64,000 nucleotides of DNA, from the NCBI RefSeq assembly GCF_900177345.1, contig NZ_FWZT01000011.1:124001-188000 (forward strand). Direction: 5' to 3'. Of this stretch, positions 1 through 64,000 are shown in pieces (within the stretch, counting starts at the first letter, position 1; each line of letters begins with the position of its first letter). Made by a program: the position numbers and the translations under genes. This DNA is from Pseudobacteriovorax antillogorgiicola (GTDB lineage: Bacteria > Bdellovibrionota_B > Oligoflexia > Oligoflexales > Oligoflexaceae). The notes beneath the pieces were generated by a model. The model did not search any database, was not told the origin of the DNA, and saw only the letters and a list, made by a program, of their open reading frames with translations.

Positions 1-1491
1 CGTCTAGAATTGGCTATCGGAGATTCGGCTTCTCTATTGGTATCTACCGATGACGGTCGAATGAATGCGATCGACGTGTCGATTCTGGGTTTGCTAGAGT
101 CTCGTTCCAGAGATATTGAGGCCGTTCGTTTGATTATACCGTTCTCGACAGCTATAGCTTCACTACAATCAAAGCAGGCCGATTATTTGGCTCTATCACT
201 TTACGATACTGAAACCACAGATCTGGCTATAATTAAACTTCAGAGGATTATGGAACAGTACCCTGGCTTTCAGGCTAAACCATGGCACGAAGTGGCAGAT
301 TTCTATTTGGGTGTTAAAAACCTTAATGATCGGCTGTTTTTGATTTTCCTAGTTATTCTGTCTCTTGTCTCTCTGTTGGCCATGTCTAACACGATTCATA
401 TGTCAATTATGGAGCGAAATGATGAAATCGGAATCCTCCGTTCAATTGGCATTTTTAGGCGATTTATCAGTTTTCTGTTTATACACGAGACAGTAATTCT
501 CGCTCTCGTGGGGTGCACTGTGGGGGCTGGTCTCGCTCTAACAATTGCTGGGGGAATCGACCTTATTGGTGGTATTCCAATGCCACCACCACCAGGTGCA
601 AATAAAGGTTACAATTTAAAATTATTTATTGATTGGAAGGGAGTTGCAATCGTGATGTCTATAACCTTATTTAGTGCTGCATTGGCTAGTGTATTTCCAG
701 TTCGAACTGCGAGTCGTCGCAAAATCATCGATCTACTTCTGAAAACAGCTGTTATTTTGTGCGCAATCGTCCCTGCAATCGGGATTTCTTCTGAATCTCA
801 GGATCTCGACGGAAAAGAACTATTGCAGAAGATCAATAGCCAATTCCCATACCCTAAAGATATACCATTTCTTGCTGAAGTTGAATTTCAGCATCTCATC
901 GATGGGAAGGAAAAATCCAAAGTCGTCTATCGCTCGGCGTCGCAAGGCTATAATAAAATAGCTGTGGCAGTTTCCGGGGCGAAGAGACAAAGGATGGCTG
1001 TATTACGCACTACGAAGGGGGTTTGGATTCAGAAGGAGGGAAGTCGCCTACAGCTTCGAATTTCTCCAACACAACGCATTGTAGGAGAAGCCTCCATAGG
1101 TGATATCTTAGATGTGCGTTTTAATGGTGTTGATTACCAAGTAAAGAGTCTATCTCGAAAGAATGGAGTCTCTTTTCTGGAGCTAAAGGGTGTTGGTAGA
1201 GAGGCTAGCTACGGTTCAATAGTACTGGAGTTTGACGAGCAAAGCTCTCAGCTAAAAGAGATCCAGTACTTTGCTCTTTCAGGAAAAATGATCAAAAAAG
1301 GCCTACCTATTTACCTAGACAAGGATCGAATTTTGGATGGAATCACCGTGGTAGATGCCATCAACCCAAAGAGGCAGACTAAGGTAAGTTTTTTAGGTGT
1401 TAGACCCGTCAAGGAATGGCCATTGAGCTTCTATGCGAAGGCCAAGTTATCCCGATCCACCAAGAAGATTATCAAGGAGCAAGTTAGATGA
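1..1491 (+). CDS. FtsX/MacB-type ABC permease fused to LolA-like domain (5' end missing)
   Basis: The frame is open from base 1, so the gene begins before the window. What is visible is the end of a large extracytoplasmic domain, a TM segment (about residues 109-129 counted from base 10), the cytoplasmic signature MERNDEIGILRSIG (134-147) typical of FtsX/LolC/MacB permeases, two more membrane stretches (152-182, 211-230) and PVRTASR, where such permeases normally end. The same frame then continues through another hydrophobic segment (243-260) into about 230 residues resembling outer-membrane lipoprotein-sorting (LolA-like) proteins. This would place a lipid- or lipoprotein-binding domain in the periplasm, tethered to its permease. 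The next gene, a probable outer-membrane barrel, overlaps by 4 bases (ATGA), so the two are translationally coupled. A role in moving a lipid or lipoprotein to the outer membrane is inference. The ATPase partner is not in the window. Confidence 0.8.
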   Translation, partial: RLELAIGDSASLLVSTDDGRMNAIDVSILGLLESRSRDIEAVRLIIPFSTAIASLQSKQADYLALSLYDTETTDLAIIKLQRIMEQYPGFQAKPWHEVADFYLGVKNLNDRLFLIFLVILSLVSLLAMSNTIHMSIMERNDEIGILRSIGIFRRFISFLFIHETVILALVGCTVGAGLALTIAGGIDLIGGIPMPPPPGANKGYNLKLFIDWKGVAIVMSITLFSAALASVFPVRTASRRKIIDLLLKTAVILCAIVPAIGISSESQDLDGKELLQKINSQFPYPKDIPFLAEVEFQHLIDGKEKSKVVYRSASQGYNKIAVAVSGAKRQRMAVLRTTKGVWIQKEGSRLQLRISPTQRIVGEASIGDILDVRFNGVDYQVKSLSRKNGVSFLELKGVGREASYGSIVLEFDEQSSQLKEIQYFALSGKMIKKGLPIYLDKDRILDGITVVDAINPKRQTKVSFLGVRPVKEWPLSFYAKAKLSRSTKKIIKEQVR

Positions 1492-2651
1492 AGGATTTCC
1501 TTCCTTCTGTCCTCTGTTTTTGCCTTTTGCTACATAGTTGTGATCTAAAGGCTGAAGACTTGAGCATGTACCCGTCCATGGAAGCTACCAATAGCTATTG
1601 GCGAGATGCAAAGGGTGGCGAACCTGTTAATGTAAACACGTTCAGTTTAAGGTTAAAAGGAGAATGGGGTGACGAATCTCTTCTAGGAGTTTTTGATGTT
1701 CAAGGTGAATGCCAATCAGGGAGCCACCTTGATAATCACGAGCCATGCGCCGGAGAAGTGATCGAAGCCTTTAACAAATGGGAAACCGATACATGGAGTT
1801 TTATTGTCGGTCGCTACTCCTATCGAATCGGCTCAGGAATCAGCACCAACCCTTCCCAGCCAGAACGTACTGGAATGCGAAATGATCAAGGACCATTTGT
1901 TGTCGATCGTGGCTCCGATATGCTCAAAATATCTGCTATGATACATGGGGAACTTTCACTTGGAGCAATGACGATCTTTGAGAAAGATCGAGATCTTATG
2001 GTTCCCTATGTGACAATTGATCATGAGGGAGATACTCTCCAAAGCCGAACAATTGTTGGCCAGAGATTTTTTGGCCAGAACCTAAGTGCCACACCATTGG
2101 ACTTTTTGGTTGTCTATCTTGAATACAACCTACACAAACGACGTGACCGTGAAACGATCTACAGTGATGGCTTGCTAGGCACTCGTATGGGAATCGGGAA
2201 CCTACCACTATCCCTAGGGCTGGAATTGATTCGTATTAGCCATGGACTTAATGGAACGCGAAGTCGAGACTATCTGGAGGGGCTTGATCGTGGAGATAAG
2301 CGAGTAAGTTTAGGAACACGCTATGACTCATATGACCATCGGAAACCAGGTTCAAATGATACCTTTATTTGGGGAGCGAGTCAGTGGCTCAGCCGTGACC
2401 TCTTATACATCAATGCTATTACTCATTTCGGTAGTCCATGGTCACCGATTATAAGAGGTTATCACTCTCTTAGTGATAGTAGCTCTATTTCTATTATTGG
2501 AGTGCAATACTCCTCTTTAACTTCAGATCAGCAACTAACAGCTTCCATGGATCTTGAAAGTTTTCACGGTGATACTTATAGTGAATGGGGAAGGGTTGAA
2601 GATCAAGTCCATCAATCGACTCTTAGCTTGCGGTTAGGTTTTCGGTGGTGA
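1488..2651 (+). CDS. Probable outer-membrane beta-barrel protein
   Basis: A 387-residue protein with an N-terminal export signal (hydrophobic residues 5-16, then HSCDLKAED; the Cys at 18 could be lipidated but the context is not a clean lipobox). The mature part alternates short polar and hydrophobic stretches and ends in LSLRLGFRW, a terminal aromatic residue as recognised by the BAM machinery. I do not recognise a specific family. Its start overlaps the stop of the permease-LolA fusion by 4 bases. This suggests it is the outer-membrane partner of that system, or its cargo. The gene converges on the regulator at 2818, with about 165 bases between them in which I see no clear terminator. Confidence 0.7.
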   Translation: MKDFLPSVLCFCLLLHSCDLKAEDLSMYPSMEATNSYWRDAKGGEPVNVNTFSLRLKGEWGDESLLGVFDVQGECQSGSHLDNHEPCAGEVIEAFNKWETDTWSFIVGRYSYRIGSGISTNPSQPERTGMRNDQGPFVVDRGSDMLKISAMIHGELSLGAMTIFEKDRDLMVPYVTIDHEGDTLQSRTIVGQRFFGQNLSATPLDFLVVYLEYNLHKRRDRETIYSDGLLGTRMGIGNLPLSLGLELIRISHGLNGTRSRDYLEGLDRGDKRVSLGTRYDSYDHRKPGSNDTFIWGASQWLSRDLLYINAITHFGSPWSPIIRGYHSLSDSSSISIIGVQYSSLTSDQQLTASMDLESFHGDTYSEWGRVEDQVHQSTLSLRLGFRW

Positions 2652-2817
2652 CAGCATCATTAAGCTGATAATTGACCTAATTGAATACCAACTGGCCTTC
2701 TGCCAGCCTATCAAGGGCTAGCCTTGGCCATTTCCAGGCTACCGGACTACTTTCACTCTGATTGTCTCACACTCCCCTGGCCCATAGAACTTCGCTATGA
2801 ACTAAGGAGGTGGAGAA

Positions 2818-4251
2818 TTACGACTCCAAATTTTTATTGACCAAGCTGTATTTCTTTATCTTTAGATCAAGACTGCTACGACTTATGTTCACTGCTTTGA
2901 CAGCATCTGTTACGGTTCTATGGCGAGATAGAAGAGATCTTAGGTAGTGTTTCTCAAAGAGATTCATACTTTCCTTATAATCGACATCTTCGTTAAGAGT
3001 GCGAAGAATATCCACATCTGAATGACCCCCTCTTAAATCACTCTTCGAAGGATCTAGCATTGAGCGAAATAAAGGAAGTAAGCTAGCTTGAATTTCAGAA
3101 CCATTCATCAAACACTGCATTTCTAGAGATCGCAGTACATTAAAAAGCTGCCTAATATTCCCTTGCCAGTAGAATTCGGAACACTTTTCAATGATTTTTA
3201 TTACTTCAGTACCTTTTACTTCTATCCTATTTTTGGCAAAATATAGTGGAACAAGCAGATTTAGGTCTGAAATCCTATCTCTTAACGGGCGAAGCTCTAT
3301 ATCAACGCCCGTAATCCTTGAGCGCAGGTCCATTAGGAATTTGCCTTCTTCAACAAGTACGTCGAGATCACGGGACGAAGCAACTACCACTTGAAACCTT
3401 GAGTACAGTTCTTTCGTATCGCCAAACCGTTGATAGGTTCCGTCATTCAAGACCCGCAAAAGTCTAGCTTGACACTCTTCATCCAGCCTGTGCACCTCAT
3501 CAAGGAAAAGTATTCCACCATCTGCCTCACCAATATAGCCGACGGTTGTTTCAGAAGCACCAGTAAATGAACCTTTTTTATGTCCAAATAGTAATGAGAG
3601 TGCGGCAGTATCTTTCAAATTCGCGCAATTAACTGCTACGAACGGAATATTACCCTCAACCTCAACACGCCGCTTATGGATCAGTTTAGCTACTTCTTCC
3701 TTTCCCGTTCCCGTTTCACCATAGATCACTACAGGAATATCCCTTACTCGAGCAACTCCTCGAACCGCTGTTCTCACTTTATCAGGAAGCACTAAACCAT
3801 CTTCGCATTTCAGATTGAGGTTTTTCGGAAAAGTTATTCGATTTGATTCTTTGAATCTATCAATAAGCCTATTCTGTTCTGCTGACTCGATAGCAATTTG
3901 AATTTCCGCAGAATTAATGATTGGCTTCTTCAGAAAGCATCGTGCCCCTAAGGAAAATGCTTGATTGTAGGTTTCAATTTTAGGGTCGGCACTCATAACT
4001 AGTACCAAGACCTCGGGATGATGCTTTTTAGCAAATTCAATTATATTAAAGCCTTCGTAAGTATTTTGGCTCTGAGATTGCTTAAGGTGTATATCCGTCA
4101 GTAGTATATTAATTGATTCCAGATTCAGTATCTCTTCTGCCTCTCTGATATTAGTTGCCAGATAGACTTGATAGATCTCAGAAACTAAGTCCCTATACCT
4201 TTCAATCTGATCAATAGCATCTTCAACTATTAGTATGGACTTCTTTCTCAC
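2818..4251 (-). CDS. NtrC-family sigma54-dependent response regulator
   Basis: A 477-residue regulator with three domains. The receiver (1-125) has acidic residues at 10-11, phospho-acceptor Asp53 in LLTDIHL and Lys109. The AAA+ domain has Walker A GETGTGKE (178-185), sigma54-contact loop GSFTGA (227-232, a variant of GAFTGA) and Walker B GILFLDEV (246-253). The C-terminal Fis-type helix-turn-helix is around 440-470. Phosphorylation should let it open sigma54 promoters. Its start overlaps the 3' end of the upstream histidine kinase by 29 bases, so the two are very likely cognate. It is the last gene of the long minus-strand YcaO operon. I found no convincing -24/-12 site inside that operon; the best one in the window lies at 25003. 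Confidence 0.93.
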   Translation of the reverse strand: MRKKSILIVEDAIDQIERYRDLVSEIYQVYLATNIREAEEILNLESINILLTDIHLKQSQSQNTYEGFNIIEFAKKHHPEVLVLVMSADPKIETYNQAFSLGARCFLKKPIINSAEIQIAIESAEQNRLIDRFKESNRITFPKNLNLKCEDGLVLPDKVRTAVRGVARVRDIPVVIYGETGTGKEEVAKLIHKRRVEVEGNIPFVAVNCANLKDTAALSLLFGHKKGSFTGASETTVGYIGEADGGILFLDEVHRLDEECQARLLRVLNDGTYQRFGDTKELYSRFQVVVASSRDLDVLVEEGKFLMDLRSRITGVDIELRPLRDRISDLNLLVPLYFAKNRIEVKGTEVIKIIEKCSEFYWQGNIRQLFNVLRSLEMQCLMNGSEIQASLLPLFRSMLDPSKSDLRGGHSDVDILRTLNEDVDYKESMNLFEKHYLRSLLSRHRTVTDAVKAVNISRSSLDLKIKKYSLVNKNLES

Positions 4252-5953
4252 GGTCCTCTCCCTGCAGAACTCTTGTCAATATTGACTCAGCTTTTTCAGC
4301 ACTGTTTATGATTATTCGCACCCCTTCCGGGCATTCGCTTAGCAGGAAGGCCGGGTCGTCAGTATAGATTATTTGGCAATATGGCATTGCGTCTATAGAC
4401 GTAGAAATCGTGATACCAAAACGCTGTGAGAGCGACTCAACAACTTTCTCTTGGGTTGACAGATCTTCCAAAGATAACAAGATATGGGAAATAGATTCAC
4501 AATTTCCACCAACTGCGGAATCATTCTTGGCCCTGATTCGGTCAAGCTTACGGGCCGGTTTTATTCTCACATCTTCCAAAGTCATCTGAAACACTGATAG
4601 ATTTCCTTCTCTGTAGTATTCAACTGCTCCTCCATGCCCCCGAGCAACATGATTTACGAATGCAAGTCCTAGACCAGTTCCACTTTCCTTGCCAAATGTC
4701 GTACCTTCAGTAAAGAGACTTGACTCGATTGGCGCGGGAACGCCAGGCCCATCGTCCCTGACCTTAATCACGAGAGCCTGATTTTTTAAGGACCAAGATA
4801 GCACCACTTTTGATTCTGCAGCTTCAATAGCATTGAAGAGTAAGTTTGAAATAGCCCTTTCAACCTTGACTAAGTCAATATGAATATCTACTAAATCCGG
4901 TGTGTTCGCTACAAATTCTACAGAATGACCTTCAGCATAGCTTTGAACACTGGATAGAATACCATCCAGTAAAAGATCATGGCTCGATGGCCTCACTTGT
5001 GAATCTAAATCAGCCCTCTTTATAGAGTCCGCCATGGATAAAATTCGATTAAGGGCCTTTACTAGATTTTCTTTCTCTTCAGAAAAGTCTCTTTCCGAGC
5101 CATAGGCTACTTTTTGAAAGACAGTTAATGGTCCTTTGAAGTCATGGGCAAGCATTTGCGTAGCTTGAGCAATAGCGACCTTCTTTTTTGAAGCGAGAAT
5201 CCGTCCTGAAAGCTTCTTGATATCAACACTCAAAACGCTTATTTTCTCCAGAAAGCTGTCAATTTCTGTAATTCCAGTTGTTTTTCCCTGGATCAGATCT
5301 GCGATATCATTTAGATCCTTTAGTCTGTTTATTTTCCTACTAAGATCTGAAACAATCCCGATACGCCGAAGCATCCCCGTTTCAAGAAAACTTATGCTGA
5401 AAAGGATTCCCAAGAATACTACTAAGAAAATAGTAGCCGAGCGTACTAGAAGTGGTGTCATTTTCGCAACTGGACTAACGACTCCACGGACTTCTATCAA
5501 TGCTTGGTCAACACGCATAAAGACAACAAAGTTCAAATGTAAGCTATGCTCATGAAACCGATAGTTAAAGCAACTATCCTTGTCTGAATCACAAGGACTA
5601 AAAGTCTTTTCGTAGGAGTAACCGTCCCTTTTCAAAGATCCAATTTTCAATCTGTGGACATCATAAACTTCTAGGTAGCGATATTCTTCATCTGAGAATA
5701 TGCTTCTAAGGCTTCTATTTACTCTAATATAGTCGAAGGTTTGAAAAGATTGTCGTTCTAGATTTATAAAACTTTTTACTTTATTTCTCACACCTTGTCG
5801 GTAGCTATAATCAAGGTACCAAAGATCGACAAATGAGACTAGGAGCATTCCTATAGCAACAACCGCTACTAAAGGCCTGATCAGACTTTTACGGATATAG
5901 TCTTTGAGATACACTAATATACACCGTCCTAGTGGGCTTTTATAGCACTTCAA
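4223..5953 (-). CDS. Membrane sensor histidine kinase with receiver-like C-terminus
   Basis: A 576-residue kinase. TM segments at about 27-48 and 170-190 enclose a roughly 120-residue periplasmic sensor containing two cysteines (121, 128). The H-box is AQATQMLAHDFKGP with His270; an N-box (NLLFNAIEAA) and G-boxes (DDGPGVP, GTGLGL) follow. The final 90 residues or so after the catalytic domain look like a degenerate receiver (ILLSLEDLSTQEKVVESL, then IIYTDDP). This domain is unusual and could be a docking module for the regulator encoded next. The gene overlaps the TfuA-like gene upstream by 14 bases and the sigma54 regulator downstream by 29, so it belongs to the operon. The stimulus is unknown; a peptide-type ligand is suggested only by the neighbouring solute-binding proteins. 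Confidence 0.9.
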   Translation of the reverse strand: MKCYKSPLGRCILVYLKDYIRKSLIRPLVAVVAIGMLLVSFVDLWYLDYSYRQGVRNKVKSFINLERQSFQTFDYIRVNRSLRSIFSDEEYRYLEVYDVHRLKIGSLKRDGYSYEKTFSPCDSDKDSCFNYRFHEHSLHLNFVVFMRVDQALIEVRGVVSPVAKMTPLLVRSATIFLVVFLGILFSISFLETGMLRRIGIVSDLSRKINRLKDLNDIADLIQGKTTGITEIDSFLEKISVLSVDIKKLSGRILASKKKVAIAQATQMLAHDFKGPLTVFQKVAYGSERDFSEEKENLVKALNRILSMADSIKRADLDSQVRPSSHDLLLDGILSSVQSYAEGHSVEFVANTPDLVDIHIDLVKVERAISNLLFNAIEAAESKVVLSWSLKNQALVIKVRDDGPGVPAPIESSLFTEGTTFGKESGTGLGLAFVNHVARGHGGAVEYYREGNLSVFQMTLEDVRIKPARKLDRIRAKNDSAVGGNCESISHILLSLEDLSTQEKVVESLSQRFGITISTSIDAMPYCQIIYTDDPAFLLSECPEGVRIIINSAEKAESILTRVLQGEDREKEVHTNS

Positions 5954-6578
5954 CCATCGAATCTATTCCAAGCTTCTTAATGGCAATCATTGCATCCGAT
6001 TTTTTTCTGGTTCCTGCTTTAAGATTATCGCCTAGCATTTCTTGATCAGCGCCTACTTTTCGCATCGCTGTCCTTAGCATATCTAGGTCTCTTTCTGTAT
6101 AATGTCTTTCACTCACCACGCTAACTAGTTCACTATATTGTCTAAAGTCTATTAGCTTTCGATATTTCAACGTTCTCAGCGCATATATGACATCGACTAA
6201 AGCAAAGGTGATCGGTTGAAAGTTCCTTGGATCAACCAACTGTGCCACAATCTCATCGTCAACTATTATTTGCCGCCTAATCCATCGATATATGTGTCCA
6301 AAGCCCTTCATTCCAAGCGATTGGGCCTCGACCGCTCTCAGAGCACCCATAGACGATGCCCCTGCTATCGACACACCTATGCCGATCAAACGCCTAATCT
6401 CGGTAAGGTCAACAGCCTCCTTCTGGTGGAAAAAACCATCAATGATCAGTATCCGATCGTTACATTTAAATCTAGATTCTCGGAGACACCCTCTGGCAAT
6501 GGGGGGATGCACAACTATATCGTCCGAGCTAGACGCGATCTGGATACTAGTGCCGGAGTAGATATGCGTCTTTGACAT
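5940..6578 (-). CDS. TfuA-like protein, YcaO partner
   Basis: About 212 residues matching the TfuA core domain: N-terminal YSGTSI, HPPIARG, then DRILIIDGFFHQKEAV and GASSMGALRAVE, the characteristic TfuA stretch, with a C-terminal helical region. TfuA proteins act with YcaO enzymes. In thioviridamide-type RiPP pathways and in methanogens the pair is needed to turn a backbone amide into a thioamide, with TfuA proposed to help deliver sulfur. Here the YcaO gene is two genes upstream in the same operon. I placed the start at the ATG at 6578, because the codon before it is only a TTG without a clear ribosome site. It overlaps the upstream solute-binding gene by 32 bases and the downstream kinase by 14. 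The family assignment is firm; the exact reaction here is inference. Confidence 0.88.
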   Translation of the reverse strand: MSKTHIYSGTSIQIASSSDDIVVHPPIARGCLRESRFKCNDRILIIDGFFHQKEAVDLTEIRRLIGIGVSIAGASSMGALRAVEAQSLGMKGFGHIYRWIRRQIIVDDEIVAQLVDPRNFQPITFALVDVIYALRTLKYRKLIDFRQYSELVSVVSERHYTERDLDMLRTAMRKVGADQEMLGDNLKAGTRKKSDAMIAIKKLGIDSMVEVL

Positions 6579-7971
6579 CAAGTTTCTCGATTTCTAAGTC
6601 AAGAGGAGAGTTTATATTCAGTTCTCCTCTAATATAGTTTGAGTTGAAAAAAATCTTCTTCATAACCCCATATTCTATTGGAGCCATGATCAAATTGTTC
6701 ACTAAATAACTATCTAGTTCTTTTGAAGCATCAACCATTCTCCTATAGTTAGCGCTATAGATTGGTTCCAAGAACCTTGTTATCTGTTTTTGGTGCTCGC
6801 TACTGGAATCGGACTTAAAAAAAAAGTTTAACTGGCTATCTGGTTTGAACACCGAAACCAAGTCTCTCGTCGATTGAACTGATGGTAAGAACCTCCCCAT
6901 GAACAATTTGAGCTTGTTTTCTTGGTTTAGTTGAAGAAATCTTTTAAGTGAAACACGATTTGCCTTACACTCTACCCCTACTTTTTTAGCTTGTTTGCAT
7001 AAAATTGATGCTACTTCATCAAAGTCTTTTAAGTAATAGTCAATTTCCAGATTGGTCGGATTGATAGACTTGCCATCAGTATTAAGCTTTAGTTTTGGAT
7101 TGTGTCCCGCTAAACCGAGAGGAATAAAGCCACCAAGGTCATATTTCAGATCCTTTTCAATTTGCCCAAACAACTTCAAAACAGATCTTCTTCTTCTAAT
7201 ATCGCCATAAATACTATCTAAGTTAAATCCTATGAACCGAATCTCAGGAATAAAGTAACTCAAAGAAGCATCAAATTCATTCTTTGACGAAGGTGTTCCT
7301 ATTGATAGAAATGTTCCCTTCTGAGATTTATCAGAGATACAAAACACTTTTGGGCCAACAATATTTCTGTCTTTTGCACGAAACCTAAATATGTTCTTGT
7401 CGATCGATTCGATGAAATAAGGGCCACTACCAGCTATACCAAGATCATCTTCAACACATAAAGATGCGTGAAGGCCGGATAAATCATCCAATATCGAAAA
7501 GTATGGCTCAGTAAAACTAAGTTTTACTTTGAACTTAGAAAGTATTTCGACACCTTGGACCTCATTTGAAGCATTGCTCAGAAATTCACCTGAACCGATA
7601 ATTTTCTTGAATCCATGTACTACACCAGCTTTCAAGACTGTCTCAATCATTCGCTTAACATGGGCAGCTGTAACTAGTTCATTTTTTCTGACAAGCCTAT
7701 CGCCCCTAAGCCAAATCACAAGACTTGTCCCTGTCTTGTCAAACTTCCACTTGAGAGCAGCTTCGCTGGTAAATGCTCCATCTGCAGCTTTTTTAACTAG
7801 CCTCTCACACACCTGATTAACCATTATATGGCTTGCCAAATCAACCATCTTTCCACTATTGAATTCAGAGGGCATTTCATCCACATGCAGAGTAGGGCAA
7901 TATTGTATCCCATTAGAAAAAGCTTGGCTTGAAAGCAGGAAGAGGAAAAATATTTGCCGAAAACACCTCAT
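6547..7971 (-). CDS. Family 5 extracellular solute-binding protein (oligopeptide-type)
   Basis: A 474-residue protein with a clear signal peptide (MRCFRQIFFLFLLSSQAFS) and the layout of SBP_bac_5 proteins (DppA/OppA-like): a mature N-terminus with a short strand, WLRGDRLVRKNELVTAAHVKR matching the usual 'G.pvTa.DV' region, then long alpha/beta lobes. I chose the ATG at 7971 over an in-frame start 54 bases upstream because it puts the signal peptide at the N-terminus and overlaps the YcaO stop by 4 bases (ATGA). No permease or ATPase of an oligopeptide importer is present in the window, so it may serve as a periplasmic peptide receptor for a sensor kinase rather than as a transporter subunit. 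That is inference. It is a distant paralogue of the protein at 12951. Confidence 0.8.
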   Translation of the reverse strand: MRCFRQIFFLFLLSSQAFSNGIQYCPTLHVDEMPSEFNSGKMVDLASHIMVNQVCERLVKKAADGAFTSEAALKWKFDKTGTSLVIWLRGDRLVRKNELVTAAHVKRMIETVLKAGVVHGFKKIIGSGEFLSNASNEVQGVEILSKFKVKLSFTEPYFSILDDLSGLHASLCVEDDLGIAGSGPYFIESIDKNIFRFRAKDRNIVGPKVFCISDKSQKGTFLSIGTPSSKNEFDASLSYFIPEIRFIGFNLDSIYGDIRRRRSVLKLFGQIEKDLKYDLGGFIPLGLAGHNPKLKLNTDGKSINPTNLEIDYYLKDFDEVASILCKQAKKVGVECKANRVSLKRFLQLNQENKLKLFMGRFLPSVQSTRDLVSVFKPDSQLNFFFKSDSSSEHQKQITRFLEPIYSANYRRMVDASKELDSYLVNNLIMAPIEYGVMKKIFFNSNYIRGELNINSPLDLEIEKLDVKDAYLLRH

Positions 7972-9068
7972 CCTATAGACCCCTTCAAATAGTTGAAAAC
8001 TGATTGGCCAAACCGATGCCGACATAATCCGAACTGCTCAGCACCCTCTATAATTGATCGGGTGACATAGGTTCCATTCTCACTTGGATAGGTATAGTAG
8101 AGATATCTTCCTAAGGATTTATCATTTTTTCTGACAGTTTCCAGAATCAAATTAATTGCTGATAGGCTTGATATGGCAGTTAAACTAATAATGTCATCAA
8201 AGTCTCTCTGCTCCTTGCTATCAGACGAATACCAAAAGCTAAACACCCGAGAATCTCCTATTGCTGAGTGTTTCTCATTCAGGTCTTCTCTGGAACCAGA
8301 TACCGAGACGGCCCTAGACTGAAGCGCTTCTGAGATTGCTGATTCGAGAGCAGTCTTTTTATCTAGATGACATGCGACACCGCTATTGAAACTTCTCATA
8401 CCATCGAGAGTGGGCTCTACAAAAACAGAGTAGAAACACGGTATTCCAAGCTCCGTAGATATGTCATTAATTTCCACCTGGACTCCCTGTTCCTGGAGAG
8501 ATAAAAGTTCATCTTTAAGCTCAGCAGATATCTGACTTTTGTAGTTTCTTACACTAAACGCTCTCTTCCTAAGAAGCGCCCACGTGTGAGCATGACGTTC
8601 AACAACCTCTAATAACCCATACATTAGGGACTCATAGAAGCTTAGACCAGTGGCAAGACCGTTACTTGTAGCGCTGAATATGCCAGGATGAAAGTACAGT
8701 GAAGCAATGGGAGCGTAAACCCACGTGTCGGTATCAAAGTCCTTTACAGGAATCCACTCGACCGCTTTGTCCTCACAAAAACCTACTTGGCCTAAGCTTC
8801 CTACTGGGACATGATCCATCTTACTATCAACCATCTTCCGCGACGAAAGCACAATACTTTGACATCGCACTCTCTCCGCAACCGCTATCTCATATGCTTC
8901 AAACAGAAGGCTGGCTAAAGCCAGCTCTGTGGTTAGACCTTTCCCTGAACATGTCGATATATCAATGGTTGAATGAGGCCTGTACCCTTGGAAAACGGGC
9001 ATTAGTTGGTTGGCAAGTTTGTTGATACTAGATATTCTAGATAGGCCAGCTCTTTTTTTTAGAGCCAT
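7968..9068 (-). CDS. YcaO-domain cyclodehydratase/thioamidase
   Basis: A 366-residue stand-alone YcaO protein. The ATP-binding motifs of the family are visible: SGKG (41-44), SLLFE (53-57), SNGLATG (135-141), ESLMYGLLEVVERHA (146-160, usually ERDA) and SEALQSRA (246-253). YcaO enzymes use ATP to activate a backbone amide O-atom and form azolines, thioamides or amidines on peptides. The TfuA-like protein in the same operon points to thioamide formation. The C-terminus is not proline-rich as in azoline-forming YcaOs, which fits the TfuA-linked branch. Immediately upstream are a methyltransferase and a secreted small peptide, both possible partners. The downstream solute-binding gene starts within its stop codon. 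The substrate is unknown: a ribosomal peptide is the best guess, and an rRNA or protein target cannot be excluded. Confidence 0.9.
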   Translation of the reverse strand: MALKKRAGLSRISSINKLANQLMPVFQGYRPHSTIDISTCSGKGLTTELALASLLFEAYEIAVAERVRCQSIVLSSRKMVDSKMDHVPVGSLGQVGFCEDKAVEWIPVKDFDTDTWVYAPIASLYFHPGIFSATSNGLATGLSFYESLMYGLLEVVERHAHTWALLRKRAFSVRNYKSQISAELKDELLSLQEQGVQVEINDISTELGIPCFYSVFVEPTLDGMRSFNSGVACHLDKKTALESAISEALQSRAVSVSGSREDLNEKHSAIGDSRVFSFWYSSDSKEQRDFDDIISLTAISSLSAINLILETVRKNDKSLGRYLYYTYPSENGTYVTRSIIEGAEQFGLCRHRFGQSVFNYLKGSIG

Positions 9069-9133
9069 ACCAATTTTTACAGATTCCTCAGCACTTTTTG
9101 ATCTAAATCTATTGCCTGAGTCAGGATCGGAAA

Positions 9134-9769
9134 CTACATCGCTAATTTTTTTTTTGCAGTCAACTTGATGATACTTCCTCTGCCCTCAGCGATTGGCCCA
9201 ACGTCATCAGACTCAATTTCAAACCCTACTGCAAGCAACTCGGCTCTCAAATCATCTGGATTCCAAAGATAAAATGGAATAGGTTTGAGATGGTCAATCT
9301 TCATAAATTCTGGATGAATTGCATGGATGACGGTATTTGCTTCTCCTATCGCGGTAGCAAACATCATCTTACTATTTGGTTTAAGAACACGATAAGCTTC
9401 GCTTATCGCTTTCTTTCCATTCTCATGATCGATGTGAAGAATCGAAAACAAGAACATCAACGCATCAAATGAGTTATCATCAAAGGGAAGACTGTTAATA
9501 GAGTTATGGAATGTCTTCGACGCATTGACTCTCTTTTGATAGCTCTCCAGAACCTTTCTAGAAACATCCACCCCCGAAAAGTAAAGTCGATCCCCATGCT
9601 TCTCTGCTTCATCACCCGGGCCACAACCTAGATCGGCGATGGAGGCTCCCTCGGGCAAATCAGCAAGAAAGTCATCGATAAATTGTCCGATGAAATTGAC
9701 TGAGGCACACTCGTTCTGCGAGTACAGTTCACTAACCAAGTCATAATATTCTGGGATCGTAATACTCAT
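9134..9769 (-). CDS. Class I SAM-dependent methyltransferase
   Basis: A 211-residue methyltransferase of the Methyltransf_11/25 type. SAM motif I is IADLGCGPG (44-52), with the acidic residue of motif II in FSGVDVS and LPFDDNSFDALMFLFSILH as the post-II/motif IV stretch. There is no substrate-specific domain. It begins 3 bases after the stop of the small exported peptide gene and lies 65 bases before the YcaO gene, so all three are probably co-translated. In this setting it is a candidate tailoring enzyme for the peptide product, but small-molecule methylation is equally possible from sequence. Confidence 0.85.
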   Translation of the reverse strand: MSITIPEYYDLVSELYSQNECASVNFIGQFIDDFLADLPEGASIADLGCGPGDEAEKHGDRLYFSGVDVSRKVLESYQKRVNASKTFHNSINSLPFDDNSFDALMFLFSILHIDHENGKKAISEAYRVLKPNSKMMFATAIGEANTVIHAIHPEFMKIDHLKPIPFYLWNPDDLRAELLAVGFEIESDDVGPIAEGRGSIIKLTAKKKLAM

Positions 9770-9772
9770 GAC

Positions 9773-9988
9773 TTACCGTGCCCTCAATTCTGCTATTGGC
9801 GATTTTACATCTTGCCAAAACCCCTTAAGCAGTAAATCTAGATAGTCAACTTCTCCATGGTCTTCGATTATTGTAGGAGGAAGTTGGTCGGATGGACTAT
9901 CTTGACTTACTCCAGTGCTCGCTTGTGCACCACCTACAAAAACGAAACTTGAAAGCGTAACGGCTTTAAAACAGTAACTTACTTTCAT
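9773..9988 (-). CDS. Small exported peptide, candidate substrate of the YcaO/TfuA pair
   Basis: A 71-residue protein. The ATG at 9988 is supported by a GGGGG ribosome site 6 bases upstream and by the resulting Sec signal peptide MKVSYCFKAVTLSSFVFVGG followed by AQA-STG, an A-x-A cleavage site. The mature part is about 48 residues, acidic in the middle (IIEDHGEVDYLDLLLKG) and ending ELRAR. It has no Cys and only few Ser/Thr after the signal, so classic azoline chemistry is unlikely; backbone thioamidation would not need them. Its position just before the methyltransferase and YcaO genes is that of a precursor peptide. It could instead be a secreted signal, or an accessory periplasmic protein. 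No family is recognised. Confidence 0.65.
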   Translation of the reverse strand: MKVSYCFKAVTLSSFVFVGGAQASTGVSQDSPSDQLPPTIIEDHGEVDYLDLLLKGFWQDVKSPIAELRAR

Positions 9989-10084
9989 ATTAACCCCCTT
10001 ACCCTGCCTTTTTATTGCCCTTCGGCACATCAGAAACGATATCTTCGAGTTAACGTAAAAATTGCGGTGAAGCAAGTTTATTTT

Positions 10085-10321
10085 TCAGTCAAAAATACTC
10101 TTATCGTTTAGATTCGCTTGGATTTTCAGGGTAATAGCTAAGGACTCTCTCATTGGTACTGAGGTTCTTCTATGTTTAGGAATCATCATAAGCTCCTCAA
10201 TTGAAAATCCCGCTTCGATTATGCTTTGGGCTACAGCTGGTACCAGCTTTATAGTGAAGTGAGTTTTGACAAAGTTTCGAATGATCAGTCTATATACAAG
10301 CGTCTTTGTAGCTGTTGACAA
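10085..10321 (-). CDS. Small basic protein, possible second precursor or leader
   Basis: A 78-residue frame in the gap between the three-receiver kinase and the exported peptide. It starts with TTG, has no good ribosome site, and could begin further in. It reads as basic and helix-prone (KTLVYRLIIRNFVKTHF; VAQSIIEAGFSIEELMMIPK; ESLAITLKIQANLND) and lacks a signal peptide. It is co-oriented with the operon, 116 bases after the kinase and 96 before the peptide gene, so it may be a real cytoplasmic small protein or a leader-type peptide for the YcaO enzyme. No family is recognised. It may also be a chance frame. Confidence 0.4.
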   Translation of the reverse strand: MSTATKTLVYRLIIRNFVKTHFTIKLVPAVAQSIIEAGFSIEELMMIPKHRRTSVPMRESLAITLKIQANLNDKSIFD

Positions 10322-10437
10322 TTTTTAGAATATGTATTTGTTCTTCTTCTAAAAAGAGGAATTGCTTCTCCTGATACTCTCATTTGTTGCTTCCAAGCTG
10401 TTTGCATGAATCTCACTATCATTGATGTCACTTTCAC

Positions 10438-12984
10438 TCACTGACAGCGGCGCTCCCCATCTCTAAGTGCTTGAGCCATCTGATCTAAACTTAGAATAGG
10501 CTTGGGAACAAAATGATCCATCCCACTAAACTCCGATATCGAACTGTCTGTAGACATCCCTACGACCACCATGTAGCTATGCCTTTTCTTAGCAAAAGAC
10601 ATCAATTTTAGACCATCGGAGGGATCATCAAAATCTGTTGTCAGATGGATGTCTGAGAGCAGATAGTCATAATTGTTAAGCTCCATCAGCTTGACTGCTT
10701 CTTCATAAGTAGCAGCACTGTCGCAAGCCATGAGATCTGATCCGATACCTTGATACAGTTCACGTTGTAGATCTATATCTTCGACGATCAAGAGCCTTCG
10801 TGACTTGAGTGTACTTTTATACTGGTTTAGGCACATTTGTTGGGTTTCCTGTTGCTGCCGGTTCTTACCTAACCTAAGCGTGTTAAGCTTTGCCATTGCA
10901 TCACTAGGATTCTTGGGAAGCACTCCTGAAAACAACTCAAGCTCCTCAGCTTCAAGGTGATCTTTGCCACTGCATAGATAGATGTCCCCGCTAAAACCTA
11001 GCTGTCTAACATGGTTTGCAACATCTATACCTGTCTTGAAATCATCGAGATAATAGTCAGTTACAACTGCATCGACATCTTCAAAGAAGTCTGGTTTCCC
11101 TGATTTCATGAAGAACGTCCTAAAATTCATGAAGACTTCAATTGGCGCGGTATCGAAAAGAAGCTTCCAAGAGCTTGCTATAGTCTGGTTATCCTCAACC
11201 AAGACAACTTTTCCTCTAATATTGGACTTGCTTTCCGCTGCGGTTTCACCATCATTAAGCCCTACTGTGGAAGCTAGAATCTTTAGCAAATGAAGTCTGG
11301 ACATCGGCTTGGGAAGGAAAAGGTCTGCTCCAGCTTCCATCGCCAGTGAAGAGTATTCTAGCGCACCACGATTTGAATGAACGCATATCCTACTATCGGG
11401 TTGTTCATTTCGAATCAAACGAACGGCATCCAAGCCATTCATCGTACCTCTGCCTAGATCCACATCGATTATGACCACATCGATGTTATTGCTAACATCA
11501 ATCAGAAATTGCTCTGCCGATTGATGTTCCTGTACGTTTATCTTCGCTGCTAGCCTAGTATTGCATGCCAGATTACTCTTTAGGTGACCTCGATAGACGG
11601 CCTCATCATCGATGATCGCTAAGCTGATTTCTCGGCCTATTTCTTTTAAGAGGCTTCCCTCCAAAGATTTTTCTTCGGCTTGCGAGCTTCTAGCCTCCGG
11701 AGAAATAGTGGAACAAGCTGTAACGTCGGCTCTCAACACAGATTCTTCGTAGTACTCCTGGCTAGAAGATAGTATCTTTACCCTGCTCCCGTCACGATCA
11801 CCCGATACAGGCAAGGTGATAAAGAATTCAGTCCCTTTTGCAAGCGAAGAGTCGCACCAGATTTTCCCACCATGAGCCTCTACGATTTTTTTAGCAATAG
11901 CAAGACCAAGCCCAGTCCCTCCCTGCTTCCCTTTGGTGAAGAATGCGTCGAATAGTTGCTTTCTGTCACTCTCAGGAATATATGAATTCGAGTTTCCAAG
12001 ACAAATTTCGATCCAATCGTCACTTTCTTTCGTGATGATCCATAGCCTACCGCTATGACCCATATGCTCAATCGCATTGCCTAGAATGTTCGTAAAAACC
12101 CGATTCACTTTGAGGGAATCAACTTCCACACAACTGCCATGACTAAACTGGCTTTCAATTTTGAAATCGCTTTGGCTATTGAATCGGAATAGGTTTCTAA
12201 GTGTATCTCCAATCATCTCTGGGATAGATTCACTAGAATAACTCAGTTGAGTCACTGATTGGCCAACTTCCATGACATCCTGAATCATGCCGTTTACACT
12301 TGTCAAGGCTTGTGAAATATCAGATAAGCCATCATTAAGAATCAACTTTACCTGCTCTGAATCCCTGGCATTCGCTACCATATCAATAAGTGCGCTGACC
12401 AAGGAAAATGGTTTTCTCACGTCATGAGCAAGCATCTGAGTGGTCTGAGCGATAGCCCGATTCCGTTGGTTCTGAAGTTCTATGGCTTGCTGGGCTAACG
12501 TTTTTTTTCTAGATCTACCATAGAACAAATATTGGATCGCAACGAGGATCGCGAAAAATAGTGACGCCGAATAGAGATTGGTAAATCGCTTCGAATAGAA
12601 GCAAAGTGAACCGAGTGCCTTTTTCTCTACCAGCCGAACAGTATAGCAGGTTTCAGACACCAATAGTTTAGACTCTTTCAGAGGCTCAACGACTCGGTAG
12701 GTGTCGTTGAAAAAGAAGCTTTCTCCACTAGCCTCGTGTCTATAAACCACAGCAATAAAAACATTCGACTCACCCGTCACCCGCTCAAAATCCGCGATCG
12801 CTGGTGTAAAGTAATCCGCAAGCAAATTATTCCTCTGAGATAGAAAAAGGTTTTTTGAATAAATGTTCCGGTGGTACTGCTGAAACCCCTCTGCTGCGAG
12901 AAGGACAATGACTGCCTCAAGAAGAATTAACGCCAAAAACGAGATAGGCTTCACTTGCCCATCTCTTTCTTTTTCACTAGCCAT
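10438..12984 (-). CDS. Hybrid histidine kinase with three receiver domains
   Basis: An 848-residue kinase. TM segments (14-32, 139-155) enclose a short periplasmic sensor with two cysteines (113, 128). The H-box is AQTTQMLAHDVRKPFS with His187, followed by an HATPase domain ending in GGTGLGLAIAKK. Three receivers follow at about 455-575, 590-700 and 732-845, each with a phospho-acceptor Asp (IIDVDL, VVTDYYL, LLSDIHL). Multi-receiver chains imply branched or buffered phosphorelay. The start overlaps the upstream solute-binding gene by 34 bases, so the sensor and a peptide-type binding protein are co-translated, suggesting liganded binding protein as the stimulus (inference). The H-box is closely similar to that of the kinase at 4223, so the two are paralogues within one operon. 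Confidence 0.93.
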   Translation of the reverse strand: MASEKERDGQVKPISFLALILLEAVIVLLAAEGFQQYHRNIYSKNLFLSQRNNLLADYFTPAIADFERVTGESNVFIAVVYRHEASGESFFFNDTYRVVEPLKESKLLVSETCYTVRLVEKKALGSLCFYSKRFTNLYSASLFFAILVAIQYLFYGRSRKKTLAQQAIELQNQRNRAIAQTTQMLAHDVRKPFSLVSALIDMVANARDSEQVKLILNDGLSDISQALTSVNGMIQDVMEVGQSVTQLSYSSESIPEMIGDTLRNLFRFNSQSDFKIESQFSHGSCVEVDSLKVNRVFTNILGNAIEHMGHSGRLWIITKESDDWIEICLGNSNSYIPESDRKQLFDAFFTKGKQGGTGLGLAIAKKIVEAHGGKIWCDSSLAKGTEFFITLPVSGDRDGSRVKILSSSQEYYEESVLRADVTACSTISPEARSSQAEEKSLEGSLLKEIGREISLAIIDDEAVYRGHLKSNLACNTRLAAKINVQEHQSAEQFLIDVSNNIDVVIIDVDLGRGTMNGLDAVRLIRNEQPDSRICVHSNRGALEYSSLAMEAGADLFLPKPMSRLHLLKILASTVGLNDGETAAESKSNIRGKVVLVEDNQTIASSWKLLFDTAPIEVFMNFRTFFMKSGKPDFFEDVDAVVTDYYLDDFKTGIDVANHVRQLGFSGDIYLCSGKDHLEAEELELFSGVLPKNPSDAMAKLNTLRLGKNRQQQETQQMCLNQYKSTLKSRRLLIVEDIDLQRELYQGIGSDLMACDSAATYEEAVKLMELNNYDYLLSDIHLTTDFDDPSDGLKLMSFAKKRHSYMVVVGMSTDSSISEFSGMDHFVPKPILSLDQMAQALRDGERRCQ

Positions 12985-14561
12985 AGTGGAGATATTGTTG
13001 AGTTTTTGGAAATATCCAAGGCCCAGTCATCTCGATAAATAGCTACCGATGGATAAGACCACAGTGGAATAATAGATGGATTTGTAAATAAAGAGTCGAA
13101 GTGAATTTGTCTAAACAACTCCATTCGCTCCCTTTTTGAGAGGGAAAGATAGTTGTCCAAAATATCAAATGATGATTTATTGTCAGCTGCCTTAAATAAG
13201 CCGATATCAAAGAAGTGAGCGAACGTGCTAGGACTTTCCGCGTAGCCAGCAGTGACACCCAATTCTATTAGATCGGGGTGCTCAAGAGCATCTTTACCTG
13301 GGTCCACATCAATCAGGTGATAGCGTTTATCCTTATCAACCTCTCTCAAGTCATAAGTGCCATTGTGCTTGATAGCTTTCTTAAGGAAGCTAATGATAGA
13401 TGGATTCACTCCCACAATAGTTTTTCTATTGCGAGATACTGAGGTGCCATTGGCGACTTCCTGCTCTAGAAAATCTATCTGCCTATTACTCAATGAGCCA
13501 AAGGCCCCCTTTGCAACAAACTGGTTCACTATCCTTGCGTATCCAAAAAGCTTTCTTTTCTTCGATTTTTTTCTACGTTCTTTAAGTTTTCTCTGAATCT
13601 GGTTTTGGATATCAAGGCTAACTTTCCTCCTCACCTTCGGAGACATTTGGTTGAATCCCTTCTTAGTAAAGACCATACCTGCCACGGACATTTCGTTTGT
13701 AGTAAAAACTTCCGAAGGCTGGCTTTCTATTGCTTTCGCAAAGAAAGAGTTGTCATACCAAATATTCGATAGAGGAAGGAAATCCAGATTACCCTTAACG
13801 AATTCAAGATAGCTTTTAGGCGTATTTTTTCCGTCAATACTAATATAATCATCTGCCATAATAACAATAGTACTTGCAGACTTATCTCTATTCCAATGAC
13901 CACTATTGGCTTTGAGAAGGATATGTCCGCTACTGCTCTTTCCAGCATGTCGATAGGGTCCCGTAGTCTTTGAATAGTCCTGAATATTGAGATTTTTCGG
14001 GTCAACTGAGATCCTAGGCACAATGGCTAGCTGAGAATTCCTCAACAGGGCTGGAATACCAGGCAGTTTTCTTGGAAATGTCAATGATATTGATCTTTGC
14101 GAATAGTTGATGCCATCGCACTTTTCATCGACCGATTGAAGCCTTTCCTTGCCACAAAGATATCGAGCTAAGGTTTTAGAGATCGTGCTATCCGACTTGA
14201 CAAAGACTCTCTTGAAAGAAAAAGCAACATCGCCTCCAGAAACACGACCGACAACCCAAGGAAGATCTCTAATTTGGATTTCCAGTGTATTATTCTTCTG
14301 CCACTGATAACTTTCCGCAATTCCTCCCGCCAGGCTGATATTTTGACGATCCATATTGGATTCGAAAAGATTTGAATAAAGAGCGGACGTTATGATCCTA
14401 TCCGACATTTTCCCGGAGTTAATGGGATCGAAGCGGGTTATATCATGGGCTCTAAAAATAGCGGTACGAAGAGTCACTTCATTCGATTTTTCTGAATAAG
14501 CATGTGATGCTAGCCAAGCTATCAAAAAACAAAAGATATAAGATACTTTTCTCCCCACCAT
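12951..14561 (-). CDS. Family 5 extracellular solute-binding protein (second copy)
   Basis: A 536-residue exported binding protein with signal peptide MVGRKVSYIFCFLIAWLASH followed by AYS. SBP_bac_5 signatures include FDPINSGKMSDRIITSALYS, a GGIAESYQW segment and GGDVAFSFKRVF. The ATG at 14561 was chosen over a GTG 24 bases upstream because it has an AGGA ribosome site and leaves a normal signal peptide. It starts 26 bases after the cupin gene and its end overlaps the three-receiver kinase. Oligopeptide permease genes are absent nearby. Together with the copy at 6547 it suggests periplasmic recognition of peptides as part of signalling or of handling the locus product. Confidence 0.85.
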   Translation of the reverse strand: MVGRKVSYIFCFLIAWLASHAYSEKSNEVTLRTAIFRAHDITRFDPINSGKMSDRIITSALYSNLFESNMDRQNISLAGGIAESYQWQKNNTLEIQIRDLPWVVGRVSGGDVAFSFKRVFVKSDSTISKTLARYLCGKERLQSVDEKCDGINYSQRSISLTFPRKLPGIPALLRNSQLAIVPRISVDPKNLNIQDYSKTTGPYRHAGKSSSGHILLKANSGHWNRDKSASTIVIMADDYISIDGKNTPKSYLEFVKGNLDFLPLSNIWYDNSFFAKAIESQPSEVFTTNEMSVAGMVFTKKGFNQMSPKVRRKVSLDIQNQIQRKLKERRKKSKKRKLFGYARIVNQFVAKGAFGSLSNRQIDFLEQEVANGTSVSRNRKTIVGVNPSIISFLKKAIKHNGTYDLREVDKDKRYHLIDVDPGKDALEHPDLIELGVTAGYAESPSTFAHFFDIGLFKAADNKSSFDILDNYLSLSKRERMELFRQIHFDSLFTNPSIIPLWSYPSVAIYRDDWALDISKNSTISPLWLVKKKEMGK

Positions 14562-14587
14562 TTCTTGTCCTATTTGTTCAAACACTC

Positions 14588-15802
14588 TTACAACTCATCA
14601 GGGGCTTTAATTGATGTGCTCCCACCATCCGAGAACGTTGTGTCAGCTCGGGGCGTAGATAATTTTTTAATGAGACTACCCACCCCAGAACTTGGACGAG
14701 TCTCAAGGTCCGTCGCCAGATCTAGATTTATAGCCGCTCTAAGAACTTCATTCTTACTGGCCCCATCTGTTTTCCTAGCAGAAAGACCACCTTTTCTTTT
14801 CGTCAACAACTTTTCGATTTTGCCATTTAATTGAGGCGCATAAGTCGACCTGTTCACAGAACTCTCAAAATTCACCTGAGTCTCATCTTCAAATTCCCTC
14901 AAAATTTCGTCTCGTAACTCGACATCGAAGCAAAGTAGAGTACACATGTATTTCTCTTCAGCACTCAACCGCGGGAAAATCTCTTTGATTTTCAGAGCAC
15001 TCTCATGATCATCCCTTAGCTTCTCAAATAGGGACCTTAGTGCCTCGGAACGTTGTTCGACCTCATGCTCCAGATAGCTCATAAAACTTTGAACCGAGTT
15101 GCTGCCATCAATATATCTTGTGAGATACATCAGTAGTTCTTGATCCGAATTCGAACGAAAGAATGAATCCAGGTAGCCCTTATTTGAATCAGATCTACTC
15201 AGATTGGAAAGAAAAGATACCCTTGAAACGGGAGCTAAGAGATCTCTTGGATATACGATCCCACTGCCGGTACAGACAAATTGAAAGTCACGATTTTTCC
15301 GCATTATTATAAGGACCACTGTAGGTGAATCCATATGAAAGATGCTATGTACATAGTCATTGGTGATCTGCCGTGAATCACCTTTTCCGTAGCGCTGAAC
15401 AGCAGTCAACTCTAATTTTGCTTGGGAGAAGCTCGCAATGAGAGGTTTACCCTTGGAAACACTGAACTCAAGGTCCAAACTACTCCCCGACAGAACTTGA
15501 AATGCCCCTTCAAACTCATGGTTGTGTATTTCAGTTCTATCAGCAGGCCAGCAAGCGAGCACCACATGGAAGCCTCGTCCTTGATGAAGAGCTATTCCTG
15601 GACTAGCGAACGTCAACAGATTCTTTTGCGCTATATTCTGTGAAGTTAAAAAGTCATATATATCATCAGTTGTCAGTTGGGTTGCTATGTCAAGATTTTC
15701 AAGCGCTTCATGGGATATTTTCGCAAAGTTGGTCTCAAGCTCAACATCAGAAAAGGCATCGATGTAGTCTTTTAATGCCTCAGTCCGGCTTAAAAGTCTC
15801 AA
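14588..15802 (-). CDS. Cysteine-dioxygenase-like cupin protein with C-terminal extension
   Basis: A 404-residue protein; the start is a TTG at 15802 with a CGGAG ribosome site 7 bases before it. Residues 60-170 resemble the cupin of cysteine/thiol dioxygenases: WPADRTEIHNHEFEGAFQVL supplies two candidate metal ligands (His93, His95), and HSIFHMDSPTVVLII supplies further His residues (152, 156). Thiol dioxygenases oxidise a thiol to a sulfinate using Fe(II) and O2. The remaining 230 residues are helical, have no recognised domain and end in a low-complexity Ser/Thr-rich tail. It is the first gene of the operon. A sulfur-related role would fit with thioamide chemistry, either in supplying or in disposing of sulfur, but that is speculative. 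Confidence 0.6.
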   Translation of the reverse strand: MRLLSRTEALKDYIDAFSDVELETNFAKISHEALENLDIATQLTTDDIYDFLTSQNIAQKNLLTFASPGIALHQGRGFHVVLACWPADRTEIHNHEFEGAFQVLSGSSLDLEFSVSKGKPLIASFSQAKLELTAVQRYGKGDSRQITNDYVHSIFHMDSPTVVLIIMRKNRDFQFVCTGSGIVYPRDLLAPVSRVSFLSNLSRSDSNKGYLDSFFRSNSDQELLMYLTRYIDGSNSVQSFMSYLEHEVEQRSEALRSLFEKLRDDHESALKIKEIFPRLSAEEKYMCTLLCFDVELRDEILREFEDETQVNFESSVNRSTYAPQLNGKIEKLLTKRKGGLSARKTDGASKNEVLRAAINLDLATDLETRPSSGVGSLIKKLSTPRADTTFSDGGSTSIKAPDEL

Positions 15803-16271
15803 ATTTACTCCGTTGTATGTCTTATCAACAATCCAATCAGGTCACCCACCTAAAAACACATGGCCACTCGTAAGAGTCTGAGTCGATAGATGTCCCCAAG
15901 GAAGATGGAATTGCCTTCCTTTGCCCTATTTTCTTCATGGTGAGTAACTTTTAATACCATCAGGGGCAAGCATAAACTTCTGGTGAACGACCGTTCGTAA
16001 GTCTTAGATGAGATGGTCCCGGTGGTTGCAATTCAACTTTGATGCCAGATTTTTTGACTTGTTAGGTCGCTGATATAACGCTTTTATTTTGAGGTGAAAT
16101 CCTAGCCTAGCTGGATCTTTCATGAAAAACAGGAAATGCTTCCTGATTTTGAGGAAGCCATTTTTCCTGGGGCGAATGTCGTACCTTGACTCCTACCAAC
16201 CCACTTAGAACCCCGACAGATGTTGGAGTGACCATTACTTGAATTTAATCCATCTGATCGAATCGCTCCAT
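15803..16271. other. Intergenic region upstream of the YcaO operon
   Basis: About 470 bases between the cupin gene (minus strand, starting at 15802) and the 2OG-oxygenase gene (minus strand, ending at 16272). It should contain the promoter of the operon and the 3' end of the oxygenase transcript. I see no sigma54 -24/-12 site, no convincing -35/-10 pair and no strong terminator hairpin. No short frame has a credible ribosome site. Confidence 0.5.
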
Positions 16272-18524
16272 CTAGCTCATACGCTTAAGCAGATCCTGAT
16301 ATTTTTTTTCCTTTTCTTTTCTAAGTGAGAACATAGCTGGAGTCTTCCGAAGAATAAGCCTATATGGCCTTCCAACCCTTTCAGTCTCATGGGTCAACGG
16401 TAAATCGAGCGAATCTATGGTTTGGTGTATATGCCCTCTGTTGTATTTATTCAGCGGCCATACTTTTTTCTGGGTAATTGGGGATCTTAGGAACTTATTC
16501 AACTCTGTGCAAAGTTCACAATCACATGGAAGCATGTCATCAATTTTCCAATTGCTAGGGCCAAGATCATCTTTCAAAAAGGTCTTTATTTCAGCTTCAG
16601 CCAAGCTTTTGATCTGACGGTATTGTTCGAAGTCTTCGAAAAAATCGCAAAGATCGCTCGATGAAAGAAGTTCAAATAGGTAGATTGACTGAAACACATG
16701 GATCTCTTTAACCATCTGATCCAAAAGCCCCACTGCAAATTGCTTCCTTTCAATAAATGTTAGTACTTCTGCTAAAGACTTAAGATTCAGTTGTATCTCT
16801 TTCGTGAATTGGAGACGACTTTCTTTACTATAGAAACGATATCCCGAATTTGAAATATTTGACTCGAACTCACCTATCCACTTGTTAAGTACAAAGTCTG
16901 AGAACTCCGGTGCCTTTATCCACATGCTCTTGATCATTGTTGATAAAACTGAGGGGATAAGACGACTCCTATCATCTATTTTTAGATTCGACAGACTCGT
17001 GGCGATCTTACTGTCACCATACTGAATAATCAGCTCCTCGATACCTTCTACTCCAAGGTTTAGAATTTGTCGCAAACTCAAATGTTTGCACAAAGCTGCA
17101 AAAAATTCATACTTTTTTATCGCCAAGAGAAAATCTAAAAGGATCGGTTCCTCGACATCCTGTAAACCGTAATCACTTCCTAGGTATGCTAATACCGAAG
17201 GAAATAGATGAGACGATTTTTCAAAATCATGCTTCAAAAGCCGGCAATATTCAGAGAGTCCGCAATTAAGATCGATAGACATCTTCGCAATTATCGAATG
17301 GTTTTTCTCCCACAGAACGATCGCCGACCTGTTATACCAACGATCAATAGTATTCCCATAGTTACCCATGAACCCTTCATATTCACTCTTTTCGGGCACA
17401 AGAGAGCTATTATCTAAGGTCGAGAAGATAAACTCATCACGAATATATTTTTCTCCATAGTCTAACTTCTTGCCACATTGATCAATCCACCCTGAAAGGC
17501 TTGTCTCGCTGTTGACTAAGTCGTCGATTTCAACACCCTCCTCCGAATCTTCCTCTAAATCATCGACATAGTCATAGTACCGAGGAGATCTGGACTCATA
17601 AGCAGACCAGGTTTCATGGGATTCAGCCAGAGTAAGAAATATTTCTAAATCTAATTCTTTAGCAGCTTGCTTAAACTCTTTAGCAACAGTTCTATCGGCC
17701 CCCTTAAGGTTTTCCCAAGCTAAACTTCTAGGTGTGTATTGATGATTTAGTAGGAAGACAAACCATTTTGGAGTTTTTCTGTAATTCGAAGGAACTGCAT
17801 GTTGTGCAGAAAAATAGCTATCCAATGATTTCGCAAGACCGCCACTTACCCGCTCTGATTTCTGCTCCTTACCATGTTCTAATATAAGATTAAATGTGAG
17901 AGCGAGCCGATAACCATAGCTAAGCTTATTAATCTTGTGTTGGCAGTCAGCATAAAAAGCCACATACTGGAGGGATGGTTCACGGCCATACTTCGAGTAG
18001 TTACACGACCCAAGGCTTTCAGTATGGCCTTGGTAGTCAATAACAAGTTCACCTCCACGATAAGTCGTCGGCAATATGATCGATAGGGTAGCTATCATCC
18101 CATCTTCTTTTTCTGAATCTTGATGAAAGTCAAAGAAGCAGGATTTTTCATATATCAGCAAATTATGAAGTTCAGCTCTCAAGTCACCATCCGAGGGGAT
18201 AAGAAGATCCTTCTTTATTCTTTCTAAGGAGCTTTCTATCTGCTCTTCAAACTCCCTTCCAAGGCTAATACAAGACTTCTCTATTTCATAAGACTTGCGA
18301 ATATTCTGATCATATAGAGTCTTATCCTTAAAACCGAATTGCGATGGCTGGGCTATTTTTATTAGCTCTCGTATCATTTTTGGCTGAAGAGGAGTCGATA
18401 TTGTACCGAAGCCTTGAACCGTAACCTCAAGGCAATCAGCGCTAGATTCGAAAGATGTACAGAAGTTTCTGGCTGTAAATCTAGTCTTGATCATTTCTTT
18501 TATTGATGATTCTAGAGATGCCAT
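16272..18524 (-). CDS. Large 2OG-Fe(II) oxygenase family protein
   Basis: A 750-residue protein; the ATG at 18524 has a GAGGG ribosome site. Residues 110-215 form a prolyl-4-hydroxylase-like double-stranded beta-helix: the Fe ligands are probably His134 and Asp136 (FFDFHQD) and His196 (QHKINKL), and Arg206 is the likely 2-oxoglutarate-binding residue. GGELVIDYQG is the usual strand between them. The other 530 residues are not recognised. They include a very acidic stretch near 325 (DDLEEDSEEGVEIDD), a helical middle, and a C-terminal region with CDCELC, a possible metal-binding cluster. It is a cytosolic hydroxylase of unknown target, in an operon with the small protein at 18578. It may or may not belong with the YcaO locus; a 470-base gap separates them. 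Confidence 0.8.
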   Translation of the reverse strand: MASLESSIKEMIKTRFTARNFCTSFESSADCLEVTVQGFGTISTPLQPKMIRELIKIAQPSQFGFKDKTLYDQNIRKSYEIEKSCISLGREFEEQIESSLERIKKDLLIPSDGDLRAELHNLLIYEKSCFFDFHQDSEKEDGMIATLSIILPTTYRGGELVIDYQGHTESLGSCNYSKYGREPSLQYVAFYADCQHKINKLSYGYRLALTFNLILEHGKEQKSERVSGGLAKSLDSYFSAQHAVPSNYRKTPKWFVFLLNHQYTPRSLAWENLKGADRTVAKEFKQAAKELDLEIFLTLAESHETWSAYESRSPRYYDYVDDLEEDSEEGVEIDDLVNSETSLSGWIDQCGKKLDYGEKYIRDEFIFSTLDNSSLVPEKSEYEGFMGNYGNTIDRWYNRSAIVLWEKNHSIIAKMSIDLNCGLSEYCRLLKHDFEKSSHLFPSVLAYLGSDYGLQDVEEPILLDFLLAIKKYEFFAALCKHLSLRQILNLGVEGIEELIIQYGDSKIATSLSNLKIDDRSRLIPSVLSTMIKSMWIKAPEFSDFVLNKWIGEFESNISNSGYRFYSKESRLQFTKEIQLNLKSLAEVLTFIERKQFAVGLLDQMVKEIHVFQSIYLFELLSSSDLCDFFEDFEQYRQIKSLAEAEIKTFLKDDLGPSNWKIDDMLPCDCELCTELNKFLRSPITQKKVWPLNKYNRGHIHQTIDSLDLPLTHETERVGRPYRLILRKTPAMFSLRKEKEKKYQDLLKRMS

Positions 18525-18577
18525 AAGCTACCCTCGCTAATGTGATCTTATTGATTTCAATCTACTGCAAAAACCTC

Positions 18578-18871
18578 CTAAACCCATGTAGGCCTTATCA
18601 CCCTAGGATCCGGTAAACTGACCTCTGGATGGCGTTCTAAGATTAGCTGCTCTTTTGTCTCATCCGTTAAATCATCAACAGCAACTTCGAGGGCTTTTTT
18701 GTCCGATGCAAACAGATCCTCATAGACACTACTTGAACCATCTTCGTACACGATTTCACAACTCCAAGCCTTTTCTTTAACTAGGCGATAGATCATGATC
18801 GCATCAACATCTGTATTCAACACTAGCTTACAGTGATGAGAATAAACCAATACTTCGTCATTCGTTGTCAT
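18578..18871 (-). CDS. Conserved-looking small acidic protein of unknown function
   Basis: A 97-residue acidic protein beginning MTTNDEVLVYSHHCKLVL, with a TGAGG ribosome site before the ATG. It has no signal peptide, TM segment or recognised motif. Its composition is that of a compact cytosolic alpha/beta protein. It lies 53 bases upstream of the 2OG-oxygenase gene on the same strand, so it is probably co-transcribed with it. Its function is unknown. Confidence 0.6.
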   Translation of the reverse strand: MTTNDEVLVYSHHCKLVLNTDVDAIMIYRLVKEKAWSCEIVYEDGSSSVYEDLFASDKKALEVAVDDLTDETKEQLILERHPEVSLPDPRVIRPTWV

Positions 18872-19151
18872 AGAAACCTCATTTATTAATCACATACCGT
18901 CCAATCTTCCAACCTCTGACAGATAACCTCAAAGGTCCCTTACCACCTGGGCTCAATTTATCTAGTATTCGAAGTTTTCCATCTGGATGACAATCTAGCA
19001 GATTCCTTACTACAAATGCCAAGGTTTCTCATCAAGACCGGAACTTTCGCTCCAGTCAGCTTGGGATAGTTTTCTTGTTCTTGTGTTGCAAAAGTTAGGG
19101 ACGCAGAAATCTTTTACTTGAAAGCAGCAAAAAGCCCACTTCGAAGAAATG

Positions 19152-19192
19152 AAAAAAGCCTTTGCTAGCGACAACTAACAAAGGCTTTTTTT
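19152..19192. terminator. Bidirectional rho-independent terminator
   Basis: AAAAAAGCCTTTG at 19152-19164 is the reverse complement of CAAAGGCTTTTTT at 19179-19191, with a 14-base loop and T-runs on both strands. It ends the minus-strand tRNA-Ala transcript. Confidence 0.9.
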
Positions 19193-19220
19193 CTATCGTT
19201 TAACCACCCTAGGTGCTTGA

Positions 19221-19296
19221 TGGTGGAGGTAAGCGGAGTCGAACCGCTGACCCTCAGAATGCAAATCTGATGCTCTACCAACTGAGCTATACCCCC
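19221..19296 (-). tRNA. tRNA-Ala (anticodon UGC)
   Basis: A 76-base cloverleaf read on the minus strand: acceptor GGGGGTA/TACCTCC, D-arm GCTC-AGTTGGTA-GAGC, anticodon stem TCAGA/TCTGA with loop TTTGCAT (anticodon TGC), T-arm AGCGG-TTCGACT-CCGCT and an encoded CCA end. The G3:U70 pair, the main alanine identity element, is present. Confidence 0.98.
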
Positions 19297-19311
19297 ATCG
19301 GGTGGACATTC

Positions 19312-19340
19312 TTAATGCCTCAGGCACCATCTCATTGCAA
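19312..19340 (-). promoter_or_regulatory. Possible sigma70 promoter of tRNA-Ala
   Basis: On the minus strand TTGCAA (19340-19335) and CATTAA (19317-19312) are 17 bases apart, ending 15 bases before the tRNA. This is a moderate match to the -35/-10 consensus. Confidence 0.45.
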
Positions 19341-19466
19341 GTTTTTTTTTCAAATTTTTGATTTTTTTCGTGAATTGCCAAATACTGCCTAGAGTATCCC
19401 GCTTAAAAGCATGTCATAATTATCATATAGCTTCGAAGCATTGTTCATCACTACTAGGAGACTTCG

Positions 19467-21056
19467 ATGAGATACCTGAGAACCCACATTTTTTTGTGCA
19501 TCATTGCAATCCTCGGGATTCGTTGCGGGGGCAAGGGCGGCTCTGGAGGCTCGGGCGCTCCTAGCTATGGTCCTATCGAAACTAGCCTACGCATAACCGC
19601 TAGCAACAATAACATTCCCTACCGGCTTCTTCTTGCTGTGGCGCTGAAGGAATCAAACCTATCACCCCAGCCCGCAACAACCCTTTACAATGCAGACAGC
19701 GTTCTCGGTATGTCCGTGGGTGAAACCGCCTTCGGCCTGTCCTTTGAAACTTTGGAATTATCTGTAGTCCCAGAAAATATGACCCTCGAACCGCAAATTG
19801 AAGCCTATGGTCGCTGGCTCCGCAAAGCCTTGGATCAAAAGCAACTTGGTTTGGATGAAACAGTCGCCAACCCGGATGAGCTATACGACTGGGTCTGGCA
19901 AATGGCTCAGCTTCATCGCAATGGTCAGGAAAATCGCAAGAACGTGCAGATCGTCTTTGCTCTGGAAATGATCGACATGCTTAATCGAGGAGCGACGTGG
20001 CAGGATCTCGAAAGCGGCGAGATCATCACGTTGCTGCCTGAACCCAACCCGATTGCTGTTGATCGAGCCTTTTCATCGCAGATTCAAAAGAACCTTCAGC
20101 TTGATACCCAAAAAAGCGAGATTTTTTCTGTCGACTACATGCAGCTCACCTATTCGCAAACCGTCGATCAGCAAAATCTACCTGAAAATATCCGTGTGAT
20201 TCACTGTCCTTTCACACTTTCTGCCTGCCTTGAAATTCAGCATCGTGAGACAGAAAAACCTGAAGCTAGGCTTCAGGCTCACTATGTGATTCCCCCTGAT
20301 CAGTCGATCGTTCCCAACCCACTTAAAATTCAGCAGCATCGCGTGCCAGTCTTGCTAACCGATACCCGAGGTCAAACCGAGTCCATTCAAAATGCAGTTG
20401 TCATCATGCTCGTTGGCGATAGCGGCCGCTACGTAGAGGGAGTTCGGCAGAAAAGCAACCCCCAGTGGGTCAGCAACTACCAACTTCAAACCTTGGGTAA
20501 GATCGTTCCGGGTATCTGTGATTTGATGAAGCAAGACAATCCCAATGTGAACGCTTCTAGTTGCCGCACCCCAGGAATTCCAGGTGGTGTGCAGTTTCAA
20601 AACCAAGGGCCAAGCGAGACCTACCGCTGGGGAGACATACCCGATTACGATAAAAATATTTTCTGGACCTACGTCATCGACCAAGATCAGTTAGGAGGCA
20701 TCGCTGAGTTCAACTTTGTCCAGGCCAACAGGATCTACCAGGCAGGAAGCCCTATCAACTTTAACCTTAAGTTCATTCGTGGTGCCACCAAAGTTTCTTT
20801 GGAGTATATGGAGCGCTGCGAAAACAATAAGGTCGTCTGGACGACTCTACAAACCCACTTCATCCGCGATACTGACGACCTTTCCATCCAAACCATGCTT
20901 TATGCCCGAGGGCCCAATGGCAATGGTCAGCACTTTTTAAGAGCCCTGGTCTATGGGGAAAGTGGCAAGCTACAAGGCTGGAAGGTCGAAGAGCTGTTCT
21001 TGCAGAATTATGACGAGAACAACATTGTTTTCGCAGATCTGGATCAGTGCACCTAG
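19467..21056 (+). CDS. Putative lipoprotein with a transglycosylase-like N-terminal region
   Basis: A 529-residue exported protein; the ATG has AGGAGA 6 bases before it. The signal sequence ends IAILGIRC-GGKGGSGGSG, an imperfect lipobox with a glycine-rich linker. Residues 40-110 (ASNNNIPYRLLLAVALKESN, then GETAFGLS) resemble the start of a lysozyme/SLT-like fold with a candidate catalytic Glu in LKESN, but the rest of that domain is not clear. The remaining 400 residues are unrecognised and probably periplasmic beta-rich. It converges directly on the gene ending at 21057 with no spacer. Localisation is reasonably sure; enzymatic activity is only a suggestion. Confidence 0.65.
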   Translation: MRYLRTHIFLCIIAILGIRCGGKGGSGGSGAPSYGPIETSLRITASNNNIPYRLLLAVALKESNLSPQPATTLYNADSVLGMSVGETAFGLSFETLELSVVPENMTLEPQIEAYGRWLRKALDQKQLGLDETVANPDELYDWVWQMAQLHRNGQENRKNVQIVFALEMIDMLNRGATWQDLESGEIITLLPEPNPIAVDRAFSSQIQKNLQLDTQKSEIFSVDYMQLTYSQTVDQQNLPENIRVIHCPFTLSACLEIQHRETEKPEARLQAHYVIPPDQSIVPNPLKIQQHRVPVLLTDTRGQTESIQNAVVIMLVGDSGRYVEGVRQKSNPQWVSNYQLQTLGKIVPGICDLMKQDNPNVNASSCRTPGIPGGVQFQNQGPSETYRWGDIPDYDKNIFWTYVIDQDQLGGIAEFNFVQANRIYQAGSPINFNLKFIRGATKVSLEYMERCENNKVVWTTLQTHFIRDTDDLSIQTMLYARGPNGNGQHFLRALVYGESGKLQGWKVEELFLQNYDENNIVFADLDQCT

Positions 21057-21398
21057 TTAAGGCCATCTGAGGTAGCGGTTATTCTCAGGGAAGTCGAGAG
21101 GATCCACTCCATTACGTTTCGCAATCTTCTGCTCCAACTTGAGGTCGTAGTAATCAATAAAGGTGCTACGACCATCGTCATTGGTCACCTGCAAAACATT
21201 GGGATGACGCTGGTTGATGTGTTTTACGGTAAATTCATCACCAGTTTCAAAGTCATCATTCTTGCCTCGGGTCAGCGAAACCTTATCTTTCGGTAACATA
21301 TCATGGAGCTTTGGAGGCGGAACCCGGCGGATCGTCTTGCGCTCACCATCTTTGTAATAGGTGACTTTGTAAGGTTTGCGGTTAAACTGGATCGCCAT
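21057..21398 (-). CDS. Small basic protein of unknown function
   Basis: About 113 residues. The ATG at 21398 is preceded by GGGAG 8 bases away, which decides it over an in-frame start 27 bases upstream. The sequence is rich in Lys/Arg (KPYKVTYYKDGERKTIRRVP) and has SH3-like beta-strand character (GDEFTVKHINQ; VLQVTNDDGRSTFIDYYDL). It has no signal peptide and no recognised family. It may bind nucleic acid; this is a guess from charge. Confidence 0.55.
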   Translation of the reverse strand: MAIQFNRKPYKVTYYKDGERKTIRRVPPPKLHDMLPKDKVSLTRGKNDDFETGDEFTVKHINQRHPNVLQVTNDDGRSTFIDYYDLKLEQKIAKRNGVDPLDFPENNRYLRWP

Positions 21399-21439
21399 CA
21401 AGCGTCTCCCACAGGGTTTGCTCAAGCATCGGATAGATT

Positions 21440-21468
21440 AAGGTAAGCCTTTAAAAAAGGATTACCTT
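21440..21468. repeat. Inverted repeat between two small minus-strand genes
   Basis: AAGGTAA (21440-21446) pairs with TTACCTT (21462-21468), with further pairing of CCTTT and AAGG inside. It lies between the genes ending at 21523 and starting at 21398. It could be a terminator-like hairpin for the first or a leader structure for the second. There is no proper U-run after the stem. Confidence 0.45.
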
Positions 21469-21522
21469 TCACAGTTAATTCCAACTGTTGCAAACTTGGG
21501 AAGAAGCTTTAAAATGGGGTTA

Positions 21523-21759
21523 TTAAATGATTTCGCGGCCAGCGATGTAGCCAGTGCTGCGGGTATTGCAACCACAAGTTCGGTTACCAGCTGACTCAAA
21601 AAGAGTGCCACAGGCGATGCAAGTGCGGACCTTTACACGAATGGGCGATAGACCAGCAAGGCGTCTAGCATGATTTTTCAACTCAATGTCTTTGAGTACA
21701 GAAGGAGGAAGTCGTTTAACCTTATTGGATTTAAATTCCTTCTCGATTTCTTGAGACAT
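21523..21759 (-). CDS. Small zinc-ribbon-like protein
   Basis: A 78-residue protein starting at the ATG at 21759 (GGGG about 9 bases upstream). Helical, basic N-terminal half; C-terminal half with CIACGTLFESAGNRTCGC, a CxxC plus CxC arrangement that can bind one zinc ion. Such small proteins are often nucleic-acid or protein adaptors. The family is not recognised. It is divergent from the lipoprotein gene at 21886. Confidence 0.6.
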   Translation of the reverse strand: MSQEIEKEFKSNKVKRLPPSVLKDIELKNHARRLAGLSPIRVKVRTCIACGTLFESAGNRTCGCNTRSTGYIAGREII

Positions 21760-21885
21760 AGGCAAAAGCCCCTATATTGTTTCTTAATTCGAACAAAGGC
21801 GAGAAAACCTCTGCCACGATCTCAAAAAAGTGAGATCTTGTCAACAAAATTTTACAAAAACTTAAAAAACGATTGGTCTCTAGCT

Positions 21886-23676
21886 ATGCTTCGTTTTGGA
21901 CTATCAGCAATTTTCCTATTGATTTCAGGATGTATAACCGAAAATAGCCAGGAGATGCAGGCCCTCCCGCCCCCCCAGTTACAGACTTGGAGTTACATTC
22001 CCGAGGAACCTGACGCCTCATCCTACCACGCTGAGCCGATTACACCACAACTTGCTAAAAAATTCCCTCACTTAGGCCACTATATCGGTCACTGGCTGCT
22101 GGCAAATCCTAGCCTTCACCTGGTAAGTAGCGGTGTTCCACCCTTGAAAAACTCTTTAAAATATCAGGACTTGATCCTTGAGAGTTTCCTTTGGTCTGAT
22201 CAAGGCTGGCAGGTCCAGTCTTCCCTTAGCAAGATCAGATTGCGGCACCATGACCCCAAAAAAAACTGGCAGCTATCGGGCATCCAAGCCTTAACCCGCG
22301 ACAAGCATAAGGCCTTGCGCTACGAGCTTAGTAGCGAAAAGGACATCCTTATCATCATACTTGCAGTTCATGACAAGCTTCATATTGCCAGCCTCAAAAC
22401 CATCACTAATGGAACACTATCTGCGCCGGTTTTCTCGTTTGACAATCAGTTCGCTGAGTCTCATGCAAAGGAAAACCAACTGTCTTTTCGAGATGGCTTT
22501 CAAAGCCTTGATTTAATTATTCCAACAGCAATTAACATCAATAAGAAGCCTCTGAGCACCGAGCTTGCCTTCGTTGATCGTGGGATTCAGGGAACCAACA
22601 CAATACCTTTGGTCTTCAACCGATCGGGCAGGCAGGCCCTACCCTTTATTCACAGTCGCTACAATCAATGCCTTCCGGAAAGTCCAGAACAGGGGTTCTT
22701 GGACTGCCTCTTGATCGTTCCCCCAGACCAAGTAGATCTTAGAATCGAATCCAGTGGTGACCATACGACAATACACCTAGGCAACAGTCCAGAGGCTAGT
22801 ATTACTAGCTTGCCAATCGTGGATCAAACCCGCCTTATTATCCCCAAGACTTCGAGCCAACCTATCTTCGCTGGCATCGACCAAGAAGACCTGAAACCCG
22901 TTAAAGCGGATGGCCTTACGATACGTCTCCAACGAATTCAACCAATTCCTAAAAGCCAAGACCAAGCCACCCAACAGCCTGAGACCCAGGCCGAAATAGC
23001 TAGTGCACACTGGGTCGACCCACAACATGGCTTGGCTTTTCGCATCTTTCAAAGCCAGCCCGTGGATGAATTTGCAAGCCAATGGCAAGCGTTTCAAAGC
23101 CAGAATCGAGGTCCGGCAGCCTTGCTTCTTCCAAGGTTTCTCAGGCAATATCACCCCAAGGCCCGTTTAAGGCTTGAATGCAGTGACGAAGGGCGGAATG
23201 AATTCGAACTTTTGCTACTGACACGGGCCGCAGGTATCGATGAAATCGATCTTAGAACTTGCAAAAGCCCAGTACGGCGCGAGACTTTTATCAGACTATG
23301 GGAACAACTCCACGGTATTTCCAAAGATGCCCATATCAGATTACTACCAGCGCAAGATCTGAAGCTCATTCTATCCCAATCAGAAAGCACTCCCAATTCG
23401 CTGGCAATCGAAAGACAAAGCCCATTTGTGATCGCGAGATTGAACTGGATGAGTCAAGCCACAAACGACACCGAAGAGTTCATCGTACGGGTGATTGACG
23501 AGAGCGCTGAAGTAGTTTATTCCAATACTGTTTCGGGGTCGAAAAGCTCGGCAGAAAACCATGTTACGGCAAAATTTCAACCCCGCCGCCAGAGCACTTG
23601 GCATCGCTTGGAAGTTTTGTCGAGATCTGGCCCATCCTATAAGAGAGTACTGACCACCCCTTTTCTGAAAATTTAG
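21886..23676 (+). CDS. Lipoprotein of unknown function
   Basis: I chose the ATG at 21886, which gives a textbook lipoprotein signal (MLRFGLSAIFLLISGC, Cys16); the open frame extends 216 bases further upstream but that part is not signal-like. The mature protein has about 580 residues, with repeated beta-strand-like segments and many Gln, and no recognised domain or motif. It ends 8 bases before hpt and may be co-transcribed with it. It is probably anchored in the outer membrane facing the periplasm. Confidence 0.65.
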   Translation: MLRFGLSAIFLLISGCITENSQEMQALPPPQLQTWSYIPEEPDASSYHAEPITPQLAKKFPHLGHYIGHWLLANPSLHLVSSGVPPLKNSLKYQDLILESFLWSDQGWQVQSSLSKIRLRHHDPKKNWQLSGIQALTRDKHKALRYELSSEKDILIIILAVHDKLHIASLKTITNGTLSAPVFSFDNQFAESHAKENQLSFRDGFQSLDLIIPTAININKKPLSTELAFVDRGIQGTNTIPLVFNRSGRQALPFIHSRYNQCLPESPEQGFLDCLLIVPPDQVDLRIESSGDHTTIHLGNSPEASITSLPIVDQTRLIIPKTSSQPIFAGIDQEDLKPVKADGLTIRLQRIQPIPKSQDQATQQPETQAEIASAHWVDPQHGLAFRIFQSQPVDEFASQWQAFQSQNRGPAALLLPRFLRQYHPKARLRLECSDEGRNEFELLLLTRAAGIDEIDLRTCKSPVRRETFIRLWEQLHGISKDAHIRLLPAQDLKLILSQSESTPNSLAIERQSPFVIARLNWMSQATNDTEEFIVRVIDESAEVVYSNTVSGSKSSAENHVTAKFQPRRQSTWHRLEVLSRSGPSYKRVLTTPFLKI

Positions 23677-23684
23677 GAGTTAAG

Positions 23685-24206
23685 ATGGAAAATCTCAATA
23701 CCAAGGTTCTGTTTTCGAAAGACCAGCTTCAAGCCCGCATCGAGGAGCTAGGCAAGCAAATCTCTCAGGACTACGGGAATGAGCCCATTGTCGTGATTGG
23801 GGTTTTAAAAGGCTCCTTTATTTTCATGGCCGACTTGATTCGATCCATTAACAGCCCTTTAGAAATAGACTTTATTGGCGTCTCAAGTTACGAAGGCACC
23901 AGCTCCACAGGCCATGTCCGGATCACGAACGATCTCAAAATGGACATTGCTGGTCGAAACATTCTGTTGGTGGAAGATATCATCGACACCGGGCTAACCA
24001 TTGACTACTTGATTAACCTATTCAAGGTAAGCAACCCGAAATCCCTCAAAGTCTGCTCGCTCCTAAGCAAGCCAGAAGCCCACCAAATGACTCATACGAT
24101 CGATTATGTTGGCTTCGAAATAAGCCGCGAGTTTGTGATTGGTTACGGGCTCGACTTAGACGAACGTTATCGCGAGATTCCAGAAATTCTTCAGGTTATC
24201 GAATAG
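23685..24206 (+). CDS. hpt: Hypoxanthine phosphoribosyltransferase
   Basis: A 173-residue enzyme of normal length for the family; the ATG follows TAGGAG. It converts hypoxanthine or guanine plus PRPP to IMP or GMP (purine salvage). The PRPP-binding loop is LVEDIIDTGLT (about 95-105), GVLKGSFIFMADL is the N-terminal flexible-loop region and SSYEGT the hood motif. The C-terminal FEISREFVIGYGLDLDERYR is typical of bacterial Hpt. It overlaps the 3' end of the convergent gene at 24196 by 11 bases. Confidence 0.96.
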   Translation: MENLNTKVLFSKDQLQARIEELGKQISQDYGNEPIVVIGVLKGSFIFMADLIRSINSPLEIDFIGVSSYEGTSSTGHVRITNDLKMDIAGRNILLVEDIIDTGLTIDYLINLFKVSNPKSLKVCSLLSKPEAHQMTHTIDYVGFEISREFVIGYGLDLDERYREIPEILQVIE

Positions 24207-24699
24207 CCATTGCAGTGAGCTGCAAATCCGACCAGTCAATCACCATAGGGTGTCCGCTGAGACACCGAATTTGCCAATAATCGTCATAATATAGCCCATG
24301 GTCCCAGAGTTTCTTGGCAAGGTCTTCAAGCAGCATATCTAGATCCTGTCGAGAGCCAGCAAAAGGCTCTCCACAATAGGGTGAAACGTAGTAGCATAGA
24401 TCGTCTAGCTGCCCCCACTCCAACGGAGGAATCAGGGGGTGATCACATTGCCGGAGGCGCTCCATCGCCTGGAACCATCGCTGAAGCTCTGCCCCGGTTA
24501 CAAACTTTCGATGCGCAAGACTCAGAACGTAATCGAAGTCCTCTGTCCTGAAAAGCCGGCTTGAGAAATGGCGACCTCGGCCTAACTCGCGAAGCTTATG
24601 GGAATCACGAACTGCTTGGCTCACGCGGCTGGGGTCGTAGTAGCGATGAAAGTTCTTCTGAATGGCAGCATGAGCACCTTGCAATTGAAAAAAATCCAT
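24196..24699 (-). CDS. Small protein with kinase-like C-terminal motif
   Basis: A 167-residue cytosolic protein. No clear family, but the order of the C-terminal half (LWDHGLYYDDYWQIRCL followed by GHPMVIDWSDLQL) resembles the catalytic and metal-binding loops of protein-kinase-like folds, where an Asp in the first and DW/DF in the second are essential. The N-lobe ATP site is missing, so it would be a fragment or pseudokinase. It may equally be an unrelated fold. It starts upstream of the structured region at 24771-24957 and is transcribed away from it. Confidence 0.45.
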   Translation of the reverse strand: MDFFQLQGAHAAIQKNFHRYYDPSRVSQAVRDSHKLRELGRGRHFSSRLFRTEDFDYVLSLAHRKFVTGAELQRWFQAMERLRQCDHPLIPPLEWGQLDDLCYYVSPYCGEPFAGSRQDLDMLLEDLAKKLWDHGLYYDDYWQIRCLSGHPMVIDWSDLQLTAMAIR

Positions 24700-24770
24700 G
24701 TCCCAACTTCCTCCGTACTATCATCTAAACCCCTGTTATCCCAAGGATATCACGAACCATGACCCCGGTA

Positions 24771-24811
24771 CTAGAGGGGGTCCAATCACCCATTTGGTCC
24801 TAAGCCCCTAG
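24771..24811. repeat. Stem-loop with nested inverted repeats
   Basis: CTAG-A-GGGG (24771-24779) pairs with CCCCTAG (24805-24811), and inside it CCAA (24782-24785) pairs with TTGG (24794-24797). A T6 run follows about 10 bases later, so it could also end a plus-strand transcript. No plus-strand gene precedes it. Confidence 0.5.
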
Positions 24812-24894
24812 ATTTAAAGTTTTTTATAACAGCTATGAAAATCCTTGGCTTTTTTTCGATCTTCATTTGAATTTGCCAAGTTCCTAGACATTTG

Positions 24895-24957
24895 TTATGG
24901 CTACTAACAGCTCATGTCTTGGGAGTTCCCAAGATGCCCATGCTAAGTAGCCAATAA
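24895..24957. repeat. Long imperfect inverted repeat upstream of a sigma54 promoter
   Basis: The outer arms TTATGGCTACT (24895-24905) and AGTAGCCAATAA (24946-24957) pair with one bulge. The centre contains TCTTGGGA-GT-TCCCAAGA (24917-24934), a perfect 8-base palindrome arm with a 2-base spacer. It sits 45-110 bases upstream of the -24 element at 25003, the usual place for a sigma54-activator enhancer, or it may form a structured RNA. Confidence 0.65.
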
Positions 24958-25002
24958 GACAACTGATCAAAGGCCAAATTACTGGCTACCCCTAGGCATC
25001 TG

Positions 25003-25018
25003 TGGCACAGGACTTGCT
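25003..25018 (+). promoter_or_regulatory. Sigma54 (-24/-12) promoter
   Basis: TGGCAC-AGGAC-TTGCT matches the consensus TGGCAC-N5-TTGCW with exact spacing. Transcription would start near 25029, about 65 bases before the small gene at 25093. It is the only site of this quality that I found in the window's intergenic regions. Confidence 0.75.
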
Positions 25019-25092
25019 TTAATTTTCATGTGGGATAATTCCCTGCTGAAACTAGAGCTGTTTACGCAACCTGAAAAGTCTTGGAGGTCGTT

Positions 25093-25296
25093 ATGCAAAC
25101 TGAAAATGAAAACAAGGTGGTCTCTATCTTCGACCGCCCAAAGAAGGCTGAGAAGCCCACTGCTAAAACTAAAGAAGATGAAAGCTATGACTTTGAAACG
25201 ATCATGAAAAAGAATGCTGAGAATTCTGGTCGTCAACAAAAAGAACGATCTAAAGCCAACCGTGGCGTGATTCGCTCTTACCGACTAAAACACTAA
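25093..25296 (+). CDS. Small charged protein under the sigma54 promoter
   Basis: A 67-residue protein. The ATG at 25093 follows GGAGG by 5 bases; an in-frame TTG upstream overlaps that ribosome site. It begins MQTENENKVVSIFDRPKKAE and is rich in Lys and Glu, with a basic end (RGVIRSYRLKH). No TM, no Cys. Disordered or helical in character. Its N-terminal motif VVSIFDRPKK resembles VVDFNAFRKKK of the next small protein. Function unknown; the promoter implies control by an enhancer-binding regulator. Confidence 0.65.
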   Translation: MQTENENKVVSIFDRPKKAEKPTAKTKEDESYDFETIMKKNAENSGRQQKERSKANRGVIRSYRLKH

Positions 25297-25440
25297 AGTC
25301 CCGATAGTCCCTCCGACTGTCGTTAGACCTTTTCAATCTGGAAGTTTACTGTACCGTTACCTGTTATTTGTTGCTCTTTGTACTTTGTTGTTACCTGCTG
25401 TTGCCTGTTGTACCTGTTGCTGTTGTTGGAGTTGTGTTGT

Positions 25441-25692
25441 ATGGACCAGAATGTTGTAGACTTTAATGCATTTCGTAAGAAAAAAGAAAACGAAAAAGAA
25501 ATTGGAAGAGGCCGCCTACCTTTACATGTAAGCCATTTAGATGGAAAGGTTACTGGTAGTCCTCACTTCAAGAGACCTCAAACTGAAGATTTTGGAGATC
25601 GGATGCAACGCATCAAGTCAAGTCTCGAAAAAATCAATCAGTTGATGGCCGACTTGAAGAAGAACTCGAAATCTCAAGACTTCCGCGATTGA
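25441..25692 (+). CDS. Small charged protein related to its upstream neighbour
   Basis: An 83-residue protein. The ATG at 25441 is chosen because the open frame before it reads as a cysteine/leucine-rich low-complexity leader encoded by TGTTG repeats. It starts MDQNVVDFNAFRKKKENEKE and ends with a likely coiled helix (GDRMQRIKSSLEKINQLMAD). Unknown function. A strong terminator follows 5 bases after the stop. It probably shares the sigma54 transcript with the protein at 25093; the gap of 144 bases includes a T/G-rich stretch (25355-25440). Confidence 0.65.
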   Translation: MDQNVVDFNAFRKKKENEKEIGRGRLPLHVSHLDGKVTGSPHFKRPQTEDFGDRMQRIKSSLEKINQLMADLKKNSKSQDFRD

Positions 25693-25697
25693 AACGA

Positions 25698-25720
25698 GAA
25701 GGCCTCACGGCCTTCTTTTT
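25698..25720 (+). terminator. Rho-independent terminator
   Basis: GAAGGCC (25698-25704), loop TCAC, GGCCTTC (25709-25715), then TTTTT. It ends the transcript of the two small genes and overlaps the stop codon of the convergent LuxR-type regulator. Confidence 0.93.
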
Positions 25721-26357
25721 AAGCTTCTACAAAACCATTTCGAATCGCATAACGTGCGAGTTCAATCTGAGATCTCATACTCAACTTATTCATGATGTTA
25801 GCTTTGTGCCGATCGACGGTTTTCACACTGATATGCAGATCGCGAGCAATCTCTTTTGCCGTCATTGCCTGCGCTACGCAGCATAAAACATCAACCTCTC
25901 GTGGGCTCAGAGGATGCTCCATTCGGTTGTTTACACCCTCTCGCTGCTTAGTCACCATAGTGCGAGAATCCTGATTCGCCGGGAAGAAGACATTCCCCCC
26001 TTGCACTTCTTTGATACTGTCTACAAGTGTCTGAACATCGTCGAAAGAAGATACCAAACCTTTGGCTCCAACTCGTTCGGCTTGGCGACGATGCTCGGGT
26101 AGTGGTAGCGAGCTGGTGAGAATGATTTTTAACCCTGGTTTACTTTCCTTCGCATCGTTTGCGATCTGAAAGATCGAACCGAGGATTTGAAGATCCAACA
26201 TCAGAATGTCTGGTTGTAGCCTCTGAACTAGCTCCCTGACATTGAAAGATGAAGGCCCAGATGACACTACGTTCACATCTTCCGCTCGGTCTAAAATTGC
26301 CGTTAGACCTTCGCGAATTACCGGCAGATCGTTAAGAATTAGTATTGATGTCGTCAT
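25719..26357 (-). CDS. LuxR/NarL-type response regulator
   Basis: A 212-residue regulator starting at the ATG at 26357; the open frame extends upstream but that part is not receiver-like. The receiver (1-120) has phospho-acceptor Asp55 in ILMLDLQIL, but only one of the usual acidic pair (LILNDLP). A GerE/LuxR helix-turn-helix follows at 147-205 (LSPREVDVLCCVAQAMTAKE, then VKTVDRHKANIMNKL). No kinase is adjacent. It converges on the sigma54-controlled small genes and shares their terminator region. Confidence 0.9.
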   Translation of the reverse strand: MTTSILILNDLPVIREGLTAILDRAEDVNVVSSGPSSFNVRELVQRLQPDILMLDLQILGSIFQIANDAKESKPGLKIILTSSLPLPEHRRQAERVGAKGLVSSFDDVQTLVDSIKEVQGGNVFFPANQDSRTMVTKQREGVNNRMEHPLSPREVDVLCCVAQAMTAKEIARDLHISVKTVDRHKANIMNKLSMRSQIELARYAIRNGFVEA

Positions 26358-26854
26358 AACTCGCCACTCGCATGTAATTGTTAAACAATAATCCCTCGTC
26401 CAAATTCCGCCTAAAAAATCCACTGCCCTGAGCCAAGCCCTACTTAAAAAGGCGTAACGAATCACGACTATGGATTTTTTAACCAGAATCCTGTCAAAAC
26501 AATATTGTGTTAATATTCTGAGCTTTGCGGTACGATCAAATCTTGCAGTGATGGCAGAACACAAAAGTCCCATGGAGTATGACCGCCATGAGAACGCCAT
26601 TTAGCACGATGAGATCAACAAAGAACTCAAGCCTACTAACAATTGGTACAAAGTACTAACCAATAGCTTGCATCTGAATGAAGTGATTGTAAACTGTTTG
26701 CATGGTTAATTTTTGTTAACCCCTTTTAACGACTGGAGGGGGCGCGGATAGGTGGGTGACCGTCATAGCTTTTACTCGCAAAATAACGGCACTAAAGGAA
26801 CAGTCTAACAATTCTTAACTATTTAGCCAAGCCCTGCCTGAGCAGGGCTCAGTT
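26358..26854. other. Intergenic region between topB and the LuxR-type regulator
   Basis: About 500 bases upstream of the regulator and downstream of topB, both on the minus strand. A weak promoter for the regulator is possible: TTGACA on the minus strand (26497-26492) with CATAGT 19 bases on. Just after the topB stop there is a perfect hairpin AGCCCTGC-CTGA-GCAGGGCT (26830-26849), which lacks a U-run. I see no gene in the rest. Confidence 0.4.
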
Positions 26855-29491
26855 CTATGATTCGCTGGCCTCAGACTTCTTAACTTTCTTCTTCGATGGC
26901 TTGCTAGTCTTGTCGTCTGCAGTTTTTGCTTCGCTGGATTGCGACTCTTCGCTTTGAGTAGCTTCTTCATCTTCTTTTTTCTTCTTGCTCGCCCTTGGTG
27001 GGAACTCGAAGCGGAAGCTATCACCACCTTTTTCCATGACCAGCTTCGCAGCAAATTTTCGCCCTCGTTTGGAGACAAACCCAGCCATCACAGGGGTCTC
27101 GCCATCTTTTAGATAGGCTTCAACCTCCTCTCGCTTGATCTCTCTCTTGCAGAGCATTCGCGGGAACTTAAAGCCACAGCCGGTACTCTCTTCCCCTTCT
27201 TTGGCCTCAGCCTTGTGCTTACAGACAAAGTCGTGAGGGGTTTCAACAACCAAGCAGCCTTCGTCCATAGCGTTCGGACATGGAGCGATGGGTTCGGGAT
27301 TAACTTCAAAGGTTTCGTCTGGCCCCGGAATAGCATCAGAGGTGGTTTTCCGAGTCACTGTCCCATTTTCAATGGTCAGAATACCCTTATACTCCTTGCC
27401 ACTGGCGTTTTTGAAGCCATCTAACTCGCCGGTTTCGCCTTTTTCAAGGAGATCCCGCACCACCTGACGATTGATGTAGCGACCATTGTTATCTTTCCAA
27501 ACTAGAAAGTCGCAGTTCTTTTTGCCGACCCGCTTGGTACTTTCTGTGCAACCGTAGAACCAAGCCTTCTCGAAAACATCTTTTTGGCACTTAGGGCACT
27601 TGCCGACTGGATCTTCGTCCTTATATATCTCGTCCCAATCAAAGTCTCGGGTGGCAACAACTACATCTTCTGCATAATTAGCAATTTCAGACATAAAGCC
27701 ATCGCCAGTCCTGACGCCTTTCTCAACATCGTTGAGGAATAGCTCTAGCTCGGCAGTAAGTTTAGCTGAAGTCAAGCGACTGGCATGAATCCGATCGAGC
27801 ACATCGATCAAGCGAATGCCCTTTGGAGTAGGTCTTAGTTTCGCATCGACATACTCTCGATTCTTTAAGTTCTCGATAATATCCGCTCGGGTCGCTGCCG
27901 TACCTAAGCCTTCAGCGCTATTGAGAGCTTCTGCAAGCTCGGCGTCTTCAACCTGCCGGCCGGCATTTTCCATCAACGACAAAAGCCCTGCTTCAGAAAT
28001 CCGGCTCGGCGGCTTTGTAGCAAACTCTTCCGATTCGCTGTTAAGATTGTTAACTTTAACGTTGTCTGACTTATCTTGTCCCTCAACCAGCGGTGGGAAG
28101 CTTTCCTCAGGGCCACCTGCTTTCTTGCCAAACACAGCCTCCCATCCAGGCTCTTTAAGAACCTTCGGTGGTTTGCTCCGAAACGAATAGCCCTTCACCT
28201 CGGTAATACGCTCAACATCTTCATAAATCGCTGGCGGGTAGAACGCTGCCATAAATTGGCGTGACACTAGATCGTATAGTTTGCCGTCATCTCCCTCCAG
28301 ATCGTTTTTTAACTCTCCAGTAGGGATGATGGCAAAGTGATCGGTGACCTTTGCATCATCAAAAATCTTATCGTCGTTGAGCAAGCCCTTATCAAGAAGG
28401 GTTTGTGCATGAGGCCCATAGTTCTGATCGTCAGAGAAGATCTTTAGGACCTTGTCTACCTCCTCTCGGTAATCATTCGGGAGATGCTTTGAACTTGTTC
28501 TCGGATAAGTAAGAACCTTATGAGTTTCATAGCAACGCTGGGCCGCTCGCAACGTGCGCGTCGCAGACCAACCAAAGCGAGTGTTAGCCGCTCTCTGTAA
28601 GGATGTAAGGTCAAAGAGTGGCGGTGCTTTCTTTGGTGAAGGCTTGCGAATTTCTCTAGCTAAGCCTTCTTGCCCCGTAACGGCAGCAACTATCTTTTCG
28701 GCTTTTTCCTTCTCAAAGATACGGTCTTCTTTTTGATCACGGGTAGCGTTTTTTCGATCAAAATCGGGATCAAACCATGTAGAGTCGTATTCATTTCCAG
28801 CCTGAAACTTGGCAGTCACTTTCCAATAAGCAACAGGCACGTGATCTAATACCTCAAGCTCACGTTTGACCAGCAAGGCTAGAGTGGGTGTTTGCACCCG
28901 TCCTGCACTCCAGCTCACCCCTCGTTGATTGCGGGATTTAAGTCGCACGGTTAACGCCCGTGTCGCATTCATACCGATCAACCAGTCTGCATTGGCCCGG
29001 CATTCAGCGGCCGCAGCGAGTCCATTATATTTCAGACCATCCTCAAGATTTTTAAATCCAGTGAGGATCGCTTGCTTGGTCATGGATTGAAGCCACAGTC
29101 GGCGGATTGGCTTTTCCGAGCCCACATGTTTTACAATTTCACGAAAGATCAGCTCACCTTCGCGGGCGGCATCACAAGCATTGATTAAAGTGTCGACATC
29201 TTTGCGATTGATCAACCGAGAGATCACCTTTAACCGTGACTCTTGTTTTGGTACCGGCTTGGTTTGAAACTCTTCGGGAATGATCGGCAAGTCTGCCAGT
29301 CGCCAGCGCTTATACTGTGGCTTGATATCCTCTGGTGCAAACAAAGTTAGAATATGACCCACCGCATAGGTGCAAACAAACTCGTCGCTCTCGAAGTAAT
29401 CACCTTTTTTCTTCTCTTCAAAGCCTCCTAAGGCTTTAGTGATGTCGCGTGCGACACTCGGCTTCTCTGTGATAATTAGCGCTTTACCCAT
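26855..29491 (-). CDS. topB: DNA topoisomerase III (type IA)
   Basis: An 878-residue type IA topoisomerase that relaxes or decatenates DNA by single-strand passage. The Toprim domain (1-150) carries the first Glu in ITEKPSVARDI and the metal-binding acidic residues in NACDAAREGELIFREIV (104-120). The active-site Tyr329 lies in VLTYPRTSSKHL, and GVSWSAGRVQTPTL (191-204) is family-typical. The C-terminus has a zinc-ribbon-like CPKC with further cysteines (WFYGC, KKNC), a second Cys-rich module, and a Lys/Glu-rich tail likely to bind DNA non-specifically. This matches the long TopB of Gram-negative bacteria. Confidence 0.95.
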   Translation of the reverse strand: MGKALIITEKPSVARDITKALGGFEEKKKGDYFESDEFVCTYAVGHILTLFAPEDIKPQYKRWRLADLPIIPEEFQTKPVPKQESRLKVISRLINRKDVDTLINACDAAREGELIFREIVKHVGSEKPIRRLWLQSMTKQAILTGFKNLEDGLKYNGLAAAAECRANADWLIGMNATRALTVRLKSRNQRGVSWSAGRVQTPTLALLVKRELEVLDHVPVAYWKVTAKFQAGNEYDSTWFDPDFDRKNATRDQKEDRIFEKEKAEKIVAAVTGQEGLAREIRKPSPKKAPPLFDLTSLQRAANTRFGWSATRTLRAAQRCYETHKVLTYPRTSSKHLPNDYREEVDKVLKIFSDDQNYGPHAQTLLDKGLLNDDKIFDDAKVTDHFAIIPTGELKNDLEGDDGKLYDLVSRQFMAAFYPPAIYEDVERITEVKGYSFRSKPPKVLKEPGWEAVFGKKAGGPEESFPPLVEGQDKSDNVKVNNLNSESEEFATKPPSRISEAGLLSLMENAGRQVEDAELAEALNSAEGLGTAATRADIIENLKNREYVDAKLRPTPKGIRLIDVLDRIHASRLTSAKLTAELELFLNDVEKGVRTGDGFMSEIANYAEDVVVATRDFDWDEIYKDEDPVGKCPKCQKDVFEKAWFYGCTESTKRVGKKNCDFLVWKDNNGRYINRQVVRDLLEKGETGELDGFKNASGKEYKGILTIENGTVTRKTTSDAIPGPDETFEVNPEPIAPCPNAMDEGCLVVETPHDFVCKHKAEAKEGEESTGCGFKFPRMLCKREIKREEVEAYLKDGETPVMAGFVSKRGRKFAAKLVMEKGGDSFRFEFPPRASKKKKEDEEATQSEESQSSEAKTADDKTSKPSKKKVKKSEASES

Positions 29492-29833
29492 TTAAGTTTT
29501 CTTGCCTCTCGCTTAGGGGACTTGATGGCTTCGAGATCGCAGTTTCGATCATTAGTTCTTGATTTCATCCATCATAACATAGCCATCCAGACAGCTATGC
29601 GCCATAAATGACTGTAATTCCGGCACATTAACAAAGCTTTTCAGAGAAAGTCAATATTAGCTATGAAAATCTCTTGACAGTAAGCAATTCTACCATCGCC
29701 CAAAAAGCCCGATTACCTACTGGAATACCGAAGGCTTAGTCCCCATCATCTGGCCCTTGATAATTCCACCTATTCCCGGTAGATTTGCCATGTTTCTGCG
29801 CTAAGAGCGCCTTATATACACACCTATTATGAC
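29492..29833. other. Divergent intergenic region, topB and dus
   Basis: About 340 bases between two divergent genes. A small palindrome GCGCT-AAG-AGCGC (29798-29810) lies 23 bases before the dus start. I see TATATA close to it but no matching -35 at the right distance. There is no other gene. Confidence 0.4.
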
Positions 29834-31039
29834 ATGGAATCCGCAATTTTGAAGTCATTTCCATCCGCCAATTTTGGACTCGCACCCATGGAAGGTGTGT
29901 CAGATCTGCCATTCCGGCTTTGGATGAGTCTAACATCGGCCCCTAGCTTTGCAGGAACTCCATTTCTAAGAGTTACCCCCACGTATCCCAAGGCTCGTAT
30001 CCCGAGAGCGTTTGCACCCGAACTGGATGAACTTAGAGATGTTACAAGCTATTCGCTGACACCACAGCTCATGGCCTCATCGCCCGCAGACTTTCTCAGA
30101 GTCGCAGAAAGAGTTCTAGAGCACAGCCCCTTCGTTGACTTAAACTGCGGCTGCCCGTCACCCAATGCCGTAGGCAGCATGGCGGGAAGTAGTCTATTGA
30201 AAAATCCACAGACCTTCGCAGACTTCGTCGAACATATTTCCCGAGAGTTAGGCCCTGGGCGTCTAAGCGTGAAAATGAGGACAGGGTTCGAATCTCACAA
30301 AGAGTTTCGCGATCTACTCCAGGCTATAGAAGGACTCCCCCTGCATCATGTCACCATCCACGGACGAACTCGTGCCCAACGGTACGATGGACTAAGTCGC
30401 TGGCAGATGATCGCCGAGGCGAGTCGCTCCCTGCCATATCCTGTGATTCCATCTGGCGATATTACCTCGGCCTCTTCGGTTATTGACGCAGGTCCCTATC
30501 TCGATCGCATTGATAGCCTCATCATCGCTCGGGGTGCACTTCGCAATCCGTGGCTATTTAACGAACTACGGAGCCAAAGCTTGCAAACAGTTACAGCAGA
30601 GGTTCTGGTTGGTAGTTTAGCAGTCCTTGGGTCCCTTTACATACTATCTCTTCGTCACGAAGATCTACTCTTTGCTGCTGCTAAAGAAGGGATTTTCACC
30701 AACTCATGCGGGACCAACGGTGAAGCATGGCGCTCCGTGTTTGAGAGGCTGCAAGGCTTTCTAGGCACCAGTCAAGCTTGGGAGACTTTGGAACTACCCC
30801 ATTTTGTAATGGGTCGGGTGAAAATGATTTGGAACTACCTAAGAAGCAGTCTTCCCGATCCTTTTTTCGCGCCCCAGATTCTACGATCACGAAGTTTTGA
30901 AACATTAGCCTGCGGGATTCAGGAGGCTGCGAAGACCTGCACCTCCCACAATGCCACCTTAAAGCACCAGGAGCACCTCGACTGGATTTACACCTCAAAA
31001 AAGAAGCCACCGAGGGAGAGCGACCCACTCTTCCATTAG
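29834..31039 (+). CDS. tRNA-dihydrouridine synthase
   Basis: A 401-residue flavoenzyme that reduces uridines in tRNA D-loops with NADPH and FMN. The TIM-barrel start GLAPMEGVSDLPFRLW (15-30), catalytic Cys107 in LNCGCPSPN, the KMRTG phosphate-binding stretch, HGRTRAQRYDG and PVIPSGDI are all diagnostic. It is somewhat longer than E. coli Dus proteins at the C-terminus. Which subgroup (A, B or C) it belongs to cannot be decided from sequence here. It runs towards the CNB protein gene with a 108-base gap. Confidence 0.93.
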   Translation: MESAILKSFPSANFGLAPMEGVSDLPFRLWMSLTSAPSFAGTPFLRVTPTYPKARIPRAFAPELDELRDVTSYSLTPQLMASSPADFLRVAERVLEHSPFVDLNCGCPSPNAVGSMAGSSLLKNPQTFADFVEHISRELGPGRLSVKMRTGFESHKEFRDLLQAIEGLPLHHVTIHGRTRAQRYDGLSRWQMIAEASRSLPYPVIPSGDITSASSVIDAGPYLDRIDSLIIARGALRNPWLFNELRSQSLQTVTAEVLVGSLAVLGSLYILSLRHEDLLFAAAKEGIFTNSCGTNGEAWRSVFERLQGFLGTSQAWETLELPHFVMGRVKMIWNYLRSSLPDPFFAPQILRSRSFETLACGIQEAAKTCTSHNATLKHQEHLDWIYTSKKKPPRESDPLFH

Positions 31040-31147
31040 AATGACCAATTATTTTAATGGCATAAGCAGATCAAAAGGCCTCGACCGTTAACCTATGTGC
31101 GCTTCTTCCGATTAGAGGGAGAACCTATAAGTTAGAGGACCAGTCTA

Positions 31148-32149
31148 TTGGCAGGCAAAAATCGCATTCTAGAAGAAGGAACAATTCTTTTCAAAGAAGG
31201 CGATCAATCAAATGGCATGTACGTTGTTCGCAAGGGTAAAATTCTCATCTACCTCGACAAGGGCGGCAACGAAATCCCACTAGCAACGGTCAGCGAAGGA
31301 GCTATGATCGGTGAGATGGCCTTATTTGATAAAAAGCCCCGATCCGCGTCAGCCCGTGCTGTTGAAGAGTGTGAAGTCAGCGTTATTAGCAATGCTGATT
31401 TTTCAAAAATCCTAAAGCAGATTCCGAAGTGGTTTGTGTCCTTGATGGCGACGCTGTCTTCTAGACTTAGAGACACCAATCTTCGCCTCGAAGATATGGA
31501 AGCCCAGTACAAGGGCAATATCAACCCCATCGAAGAACTAAAGAAAGCCCTGAATATCATCAACTTGCTCTGGTACAAACTCGGCACCAAGGAGCTGAAG
31601 ACCTGGTCTATGGAGCGGGAACTTGCAGAAAAAGAAATCGCTGGAATTTTAGGCCAACCAGAAGGTAGCATCCATGAGCTTTGCAATCGGTTGGTGGAAG
31701 GTGGACTCCTTGGAGTAACGAAAAATAGCTATAATAAGCCGGTATTTACAATCCAGAATCGAGGGTCCGTGGAGCGATTTGTGAATTTTATCAACGCCGT
31801 TCGGAAGCAAGACAATCGGATCAAGGCTTTTCCACAAGGTGTTGTTGATATGGTTGAAGTTATGATTCGCATTACAAAAACTTCGGCCTACGAAGCCATG
31901 ACTATACCATTCACTGAGCTAGAATCGGAAGGAATGAGTATGGCCTATCGCACAGAGAATTGGGGTAAGGTGCAACATATTATTGAGGGTCTTGACGAAG
32001 CCGTTGCTGTGGTGCCGCTAGCAGAGGGCACGGTCGGCTACAAAGTCAACAAGAAAATCGCCCCTCGGTTGCTACAACACTGCAAGCTCCTTCGGGCCAT
32101 CACGGAGACTAACGATAAGCGCAAGAAGCGCGGCAAAGCCGCTGCTTAG
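31148..32149 (+). CDS. Cyclic-nucleotide-binding-domain protein
   Basis: A 333-residue protein starting with TTG (GAGG 9 bases before). Residues 5-120 form a cNMP-binding jelly roll: GTILFKEGDQSNGMYVVRKG and GEMALFDKKPRSASARA, the phosphate-binding cassette. The region after it has a helical dimerisation stretch and a winged-helix-like segment (REL.EKEIAGILGQPEGSIHELCNRLVEGGLL), as in Crp/Fnr regulators, followed by an unrecognised 110-residue C-terminal part. It is therefore probably a DNA-binding or c-di-GMP/cAMP-responsive regulator. The C-terminal extension is unusual. It converges on the kinase gene at 32172. Confidence 0.8.
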   Translation: MAGKNRILEEGTILFKEGDQSNGMYVVRKGKILIYLDKGGNEIPLATVSEGAMIGEMALFDKKPRSASARAVEECEVSVISNADFSKILKQIPKWFVSLMATLSSRLRDTNLRLEDMEAQYKGNINPIEELKKALNIINLLWYKLGTKELKTWSMERELAEKEIAGILGQPEGSIHELCNRLVEGGLLGVTKNSYNKPVFTIQNRGSVERFVNFINAVRKQDNRIKAFPQGVVDMVEVMIRITKTSAYEAMTIPFTELESEGMSMAYRTENWGKVQHIIEGLDEAVAVVPLAEGTVGYKVNKKIAPRLLQHCKLLRAITETNDKRKKRGKAAA

Positions 32150-32171
32150 GTGCTTAGCCATGAGCCACTCA

Positions 32172-33785
32172 TCATTCATGCATAGGCAGCTCAATCACAA
32201 ACCTTGTGTGAGGCGATGATTGATCCAAAAAAAGCTGACCACCATGATCTTCAATCATCGATCGCGAAATACCTAGACCAAGACCCGTTCCTTCCCCCAC
32301 CTCTTTCGTTGTAAAAAACGGGTCAAAGATTTTCTCCTCAATCTCCTTTGGAACTCCAGAGCCGCTATCGATGACGGCCAGCTGAAACTTTTGGTTGTTA
32401 ATCCGTGCTTGGATCTCAATCCACTTATCAGCTTGTTCTCGTGCGGCATGAAAGGCATTGTTCAATAGATTCATAAGAACTTGAGCTACTTGAACTCGTC
32501 GAAAATAAAATCTCTCGAAGAAGTCCTGGTTTTCACGATCGATACGGATCTCAACTCCATGACTATTAAACTTCTCGAACGAAACTCCAGAAATATCTTC
32601 GACCACTTGAATCATGGCTTGATACTCATAGCCTTCTCCATCTGAATTCCGTGAGATGATACGCAAGCCGTTAATAATCTGCGAAATACGTTTGCTGGTA
32701 CGATCGATATTACCCAGGAGCTTGATGAAATGATCGGGCTCATAACGATCCTTGTGAATGAGGCGCGTAAGCCGCGACGTATATCCAGTAATGATTGCCA
32801 ACGGGTTGTTGATTTCATGGGCAATGCCACCAGCCATCTCTCCTAGGGATGCCAAGCGAGCAGCAACAATCGCCTTGGCCTCCTTCTCTTTTACCTCCCG
32901 CTCTAACTTTTTCTGCTGGTTGCGATTCACCAAACTAATTATGGTGAATTGATCGAAACCTTCTAGCTTTGCGGCATTAAGATGAACTGGTAAAGCCTTT
33001 TGTCCAGGCCGCGAGACATCGATATCTTGCCCATCCTCAGCTATCGATCGGGCGAGCTCAGAATTTTGGACTCCCAAAATCGCTGTAGCCGCTGCCCCCT
33101 GCAAAGTTTCCAAATCTACCCCCACAATGCGCTGGGCTTCGCGATTGCCTTGAACAATAAGACCATCCTGGTTCTCAATGATCACTCCAACGGGAAGTGA
33201 ATCGATGATACCTCGAAACCAACGCTGGCTCTCATCCAAAGCGCTTCTTGCCTGTTCGTACTGCCACATGGTGAGATACCCGAACGAGGCAGAAACCAGC
33301 AGGGGCAAGCAGACTGAAAGATAACGATAAGTTTCGGCGAGAAGACCTGAGCCAAGGTCACTTCTGATTAAGTTCGGCGCTAGCTTTTCTATTAGAACTA
33401 TGAAGCTGATGTATAGAACTGCGCCCAATACCGCTGCAAGTCCCCACCCCCGACCCAAGAGAAAGATTGCCAAAAGGCTGGCCGGAGCAAACCACAACAT
33501 CACTGGTGAATGAGAGCCTCCGGTAAACCAAATATTATGAGCAACGGCAAACCACAATGACCATGTGGCGCAATGAGAGGCCACATAGTTCCTTCTTTTC
33601 CACCTCCAAACCCACGCCGACATAGCACATAGGTACGCGGTAAGGATTCCTGAAAAACCCCAAAGGGTTTCAAACATCAGGGTCATAAGAAGGTAAGGTG
33701 GCCCAGACACGGTGATAACTTTCAGAAATCGTTGCAGCAACAGATCTCTGATAGCTGCCTGTGGCTTTAGGTCTAAACTATCCAA
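32172..33785 (-). CDS. PAS-containing membrane histidine kinase
   Basis: A 537-residue kinase. Several TM segments occupy 30-172 without a large periplasmic loop (MASE-like sensor), then a PAS domain (183-290), a coiled linker and the H-box [16 protein letters not shown] with His323. The HATPase N- and G-boxes ([24 protein letters not shown]) close the protein. No receiver is encoded next to it. It lies 22 bases upstream of the dead M1-like gene's end. Confidence 0.92.
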
Positions 33786-33807
33786 ATTCGATGAGCCTTT
33801 CCTGTTC

Positions 33808-36426
33808 CTAGAGCTTCCCCAAAAAGTCGATCAGTATTCCTGGAGAACTGGACTTTTTTCCCTCATATCTTTTTTGTAGAACAGCTAGGATCGAAAGGCT
33901 AGCCAAGGAAAGACTCCGCTTCCCCACCACATCACCTCCGAAGGGCAACTTGAAACCGACTCCAAAGTCCTCATAGATCTCATCAGACCCAAGTCCTTGC
34001 CCATAGTCATAAAAAAGACGCCAGCGACTATGTCTCGGCAAAAGGAATAAAGCTGACGGCAAGGGAATATATGCCGGGAAATCGATATCAACACTTGCTG
34101 TCCAAAGCCGCGGAACTTCAGTGAGGACTGGCTCATCGATCCTCATCCGTCCTTCGTCTAAGGTCTGCGGATTGAAGCGGACATAGCTAGGTGGGGTACC
34201 TCGCTCTTCTACAGCCCCCCAAAACCCCCTAAGTCCCAAACCAACAGACTTGAGGCGACAGCCCCAGTTGCCAATCCCAAAACTCCTATGATAGGAAAAC
34301 TCCTGTGCCGCAAAGGAGCGTTCGTAAATCCCGAAGACCTTGAAGTCACAAGACGACCAGGATTGAGGGCTCACATTCAGGGATATAGCACTCGTACCGT
34401 GATTGGCTGCGCTATGGGCAATCTCTCCACGATAGCGAAAGCGCAAGCCCAAGGTTACATCTGTGGTACTTTTAAGAAGATTGGAGCGAGTCACGTTCCA
34501 ATCCAAAATCCTCTGGCCCTTCATAGAGGCCCCAAAATCTTGAACTGCACTCAGTGCTGTAAAAAGCGAGTACTCTGGTAAGTCTGTCAAAAACATTGCA
34601 TTATAGCCTGTACGATTCTCACTCGGAACGTGGGCAAACAAGATCGTCAAGCCAGAATTCACATAGCGAAAGATCTGGCTACTCAGCATCAACGATAGCT
34701 CTTCCCCTGGTAGTTTGGAAGGAAAGGGAAACCACACCACCGTATAAGCATCATCACGGATTGTGTCAGCATTCCCCGGAAAAAATACGACATCAGGCCA
34801 TTCATTGTGGTTATTAAATCGATTGGAATCAAAAATCTCCCGCCCTGGATTAATCTCGACGCGATCCACAGATCGCTCCCCATCAATTTTTACTTCAACT
34901 ATCTTGTCTGTGGCCTCAGCTCGAATACTCTGCTTCTGGCCATCACCCCACGTAACTTCAACATCGTAGGGTAAACGAAAGGCTGGGTTTTGGTCGACTT
35001 TCAGGACCAAGCGTCGCTCTCCTTGAGACTCGTTGATATCAACATTGTCAAGGTCGAAGTCTGGCCAGGCTGAGCTAGTCCACCACTTAGAAACTTCCTC
35101 AGCCAGTTTCTGCCTGATTGCTGAACCCTTGTGAAGAAATGTAATAAATGTTCGCTGATCCACATTGCGGTCGCGGTAGGTTTCTGTAAACTCCTTGAGC
35201 GCAGCCATGAACGCTTCTCTATCTCGCCAATAGGCGTAGCGCAACGCAAGCAGGTGGCGAATATAATTGAAGTTATGCTGTTCAAAGTAGCTGATCCGCG
35301 TTTTAAGCACTTCGTCAGTAAGGGCGTTTTCAGGCTTCAAGATATTTAAGATGGAAGCAATTAAGTCTGCACTCTGTCGGTGATTAAACAAAACCCATGG
35401 GCGACCATCGTCTGAGTTGATGATATTATAGATTCTCTGATCAGCTTGCAGGAGTAGACTTGCTATAAAGTCAGCGGAGCCTCGAAAGAACCAACCGTCT
35501 TGAGGATTGGCTGGCTGAAGGGACGCCCCGAACCATTGCTGGCTAGTATAAAACGCAAGTTGCCATAACCCCCAATTCAAAAGATCATTTTGAATCAAAC
35601 GCATTCCAGCTTGTCGAGGCCGATTCATCGTGATCACACCGGGAATTGCCCCCTTTTCAAGCTCTTCTGTTTCCAAAAACAATAGCCTAGGAAATGGAAA
35701 CTCTCCCAACATCCCCTGAGCCTGTCTCAAGAAACTCTGTAAATAAAACTTAGCTCGGCTCATATACTTCGAGCGGTAAACAATGGTCACCGGAATCTTG
35801 TCAACAAAGAAATGTTCGACCTTATGATCGAGAGATAGGTTGAATGTCGCATTCCTGCCAGACATTCGAATTTCGTTTTGGTTATGAAAACCAGGTGTCG
35901 TCATCACCCAGCGCCTCGGATACAAAACTGAAAGTTTGAATTCGGCATTGGGAAAATCTAAACCTTGCCCCCCATCTTCAGCTGGACATGAACCGAGCTT
36001 CTGAGGATAAAATTGATGAAATAGAAATTGCTGTCGGGCTCGATCAGGCCACTGAGGAAGAATAAAGGAGAATTCGAAGCTTTCTTGGCCTCGATTCGGT
36101 AGCTTTAGAATCGGTCCTTGCCAAACCGCACCGGGATGCTGGGACAGTAACTCCATTCGCCCCTGGGTTGGTTGAAAGCTTTTGTTTTTGTTCATGGAAC
36201 GATTGATATTGCGGGATGGGTCCCAGAAATAGCTTGGGTCATTGTAGGCAAAGTAAAAGCAAACAAACTCTGACGAGTCTTGCCATCGAATCTTCGTTTG
36301 CCCCGCGATAGGCTCGGGAGAGCGTAAGGCACCCTCAGGCACCTGAACACCGATTTGGTAATGAACACCCCCATAAGCGGGGTGCACCATGAGAAAGACT
36401 ACAATAAAAAACAGCCTGCTGATCAT
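33808..36426 (-). CDS. Secreted M1-peptidase-like protein lacking catalytic residues
   Basis: An 872-residue protein starting at the ATG at 36426, giving signal peptide MISRLFFIVVFLMVHPAYG. It aligns with the gluzincin (M1) fold: ELEKGAIPGVITMNRP corresponds to the GAMENPG region and SQQWFGASLQPANPQDGWFF to the HELAHQWWG...NEG region. At the zinc site HExxH is replaced by FYTSQ (292-296) and the third Glu by Arg/Gly, so it should not bind zinc or cleave peptides. The last 250 residues look beta-rich and could be a barrel or sandwich. Function unknown: scaffold, binding protein or outer-membrane complex part. It is co-oriented with the DUF374 gene, 63 bases apart. Confidence 0.7.
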   Translation of the reverse strand: MISRLFFIVVFLMVHPAYGGVHYQIGVQVPEGALRSPEPIAGQTKIRWQDSSEFVCFYFAYNDPSYFWDPSRNINRSMNKNKSFQPTQGRMELLSQHPGAVWQGPILKLPNRGQESFEFSFILPQWPDRARQQFLFHQFYPQKLGSCPAEDGGQGLDFPNAEFKLSVLYPRRWVMTTPGFHNQNEIRMSGRNATFNLSLDHKVEHFFVDKIPVTIVYRSKYMSRAKFYLQSFLRQAQGMLGEFPFPRLLFLETEELEKGAIPGVITMNRPRQAGMRLIQNDLLNWGLWQLAFYTSQQWFGASLQPANPQDGWFFRGSADFIASLLLQADQRIYNIINSDDGRPWVLFNHRQSADLIASILNILKPENALTDEVLKTRISYFEQHNFNYIRHLLALRYAYWRDREAFMAALKEFTETYRDRNVDQRTFITFLHKGSAIRQKLAEEVSKWWTSSAWPDFDLDNVDINESQGERRLVLKVDQNPAFRLPYDVEVTWGDGQKQSIRAEATDKIVEVKIDGERSVDRVEINPGREIFDSNRFNNHNEWPDVVFFPGNADTIRDDAYTVVWFPFPSKLPGEELSLMLSSQIFRYVNSGLTILFAHVPSENRTGYNAMFLTDLPEYSLFTALSAVQDFGASMKGQRILDWNVTRSNLLKSTTDVTLGLRFRYRGEIAHSAANHGTSAISLNVSPQSWSSCDFKVFGIYERSFAAQEFSYHRSFGIGNWGCRLKSVGLGLRGFWGAVEERGTPPSYVRFNPQTLDEGRMRIDEPVLTEVPRLWTASVDIDFPAYIPLPSALFLLPRHSRWRLFYDYGQGLGSDEIYEDFGVGFKLPFGGDVVGKRSLSLASLSILAVLQKRYEGKKSSSPGILIDFLGKL

Positions 36427-36489
36427 TGGGCTGGAAGTCAAACACCACCTGTTAATAGCCCTGCCTCCACCCAACTTTTTTCCCTGAAT

Positions 36490-37200
36490 CTAGTAGATAC
36501 GAAACCGTGCCATCTGCCGCTCAATTCTATGAAGAGCTTGGGATACCTGGATCTTGGTCTGTTCAAACTCACTGGCCTCACAGTTCTCTTTGATGACAAT
36601 TGGCTGCCCATACATCACCCGAACCTTCGCGAAAGGCTTGGGAATGCGCAAGCGATCCCAAGTTTTTAGTTCCCAATAGCGATCGGCCACCGCTGCAACA
36701 GGTAAAATGGGAATCGCTTTGGTACTTGCTATAGCCACAACGCCAGCCTTTACCTCATGACGGGGTCCCTCTGGACCATCTACCGTCATCGCTACTTTGA
36801 TTCCACTAGGAATCTTCGCATAAATCTCTCGCAGAGCAACCCGTCCACCACGAGCAGGTTCACCACGAATAGAATCATAACCAAAAAACGACAAAACCTT
36901 TACAATGATTTCACCTGGGAGATCAGAGCTTACCATCGCCTTAAAGTCAAGATTTTGATGGGCGATGAGACTTGCAACAGCATTTTGATGCCAAAGGGCT
37001 GGAGCGTATGATCCCGATGAGTGAGCTTGTTCGGCACTTTGCCTATGATCCATTCTGAAATATTGATAGCGAAGAGTCCAGTGCAAGAGTCTCAGTGCCA
37101 CGCTAAGCCCAAGAGCTGTCAGCACTATTTTAAGTTTCGTCAGGAAACTCAGCTTTTCCAAGTTGAGTGGCTTCTGAGACGCGGGCAAGTAGGTATTCAT
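36490..37200 (-). CDS. DUF374-type lysophospholipid acyltransferase
   Basis: A 236-residue protein of the DUF374/LPLAT-like family. ALWHQNAVASLIAHQN corresponds to the acyltransferase His block, GYDSIRGEPARGGRVALREI to motif II, MTVDGPEGPRHEVKAGVVAIA to motif III and PILPVAAVADRYW to motif IV. An N-terminal hydrophobic segment (about 22-42) probably anchors it in the inner membrane. It likely acylates a lipid A-like or phospholipid acceptor. A 63-base gap and shared strand with the M1-like gene suggest an operon. Confidence 0.88.
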   Translation of the reverse strand: MNTYLPASQKPLNLEKLSFLTKLKIVLTALGLSVALRLLHWTLRYQYFRMDHRQSAEQAHSSGSYAPALWHQNAVASLIAHQNLDFKAMVSSDLPGEIIVKVLSFFGYDSIRGEPARGGRVALREIYAKIPSGIKVAMTVDGPEGPRHEVKAGVVAIASTKAIPILPVAAVADRYWELKTWDRLRIPKPFAKVRVMYGQPIVIKENCEASEFEQTKIQVSQALHRIERQMARFRIY

Positions 37201-37263
37201 GGTATTTCCTTACTATCTGCTATTTAATAGAAGCTACGATAGCAGAGCATACGCAAAAATCAA

Positions 37264-39687
37264 TTACCGGCTCACAAAGCGAGAAATCGCATTGATAAGT
37301 TTTTGCTTCTTGATGGGTTTGACAAGGTAGGAGTCACAGCCAGCTTGTATGGCATTATCAATATCATCCTGGAGAACTGACGAGGTGAAGGCAATCACAT
37401 GTGCTCTCGGGCGTTCTTGTTCTCGCTCGATGGTCCGTAGATTGATGGTCGTTTCAATCCCGCCCATGACCGGCATGTTTAAATCCATCAAAATAACATC
37501 GAACACCTTGTCCTGAAGGATTTTTAGAGCCTCACGTCCATCGGACGCAAAGCTAAGTTCCCAATTTTGATTTTTCAAAAATATCTTGATTAGATTATGA
37601 TTATCTTCGGAGTCATCTACGCACAAAACTGATATCGGTTGATCATCCTTCGCTATAGCGTCTTTTTGAAGCCCCTTCTTAGCAGCGAGGAGTTGTATGC
37701 GAAAGCTTGTACCCTGACCGACCTGACTTTCTACCGAAATGTTACCTCGATTCATCATCACAAACTCTTTGCACAAGCCCAGTCCCAAGCCAGTTCCCCG
37801 CTCGTTACTGGTTCCTTTTTCGGTAAAGTAGATCTCCCGATCGAAGAGCTTTCTAATATTTTCTTCTTTGATACCAATGCCATTGTCTCGCACTAGTACC
37901 TCAACGTTTTTGTCGCGGGATAGGAGCTCGATTTCGACTCGGCCATGATCCGAAGTGGTGAACTTGATAGAGTTGGATACGATATTGCGTAAAACCGTCG
38001 AGATCATATTGCGATCAGCCTCGACCCAAACCGGCTCTTTAATGTTTGAGACAAGCTTCACGCTTTTGACCTTGGCGTTGACTTTCATTAGATCGAAGAC
38101 TTCCAACACCACTTCCCGCAGGTCGAACGCCTCCCACTTGACTCGAATACCCCCACTCTGAATGATTGCCCACTGTAGAAGGTTTTCCAGTAGACCGTGT
38201 GCCTCTTCCGAGGAAACCGAGATTTTGTTCACCATTTCCCTGAGCTGGTCTTGGCCTAGGGAGTCGAAGCTGTCTTCAATTATCCCGGAATAGCCTTTGA
38301 GAGCCATGAATGGACTTTTTAAGTCGTGAGCGATAATCGAAAAGAAGCGATCTTTTGTGGCGTTGGTTCGCTCCAGTTCCTTATTAGCCTGAGCATACTT
38401 TTCGATGACGTTCTTGAGATCCGAAGTGCGCTCTTCAACGAGACCTTCCAAATCCTTTACCAGCTCACGCAGCCGGAAAGCCATCTGGTTCAGGGAACGC
38501 CCCAGATCGCCGATCTCGTCGTCACGATCGATTGCTATATCATGCTCCCAATCACCCTTGCCGATTCGTTGAGCCGATTCGTTGAGCTTCTTGATCGGTC
38601 GGGATATCCAATAAGAAACCATCAGGCCCGTGGCAAACATCACAAGGATCACCACAGTAGAACCCATCATGGCCTGGCTCAAAGCACTCCATACATGCTC
38701 TAAATAGGCTTCTTCACGGAGCACCGAAAACAAGTAGTAAGGCTCCTGCGACCCAGCAGTAGCAATCGGCGTAAGGTTCGCAAAAAGAGGGCCATTCTCT
38801 CCTATCACTGTATGACTTAATGGCTTCGATACTTGGCTCAATAATCCAAACTGATCATTAAACTCCTGCATCACACAACGAATCCGGCAGTCAGGAAAGC
38901 TATACCCTGAAATGAGAGCCTTGGGTTCCGACGGTGTGTAAAGACCCTGACGATACATTGAAGAGACCAAGACCTTGCCTTCAGAATCGACAAGAAACGA
39001 GTCGAGACCTGATTCGGCTGCTTCAGTCCATAGGATGTCAGCAACCCAGGCCCAGGATGTCTCAACACTGACCACCACGCTCTTGCCGGCGACTGAAATC
39101 GTTCGACTCTTGAGCTGGCTGGGGTAACTTCGCCAAGGTAGCTTGGAAACCTGGTAAACTTCAGGATGATCACGAAACTCGCTCAAGCTACCCGTCTCTA
39201 AAAGCAGAACAGACTCCCGATCCCCTACCCCCATGCCGAGGCCTTGAGGGTGTGGATAAAGTTCGCTTAATTCAGCGTCCCCAATCTGACGAATGCTAGC
39301 CCATAGCTGATTGCCGTTGGCGTATAAGTAGATTCCTTGAAGTTCACCATGAGATTTCAGCAGACCATGCAGATAGCCGAGCAAGTTATCTTGACTAGCT
39401 TTAGAAAGGCTTTTCGGTCCATTGCTTTCTAGGATCTTTAACACTTGACTGGCTTGGCTTTGGAAGGCTTCAATCCGTTGGCTATTTTTAGCAGCCGCCA
39501 CAGTGGTGACATCACGGGCCATCTGCTCAATCACCAGCCTTAACGAAGATAGGGCAATCGATGCAATTAGCAAGAATGAGAGGAAGCCAACAATCACGAA
39601 GGGACTGGTGACAAGGTAGGTTAATTTTCGGAACTTAAGTACCTTCACAGATGTCCGACTTTCCATGAGTAATCCAGAAATAGACAT
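37264..39687 (-). CDS. Hybrid histidine kinase with Cache-type sensor
   Basis: An 807-residue kinase. TM1 (about 28-50), a 280-residue periplasmic domain of Cache type, TM2 (340-362), HAMP, a coiled-coil, H-box FSIIAHDLKSPFMALKG, HATPase with ERGTGLGLGLCKE, and a canonical receiver (about 685-805) with VLCVDDSEDN, phospho-acceptor Asp in ILMDLNMP and a conserved Lys in LVKP. A second ATG 21 bases in is a possible start. The stand-alone Hpt protein gene lies 175 bases upstream on the same strand and is the natural phosphorelay partner. Confidence 0.93.
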   Translation of the reverse strand: MSISGLLMESRTSVKVLKFRKLTYLVTSPFVIVGFLSFLLIASIALSSLRLVIEQMARDVTTVAAAKNSQRIEAFQSQASQVLKILESNGPKSLSKASQDNLLGYLHGLLKSHGELQGIYLYANGNQLWASIRQIGDAELSELYPHPQGLGMGVGDRESVLLLETGSLSEFRDHPEVYQVSKLPWRSYPSQLKSRTISVAGKSVVVSVETSWAWVADILWTEAAESGLDSFLVDSEGKVLVSSMYRQGLYTPSEPKALISGYSFPDCRIRCVMQEFNDQFGLLSQVSKPLSHTVIGENGPLFANLTPIATAGSQEPYYLFSVLREEAYLEHVWSALSQAMMGSTVVILVMFATGLMVSYWISRPIKKLNESAQRIGKGDWEHDIAIDRDDEIGDLGRSLNQMAFRLRELVKDLEGLVEERTSDLKNVIEKYAQANKELERTNATKDRFFSIIAHDLKSPFMALKGYSGIIEDSFDSLGQDQLREMVNKISVSSEEAHGLLENLLQWAIIQSGGIRVKWEAFDLREVVLEVFDLMKVNAKVKSVKLVSNIKEPVWVEADRNMISTVLRNIVSNSIKFTTSDHGRVEIELLSRDKNVEVLVRDNGIGIKEENIRKLFDREIYFTEKGTSNERGTGLGLGLCKEFVMMNRGNISVESQVGQGTSFRIQLLAAKKGLQKDAIAKDDQPISVLCVDDSEDNHNLIKIFLKNQNWELSFASDGREALKILQDKVFDVILMDLNMPVMGGIETTINLRTIEREQERPRAHVIAFTSSVLQDDIDNAIQAGCDSYLVKPIKKQKLINAISRFVSR

Positions 39688-39862
39688 CTGGTCCGCAGAC
39701 GAGACATCTGTCCTTCGCTACTTCGGACTTCTAACGAAAATTGGGCCGGAATATGCTGCCCAGTCATGGGAGTAAACCAGACATTGTTTCGAGCAAAGTT
39801 AGAACCGGTGTTTTGGTGGAGGACGGCGGGCTTGAATCGCAAGCCCTCGCTAATCGGTGGGG

Positions 39863-40153
39863 CTAAACAAACTTTAATTCAAGCCCTTTGATATAGTCCT
39901 TCATCTGAACAACTAATTTCTGACATTCATCGAGCTTCTTATCTGCGGCAGAGGATTCCAGATCCTTAGCAAACTTACCGAGATCCTGTAAACCATAGCC
40001 AGCAGCATTACCAGCTACCTTGTGGCCGATTTGCTTGAGAACGTCGAAATCCTTCCGCTCAAGCGAAATCTCTAGATTCATCAGGTCCTCCTGCCGGTTG
40101 CGAATATAAACCGGAAAAACATCTTCCAATTCCTTGTCTACTTCTATGAGCAT
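39863..40153 (-). CDS. Stand-alone histidine phosphotransfer (Hpt) protein
   Basis: A 96-residue four-helix Hpt domain. The phospho-accepting residue is His44 in QIGHKVAGNAAGYG, with the small residues after it that let a receiver dock. It has no other domain. In a phosphorelay it would take phosphate from the hybrid kinase at 37264 and pass it to a response regulator not encoded in this neighbourhood. Confidence 0.92.
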   Translation of the reverse strand: MLIEVDKELEDVFPVYIRNRQEDLMNLEISLERKDFDVLKQIGHKVAGNAAGYGLQDLGKFAKDLESSAADKKLDECQKLVVQMKDYIKGLELKFV

Positions 40154-40502
40154 GGCTCCCTCTTAACAAAAGATTGGTTCGAAATGAGTCATCATTACCT
40201 AGTGCCCCGTGTCCCCTGTGACACTCTGAGGATGCTTCGCCCTCGCCAGTTCACCGGCCACGGCATACAAGTATTCGATGGAACAAGTGTGTAATGACGA
40301 CAAGACGATTGCTGACTACAAACCTATTATACTCCAATATGCCATAGCGTCCTATAGCTATGCTTATTTTACCTAGTCACCCGAAGAGATTCGGATCTTT
40401 AGAGCAAATATACGACAGGTCTAGCTTTGACAAGACTTCGTAACCGTTATTTCAAAGACTTAGGGTGGGATGGATAAATTTTGGGTAAGATGCCGTCTCT
40501 GA
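40154..40502. other. Divergent intergenic region upstream of tig
   Basis: About 350 bases between the Hpt gene and the tig promoter. I see no gene, terminator or convincing operator here; a promoter for the Hpt gene on the minus strand is expected but not recognised. Confidence 0.4.
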
Positions 40503-40530
40503 TTGACAAAACTACCAAAGCTTTTATAAT
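40503..40530 (+). promoter_or_regulatory. Strong sigma70 promoter for tig
   Basis: TTGACA (40503-40508), a 16-base spacer and TATAAT (40525-40530) match the consensus at every position. Transcription should begin near 40537, about 50 bases before the tig start. Confidence 0.88.
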
Positions 40531-40585
40531 TTGCGGACTTTTCTAAGGGACCTTTGCGTCCTCGTTTATCGGTTTGGGAGTATTC

Positions 40586-41875
40586 ATGAAAGCATTAGTA
40601 GAAGAAGTGAACAGCGTTCAAAAACGCATCAAAGTAGAACTATCCCAAGAAGACGTAAAGAACGCATTCGATAGCGTATATAAAAGATTGAAGCAGAAAG
40701 CACGTATCAAAGGCTTTCGCCCTGGTAAGGCTCCCCTAGGCGTCATCAAGAAATTCTACGGTAACTCCGTCGCTATGGATGTTGCCGATCAACTGGTCAA
40801 AAGCCATCTTTTCTCGGCGATCCAAGATCAAAGTATCCAGCCCATCGCAGCCCCTGTGCTAGAGACTATGGAGCTTCCAGCTGAAGATAAGCCATACTCG
40901 TTCTCAGCGCTGGTTGACATTCTTCCGGCAATTGAAATCGAAGGCTACAAGGGCCTCGAACTCAGCTATGACGCCATCGAAGTCGGCGAATCAGCATTGA
41001 ACCAGGAACTTGAAGTTCTTCAAAGACGTCAGGGCAAAACCAAAGAAGTCGAAGGCGACGATGTTGCCGCTGCCGACGGGCACTTGGTCACTCTGAGCCA
41101 GACTGCAACTCTTGACGGCAACGACTTCCCTCCGTTCTCTTTTGAGAAAGTTCCCGTGGAACTAGGAAAAAACAACTTACTTGAGGAAATCGAAACTCAA
41201 GTTGTGGGCTTAAAAGTCGGCGAAGGCAAAACTTTCGATGTGAAGATTCCAGAATCCTTCCAAGACGAGTCTTTGGTAGGTAAAACGGTTTCATGCACAA
41301 CAACAGTCGAAGCTATTCAAGAGATGATTATCCCTGAGCTTAACGATGATCTTGCGAAAGACCTTGGTCTCGAAGATTTCGAGACCCTTAAAAAGAACAT
41401 CAGCGATAGTCTGCAAAAGCAAGCTGAGCAAGGCAAGCGCAATCAGCTTGAGGGCAGCATCCTGGAGCAGCTTTCAGAGAAAAACGACTTTGACGTACCA
41501 CCAAGCATGGTTGATCAAGTGATCGACAGCATGTTTGAGGAAATGCAATTTCCTTCGGAAGAAGCGAAAACGGCTGCGAAAAATGACCCTGAAAAGCGTA
41601 AGGAACTTCGTGAGCCGGCCAAACAACGCACTAAGAACACTCTGATTCTTTCTGAGATTATCAAGGCGGAAAGCATCGAAGTGAGCGACGAAGATCTCGA
41701 CCAGCATGTTCGTGAGTTGGTAAGCTCACCAGGTGCTGCTGAGCAACCTGATGACAACCTGATCGAAAGCATCAAGAAATCCATGGGCAACCAAGCCCGC
41801 GAGAGCTTACTTTTTAAGAAGGCTATTGACCTTGTGCTTGAAAATGCTAGCGTGACTGAAAATAAGGCGAAGTAA
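40586..41875 (+). CDS. tig: Trigger factor
   Basis: A 429-residue ribosome-associated chaperone and prolyl isomerase. The start is the ATG at 40586 after GGGAG; an in-frame TTG 12 bases earlier is not needed. The N-terminal ribosome-binding domain has the signature GFRPGKAPLGVIKKFYG (the usual GFRxGKxP). The FKBP-type middle domain and a long helical C-terminal chaperone domain follow, with normal length. It is first in the tig-clpP-clpX-lon run and has its own promoter and terminator. Confidence 0.97.
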   Translation: MKALVEEVNSVQKRIKVELSQEDVKNAFDSVYKRLKQKARIKGFRPGKAPLGVIKKFYGNSVAMDVADQLVKSHLFSAIQDQSIQPIAAPVLETMELPAEDKPYSFSALVDILPAIEIEGYKGLELSYDAIEVGESALNQELEVLQRRQGKTKEVEGDDVAAADGHLVTLSQTATLDGNDFPPFSFEKVPVELGKNNLLEEIETQVVGLKVGEGKTFDVKIPESFQDESLVGKTVSCTTTVEAIQEMIIPELNDDLAKDLGLEDFETLKKNISDSLQKQAEQGKRNQLEGSILEQLSEKNDFDVPPSMVDQVIDSMFEEMQFPSEEAKTAAKNDPEKRKELREPAKQRTKNTLILSEIIKAESIEVSDEDLDQHVRELVSSPGAAEQPDDNLIESIKKSMGNQARESLLFKKAIDLVLENASVTENKAK

Positions 41876-41919
41876 CCCTTAGAAAAAATTTCTCTACTAG
41901 CCACAAATTTTGGTTAGTA

Positions 41920-41965
41920 AAAATCCCTGTTCTCATCTAATCTATGAGAGCCGGGATTTTTTTTT
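41920..41965 (+). terminator. Terminator after tig
   Basis: AAAATCCC with TTCTCAT pairs with ATGAGAG and GGGATTTT around a short loop, followed by a run of T (to 41965). It separates tig from clpP. Confidence 0.85.
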
Positions 41966-42028
41966 AAAGAAGTTTCGTCCTAGGTCGAAAAACGTCACAA
42001 GGAAGGATCTTGTCATTCGACAGGATGT

Positions 42029-42044
42029 GACTTAAGCTTAAGTC
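42029..42044. promoter_or_regulatory. 16-base palindrome upstream of clpP
   Basis: GACTTAAGCTTAAGTC is a perfect palindrome 75 bases before the clpP start. Its length and place suit a repressor or activator operator. No known heat-shock operator (CIRCE or CtsR box) is recognised. Confidence 0.45.
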
Positions 42045-42119
42045 TCGTATGTGCTGGCAAATATTTAGAATTATTGTCGGCATGATTGTCAACATGAGAG
42101 TTGTAAAAAGGACGTCGCA

Positions 42120-42716
42120 ATGGCTCTAGTACCAGTTGTTGTCGAGCAAACAAACCGAGGAGAGCGTTCATGGGACATCTACTCGCGCTTGTTGAATGAA
42201 CGAATCGTTATGCTAGGCTCACCTGTCATGGATGAGATCGCCAACGTTATCGTTGCTCAGTTGTTATATCTGGAAAGCGTAGATCCAGAAAAAGACATTA
42301 ATTTCTACATCAATTCCCCAGGCGGCTCTGTAACGGCAGGCCTCGCTATATACGATTGTATGCAACTTATCCGCCCGGATGTACGTACTTACTGCATCGG
42401 GCAATGTGCAAGTATGGGCGCTTGGCTCCTAGCCGCAGGGGCTCCCAAGAAGCGTCATGCATTGCCGAACTCAAGAATTATGATTCATCAGCCGTTAGGG
42501 GGTGCTGGTGGCCAAGCAACCGATATCGATATTCAGGCGCAAGAGATTATTAACCTGAAGCAAAAAATGGCAGGAATTTTGAGCCATCACACCGGTAAGG
42601 ATGCTGACACGATTATTCGGGATATCGACCGGGATTTGTTCATGTCTGCAGAACAAGCCAAAGAATATGGCATTGTGGATGACATCATCGCTCCTGCTCA
42701 GAAGACCGAAAAATAG
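42120..42716 (+). CDS. clpP: ATP-dependent Clp protease proteolytic subunit
   Basis: A 198-residue serine peptidase forming the tetradecameric barrel. Catalytic residues are Ser98 (GQCASMGA), His123 (MIHQPLGG) and Asp172. [19 protein letters not shown] is the oxyanion region. It is of normal length. It works with ClpX, encoded 53 bases downstream, and with ClpA if present elsewhere. Confidence 0.98.
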
Positions 42717-42769
42717 AGAGATACCAATAGATCTCGCGTTAGAGATAAGCTGAATGGGAGAATTAACTT

Positions 42770-44068
42770 ATGGCCAGCAAAGACAGTGGACTTCACTGCA
42801 GCTTCTGCGGCAAATCTCAAAAAGAAGTGAAGAAGCTCATCGCCGGACCCAATGTATACATATGCGATGAATGTATACAGCTTTGTAATGATATTATCGC
42901 CGAGGAGGTGGAGAAGGAAGAACTTCTTAATACCTCCAGTAAAGTTCCGAATCCGAAAGATATCAAACGGATTCTGGACGAATACATCATCGGCCAGGAA
43001 CGAGCTAAGAAGACTCTTGCCGTTGCTGTTCACAACCATTACAAGCGGATTGATGCTAAGCAAAGCAACGATGAAATCGAGCTTAGTAAGTCCAATATCT
43101 TGCTGATCGGTCCGACTGGTAGCGGTAAAACCCTACTGGCACAGACTTTGGCTCGAATCCTAAACGTACCTTTCACCATCTCTGATGCCACAAACCTTAC
43201 GGAAGCTGGCTATGTGGGTGAAGATGTTGAAAATATCATACTGAACCTACTTCAAAACGCAGACTATGATGTTGAGTTAGCGCAGCGCGGCATCGGCTAC
43301 ATCGACGAAATCGATAAAATTGCCCGTAAAGGTGATAATCCTTCGATCACAAGAGATGTATCTGGAGAAGGTGTTCAGCAGGCCCTTCTAAAAATTATCG
43401 AAGGTACCATCGCCAACGTGCCTCCTAGGGGCGGGCGAAAGCATCCGCAGCAAGAATTCCTGCAAGTCGACACGACAAATGTTCTTTTCATTTGCGGTGG
43501 CGCGTTTGCTGGCCTTGAAGACATCATCGCCCAACGAATGGAAACATCGACCTTGGGTTTCGGAGCGGAAATCACATCGAAATCTCAGAGAGATGTCTCG
43601 GGCTTACTCTCAAAAGTAACCACTACAGACCTTGCTAAGTTTGGCCTTATTCCAGAATTCATCGGTCGTCTTCCAGTCATTTGTTCTCTGGAGCAACTCA
43701 CAGAAGACGCCCTAATTGAAATTCTTACCAAACCGAAAAATGCTATCGTCAAACAGTTCCAAAAACTTTTTGAGTTTGAAAGCGTCACCCTGAAGTTCAC
43801 TGACGGAGCGCTTAGGGCAGTTGTCAAAGAAGCCATTGCGCGGAAGACTGGTGCTCGTGGTCTGAGAGCTATTCTTGAGGAGTCCATGCTAGAAATTATG
43901 TATGAGATTCCTTCAGAAGACAGTGTAAAAGAGGTCGTGATTACAGAAGAGCTTATTGTAAATGGCTCACAACCGATCCTTGTCTACAAAACTCCTGAGG
44001 AAATTGAGGCGGAAAAAGCTGCCGAAGAAAATGATAAGAAGGACTTTGGCACTGGCTCAAAGAGCTAA
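42770..44068 (+). CDS. clpX: Clp protease ATPase subunit ClpX
   Basis: A 432-residue AAA+ unfoldase. The N-terminal zinc-binding domain has Cys10, Cys13, Cys32 and Cys35. Walker A is [12 protein letters not shown], Walker B is [11 protein letters not shown], and [18 protein letters not shown] is the pore-2/sensor region; ClpP-binding loop IGF-type sequence is present as LGF. Start ATG follows GGGAG. It feeds unfolded substrates to ClpP. It ends with a strong terminator. Confidence 0.98.
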
Positions 44069-44107
44069 GGTTTCGCTAGATCATTTCGATAATTCGAAGA
44101 AAAAGAG

Positions 44108-44135
44108 GGACTTCCAGCGGGAGGTCCTTTTTTTT
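44108..44135 (+). terminator. Terminator after clpX
   Basis: GGACTTCC (44108-44115), loop AGCG, GGAGGTCC (44120-44127) with one G-T pair, then eight T. It separates clpX from lon. Confidence 0.92.
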
Positions 44136-44277
44136 GATTTAACAAATCTCGCTAAAAGGACTGTCTTCCCTAAAATTCTTAAGTTAAACTATTATATAGA
44201 TCAAAAACATATTCATCTGGTCGGTTCTATCAGCCCCCGCTGAATTGGATGGACTATACTTGAGGAGGCTTGACCCT

Positions 44278-46785
44278 ATGCCGGGCGATTCAAATACCCC
44301 CGTTTCGGATTCCCCAGTGATTCGGATTCCCCTGTTGCCGCTTCGGGATATTCTTGTCTTTCCTTCAACGGTTGTTCCGCTTTTTGTTGGTCGTGAAAAA
44401 TCAATCCAGGCGCTTGAGCAAGCCATGGCGTCCAACAAGGAGATACTCTTAGCAGCTCAAATCAAGGCTAAAACAAACGAACCAACTCCAGATGACATTT
44501 ATAAGGTTGGCACTGTTTCGACGATCCTACAGCTACTCAGGCTTCCTGATGGTACTGTAAAGGTGTTAGTTGAGGGTCAGCGTCGCGCCAAGATCAAAGA
44601 ATACGTTCAGACTGAAGAATTCTTCTTTGTAGAGGCGGAAGAGCTGGTGGAAGTACCTTCGGATGGTGTAGAAAACGAAGCTCTCCTCAGAACAGTTAAG
44701 ATGTCTTTCGATAATTATGTTCGGCTAAATAAGCGCATCCCTCCTGAAATGTTGCTATCTATTGCTTCTATGGATGACGAATCAAAACTCGCCGACACCC
44801 TAGTTGCTCATCTCAATAACCTAAAGCTTCAAGATAAGCAGCGTCTTCTGGAAGAGGTTGATCCAGCCAAGCGCCTAGAAGAGCTCTATGGCTACATCCA
44901 ATCCGAAATTGAGATCATGAGAGTGGAGAAAAAAATCCGCGCCCGCGTCAAGCGGCAGATGGAGAAAACTCAAAAAGAATACTATCTCAATGAGCAGATG
45001 CAAGCCATCCAAAAAGAGCTAGGCGACCGAGATGATGGCCGCAACGAAGTCTCTGAACTCGAAACACAAATCAAAAAGAAGAAGATGCCTAAGGAAGTAA
45101 AGGAACGTCTTCAAAAAGAGTGCAAAAAGCTCAAGCAAATGTCGCCCATGTCGGCAGAAGCGACTGTTGTCCGTAACTATATCGACACCGCCCTATCCCT
45201 ACCATGGGATGAGTTATCAGAAGAAATTCGCGATACGGTTTTCGCTGAAGACGTTCTGAACAAAGACCACTTCGGGCTCTATAAAGTCAAAGACCGGATC
45301 TTAGAGTATCTTTCGGTTCGAACCCTGGTCGAACACATGAAAGGACCCATCCTTTGCCTAGTAGGCCCTCCGGGTGTTGGTAAAACCTCTCTTGCACGAA
45401 GTATCGCCAGTGCTACTGGTCGTGAGTTTGTCCGTGTATCCCTGGGGGGAGTTCGTGATGAGGCCGAGATCCGTGGTCATCGTCGAACCTATATTGGCTC
45501 CATGCCGGGCAAGGTCATCCTAGCCCTCAAAAAGGCCGGAAAATCGAACCCACTCATCCTGCTTGATGAGATCGATAAGCTCTCTCAAGACTTTCGGGGC
45601 GACCCTAGTGCGGCGCTACTCGAAGTCCTGGACCCAGAACAAAATGCCACATTCATGGATCACTACCTGGATCTAGACTACGACCTGTCCAAGGTGCTGT
45701 TCCTAGCCACTGCCAACTCCCTGCATACCATCCCAGGCCCTTTGCTTGACCGTATGGAGGTAATCTCGCTAGCTGGCTATACGGAAGAGGAGAAGCTTTC
45801 TATCGCCAATCAGTATTTGGTACCTAAGCAGATCAAAGATAACGGATTAACGAAGCAGGATGTTCAGTTCCAACCCAAAGCGGTCCGCGAACTGATTCGC
45901 TACTACACCAGGGAATCTGGGGTTCGGAGTTTGGAGCGAGAGGTCGCTGCAGTCCTTCGTAAGGTGGCACGCAAGCATCTTAGGAAAATTGAAGAGGATC
46001 GCAAGGCCGAGAGTGGTGATGATACACCCACAAAAGAAAAGCTTATCTTAGAAGACAATATCATCAAAGAAAAGATCACCGATAAGTCGATTGCCAAGTA
46101 CCTTGGCCCTAGGAAGTTTCGCATCGGACTCCAAAACTCTGAGCATGAAGTGGGGCTCTGCACGGGTATGGCCTGGACCCAGGTCGGGGGCGACCTCCTC
46201 GTATCCGAAGTTGCTATCATTCCTGGCAAGGGCAAACTCACAATCACGGGTAAGTTAGGAGAGGTCATGCAGGAGTCAGCCCAGGCTGCACTTAGCTATG
46301 TACGCTCACGAGCTGCCTTCTTGGATATCGAAGAGGACTTCTATACGAAAGTAGACATCCATATTCATGTTCCAGAGGGAGCAATTCCCAAAGACGGGCC
46401 CTCTGCTGGGATTACTATGGCTACAGCGTTAACCAGCGCCTTAACCATGCGTCCGGTGAGCAAAGATGTGGCGATGACTGGGGAAATCACTCTCCGTGGC
46501 CGGGTGCTGCCTATTGGAGGTCTCAAGGAAAAATTGCTGGCTGCCCATCGCGGTGGCATTAAGAAGGTCATCATCCCAATCGACAACCAAAAAGATTTGG
46601 AAGATGTACCCAAGAACATTTTAAAAGAAGTAACCATTGTTCCCGTTGAAAATGTGGATAATGTTCTGATGCACGCCCTTGTCTGGAAACACCCCGACGA
46701 CAACAACTCGGTGCAGGACGAGCTATTCGAACGACTCAAAGAAGTGACCGAAGCTGAAATCGGAGATCTTGCCTTTGCCCATTAG
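44278..46785 (+). CDS. lon: ATP-dependent protease Lon
   Basis: An 835-residue LonA. The ATG at 44278 follows GAGGAGG by 9 bases, which decides it over an in-frame TTG 33 bases upstream. The N-terminal substrate domain begins [20 protein letters not shown]. The AAA+ module has [13 protein letters not shown] and LLDEIDKL. The protease domain has the Ser in [15 protein letters not shown] and a Lys about 43 residues later ([11 protein letters not shown]) forming the Ser-Lys dyad. It degrades damaged and regulatory proteins in the cytosol. Confidence 0.98.
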
Positions 46786-46904
46786 GGCAGAGGCTTGGCC
46801 TCATCCATGGTTACTCTTCCCTACCACGCCACTGCCTAATATTTCCCTAGGAAACTCCGATAGAAGATCGACGAGACTTATCTTATGGCGACAGGACCAG
46901 GGGC

Positions 46905-48035
46905 ATGGTTAAGCAATTTAAAACACTAGAAGAAACCATCGAGTTTGTGGAACAGCTGAAACATCGCTGGATGGCCACTGTTGACGCCATGATCGACCCG
47001 ATGATCATCGTCACCAGCGACTACGAAGTCAAACAAGCAAATAAGGCGATGTCGGATCATTCCGGAATGGAGATTCGCACTGTAATAGGTAAAAAATGCT
47101 ACGAGGTATTCGCCAATCGAGACTCTCCTTGCAAAGGCTGCCGTGTCCAAGAAACGATGAATGGCAAAGAAGCCCAGACTTTCGAGCTGGACGGAGTTTG
47201 CCCAGGGAAGTTTCACGAAGTTCTATCACAGCCCTTGTTCGACTCACAGGGCCAACTGGAAGGCGCCCTTCAAATTTACCGTGATCGAACCTTAGCCAAG
47301 CAGCTCCAAAAGCAGCTTCTACAAAGTGAAAAACTCGCCTCCATCGGCCTCTTAGCAGGGGGGATCGCCCATGAAATCAATAATCCCTTAGGTGGCATTC
47401 TGGTATTCTCCCAACTACTAAGTCGCGAGATCGATAAAGATAGCCCTCTGAAGGAATATGCTGTCGAGATCGAGTCAGCAGCCCAACGCTGTAAATCTAT
47501 TGTCGAAAACTTGCTAGATTTCGCGCGCCAACAACCTGGAAGCCATGAAGATACCCTCACACCAATAGATCTTATTCCCTGCGTGAAGTCAGCTCTAAAG
47601 TTCGGCACTGTAGGTGACACATCCCCTGATATTCAAATTACGGAAGACTACCAGGTTGAGCAGCTTCTAGCCCTAGGCAATCGCAATAAGGTCATCCAGG
47701 TGTTTCTGAACTTAATTCAAAATGCCTTCCACGCTATGCCCGACGGCGGCATGCTCACCATTACCGCCCAGGTAGAAGTCATCGATCAAATTGAACAAGG
47801 TGTTGTCGAGATTCGCGATTCAGGCCTTGGAATCCCACCAGACGAATTAGATCGAATTTTTGACCCATTCTACACCTCCAAGGAAGAAGGCCAGGGTACG
47901 GGGCTTGGCTTATCGATCTGCCATGGCATTGCTGAGGATATGGGTGGCACTATCGATGTAGAAAGCGTGGTCGACAAAGGAAGCTGCTTCCGGTTCATCG
48001 TCCCACTAACCCAAAACAAACCAATGACTGCCTAA
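46905..48035 (+). CDS. PAS-domain cytosolic histidine kinase
   Basis: A 376-residue kinase without membrane segments. The N-terminal PAS (20-130) contains CKGC (76-79) and another Cys (65), suggesting a redox or metal-linked sensor. The H-box is [16 protein letters not shown] with His156, then N-box NLIQNAFHAMP and G-boxes DSGLGIP and GTGLGLS. It is 13 bases upstream of the large membrane-protein gene at 48049, so the two are co-transcribed and may form a membrane-plus-soluble sensory pair. No regulator is adjacent. Confidence 0.92.
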   Translation: MVKQFKTLEETIEFVEQLKHRWMATVDAMIDPMIIVTSDYEVKQANKAMSDHSGMEIRTVIGKKCYEVFANRDSPCKGCRVQETMNGKEAQTFELDGVCPGKFHEVLSQPLFDSQGQLEGALQIYRDRTLAKQLQKQLLQSEKLASIGLLAGGIAHEINNPLGGILVFSQLLSREIDKDSPLKEYAVEIESAAQRCKSIVENLLDFARQQPGSHEDTLTPIDLIPCVKSALKFGTVGDTSPDIQITEDYQVEQLLALGNRNKVIQVFLNLIQNAFHAMPDGGMLTITAQVEVIDQIEQGVVEIRDSGLGIPPDELDRIFDPFYTSKEEGQGTGLGLSICHGIAEDMGGTIDVESVVDKGSCFRFIVPLTQNKPMTA

Positions 48036-48048
48036 AGGGGAAAGTTGC

Positions 48049-50562
48049 GTGATACCAGCGAGAGAGGAACTATCATCCAGAAATAGCGGAATCAAGGCAG
48101 TCCTGCTGTGCGTGCTCCTAACGATATTCGCTGGATTTATCTTCGTTACAGCTCAAGAGACTCCACCAACTCAGTTTCAAAATGTATCCCTGTGGACTGT
48201 GACCGTATTTGGCTTTCTTTCGGCTGGCCTTCTAGGTGGCACATTTCTTACGATGGTAACATCAACCTCCATGCAGGATAAGAACCTTATCATCGACAAT
48301 ACCTTTTTGATCTGCGTTTTAAGTTTAATCCTAGCTGTCTTTGAGCTATTTAACTATGAATACGCATTCGATCCAAATCTGTTTTATGCCTGTAGCCTGG
48401 CGCTAAACTGTGCCATCTTATTTAATGTCACCCAGGTGATGTTCACGCTAACAAGAATATCTGGTCGCTGGCCACAGATGATCGGCATGCTCTACACCAT
48501 CGTTGCTTTGACTATTGGCATATCCGTAGCCGGGGACCTCAAAATGGGAGGCTTCGAGGAAGCGCTGGTGACCCTCGGCATCATTATTCACTCCATGATG
48601 TTTTCGATCGTACTTGCCATCGGTACACTCACCTACTTCGTCCACAGCTTGAGGATGAGTCCCCACGATTTTAAACAATCGCTAGAAAAGCGCTTCAAAC
48701 CAAACGATGACAATCGGCAATTCCTTCTAACTTTTTACGCAATTTTAGGGATTTCCCTTTTCACAGCCATAACAAGTGTAATGGTCTTGCTCTATGAATT
48801 CGACTCTGCTGTATTTTCTGTTCAAGCTGATCCGCACTACCCGATGTCTCAGCTTCATCTTGCCTGGTTACCCCTGACCTTGCTCGCCATCAGCATCTTG
48901 CGCCAAGAAAATGAAAAGAGTTTGCAAAGTCTTAGCCTCACATCCCTGGTATCTGAGCAGGCTAAGAAATTTATGATCCGCTACCATGCTGACAGAAAAA
49001 ACTGGTCGACGACTGTCGGTATGAGAACGGCAAACTTTATGGTAGACCATGATCCCAATGAAGATGCTAAGAGTATTCTGCCCTCATACATGGTGCGTAT
49101 TCGCCAGAATCAGATCCATACAATCGTCCGTGACATTCTCAATGACCGCATGATCGACGATCGCGTAGTATCGAACCAAATCTATGGAGCTATCGATCCA
49201 GAGAACTCGATTCGCGCTTGTACCGATGTTCTTCTTATGTTTACCGCTATATATATTGACGGCATCCCCATGATTGAGAGCCGTTTGAAGAATCTTGTTC
49301 GCCTGCTACCGATTCTCGATCCAGACCTCGCACAGAAAATTACCGTTGCAACGATTGAGAAGAACTTCGGCAAGATTCAGTGGTTCTTCCATTTGGATTT
49401 CGACTGGATCGATCAGCACATGACCACCAGTGCCTACCGCACCGATTATGAAGTTAACGTTGATAATCTCCGACTTCGCGATCGCCAGAAGGTGCTTTCA
49501 GTGCTTGAAAAGCACAATCTCATGGGCAACTTTATCTGGGTAGGAGAAAAAGCTCGTGAGCGGATCATTCTCGAAGCTCCCTATCTGGCAAACATCATTG
49601 AAGCTTGGCCCATCAATCTTGCAAAAGATGAATACGATAACAGTGGCGAATCCGTCATCTTCCTGATCAAATTCGAGCAGCTGATTCCACGGATGCAAAA
49701 GTATTACAATCTAGAAGAGATTCGCAAGAAGCTTAGGTACTATGATCCGTCCTTGGAAAGCCGCCGGATGATCAATATTATCGATCTGGAGATCCAGCAG
49801 TCTTTGGGAACCAAAAATCTTCTGGATATCATATCTCTGGTAAACAACTACCCATGGAGTGGTTTTAAAGAGAAGGATCTCGCCCTCGACTTGGTCCTGA
49901 AGGCCTTTGAAAAGCACCAAGCAACACTCTCGGAAGAATCGGAAAAAACGAGTCAGAAAGTGATCAAGGAGTTCGTTAAAACCGTTAAGAACATTGGCTA
50001 TCCTAGCCAGGAAATACATGCTGCCCATCAAGAAAAGATGCGCATCCGAGAGTCTAGCGTGATTTGTGAAACACTTCTCAATACGAATCACGAACGTTTC
50101 AACGAAGCATGGCTATTAATTGCAACAACTCCTGCCAAGAACTATAAGCACGAAGAAATCATTAGTCTCCTTGAAGGGATCAACCAGGCGGCTCTTCTAA
50201 GAACTCATCGTAAGATACCCATTGTAACCAATAAAATCACAGAATCCTTCTTCAACATCGCCCAAGAACTGACGGATCAAGACATTGAGCCTATTACCAC
50301 CACCTGCAACAGTATCGCCCGCTTTCTAGTAGAATCCGAAGCCTCGCCAGATGTCTTCTGCTTTTTTATCGATGCCAAGATATTTCTTGAAGGGAACCTC
50401 AAAACAGACATCATCTTAGAGAGAGAGGTCTTGGATCAAATGCAAGCCTATTTCAGCCGTATGTATGACAAGCACGGTTCAGAATCTTCAACTGTGTTAT
50501 CTCTTTCTATGCGTTGGCGGATTCTCATGAATCAGGCTAGCAGCGTCCATACTGCGAGCTAA
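48049..50562 (+). CDS. Large membrane protein of unknown function
   Basis: An 837-residue protein starting with GTG (AAGGGG ribosome site). Residues 18-300 hold about eight TM helices in two clusters. The C-terminal 530 residues are cytosolic, helix-rich, with many Arg/Lys/Glu and no recognised motif (stretches such as IRQNQIHTIVRDIL and NINLAKDEYDNS). The layout is that of a membrane receptor with a large intracellular domain. It follows the PAS kinase at 46905 by 13 bases, suggesting a sensory partner. It is convergent with the dead HtrA-like gene, 3 bases apart. Confidence 0.6.
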   Translation: MIPAREELSSRNSGIKAVLLCVLLTIFAGFIFVTAQETPPTQFQNVSLWTVTVFGFLSAGLLGGTFLTMVTSTSMQDKNLIIDNTFLICVLSLILAVFELFNYEYAFDPNLFYACSLALNCAILFNVTQVMFTLTRISGRWPQMIGMLYTIVALTIGISVAGDLKMGGFEEALVTLGIIIHSMMFSIVLAIGTLTYFVHSLRMSPHDFKQSLEKRFKPNDDNRQFLLTFYAILGISLFTAITSVMVLLYEFDSAVFSVQADPHYPMSQLHLAWLPLTLLAISILRQENEKSLQSLSLTSLVSEQAKKFMIRYHADRKNWSTTVGMRTANFMVDHDPNEDAKSILPSYMVRIRQNQIHTIVRDILNDRMIDDRVVSNQIYGAIDPENSIRACTDVLLMFTAIYIDGIPMIESRLKNLVRLLPILDPDLAQKITVATIEKNFGKIQWFFHLDFDWIDQHMTTSAYRTDYEVNVDNLRLRDRQKVLSVLEKHNLMGNFIWVGEKARERIILEAPYLANIIEAWPINLAKDEYDNSGESVIFLIKFEQLIPRMQKYYNLEEIRKKLRYYDPSLESRRMINIIDLEIQQSLGTKNLLDIISLVNNYPWSGFKEKDLALDLVLKAFEKHQATLSEESEKTSQKVIKEFVKTVKNIGYPSQEIHAAHQEKMRIRESSVICETLLNTNHERFNEAWLLIATTPAKNYKHEEIISLLEGINQAALLRTHRKIPIVTNKITESFFNIAQELTDQDIEPITTTCNSIARFLVESEASPDVFCFFIDAKIFLEGNLKTDIILEREVLDQMQAYFSRMYDKHGSESSTVLSLSMRWRILMNQASSVHTAS

Positions 50563-50565
50563 GCC

Positions 50566-52044
50566 CTAATTTGCCTCAGGCTCAGCACCTTGATCGGAGC
50601 TTCCTTGTTGAGATTTCCAAAATGCTGATACCGGCACAGCATAGACTTTGGCAATACGATCATGTATGGCCGAAATATCTTTATGAACCAATACCAGCTC
50701 TTGGGGGCGTGGCCCTAAGTTGATTTTAGTAAACTGCTGGTCGTTTTTAGTAAGAGGTTTATCCAGAGCATCTCGGATAGAGGATAGGTTTGCAACCTTC
50801 TTGTCATTGATACTAATAATTTCCTGGTTCTTAAGATCTTCGTACCCCTTATTCCAATCATCAACTAAGACTTTACTCAGGATGATAATCCGCTGATCAA
50901 GATTGTTTGGCTCCAGCTGATTGCCATAGAAGTAACGATTCAATAAGGGAAGTGGCGCGCGACGCATCCAGCTCTTGCCCCAAGACTGCAAGTAGTTGCG
51001 TGTTAACTCCTGAAAAACCAGGCCGCCATAGATCAAGAACTTGCGTTCATAGTTGCCATAGAAAGGAATGAGATCTTCCGAGCCCTCGTAAGGCTTCATC
51101 TCCATACTGACTTTGATTAGTTCACCGTCGCGCAACAACTCCAAGGGGACCTTTTTCCCTACTTGAAAGCGATAAACGATTCCTGAAAGTGGAATCCGCC
51201 CCCAGCGAGCTTCTCTGATCGTACCCTTATCACTAATGGCATATCCCCCTAGCTTCAACAAGACATCGGACTCCTTCACTTGCCCAAAAAATGGTGACAA
51301 TGCCGAGACCTCCGAAACCCAAACCCCTTGCCCTTCCCGATCCAGTTTGATTTTCTTGCGAAGCAAGGTAGACGTCAGTCGGTTGAATCGAATCCCAAGG
51401 CGACCGAACGATGTAGACTCACTCTCAGCAGCAAGAAACCGCTTAATCACGCTTATAGGCAGTGCAAAAATCTGATTTTTTTCTTTGCGCACAGATAAGC
51501 CCACCAGCTTATTTTTGCGCACGATAGGCTCTGACCATCCCACAGACTGCTGCTTCACTTCAAAGGCCATGTGGGGCAGATTATAGTTTGCTAGGAGTGA
51601 GCTACGAATCTTAAGCTCGCGAAAGGTTGAGCGAAGGGGAACGATGCGCTTTTGTTTGACTGTAAGCACCTGCACACGATCATTAAGGCCTAAGTCATCA
51701 CCAAAAGGGATCGGCGCTAACTTATCGAGAGTCTGGTCAATCTTTAAAATCGCGAGCTGGGCATTGGAATCCACCCTGTAGACTCTAGCCTTTATGGGTT
51801 TCGAGGAAAAGAACGTTTCCACTTCTAGATACCGAGCAGCCTGCACGGTATAGGCTGGCACCATGATTTCTTGTGGCTTCACCACCACACCCACATGGGA
51901 CGATTCTTTGATCGGGAGTTGAGACCAGGGAGATTGTTCATCGATAGGCTGGCTGAAGACTCGAACCTTCACAAGGTGCTTTGTCATACCTTGGGCGGTC
52001 CCGGCCAACATCATTGCAACGACGATAAGACTTAAATATTTCAT
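50566..52044 (-). CDS. HtrA-like protein without catalytic triad (pseudoprotease)
   Basis: A 492-residue exported protein with signal peptide MKYLSLIVVAMMLAGTAQG. Its domain order (trypsin-like, then PDZ, then a second PDZ-like region) follows that of the upstream paralogue. Aligning the two, His71 becomes Tyr65 (VPAYTV for NAHVV), Asp102 becomes Gln97 (AQLAIL for SDLAIL) and Ser181 becomes Trp170 (VGWSEPIV for GNSGGPV). All three triad positions are lost, so it should bind but not cleave. The start overlaps the upstream protease stop by 4 bases (ATGA), so the pair is made in a fixed ratio. Confidence 0.85.
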   Translation of the reverse strand: MKYLSLIVVAMMLAGTAQGMTKHLVKVRVFSQPIDEQSPWSQLPIKESSHVGVVVKPQEIMVPAYTVQAARYLEVETFFSSKPIKARVYRVDSNAQLAILKIDQTLDKLAPIPFGDDLGLNDRVQVLTVKQKRIVPLRSTFRELKIRSSLLANYNLPHMAFEVKQQSVGWSEPIVRKNKLVGLSVRKEKNQIFALPISVIKRFLAAESESTSFGRLGIRFNRLTSTLLRKKIKLDREGQGVWVSEVSALSPFFGQVKESDVLLKLGGYAISDKGTIREARWGRIPLSGIVYRFQVGKKVPLELLRDGELIKVSMEMKPYEGSEDLIPFYGNYERKFLIYGGLVFQELTRNYLQSWGKSWMRRAPLPLLNRYFYGNQLEPNNLDQRIIILSKVLVDDWNKGYEDLKNQEIISINDKKVANLSSIRDALDKPLTKNDQQFTKINLGPRPQELVLVHKDISAIHDRIAKVYAVPVSAFWKSQQGSSDQGAEPEAN

Positions 52045-53549
52045 GGTAGGTCCCCTCCTGCAACGGCACCGTCTTGACGCTCATCTCCCAGCCACCTGTC
52101 GGGCTCCACACGATAGCGTCGAATGAGTTTCTCGTGAGCATCACGAAGCTTTTTTGGCTCGACTACCAGAGGTAAACCCTCTCTCCAGAACTTGATGGTA
52201 AGATCATCACCATCAGCTTTTTGTAATGCCTGATCCAGCTCCTCAAGAGACGAAATAGGACGATTACCGACCCTATCAAGGATTTCCTCCTTGAACCCAT
52301 TGGCATCAATATTGACTTCATCGGGCAAGATATCCGCTAAGACAATAATCTCCTTTGCTGATTTGAAGCGCTCTTCAAGGTAGAAATAGCGATGGAGATA
52401 ACGTAGTTTTAAGGGAGCATTGAAGTACCATCGATCGCCCCAGGCCTTCAAGTAATCGCGGCTCAAGGCTGTAAACACCAAGCCACCGTAAACAATGTAA
52501 CGAGGTCTTAAGGTGTAAGTATTTGATGGATTGTAGTGAGCTGAATTAGCCTGCACCACCACCGCAATAGAAATTTCCTTATCATTCCGAAGTACCTTAA
52601 ACGTAATGGTATCTCCGAGCTGCGCCAAATCATAAACAACCCGGAAGTCAACTCGCTCGTCAAAAAAATTGATTTTCCCATCAACACCGATCTCATAGCC
52701 GTTGATCTCAAGAATGACATCCCCTTGTTGAAGGTCTTTGGAAATTGGTGAATAGGGGGCTAAAAAAGCAAGCTTGATTCCCCTTGGCTCGTCTAGACCA
52801 TGATAGGCTCTAGTGCCGTGGTTCTCTAGCGCCCCTTCGATTTCTGCCATCACATCCTCGGGATGACCATCATAGCGACCATCTTCAATGTCTTTTAGAA
52901 AGCGTTTTACCACTGGAGTAGGAATGATATAGCCGGTATTTTCGGCATTGGTATGAGCCTGAAAAGCGACTCCTACCACACGATCACCTTTGAACACAGG
53001 CCCCCCGCTATTGCCTGGATTGATCGCTGAATCAACCTGGATCAAGAGATGGCGATCGTAACCTGGATGCGCATAGCGCCGGTAACTCATTCTGGAAACG
53101 ACCCCTTCGGTGACAGAGATCTGCTCGCCACCCCGAGGATATCCCACTGTAGCGACCTTATCCTGTAAGCCAGGTAATTCTCCAAACTTTAGGGGCCGAC
53201 TGCCCTCAAGGGCAGCCCTATCGTTAACTCTTAATATCGCTAGGTCGCTGTCATGGGCGATAAATTCCACCCGAGCTGGGGTTGGCTGCGCATCACCATC
53301 CCGCTGCACCGAGATGAACTTGCCGTGAGCAACTACGTGAGCATTGGTCACAATCCGATCGTCACCAATATAGAAGCCGCTACCTGAAGAACGGGAACTC
53401 GATTGATAGAGCCAAGGCTGGCTAAAACGGGGTTCTTTCGAAATTACGTGGATCTTAAAAATCGAGCGTCTGAGCGTCTTCATGGGTAGTATTTTTTCAG
53501 ATGACGTACAGGCTGATAAAAAAAGGTATAGAATGAGAAAGCGCAACAT
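52041..53549 (-). CDS. HtrA/Deg-type serine protease with PDZ domains, lipoprotein
   Basis: A 502-residue protein. N-terminus MLRFLILYLFLSACTS is a lipoprotein signal (Cys14). The trypsin-like domain has the triad His71 (TNAHVV), Asp102 (SDLAIL) and Ser181 (PGNSGGP). A PDZ domain lies at about 250-330 (GVIL..GDVILEINGYEIG) and a second PDZ-like region near the C-terminus. It should degrade or remodel misfolded envelope proteins from an anchored position. It is translated together with the inactive paralogue at 50566, probably as a heteromeric complex. Confidence 0.9.
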   Translation of the reverse strand: MLRFLILYLFLSACTSSEKILPMKTLRRSIFKIHVISKEPRFSQPWLYQSSSRSSGSGFYIGDDRIVTNAHVVAHGKFISVQRDGDAQPTPARVEFIAHDSDLAILRVNDRAALEGSRPLKFGELPGLQDKVATVGYPRGGEQISVTEGVVSRMSYRRYAHPGYDRHLLIQVDSAINPGNSGGPVFKGDRVVGVAFQAHTNAENTGYIIPTPVVKRFLKDIEDGRYDGHPEDVMAEIEGALENHGTRAYHGLDEPRGIKLAFLAPYSPISKDLQQGDVILEINGYEIGVDGKINFFDERVDFRVVYDLAQLGDTITFKVLRNDKEISIAVVVQANSAHYNPSNTYTLRPRYIVYGGLVFTALSRDYLKAWGDRWYFNAPLKLRYLHRYFYLEERFKSAKEIIVLADILPDEVNIDANGFKEEILDRVGNRPISSLEELDQALQKADGDDLTIKFWREGLPLVVEPKKLRDAHEKLIRRYRVEPDRWLGDERQDGAVAGGDLP

Positions 53550-53587
53550 AGGGAGACACCTCGTCGGTTCATTTTCCCTATGTTAGC

Positions 53588-54802
53588 TTAATTATCACAA
53601 ATATCAAATGGCTCTGTTGAGATAGAGTCATAGGCTGTACAAAGCTCTGCTTGGCTCTCGCTATCCAATTCACCTGCCTCACTTTTTGCGGTGATCTGCG
53701 ACTGCAACTCACCAGCCAAACCAGAAGTGAGCTGGTTTTTTAGGGCCGAGGAGCTTTCATTCTCGTCAGTTGCTGGACTGAGACTATCCCTTTGGCTTTG
53801 TAAGTCGGACAAAGAGCTGACGATTCCTCCTGAGACAGATTCGGGGAGACCCGCCAAACTTGAGAACCCGAGAGATGCAGCTTCTAGGTCATTAAACATA
53901 GCCAGTAGCATCGAGTTGGCGGATTCTTCTTGATCGGTCGGCATGATGATATCAGTCACCGCTGCAAGCTCATTCACGGCTGCGATGTACTCGGTGAGAT
54001 TGGCCGTGACCCCTGGATCATCGAGCACAGCCCCCCTTGCCTGAAGGTTGGGAGTTTCGCTGGTGGGTGCATAGAGCACCACGCCGTTGAAGAGAATGGC
54101 TTCGGCTAGATGGGCGAAAGCCCAGTTGAAATGAGATTTCGATCGAAAGCGTTGCTCTCCCTGAGGCGCACAGGCTTCGTCCGTGTGGCGAATGTCGCCA
54201 GATTCACCCAGAATTTTCACATCTTCGCCAACAAAGGGGCATAGAACCTCAATCGCTTGGGCGATATTGTAGATGGTATCGCCTCCAGAAATGCGCGCTT
54301 CTACCGCTGATTTAGGCAGCAGCACGGGAAGCTCGGCAAAAACTCCAGAGGTTGGCGCTCCTTGAACACCATCCTTCTCATTGTTCGTTAAGGTCAAGCT
54401 CGTATACTCGGTAGTACTTAGCCCCACGAGATCGGAAAGCCCAGCGAGACTCGATGCTGCATTGCTATCCTCCTGAAGGGCAGTCCCCTCATTCTGAGAG
54501 ATCAAATTCTCCACCAATTGAAAGCTATCGATCCCAGCCAAGCCCATATGAATGGAAGCCAGCAAAACTGCAGACTCCTCACTGGTGGAGTCCAGCTCGA
54601 AAGACCTTAAGGCAAACTCTAAGGCTTCCTCGTATTTTCCTTTGTCATAAAGGGAATAGGCTTTGGAGCGCTGATCGACAGCATTATCTTCGAAAGGTAG
54701 GGCCAGATAACCCGTGACATTGAACGATGAGCCTGAACAAGAAAGACAAAATATCAGTCCAAGGCTAGGAAGCCTCTTTAACTTGATGTGTAACTTTTTC
54801 AA
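53588..54802 (-). CDS. TPR-containing lipoprotein of unknown function
   Basis: A 404-residue protein with signal LGLIFCLSC-SGSS (Cys22). A tetratricopeptide-like pair follows (AYSLYDKGKYEEALEFALRS, then ESAVLLASIHMGLAG). The rest is rich in Ser, Glu and Asp with no family recognised. It is 38 bases upstream of the HtrA pair in the same direction, so an envelope function with them is likely. The 5' end of the frame overlaps the response-regulator gene by 38 bases. Confidence 0.7.
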   Translation of the reverse strand: MKKLHIKLKRLPSLGLIFCLSCSGSSFNVTGYLALPFEDNAVDQRSKAYSLYDKGKYEEALEFALRSFELDSTSEESAVLLASIHMGLAGIDSFQLVENLISQNEGTALQEDSNAASSLAGLSDLVGLSTTEYTSLTLTNNEKDGVQGAPTSGVFAELPVLLPKSAVEARISGGDTIYNIAQAIEVLCPFVGEDVKILGESGDIRHTDEACAPQGEQRFRSKSHFNWAFAHLAEAILFNGVVLYAPTSETPNLQARGAVLDDPGVTANLTEYIAAVNELAAVTDIIMPTDQEESANSMLLAMFNDLEAASLGFSSLAGLPESVSGGIVSSLSDLQSQRDSLSPATDENESSSALKNQLTSGLAGELQSQITAKSEAGELDSESQAELCTAYDSISTEPFDICDN

Positions 54803-55202
54803 AGACTTTTTCCCAACTCAAGATCGTTTCAAGGACGCTCTGTATGGTTTTTTGAATATCAACCATTTCAAAAGGCTTTGAAATATAGCCATTGGCACCA
54901 TCGCGAAAACAGGTGATTGCTGTCATATAGCTTTGATTGCCAGTTAGGATGATCGTTTGTACCCCCTTGCCCAACTGCTTGATCTTAAGATTGAGATGGT
55001 CACCGTTGATATGGGGCATCCGAACATCTGTGATGACGATCAGCACCGCCTCTTCTTTGATGTACTCAAGTGCGTTTACAGGATCACTAAATATCTTGAC
55101 CTCGAAGATCCCAGGAAACATATCTTGGATACATTCGGATAAAATGTCGATGATTTCTGGTTCGTCATCGACAAGAACCATCTTGAACGGACGATGCAGC
55201 AT
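54765..55202 (-). CDS. Single-domain response regulator (CheY-like)
   Basis: A 145-residue receiver with no output domain. Acidic pair Asp12-Asp13, phospho-acceptor Asp59 in VITDVRMP, switch Thr (ILTGNQ) and Lys in YISKPFE. It could act by protein contact or in a phosphorelay. Its 3' end overlaps the TPR lipoprotein start; no kinase is adjacent. Confidence 0.92.
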   Translation of the reverse strand: MLHRPFKMVLVDDEPEIIDILSECIQDMFPGIFEVKIFSDPVNALEYIKEEAVLIVITDVRMPHINGDHLNLKIKQLGKGVQTIILTGNQSYMTAITCFRDGANGYISKPFEMVDIQKTIQSVLETILSWEKVFEKVTHQVKEAS

Positions 55203-55272
55203 GAGTCATCCCTTAGCAAATAAAACCTCAGTTCTATTATGACGAAATGTGCCTGCTAGTACAAACTGGTAT

Positions 55273-56013
55273 CTATACCCAAGTAATTCCTGGCTTCGCC
55301 GCGATAAAATTGGAGTTTAAAATGGGTAAAGTCCCATACCGCAAGGGCTTCCCCGTTTCCAGATCGATCACCTGGCAACCAGCGGCTTCAGCTACAGCTT
55401 GCCCTGCCGCAGTATCCCATTCGGATGTGGGACTGAGCCTAGGATAGATGTCAATCACTCCTTCTGCCAACAAGCAAAACTTAAGAGACGAGCCAATTGC
55501 CTCTTTCACTTCAATCTGATTGCGAATAAAAAAGGCATCCACCTCATCACCCTTATGGAAATGACTGATGGCTCCAATCATCTCTGGGTTGACAGGGCTT
55601 GTATGAATTTTTGCCCCGTTTTTAAAGGCCCCCCCCTGATAGGCACTATAGACGTCATCACTCACGGGAGCATAGACCACCCCGACCGTAGCCACTCCCT
55701 CTTCGATCAAGGCAATATTAACCGTAAAATGGTCAGTACCACGGATAAAGTCTTTGGTTCCATCTAGGGGATCGACCAGCCAAAATCGAGATGCTTGTGG
55801 GGGATAGAGACCTGGATCAAAACTCTCTTCGCTAACAATAGGAAAGTCCGAGATTTTTGTTAGTTGCTCAATAATGATTTGGTGGGCTGCAAGATCAGCA
55901 GATGTCACCGGTGAACCATCGGCTTTGCCCTGAATTTGCTCTTCAGAGATGGGGTAGAATCTCATAATCTCTTGGCCAGCCCGCAATGCAATCGCTTCAA
56001 GGGTCTCCCTCAT
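55273..56013 (-). CDS. cysQ: Inositol-phosphatase-family enzyme, probable 3'(2'),5'-bisphosphate nucleotidase
   Basis: A 246-residue enzyme of the Mg-dependent, lithium-sensitive phosphatase family. Metal-binding motifs are EESFDPG (Glu near 60) and WLVDPLDGTKDFI, with WDTAAGQAVAEAAGC (Asp) near the C-terminus. Length and GTDHFTVNIALIEEG support CysQ, which recycles PAP from sulfate assimilation, although a myo-inositol phosphatase cannot be excluded. It overlaps the YqeY gene by 4 bases. Confidence 0.85.
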   Translation of the reverse strand: MRETLEAIALRAGQEIMRFYPISEEQIQGKADGSPVTSADLAAHQIIIEQLTKISDFPIVSEESFDPGLYPPQASRFWLVDPLDGTKDFIRGTDHFTVNIALIEEGVATVGVVYAPVSDDVYSAYQGGAFKNGAKIHTSPVNPEMIGAISHFHKGDEVDAFFIRNQIEVKEAIGSSLKFCLLAEGVIDIYPRLSPTSEWDTAAGQAVAEAAGCQVIDLETGKPLRYGTLPILNSNFIAAKPGITWV

Positions 56014-56444
56014 TCACCGAGCCTCTTCTTAAGGGCTGTGCTGATGAGCTTGCCATCAGCCTTCTGACCAAATTGCTTCATGAGAGACTTCATTAAAACA
56101 CCGAACTGCCGCTCTTCTGTATCTGCAAAGAGCTTGTCAATCGCCGCTTCAACCTCTCTAGCCCCAACTTTAGCTGGCAGATAGAGGGCGACCAGCGCGA
56201 CCTCTTTTTGAATATCATTGCGGCGATCTCCCTCTGGATAGTCATCGAGGGACTTCACTAAACGCTTGTGGTAAGAGCTCAGAACTTTGAGGGCCATCTG
56301 ATCATCGCCCTCGGCGTTTGGTGCTGTATTGGCGTAGTTAAACTCGCTTAGGACCATTCTTAGTACTTGTGTTTTAAACTTGTCCTTAGCTTTCATGGCG
56401 TCCTTTAAATCGCCTTTGATTTGTTCCATTAGCGACAATTTCAC
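56010..56444 (-). CDS. GatB/YqeY-domain protein
   Basis: A 144-residue YqeY protein. The family sequence MEQIKGDLKDAMKAKDKFKT, then LRMVLSEFNYA and a C-terminal helical part ending KLISTALKKRLG are clear. The domain is also found at the C-terminus of GatB, where it contacts tRNA. The start is uncertain: a GTG at 56444 sits very close to GGAG, and ATG 15 bases later lacks a site of its own. It is coupled to cysQ. Confidence 0.9.
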   Translation of the reverse strand: MKLSLMEQIKGDLKDAMKAKDKFKTQVLRMVLSEFNYANTAPNAEGDDQMALKVLSSYHKRLVKSLDDYPEGDRRNDIQKEVALVALYLPAKVGAREVEAAIDKLFADTEERQFGVLMKSLMKQFGQKADGKLISTALKKRLGE

Positions 56445-56556
56445 AATCTCCGAACAAAATTAAATAAAAACGGTGACGTATATGATCAATGTACCACCTC
56501 CGGGGTATAAAGGAAAACCAATCTGCTTAAGCTTTAGAGAATTTAAGAAAAAGAGC

Positions 56557-56584
56557 TTGAAAGCAACCGTTAGGTGCTGATAAT
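56557..56584 (+). promoter_or_regulatory. Probable promoter of rpmG
   Basis: TTGAAA (56557-56562), a 16-base spacer, then GATAAT (56579-56584). This gives a leader of about 80 bases before rpmG. Confidence 0.55.
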
Positions 56585-56668
56585 GTGCTGCGTTCCAGGG
56601 CTCATATGCCTTTCTCGCGTTTATACAATACAGCAGATAAGCTGAACTCATAATGGTTGGGAGCTAGC

Positions 56669-56836
56669 ATGGCAAAAGGTAAGAATAACAGAGAACTCAT
56701 CCGATTGGTTTCCTCTGCAGGAACAGGATACTTCTACACAACTTCTAAGAAGCGCGCTCGTGAGAAGCTGCAACTCAAGAAGTATGACCCAAAAGTCAAG
56801 AAGCACGTCCTATTCAAGGAAGCAAAAATTAAGTAA
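56669..56836 (+). CDS. rpmG: 50S ribosomal protein L33
   Basis: A 55-residue protein, too short for many gene finders. [20 protein letters not shown] starts it, followed by YFYTTSKKR, then [20 protein letters not shown] to the end. This is the Cys-free, zinc-independent form of L33. GGGAG lies 5 bases before the ATG. A terminator follows 27 bases after the stop. Confidence 0.97.
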
Positions 56837-56863
56837 TTTTTGTTCCAGGATGATGTTAGAAAT

Positions 56864-56891
56864 GCGAAGCGGTTTACGCTTCGCTTTTTTT
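56864..56891 (+). terminator. Terminator after rpmG
   Basis: GCGAAGCG, loop GTTTA, CGCTTCGC (56877-56884), then seven T. Confidence 0.95.
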
Positions 56892-56914
56892 ATACTTAAA
56901 CTTCAGGAGGCCCC

Positions 56915-57520
56915 ATGAGCTTGGAACCACTCGCCCAAAGCATTCTCGATTTTTGGTTTGGCCCCTTGGATCAGGGCCAGGTAGCTGCCGAGAAATCGAA
57001 GGCTTGGTTCACCAAGGACGCGAAATTCGATAAGCTCATCCAGCAGAAGTTTGGATCATACCTAGACATCGCCTTCATGGGTGCCCTGGATCGCTGGACG
57101 CTGAACCCCGAAGGGCGCACGGCACTGATCGTGCTGTTGGACCAGTTTCCAAGGAATATTCATCGCAACTCGCACATGGCCTGGCATTTTGATAAAAAAT
57201 CCTTAGCTCTCAGTTTGGAGAGCATCGCATCGGAAGACTATTTAAGAGTCCCTACTGTGTACGGTTATTTCACGCTGATGCCGACGATGCATGCTGAAGA
57301 TCTTAAGGTGCAAAACCTAGGAATCGAAAGTTTTGAAAAGTTACGAAATCGAAGCACTGAGCCGACCCGCCCCATGATCGAAAGTGCAATTAGCTATGCA
57401 ATCAAGCACCGGGATATCATCGAGCGCTTTGGTCGCTTTCCGCACCGCAACCAGCTTTTGGAGCGGGAGAGCACAGAAGAGGAGTTGGCATTCTTGCAAG
57501 GACCCGGCTCATCTTTTTAG
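56915..57520 (+). CDS. DUF924 family protein
   Basis: A 201-residue protein matching DUF924: ILDFWFGPLDQGQ, KAWFTKDAKFD, ALIVLLDQFPRNIHR and YFTLMPTMHAEDL. The fold is helical and TPR-like in published structures of relatives; no enzymatic role is established. AGGAGG precedes the ATG. It converges on the esterase gene, 15 bases apart, with no terminator in the gap. Confidence 0.92.
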   Translation: MSLEPLAQSILDFWFGPLDQGQVAAEKSKAWFTKDAKFDKLIQQKFGSYLDIAFMGALDRWTLNPEGRTALIVLLDQFPRNIHRNSHMAWHFDKKSLALSLESIASEDYLRVPTVYGYFTLMPTMHAEDLKVQNLGIESFEKLRNRSTEPTRPMIESAISYAIKHRDIIERFGRFPHRNQLLERESTEEELAFLQGPGSSF

Positions 57521-57535
57521 AGTCGGAATCATAGA

Positions 57536-58459
57536 TTATTTCTGGTATCCAACAAACTCCAAGGCCTTGCGGATCACATTGCGCCCGATAAAAACTGGGG
57601 CGTGATCTGCTCCATTAATGCTCCATAAACCGACTTTGGTGTCGTCTGCACATTGACTATAGATCACTTCATCAGTTTCCGCCTTAAAGCTTAGCTCGAA
57701 AAGATTGCCATCAATACTGATGTTACCGTTTTCGTCGCTTCCTGGCTCTGCCGTTAAAAGGAGTAAGTTCTGTGCTAGCAGATTTTCTTGAACCTGCTGG
57801 CACTGGTTGCGATCAGCCCAACGCTGCGCCGTGTCTGGAGCTGCCGGATAATCCTTGCCCTCAGCATCGTATGGAACAATTGAATCATCGACACCGTGAA
57901 TCTGAAGCACGTTGATCGGAGTCTCCGTTAGACACTGGTCTGCGGAGGCGAAGGTTGACCCAGCAACACTCACGATGCCTTTGATCAAACCATTGGTATC
58001 ACAGGCCAAACGATAGGACATAAAGCCACCATTGGAGTGCCCCATCACAAAGACTTGGTCTGCGTTAATGCTGTAGCTTGCCTTCACCTCCTCAATCAGG
58101 CCTACTAAGTACCTAGAATCATTAATATCTGAATCAGGGTTGTCGGCACAACATTCAGCAGTTGCATTCCAAACCTTCTGGCCATCACTTAGGCGGTCTG
58201 TGCCATTTGGCAAGAGTAAAGCATAGCCAAGTTGATCTTGGTTGCGAGATAGTCCGAGGTATAAATCTGTAAGGCTGGCACTGTTTCCTCGCCCATGCAG
58301 TAGAACAACCAGTGGATATTGCTTCGATTCCTTGTAAAATCGGGGCAATTTTAGCTCAGCAGGGCGGTCCGCAGGCCCTACAGTTTTCGTCTGCTTGAAC
58401 ACGCCAAAGCAAAGGGTCGACACCATCATTGCCGGCACAAAAGTTAGTAATAACTTCAT
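57536..58459 (-). CDS. Secreted esterase of the PHB-depolymerase/LpqC type
   Basis: About 307 residues. The start at the second ATG (58459) has GGAG 7 bases before it and gives signal peptide MKLLLTFVPAMMVSTLCFG. LVVLLHGRGNSASL is the oxyanion region, GHSNGGFMSYRLA holds the nucleophile Ser, and HGVDDSIVPY plus a C-terminal NGADHAP supply the likely Asp and His. It would hydrolyse an extracellular ester, for example polyhydroxybutyrate fragments or feruloyl esters; the substrate is not decidable. Confidence 0.85.
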   Translation of the reverse strand: MKLLLTFVPAMMVSTLCFGVFKQTKTVGPADRPAELKLPRFYKESKQYPLVVLLHGRGNSASLTDLYLGLSRNQDQLGYALLLPNGTDRLSDGQKVWNATAECCADNPDSDINDSRYLVGLIEEVKASYSINADQVFVMGHSNGGFMSYRLACDTNGLIKGIVSVAGSTFASADQCLTETPINVLQIHGVDDSIVPYDAEGKDYPAAPDTAQRWADRNQCQQVQENLLAQNLLLLTAEPGSDENGNISIDGNLFELSFKAETDEVIYSQCADDTKVGLWSINGADHAPVFIGRNVIRKALEFVGYQK

Positions 58460-58600
58460 GAAAGACTCCATCTTTTGGTTAGGAGAGACTATTGACGCGG
58501 CATTTTTAGGAGAATTTCATGACAATTTCAATGGAATTATTGGAAGCCGGCCTACTCAGTAGATATTGTTTAAGATTCTAACGTTGCAGCGCTAATGCGG

Positions 58601-61600
58601 TTATTGGATTGATATCCGGTAGAGCTGATTTGCTGGCAGTTTTTCATTGATTTCAATGGCTTCCCGACCAGGAATGGACAGGACGATCTTCTGAATTTGC
58701 TCATCCTCTCCGAGACCGAAATAGGCGATCGGGGCATCAAAGGATTGGTAGCCTCCCCCGGCTTTGATCTCTCGGAGGTAGGTTCTGCCACTTCCAGTAG
58801 TGATTTGAATCTTGCTATGCAAGCCATAGTAGTTTCCTGTTTTTTGATTGACCATCACCGCCAAGCGATTGTTGTTATTCAAACGGTTTTCATACAATCT
58901 CACCGGGCCTACAGCACTATTGGCAATAATATCGAGGTCGCCATCATGATCAAAATCGATATAGGAAAAAGAAAACATTCCAAAGTCATCCACCATGCCC
59001 CAAGAGAACTGCCGTTGCTCAAACCCCTTGCCCTCTTGGTTATGAAGTAAGACATTGAACCCAAACTGTCCTTCCCGAACCGCACCTTCTGCATTGAAAA
59101 TGTCTAGCCAACCATCGTTATCCAGATCAGCAATCTTCATGCTCCACGTCCAGCCACCAGGGTGAGCCACTGGCATCGCCCGAAAACTGCCGTGACCATC
59201 CCCTAGATAGATGTGCGCCTTGTCTTCTTGAGCCATATACTGTTGAAACAAGTCTCGGGCTAAGGGCGCTTTGCGAGCCTTATGCAAATCGCAAACTTCA
59301 CGGATAGTTTGATCAAAGCCAAACTTTTCCTGGCAGTTGTCCACGGGCTGATTGCTTGTCACAATCATCCACATCACAGCCAGCAAGCAGTCCTCCCGAT
59401 CGGCCGACTCCTTGATTTTGCTACATTCTGCAACATCAAGCTTTGGCTTCTGCTTCAAGTTTATACGTTTATTAAGCTTACGATCTGCCAAACAACGCTG
59501 GCGAAAGCCAGCTTCTTGGATCGACTCGCACCAAGACTCATCGTTCTTGAATATAGAGTAGTCTTTGTATGGAACCCCATCGATCTCTCGTTGATCAGCT
59601 AGGAACTTAGCCGTTTCGATGGTGCCGCTAGATACGTAATCCATAGTCCCATCGTTGTTGAGGTCTCCCGAGTCGATACTCATGGAGAAAAACGGAGACT
59701 TCATCTTAGCCATCGCATCTCTAGACGCCAGTGCCAGGCCTCCTGATTTTCCAAAGTAGAGATAATCGGGAACCGTGAAATCGTTGTTCACGTAGATATC
59801 AAGCCAACCGTCTTGATTAAAATCACTTACTAAGGATGCCATGGATTCTCCATCCACTTGATCAAGGGGAGCTTCCTGGTACCGGTCGCCGTGATTGAAT
59901 GTGATGCTATTTTGCCTACCAGGGCCGTAGTGATGAAAGCCTGTGACAATGCCAAGAGCCATGTTTGCATTATAGATATCGGGAAAGCCGTTGCGATCAA
60001 AGTCACCAAAGCTCGGGCTAACTGTTAAAATACCCTTGTTGTTAGGAACCGGCTCAAGTTCAGAACTAAACACTCCGTTCTTATTGTATATAACAAAGTT
60101 TCCCTTGAGATAGGTGGTAAAGAAGAGATCCAGCCAACCGTCGTTATTCCAATCTATGAAAGCGACTGAGTAAACTCGATAGCGACTGGTCTTTACTGTA
60201 AGCAGGACCTTTTCAAACAAACCCCCTACATTGCGATACAGCTTGATGCCGGTGTCGCTACCGAAGGCGACATCTTGCCAACCATCGCCGTTGAAGTCCC
60301 CAGACCCTGTGCCTCGACCGATCCAAAATGGATCGGGATAATCGCGGATGCCATATGCGAATCCCTCTCGCAGACCGAAAAACTGCCCTTCGGATCGCGC
60401 GAAACGCCCCTCTTGATTAGTCTTCACTTGAAAAGGCGCACCTTCGACGATAACATTACCCTTCTGCCAGACACTTTGAAATATTAGGGGCTTTGCTGGC
60501 TCTTGCTCCTCAACCAGGATCTCGTCTTCTTCCATCACTACGGCCTCTGGAGCCCCACGCATTGTTTTGTAGGCCTCAATATTGGGCTCTAGGTAGAACA
60601 CCCGATGGAGCTGATCCCCCGTAAGACCAAGTGCCACTGCCATCAAGAAAATCACAGCGCTAAGACCAGTAGCCCATTGCTTGGAAGCACTTTGCCAGGT
60701 AATCATAAAAGAATAGGAACTATAAATGCCGAGGGTACAGAGTAGAATCAACGTTAGATTGGGAGCCATGCCAGCAGTAAAAAGAGCATTCACCAAAATG
60801 ATATCGAAGGCTACTGGTACCGGTAAAAATAGCCCCACAGCGGCAACCAACAATACGACTCCAATGCCGCCTCCAGCCATGATGGTATCAAGAGATACAA
60901 GGTGCGAGACAACAGAGCCGAGAAAACCCGCCACCAACATCAAGGGCACCGTGCGCACGATGATAAATTTGATATTCCGAAAGATGTCTTTTAGAAAACC
61001 AAAAATGGCCTCGCCATATGGCTCACGATGCTTCACATCACAGTTTTGACCAAGGTTCACATCTTCTTTTTCAAGCTTGAGCCAGTCTTTTAGCTGGTGA
61101 TCCGCACCTAGCAGCGTAGAGATTAGGGGCACTCCAGCAAAGATCACGATCAGAACAAACAAGGTTTTCGTAACAGCCATATAAAACGGGAAAAGGCTAA
61201 ACAGCATAGTGAGCACCACCATATTCATGGTGGGCGAGCTGATCATCATTGCAAAGGCAAGTTCCGCCTGTTTTGATTGAAGGACTCCTTTAAATACCGG
61301 CGCTGCGCAATTTACACAAACCCCCAATGGCGATCCCAGCAAAAACCCATAAAAGGTTTTGAGCATCTTGTTCCCCTTCTGCCGAAACTGAAGGTAGTTA
61401 AAGAGAGTTAGAAATAGACCGCCAATGATCACTCCAAAGGTCATCCCCTTCTTATTGTCATTGGCCCAATTCACTGTGGTGTAGGCAATTTTTTTCCACA
61501 TCGGAAACTCATCTTTAACCTCAAGGATGGGAAATGCCGCAATCGTATCAGCTACAGACGCCGACTCAGCCATCATCGCTTTTTGATTCAAGGCAGGATA

Positions 61601-61681
61601 GCGAGACCCTGTCCAAAAACTTATGGTGATAAAGGAAATCAGAAGGGCCACAAACGCGAAACGCTTGGGATAGAGAATCAT
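58601..61681 (-). CDS. Permease fused to VCBS repeats and an ASPIC/UnbV domain
   Basis: A 1026-residue protein; the ATG at 61681 has GGAGAG 5 bases before it and is preferred over one 18 bases earlier. Residues 10-370 hold about eight TM helices resembling ArsP/DUF318-type permeases, including GSPLGVCVNCAAPVFKGVLQ with its Cys pair and MISSPTMNMVVLTML. The remaining 650 residues are extracytoplasmic: several FG-GAP/VCBS units with Ca-binding DxNxDG loops (DFNGDGWQD, DWNNDGWLD, DFNQDGWLD, DLDNDGWLD, DFDHDGDLD), a Cys-rich insert, and a C-terminal UnbV/ASPIC domain (GREAIEINEKL). The fusion is unusual. A metal or metalloid exporter with an outer binding propeller is one possibility. Confidence 0.8.
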   Translation of the reverse strand: MILYPKRFAFVALLISFITISFWTGSRYPALNQKAMMAESASVADTIAAFPILEVKDEFPMWKKIAYTTVNWANDNKKGMTFGVIIGGLFLTLFNYLQFRQKGNKMLKTFYGFLLGSPLGVCVNCAAPVFKGVLQSKQAELAFAMMISSPTMNMVVLTMLFSLFPFYMAVTKTLFVLIVIFAGVPLISTLLGADHQLKDWLKLEKEDVNLGQNCDVKHREPYGEAIFGFLKDIFRNIKFIIVRTVPLMLVAGFLGSVVSHLVSLDTIMAGGGIGVVLLVAAVGLFLPVPVAFDIILVNALFTAGMAPNLTLILLCTLGIYSSYSFMITWQSASKQWATGLSAVIFLMAVALGLTGDQLHRVFYLEPNIEAYKTMRGAPEAVVMEEDEILVEEQEPAKPLIFQSVWQKGNVIVEGAPFQVKTNQEGRFARSEGQFFGLREGFAYGIRDYPDPFWIGRGTGSGDFNGDGWQDVAFGSDTGIKLYRNVGGLFEKVLLTVKTSRYRVYSVAFIDWNNDGWLDLFFTTYLKGNFVIYNKNGVFSSELEPVPNNKGILTVSPSFGDFDRNGFPDIYNANMALGIVTGFHHYGPGRQNSITFNHGDRYQEAPLDQVDGESMASLVSDFNQDGWLDIYVNNDFTVPDYLYFGKSGGLALASRDAMAKMKSPFFSMSIDSGDLNNDGTMDYVSSGTIETAKFLADQREIDGVPYKDYSIFKNDESWCESIQEAGFRQRCLADRKLNKRINLKQKPKLDVAECSKIKESADREDCLLAVMWMIVTSNQPVDNCQEKFGFDQTIREVCDLHKARKAPLARDLFQQYMAQEDKAHIYLGDGHGSFRAMPVAHPGGWTWSMKIADLDNDGWLDIFNAEGAVREGQFGFNVLLHNQEGKGFEQRQFSWGMVDDFGMFSFSYIDFDHDGDLDIIANSAVGPVRLYENRLNNNNRLAVMVNQKTGNYYGLHSKIQITTGSGRTYLREIKAGGGYQSFDAPIAYFGLGEDEQIQKIVLSIPGREAIEINEKLPANQLYRISIQ

Positions 61682-62167
61682 GAAGCTCTCCGAATACAAA
61701 GGTATACTGTCCTAGGATAACGGAGATTTTTAATGGATGGATGGGCAAGGATTGCCATCAGTCACGAAAAAGACCCACCTCGAAACCGTCAAGATGGGTC
61801 CACACGAACCATTCATATCGAAAAGTCAAGAGATTGACTCATGATCTGAGGATCATGTCATCGCTTACTTCAATGGGATACGGGAGGCCTGGCTTTTGGC
61901 CTGGCCTCTTTGTTTGGATGGTTCTTGGGGTGATTTATTGCAAAGGAAATTTTTTTGACTAGAAATTTGATTCTATCTGCTTGCGAGGGCCATTTTTAAA
62001 AAAATTTGTTCAAGATTCATAAAGCCTACCCATTATCTTTGAAAACTAGATAGAAATTTGTCTGGCTAATTCCTGGCTATCCGGAGGCGCGTCTTTGGTT
62101 ACTAGACACTTAGGAGGGAGTCGTTCTACCTCCCTTTAGAGAGGCAGAAATAGTTAAAAATGGACAG
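61682..62167. other. Intergenic region with two hairpins
   Basis: About 490 bases between two minus-strand genes. It contains CATGATC-TGAG-GATCATG (61840-61857), a perfect stem-loop, and GAGGCCTGGC-TTTTG-GCCTGGCCTC (61884-61908) with one mismatch and a T-rich stretch after it on the plus strand, like a terminator. No plus-strand gene is recognised before it, so a small RNA is possible. I see no other gene. Confidence 0.45.
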
Positions 62168-63511
<1,344 letters not shown>

Positions 63512-63580
63512 ATTCAAAGGTTCTTTTGATTTGTTATACTCAGGTTTGAAAAACATACCATTTACGATATCGGTATTTAG

Positions 63581-63898
63581 TATCAGTGCAGCCAGATACA
63601 GTTACCCCTAAAGCTGGAAATTCTCTGTCAACGAGAAGAATGCTGTGACACCCATGGAGCTGTCGGAGAATTACTCAGACGTGAAGGTCTATACAGTTCT
63701 CAAGTATCCGATTCGAAGCGAGAGTTTGATGCTAGCCATTCTAGGGCTTTCTCAACAAAGCTCGGACCAAAGCTGGACCCTGCGGCAGATGCAAAGAAAT
63801 AAACATCTGAGCTTGAAATGAAAGTAGCTAGACTAGAAAAACAACTCAGTCAAGCCCAATCAGTTATCGATACCCAACAAACTCTCTATGATACTTAG
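63581..63898 (+). pseudogene. Remnant of an insertion-sequence transposase (helix-turn-helix OrfA-like)
   Basis: Translating the frame of 63581 gives KLEILCQREECCDTHGAVGE then LLRREGLYSSQVSDSKREF, GPKLDP, a stop at 63800, and in the same frame LEMKVARLEKQLSQAQSVID. This matches the order of IS3-like transposases (LLRREGLYSS...GPK...ENARLE..L..AE.IIDVQKK). An internal stop and missing start show decay. The rest of the element, if any, lies beyond or is lost; no ORF B is visible to the window's end. Confidence 0.75.
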
Positions 63899-64000
63899 GG
63901 TACCGCTCCCTGAAAAGTGAGGCTTAAAAGTGTGTTGCCAATGCGGAAACCCAACCTCCCGGCAATCTCTTGACATAGCTTAAGCCATATTTGCAAGCTC

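Follow-up and report, generated by a model that had tools for sequence, protein, structure and literature searches.

Does one operon encode both the making and the sensing of a modified ribosomal peptide? The question is raised by a 13-kb minus-strand operon (15802 down to 2818) in the window, by which we mean the whole 64,000-nucleotide stretch of Pseudobacteriovorax antillogorgiicola DNA analysed here. In 5'-to-3' order, the operon encodes a cupin-like protein, a periplasmic binding protein (SBP1), a hybrid histidine kinase (HK1), a doubtful product (orf78), a candidate precursor peptide (pep71), a methyltransferase, a YcaO protein, a second binding protein (SBP2), a TfuA protein, a second histidine kinase (HK2) and a response regulator (RR54). 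Adjacent genes mostly overlap or have gaps of 2-3 nt; the exceptions are 65 nt before the YcaO gene and ~450 nt between HK1 and pep71. ORF calls and Pfam analyses found the gene set as described in the original prediction. Ten of the eleven genes that it listed are well supported, but orf78 (10085..10321) is doubtful, with a TTG start, no visible ribosome-binding site and no relatives. The operon harbours no permease or exporter gene, as had also been noted. The peptide, modifying enzyme, kinase and response regulator are thus all found in one operon, which is the layout of autoinducing two-component systems.

The YcaO protein (7968..9068, minus strand, as are all genes of the operon) matches PF02624 at 5.8e-42, and a motif check and alignment showed that its ATP-site motifs SGKG, EAYE, SNGLATG, EVVER and EALQSR are kept. 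Its closest NCBIfam entry is the YcaO of McrA-glycine thioamidation (126 bits, below the cut-off). TfuA (5940..6581; PF07812, 8.7e-30) is encoded two genes downstream, with SBP2 alone in between, and scores 130.8 bits with NF033432, below the equivalog cut-off. TfuA is present in a single copy in its own 7.3-Mb genome, and searches of further genomes of the class did not find it. YcaO-TfuA thioamidation is known from the genetics of McrA (PMC5589413). The operon also encodes a class I SAM-dependent methyltransferase (9134..9769; Methyltransf_11, 3.5e-15). Its first gene (14588..15802) codes for the cupin-like protein, of 404 residues, with a conserved IHxH...GAFQVLSG...H pattern. The 'thiol-dioxygenase-like' label proposed for this protein came from the IHxH...H pattern only and is not supported, with no match in Pfam, PDB or profile searches; a single-sequence model was unusable for fold assignment (pLDDT 35.5). 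We identified one homologue of it, at locus L120, with 27-29% identity.

The candidate precursor pep71 (9773..9988) has 71 residues. Its signal peptide ends in ...VGGAQA, followed by STG, its C-terminus reads ...DYLDLLLKGFWQDVKSPIAELRAR, and its mature part is devoid of Cys residues. It is positive by a crude signal-peptide rule, and its gene is preceded by a strong Shine-Dalgarno sequence, in agreement with the small secreted peptide initially described. No homologue of pep71 was detected.

Both binding proteins had been assigned to the SBP_bac_5 family, and family profiles confirmed the two assignments, although SBP2 is below the Pfam cut-off and SBP1 taken alone has no Pfam match. SBP1 (12951..14585) is an OppA/MppA-type protein, whose homologues match SBP_bac_5 down to 4e-16. 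Compared with solved structures, the SBP1-family profile matches OppA3 (2.5e-24), MppA, OppA and PrgZ (8e-13), with NikA far behind. PrgZ is the enterococcal pheromone receptor of the SBP_bac_5 family, and CntA and NikA are binders of metal-metallophore complexes. SBP2 (6547..8025) has a signal peptide and matches the SBP of locus L175. A profile built from SBP2 and the SBPs of L171, L172 and L175 matches CntA (4e-28), then NikA and OppA, and because of this preference a metallophore-like ligand is possible for the SBP2 type.

HK1 (10438..12984) comprises two transmembrane segments around a periplasmic domain of ~100 residues, the phospho-acceptor H187, and HATPase and receiver domains identified with Pfam. 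HK2 (4223..5953; HATPase, 3e-14) also has two transmembrane segments, and its phospho-acceptor is H270; both kinases have kept this His residue and the G box. RR54 (2818..4251) is a response regulator of sigma54 promoters, with REC and Sigma54_activat (9e-46) domains and conserved Walker A and GSFTGA loop motifs.

We looked for related loci using TfuA as a marker. A scan of named GTDB genomes yielded 80 further TfuA loci (in methanogens, actinobacteria, rhizobia, myxobacteria and others), or 87 including plasmid loci. The SBP1-family profile found no family member beside these 87 loci, and direct searches found neither the SBPs nor the kinases of the operon beside the 80 diverse loci, so the marker was abandoned. 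The SBP2 profile gave one generic SBP match, at the edge of L029. Plasmid-borne YcaO-TfuA loci of Legionella, Mycetohabitans and rhizobia have no SBP homologues, and ThiS/ThiF or AAA partners instead. Followed via TfuA, the operon would seem a fortuitous assembly of genes. The predicted co-occurrence of SBPs specifically with YcaO-TfuA in other genomes is therefore not borne out, and since the SBP1 family is absent beside the 87 TfuA loci, the association is that of YcaO, SBP, kinase and peptide rather than that of YcaO and TfuA. The exact gene set of the window is a singleton, given that no family SBP was found beside those loci and that TfuA is absent from the relatives searched. The operon resembles the YcaO-TfuA clusters of thioamidated RiPPs of the thioviridamide type (PMC8120280, PMC6511847) in having a YcaO gene near a TfuA gene, a small precursor and a methyltransferase. 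It differs from them by its Sec-signal precursor and its lack of a dedicated exporter, and the SBP1 family occurs in 0 of the 87 YcaO-TfuA loci examined. Neither PMC8120280 nor PMC6511847, both surveys of TfuA clusters, mentions histidine kinases, two-component systems, solute-binding proteins or signal peptides in its main text.

Profile searches of 287 genomes, 58 of which belong to this phylum (57 besides P. antillogorgiicola), gave a different picture. SBP1 homologues were identified in 8 other genomes of the phylum, with strong SBP-family scores in nine genomes by profile search, and short YcaO proteins were found in 8 of the 287 genomes. We thereby collected ~17 related cassettes in 8 of the 57 other genomes of the phylum (G001, G010, G012, G027, G050, G052, G054 and G056), with the layout short exported peptide, SBP, YcaO and hybrid kinase. 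The gene that usually follows the SBP gene codes for a divergent, short YcaO without TfuA (PF02624, 1e-11 to 8e-19), and it precedes that of a hybrid kinase with 34-37% identity to HK1. Among 16 strong short-YcaO matches, 14 adjoin an SBP gene, the 15th is truncated at the end of its contig and the last is unrelated; a match on contig C23 of G001, which sits among AMP-ligase, HSD and KAS III genes, was rejected as a cassette. Conversely, with few exceptions, SBP1 homologues adjoin a YcaO and an HK1-like kinase where the contig is long enough. Two loci with more divergent YcaO proteins, L174 and L175 (PF02624, 0.0017 and 4e-12, respectively), were counted as cassettes. No short YcaO was found in ~229 sampled genomes of other phyla, nor in a small sample of 195 genomes from the phylum of G085.

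In L115, the genes for a peptide, an SBP, a YcaO, an HK2-like kinase (29% identity to HK2, 1e-34) and a sigma54 regulator (41.6% identity to RR54 over 478 residues) form a single run. As the SBP-kinase pairs of the relatives and the kinase-regulator pair of L115 match them, SBP1-HK1 and HK2-RR54 are each recognizable pieces of the cassette family. Wherever the N-terminus of a cassette kinase could be read, it shows two transmembrane segments with a small periplasmic domain between them, and most of these kinases share the H-box QMLAHDVRKPF. The window has a homologue of the cassette SBPs, SBP1, next to an HK1-type kinase. However, it has no YcaO of the short, TfuA-free clade between SBP and kinase, a TfuA-type YcaO being encoded elsewhere in the operon instead, and the pep71 gene is located between those of HK1 and the methyltransferase and not directly before an SBP gene as in the cassettes. 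We conclude that the locus is genuine and that more than chance has brought its genes together. The co-occurrence expected of a peptide that is made and sensed holds in that an SBP, a kinase and a small exported peptide accompany YcaO elsewhere, but the YcaO in question is the short, TfuA-free type.

A tree of 77 YcaO proteins placed the cassette YcaOs in a separate, fast-evolving clade, apart from the TfuA-linked YcaOs. The YcaO of the window is on the TfuA-linked side (SH-aLRT 93), in a group to which the E. coli-type YcaO belongs as well, and it sits on a long branch without a starred placement. Because the cassette and window YcaOs are separate in the tree, a common sensing chassis would be combined with different modifying enzymes, and we thus propose an enzyme swap, with a TfuA-type YcaO and a methyltransferase in the window and a short standalone YcaO in its relatives. 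Standalone YcaO proteins can thioamidate, as does that of E. coli on uL16 (PMC13063428), or make amidines, as does ItfB, according to its citation in PMC10352776. The cassette YcaOs are likewise free of TfuA; unlike these enzymes, they form a distinct clade next to short exported peptides and SBPs. The other YcaO proteins of P. antillogorgiicola were rejected as cassette members: that of L122 is of the E. coli type, and those of L123 and L124 are short YcaOs without SBPs. The latter two (L123:10104-11764 on contig C27 and L124:8751-10443 on contig C24) are each found beside mutually related proteins of ~225 residues, by eye heme-oxygenase-like enzymes, and represent a second YcaO system devoid of SBP.

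Short ORFs precede the SBP genes in 16 cassette loci. Many of the encoded peptides have a lipobox followed by CG[DST], while others have a type I signal like pep71, which has the same anatomy as the cassette peptides. Of 14 testable YcaO cassettes, 11 have an ORF with a signal peptide that abuts the SBP start; among control genes of the same contig set, 7 of 134 do (Fisher p 8e-10). This comparison used a crude rule drawn up after inspection of the peptides by eye, which inflates the cassette count and leaves the control rate unaffected. ORFs with a lipobox abut the SBP start in 6 of 14 cassettes and 0 of 134 controls. The SBP-kinase pairs without YcaO, L109 and L111, have no abutting peptide ORF, L109 starting 310 bp from the contig end. 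The signal peptides are followed by acidic or polar linkers, then by variable and often Cys/Gly-rich C-termini, such as PPCGGLACN, AGGICGGRPGIGT, TSCFGGGRTNM, AERCRARCVITDQ and ECF. A leader-like L-x-K-x-G motif, picked post hoc, precedes the core in four precursors from related loci (0.05 expected from shuffling, strict form). The last 17 residues of the L113 and L118 precursors are identical, with three synonymous changes, whereas 14 of 38 linker residues differ. An identical C-terminus with a diverged linker is the pattern that one would predict were the C-terminus the functional part.

On balance, we think that the operon is a ribosomal-peptide signalling cassette, in which a YcaO-modified peptide is produced and also sensed through SBP, kinase and sigma54 regulator. 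In the cytoplasm, YcaO-TfuA would install a backbone thioamide on the peptide, which may also be methylated; the short YcaOs of the relatives might instead form azolines or amidines. The modified peptide would then be exported by Sec and its signal or leader trimmed off, and the absence of an exporter would be explained by the fact that the peptide carries its own Sec signal. Once mature, the peptide would be bound by SBP1 and SBP2 in the periplasm, and these would then dock on HK1 and HK2 through the small periplasmic domain of each kinase; phosphate would be passed to RR54, which would act on sigma54 promoters, perhaps including that of the operon. Sigma54 -24/-12 sites are present upstream of the window operon and some cassettes; their frequency (4 of 15 cassettes against 12 of 144 real upstream regions, p 0.05) is suggestive relative to shuffled sequences and weak relative to real upstream regions, and we therefore set it aside as evidence. 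Because the operon has no permease, the SBPs are predicted to be co-receptors rather than importers, and the absence of an importer fits this role. Pairing of peptide and SBP as ligand and receptor is favoured since the peptide gene is mostly first, abutting or overlapping the SBP gene. Paralogous cassettes, with their different peptide cores and SBPs, could then form private channels. The lipobox precursors would stay membrane-bound unless cleaved, and diffusion between cells is therefore hypothetical; the peptide may leave the cell, or it may serve as a self-sensor or metal probe within the periplasm. Several features count against our proposal: the window architecture, with two SBPs, two kinases, a TfuA-type YcaO and a peptide gene apart from the SBP gene, is a singleton, pep71 has neither a detected homologue nor Cys in its mature part, the SBP2 profile is nearer to metallophore binders than to OppA, and the YcaO gene of cassette L108 is frame-shifted.

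That unrelated biosynthetic and regulatory genes are adjacent by chance would agree with the exact gene set having been found once and with TfuA-type loci elsewhere lacking SBPs, but the recurrence of equivalent sets in 8 other genomes, in several families, largely refutes this idea and makes it very improbable. YcaO products are often antibiotics, and it is conceivable, if rather unlikely, that the peptide is a bacteriocin-like weapon whose SBP-kinase arm senses the product or the damage that it causes, as in lantibiotic autoinduction. Numerous paralogous cassettes with variable cores would fit an arms race, and the operon does hold a sigma54 regulator. Nevertheless, it has neither an exporter nor an obvious immunity protein, the lipobox of many precursors would tether the peptide, and two binding proteins and two kinases exceed what bacteriocin sensing needs.

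Thioamide or azole peptides can bind copper, several relatives have Cys-rich cores, and CntA and NikA are the closest matches of the SBP2-type profile. The modified peptide might thus be a periplasmic chelator and the SBPs receptors of its metal complex, in a metal- or redox-sensing system. We consider this unlikely, as the SBP1 family is nearest to peptide binders with NikA far behind, the mature part of pep71 is devoid of Cys and the operon has no metal transporter or metal-responsive gene. Lastly, the SBPs might sense foreign or prey-derived peptides, the YcaO product being a separate output of the pathway and not its ligand. The generic OppA/MppA-like character of the SBP family and the occurrence of the SBP-kinase pairs L109 and L111 without YcaO and peptide are in line with this view, which is nonetheless quite unlikely given the position of the peptide gene at the head of most cassettes, in contact with the SBP gene.

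A peptide signal of the kind we favour would share features with several known systems. In the enterococcal PrgZ system, a pheromone freed from a lipoprotein precursor is bound by an OppA-like SBP, and the SBP1-family profile matches PrgZ. Unlike in our model, that pheromone is unmodified and imported by Opp, and it targets a cytoplasmic regulator without a kinase. LuxPQ, ChvE-VirA and TorT-TorS are examples of SBP-coupled kinases, in which a membrane kinase with a periplasmic domain relays the signal of a periplasmic SBP; however, they involve other SBP superfamilies and non-peptide ligands and have neither a precursor gene nor YcaO. It is mainly in Gram-positive bacteria that modified ribosomal peptides are known to induce their own kinases. 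The Agr and nisin NisRK systems combine such a peptide and its cognate histidine kinase in one operon, but their kinases bind the peptide directly, whereas the window encodes a periplasmic SBP per kinase and differs further by export with a Sec or lipoprotein signal, the YcaO enzyme, the sigma54 output and a Gram-negative host.

YcaO products are mainly known as antibiotics or protein modifications. The recurring sets with different peptides point to an undescribed Gram-negative peptide-signalling system; in full-text searches of the open-licence literature, we found no paper uniting YcaO, a histidine kinase, a solute-binding protein and a precursor peptide. More tentatively, they may define a class of Gram-negative peptide pheromones, with lipoprotein or Sec-exported ribosomal precursors, a dedicated YcaO, an OppA-like co-receptor, a hybrid kinase, several orthogonal copies per genome and exchangeable enzymes. 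If so, Gram-negative bacteria would possess a peptide language that is encoded genetically and can diversify, and the presence of YcaO genes without transporters would be explained. The recurrent sets would also make ligand-receptor pairs directly readable from genomes and offer matched precursor/receptor pairs for testing.

A few additional features of the cassettes and of the window were recorded. In G001, SBP-family members are found at eight places (L107-L112, L121 and L173), including several SBP-kinase pairs and some remnants, which is a lineage-specific expansion. One of its cassettes (L108:3034-5036) harbours a JmjC_2 protein, of the family to which RoxA belongs, next to the frame-shifted YcaO, and L174 has an additional MFS permease. 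Related tyrosine recombinases are encoded directly beside two cassettes located in different families (L111:7881-9107 and L115:11625-12770), which suggests mobility and fits patchy inheritance. A tRNA/integrase island was looked for in the window, but neither an integrase nor a repeated tRNA end was found. The G+C content of 2818-15802 (41.5%) is lower than that of 19300-64000 (46.9%), which hints modestly at a separate origin of the operon. Next to its 3' end, the plus strand (10-2651) encodes a permease of the FtsX type whose C-terminal part resembles LolA, then an uncharacterized exported protein. Upstream of the operon and on the same strand, 16272-18524 codes for a 750-residue protein that weakly matches 2OG-Fe(II) oxygenases.

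Follow-up and report, generated by a model that had tools for sequence, protein, structure and literature searches.

Which genes does the sigma54 promoter at this locus of Pseudobacteriovorax antillogorgiicola drive, and where would its activator bind? Flagella, nitrogen and envelope stress are the usual settings in which sigma54 control is described. Sigma54 polymerase stays closed until an upstream-bound AAA+ enhancer-binding protein remodels the complex by ATP hydrolysis. The locus lies in a 64,000-nucleotide stretch (the 64 kb window; contig NZ_FWZT01000011.1, positions 124,001 to 188,000), for which a preliminary description had placed a -24/-12 element behind large inverted repeats and ahead of two very small charged proteins. 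Comparison with related genomes indicates that the locus is very probably an operon under sigma54 control, conserved in Oligoflexia and their relatives, whose two genes encode microproteins of uncharacterised families. The promoter and the transcribed region comprise the following features:

25003-25018, plus strand: sigma54 -24/-12 promoter element TGGCACAGGACTTGCT, 11/11 consensus letters, kept 55-101 nt upstream in 39/50 orthologs
25032-25043, plus strand: short hairpin GGGATAATTCCC where the predicted transcript begins, recurrent in Oligoflexales leaders
25083-25087, plus strand: ribosome-binding site GGAGG of ORF1
25093-25296, plus strand: ORF1, a 67-aa microprotein with a disordered N-terminus carrying a KVVSIF motif, a C-terminal helix and the conserved tail ANRGVIRSYRLKH
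25369-25440, plus strand: spacer of TG[CT]TG repeats separating the two ORFs; the window has no other cluster of this kind (z 9.5)
25441-25692, plus strand: ORF2, an 83-aa microprotein with a helix at residues 8-22, a short beta hairpin and a long helix at 49-82 (AlphaFold2)
25698-25720, plus strand: likely intrinsic terminator GAAGGCC-TCAC-GGCCTTC-TTTTT, read, like the ribosome-binding site, from the sequence; the consensus scan did not report it

The -24/-12 element, previously called near-perfect, is in fact perfect: 25003-25018 carries the -24 GG and -12 GC of TGGCAC-N5-TTGCW at the fixed spacing, 90 nt before the ORF1 start, and is the sole perfect match within the window. Genome-wide, 341 sites matched with no more than one mismatch, 15 of them perfectly, versus 115 for the reversed control; roughly two thirds of these sites therefore exceed chance. 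The genome encodes RpoN (PF04552 match at G000:C1:453808, E 1.9e-66), which was detected in 54/56 genomes. Applying a criterion of at least 9/11 consensus letters with GG/GC intact, we found the element ahead of 39 of the 50 ORF1 orthologs (at least 10/11 in 34, 11/11 in 17), compared with a mean of 0.47 and a maximum of 2 in shuffled upstream regions; these orthologs come from related genomes, and the counts are not independent events, with the families spanning at least two orders. One of the 11 orthologs without an element (G055) has its upstream region cut off by a contig end. A TGGCAC-N5-TTGAA variant, with A replacing the -12 C, is common to four genomes (G010, G013, G015 and G019; loci L054, L063, L104 and L107), and a match to the RpoN DNA-binding domain was absent in one of them, G010. 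The recurrence of the element ahead of 39/50 orthologs supports the earlier proposal that a predicted sigma54 promoter controls the two microprotein genes.

Both microproteins proved to be real genes conserved across the phylum. ORF1 was recovered in 39/58 phylum genomes by single-sequence search and in 48/56 by profile search (E up to 1e-4), and ORF2 follows ORF1 in 45/50 loci; the gap between the two is 144 nt in the window. In four close ortholog pairs, synonymous changes exceeded amino-acid changes (e.g. pN 0.13 vs pS 0.67). AlphaFold2 models, of moderate confidence, show ORF1 as a single helix (residues 34-62) behind a disordered start and ORF2 as two helices flanking a short hairpin. No member of either family matched Pfam above the cut-off; weak matches to UBact, HisKA and DUF5700 fell below it and were judged chance. 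Searches of NCBIfam (queried with ORF1 only), of PHROG and of solved structures in the PDB (both ORFs), and of phage contigs returned no relative, and ORF1 and ORF2 show no detectable homology to each other despite similar N-terminal motifs. A contig scan with ORF2, whose patterns reach close relatives only, gave 12 loci, all consistent with this group (with Pseudobacteriovorax, Oligoflexus and Oligoflexaceae assemblies among the named carriers) or with unclassified Proteobacteria. Both families appear confined to the phylum as far as searched, and we found no literature on a two-microprotein operon of this kind. The combination of a short N-terminal motif and a conserved helix suggests partner binding rather than an enzyme, and the microproteins are most likely small adaptors or regulators in which these two parts act on a shared partner.

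Upstream on the minus strand (24196-24699) lies a divergently oriented gene whose 167-aa product matches nothing in Pfam; this gene and an hpt-like gene (23685-24206) occur near ORF1 in 7 of the 11 genomes compared. At other genomic loci (L012, L016 and L019), the genes for a ribosome hibernation factor (PF02482), pspA and a cytochrome P450 also have perfect -24/-12 elements before them. The phage-shock (PspF-PspA) and hibernation-factor genes thus share their promoter type with the operon but belong to known families, neither of which the microproteins resemble. Perfect sigma54 sites at the hibernation-factor and pspA genes hint weakly at a microprotein role in stress or slow growth.

Transcription would start ~12 nt beyond the -12 element, as expected from established sigma54 biology, and the transcript would begin with the short 5' hairpin, continue through ORF1 and ORF2, and end at the terminator. 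Across Oligoflexales leaders, the hairpin had a mean z of -1.15 (n = 30) versus +0.28 for the next stretch downstream. The TGTTG/TGCTG spacer is kept in most Oligoflexales orthologs and absent in the sister order; it could be an unstructured or protein-bound stretch of mRNA. By eye, several other sigma54-driven leaders resemble it.

The second part of the question concerns the region upstream of the promoter, where three features have to be weighed as regulator sites:

24771-24811, no strand assigned: second stem-loop named by the preliminary description, z -0.4 on one strand and +1.0 on the other
24874-24890, plus strand: TGCC-AAGTTCCTA-GACA, a probable upstream site for the activator that differs from TGTC-N9-GACA at one position and lies 129 bp before the -24 element
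24898-24953, no strand assigned: imperfect inverted repeat (hairpin) of 56 bp, z -4.7, present as a single copy in the genome and not kept in orthologs

The second stem-loop did not rise above chance. The large inverted repeat, described as 63 bases long, was recovered as a strong hairpin of 56 bp with an exact palindrome, TCTTGGGA-GT-TCCCAAGA, at its core (24917-24934). The segment 24898-24953 folds at -26.2 kcal/mol, a value equalled by 0/200 shuffles. Its right arm, AGTAGCCA, may alternatively pair with TGGCTACC at 24983, giving another inverted repeat at 24946-24989. In this genus, an activator might bind the hairpin instead of the TGTC-N9-GACA-like site, with a dimer or dimer pair of a different activator on the core, although we consider this rather doubtful. 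The core is centred ~77 bp before the -24 element, a typical enhancer position, its 8-bp arms are perfect within a strong extended symmetry, and no terminator-like T run follows the hairpin. Against this stand its single genomic copy and its absence in orthologs; a one-site regulator is possible but unusual. Scanning the genome for further copies of the core with up to two mismatches gave only two imperfect ones at chance level, as many as the reversed control. A comparable hairpin was absent upstream of the ortholog in the nearest relative (G001) and in most others, in a comparison in which the window's genome was the sole one of its genus, and the strong folds upstream in G053 and G044 differ from the window hairpin. 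Because the repeat is missing upstream of orthologous promoters, its proposed role as a conserved activator site is not supported.

The hairpin might also be unrelated to activation, either a structural or RNA feature, such as a segment of an RNA that starts farther upstream, or a chance or decaying repeat, an explanation that we consider less likely than not. It ranks about ninth among the 66-nt folds of the window, in which comparable folds occur some nine times; both strands fold equally, and orthologs carry no counterpart. Set against these points, shuffling the AT-rich sequence of the hairpin gives far weaker folds, the only Rfam match in the window is one tRNA, and a scan of the region found no sigma70-like promoter. 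An upstream TTGACA-N16-TACACT was also considered as a sigma70 promoter and rejected, as its -10 is lost in L064/L066 and L059 with the palindrome kept.

That palindrome, TGTC-N9-GACA, points to a different activator site. An unbiased palindromic EM motif search across every upstream region was dominated by low-GC genomes and gave AT-rich tracts, and a targeted palindrome test was therefore used. TGTCA-N7-TGACA, equivalent to TGTC-N9-GACA, lies 129-142 bp before the ORF1 -24 element in five species of genus g23 and in G030; f11 genomes and G030 carry perfect TGTC-N9-GACA copies between -129 and -142. The window copy shares its offset with the perfect sites of five related genomes (-129 to -133), and one-mismatch sites are expected by chance at 0.11 per 300 nt. 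A composite search for exact TGTC-N9-GACA with TGG-N8-TTGC 61-119 nt further on found 66 matches in 11 genomes versus 1 for the reversed control, strong evidence for a predicted sigma54 regulon with a shared activator in the relatives. Genes downstream of composite sites include many predicted lipoproteins or secreted proteins, two that look glycosyltransferase-like by eye, and ORF1 in several genomes. At L198 (G030), one TGTC-N9-GACA lies between divergent -24/-12 elements, 81 and 84 bp away, as an apparent shared enhancer.

The same half-sites are known from the QseF/GlrR sites of Enterobacteria, TGTC-N10-GACA, which also lie upstream of sigma54 promoters (PMC8745638). The spacing here is N9, however, and an N10 composite gave only 3 matches versus 4 in the control across the same 11 genomes, i.e. 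no enrichment of the QseF/GlrR spacing.

Owing to its TGCC mismatch, the window copy is not a perfect composite, and the exact-letter search missed the ORF1 promoter in the window's genome (G000); orthologs in G034-G038 and others carry the perfect form. The nearest relatives (G001 and G002-G006) have no clear TGTC-N9-GACA at that offset, which indicates that the site turns over and that the activator site is not uniform. The 56-bp hairpin may be a lineage-specific addition that holds a second or replacement regulator site, either replacing or supplementing the turned-over upstream site. We give about an even chance to the combined reading that this is a core sigma54 microprotein operon of the phylum, partly included in a large TGTC-N9-GACA regulon, whose enhancer was rebuilt around the hairpin palindrome in the window's genus. 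In our main interpretation, which is the more probable one, sigma54 RNA polymerase would stay closed at 25003-25018 pending ATP-driven remodelling by an AAA+ enhancer-binding protein. That activator would most likely bind the TGTC-N9-GACA-like site at 24874-24890, a place occupied by perfect copies in relatives.

As to the identity of the activator, the preliminary description had suggested a testable link to the sigma54 activator encoded at 2818 (L168), beside the YcaO locus. This protein has an AAA+ domain with GSFTGA and lies in the same 64 kb window, but it is one of about 21 sigma54 AAA+ activators in the genome. In a comparison of sampled activators across seven small relatives that keep the operon (G001 and G003 left out), a reciprocal best match to it came from G051 alone (36%). 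The operon, by contrast, is present in nearly every genome, and a link to 2818 is accordingly not supported; we regard its control of this promoter as very improbable. Full-length reciprocal matches in most of the seven relatives were found for L156 (with a PocR-type sensor domain), L151, L158 and L163. Autoregulation was no guide to the activator, as TGTC-N9-GACA occurred in activator loci 4 times versus ~3 expected, at chance level.

The TGGCAC-N5-TTGCW element, the enhancer-like palindromes 60-130 bp before it, and the RpoN and numerous AAA+ activators encoded in the genome correspond to classical sigma54 (RpoN) promoters. The promoter type is identical and already known; what differs is that the genes driven here are unnamed and phylum-confined as far as searched. 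Within the reach of our searches, neither of the two protein families nor the regulon motif has been described. From sequence alone, the TGTC-N9-GACA motif yields a list of co-regulated genes, among which predicted secreted proteins and lipoproteins are frequent. A phylum-conserved promoter in front of a core two-microprotein operon offers a testable entry into the role of sigma54 in predatory and environmental bacteria.
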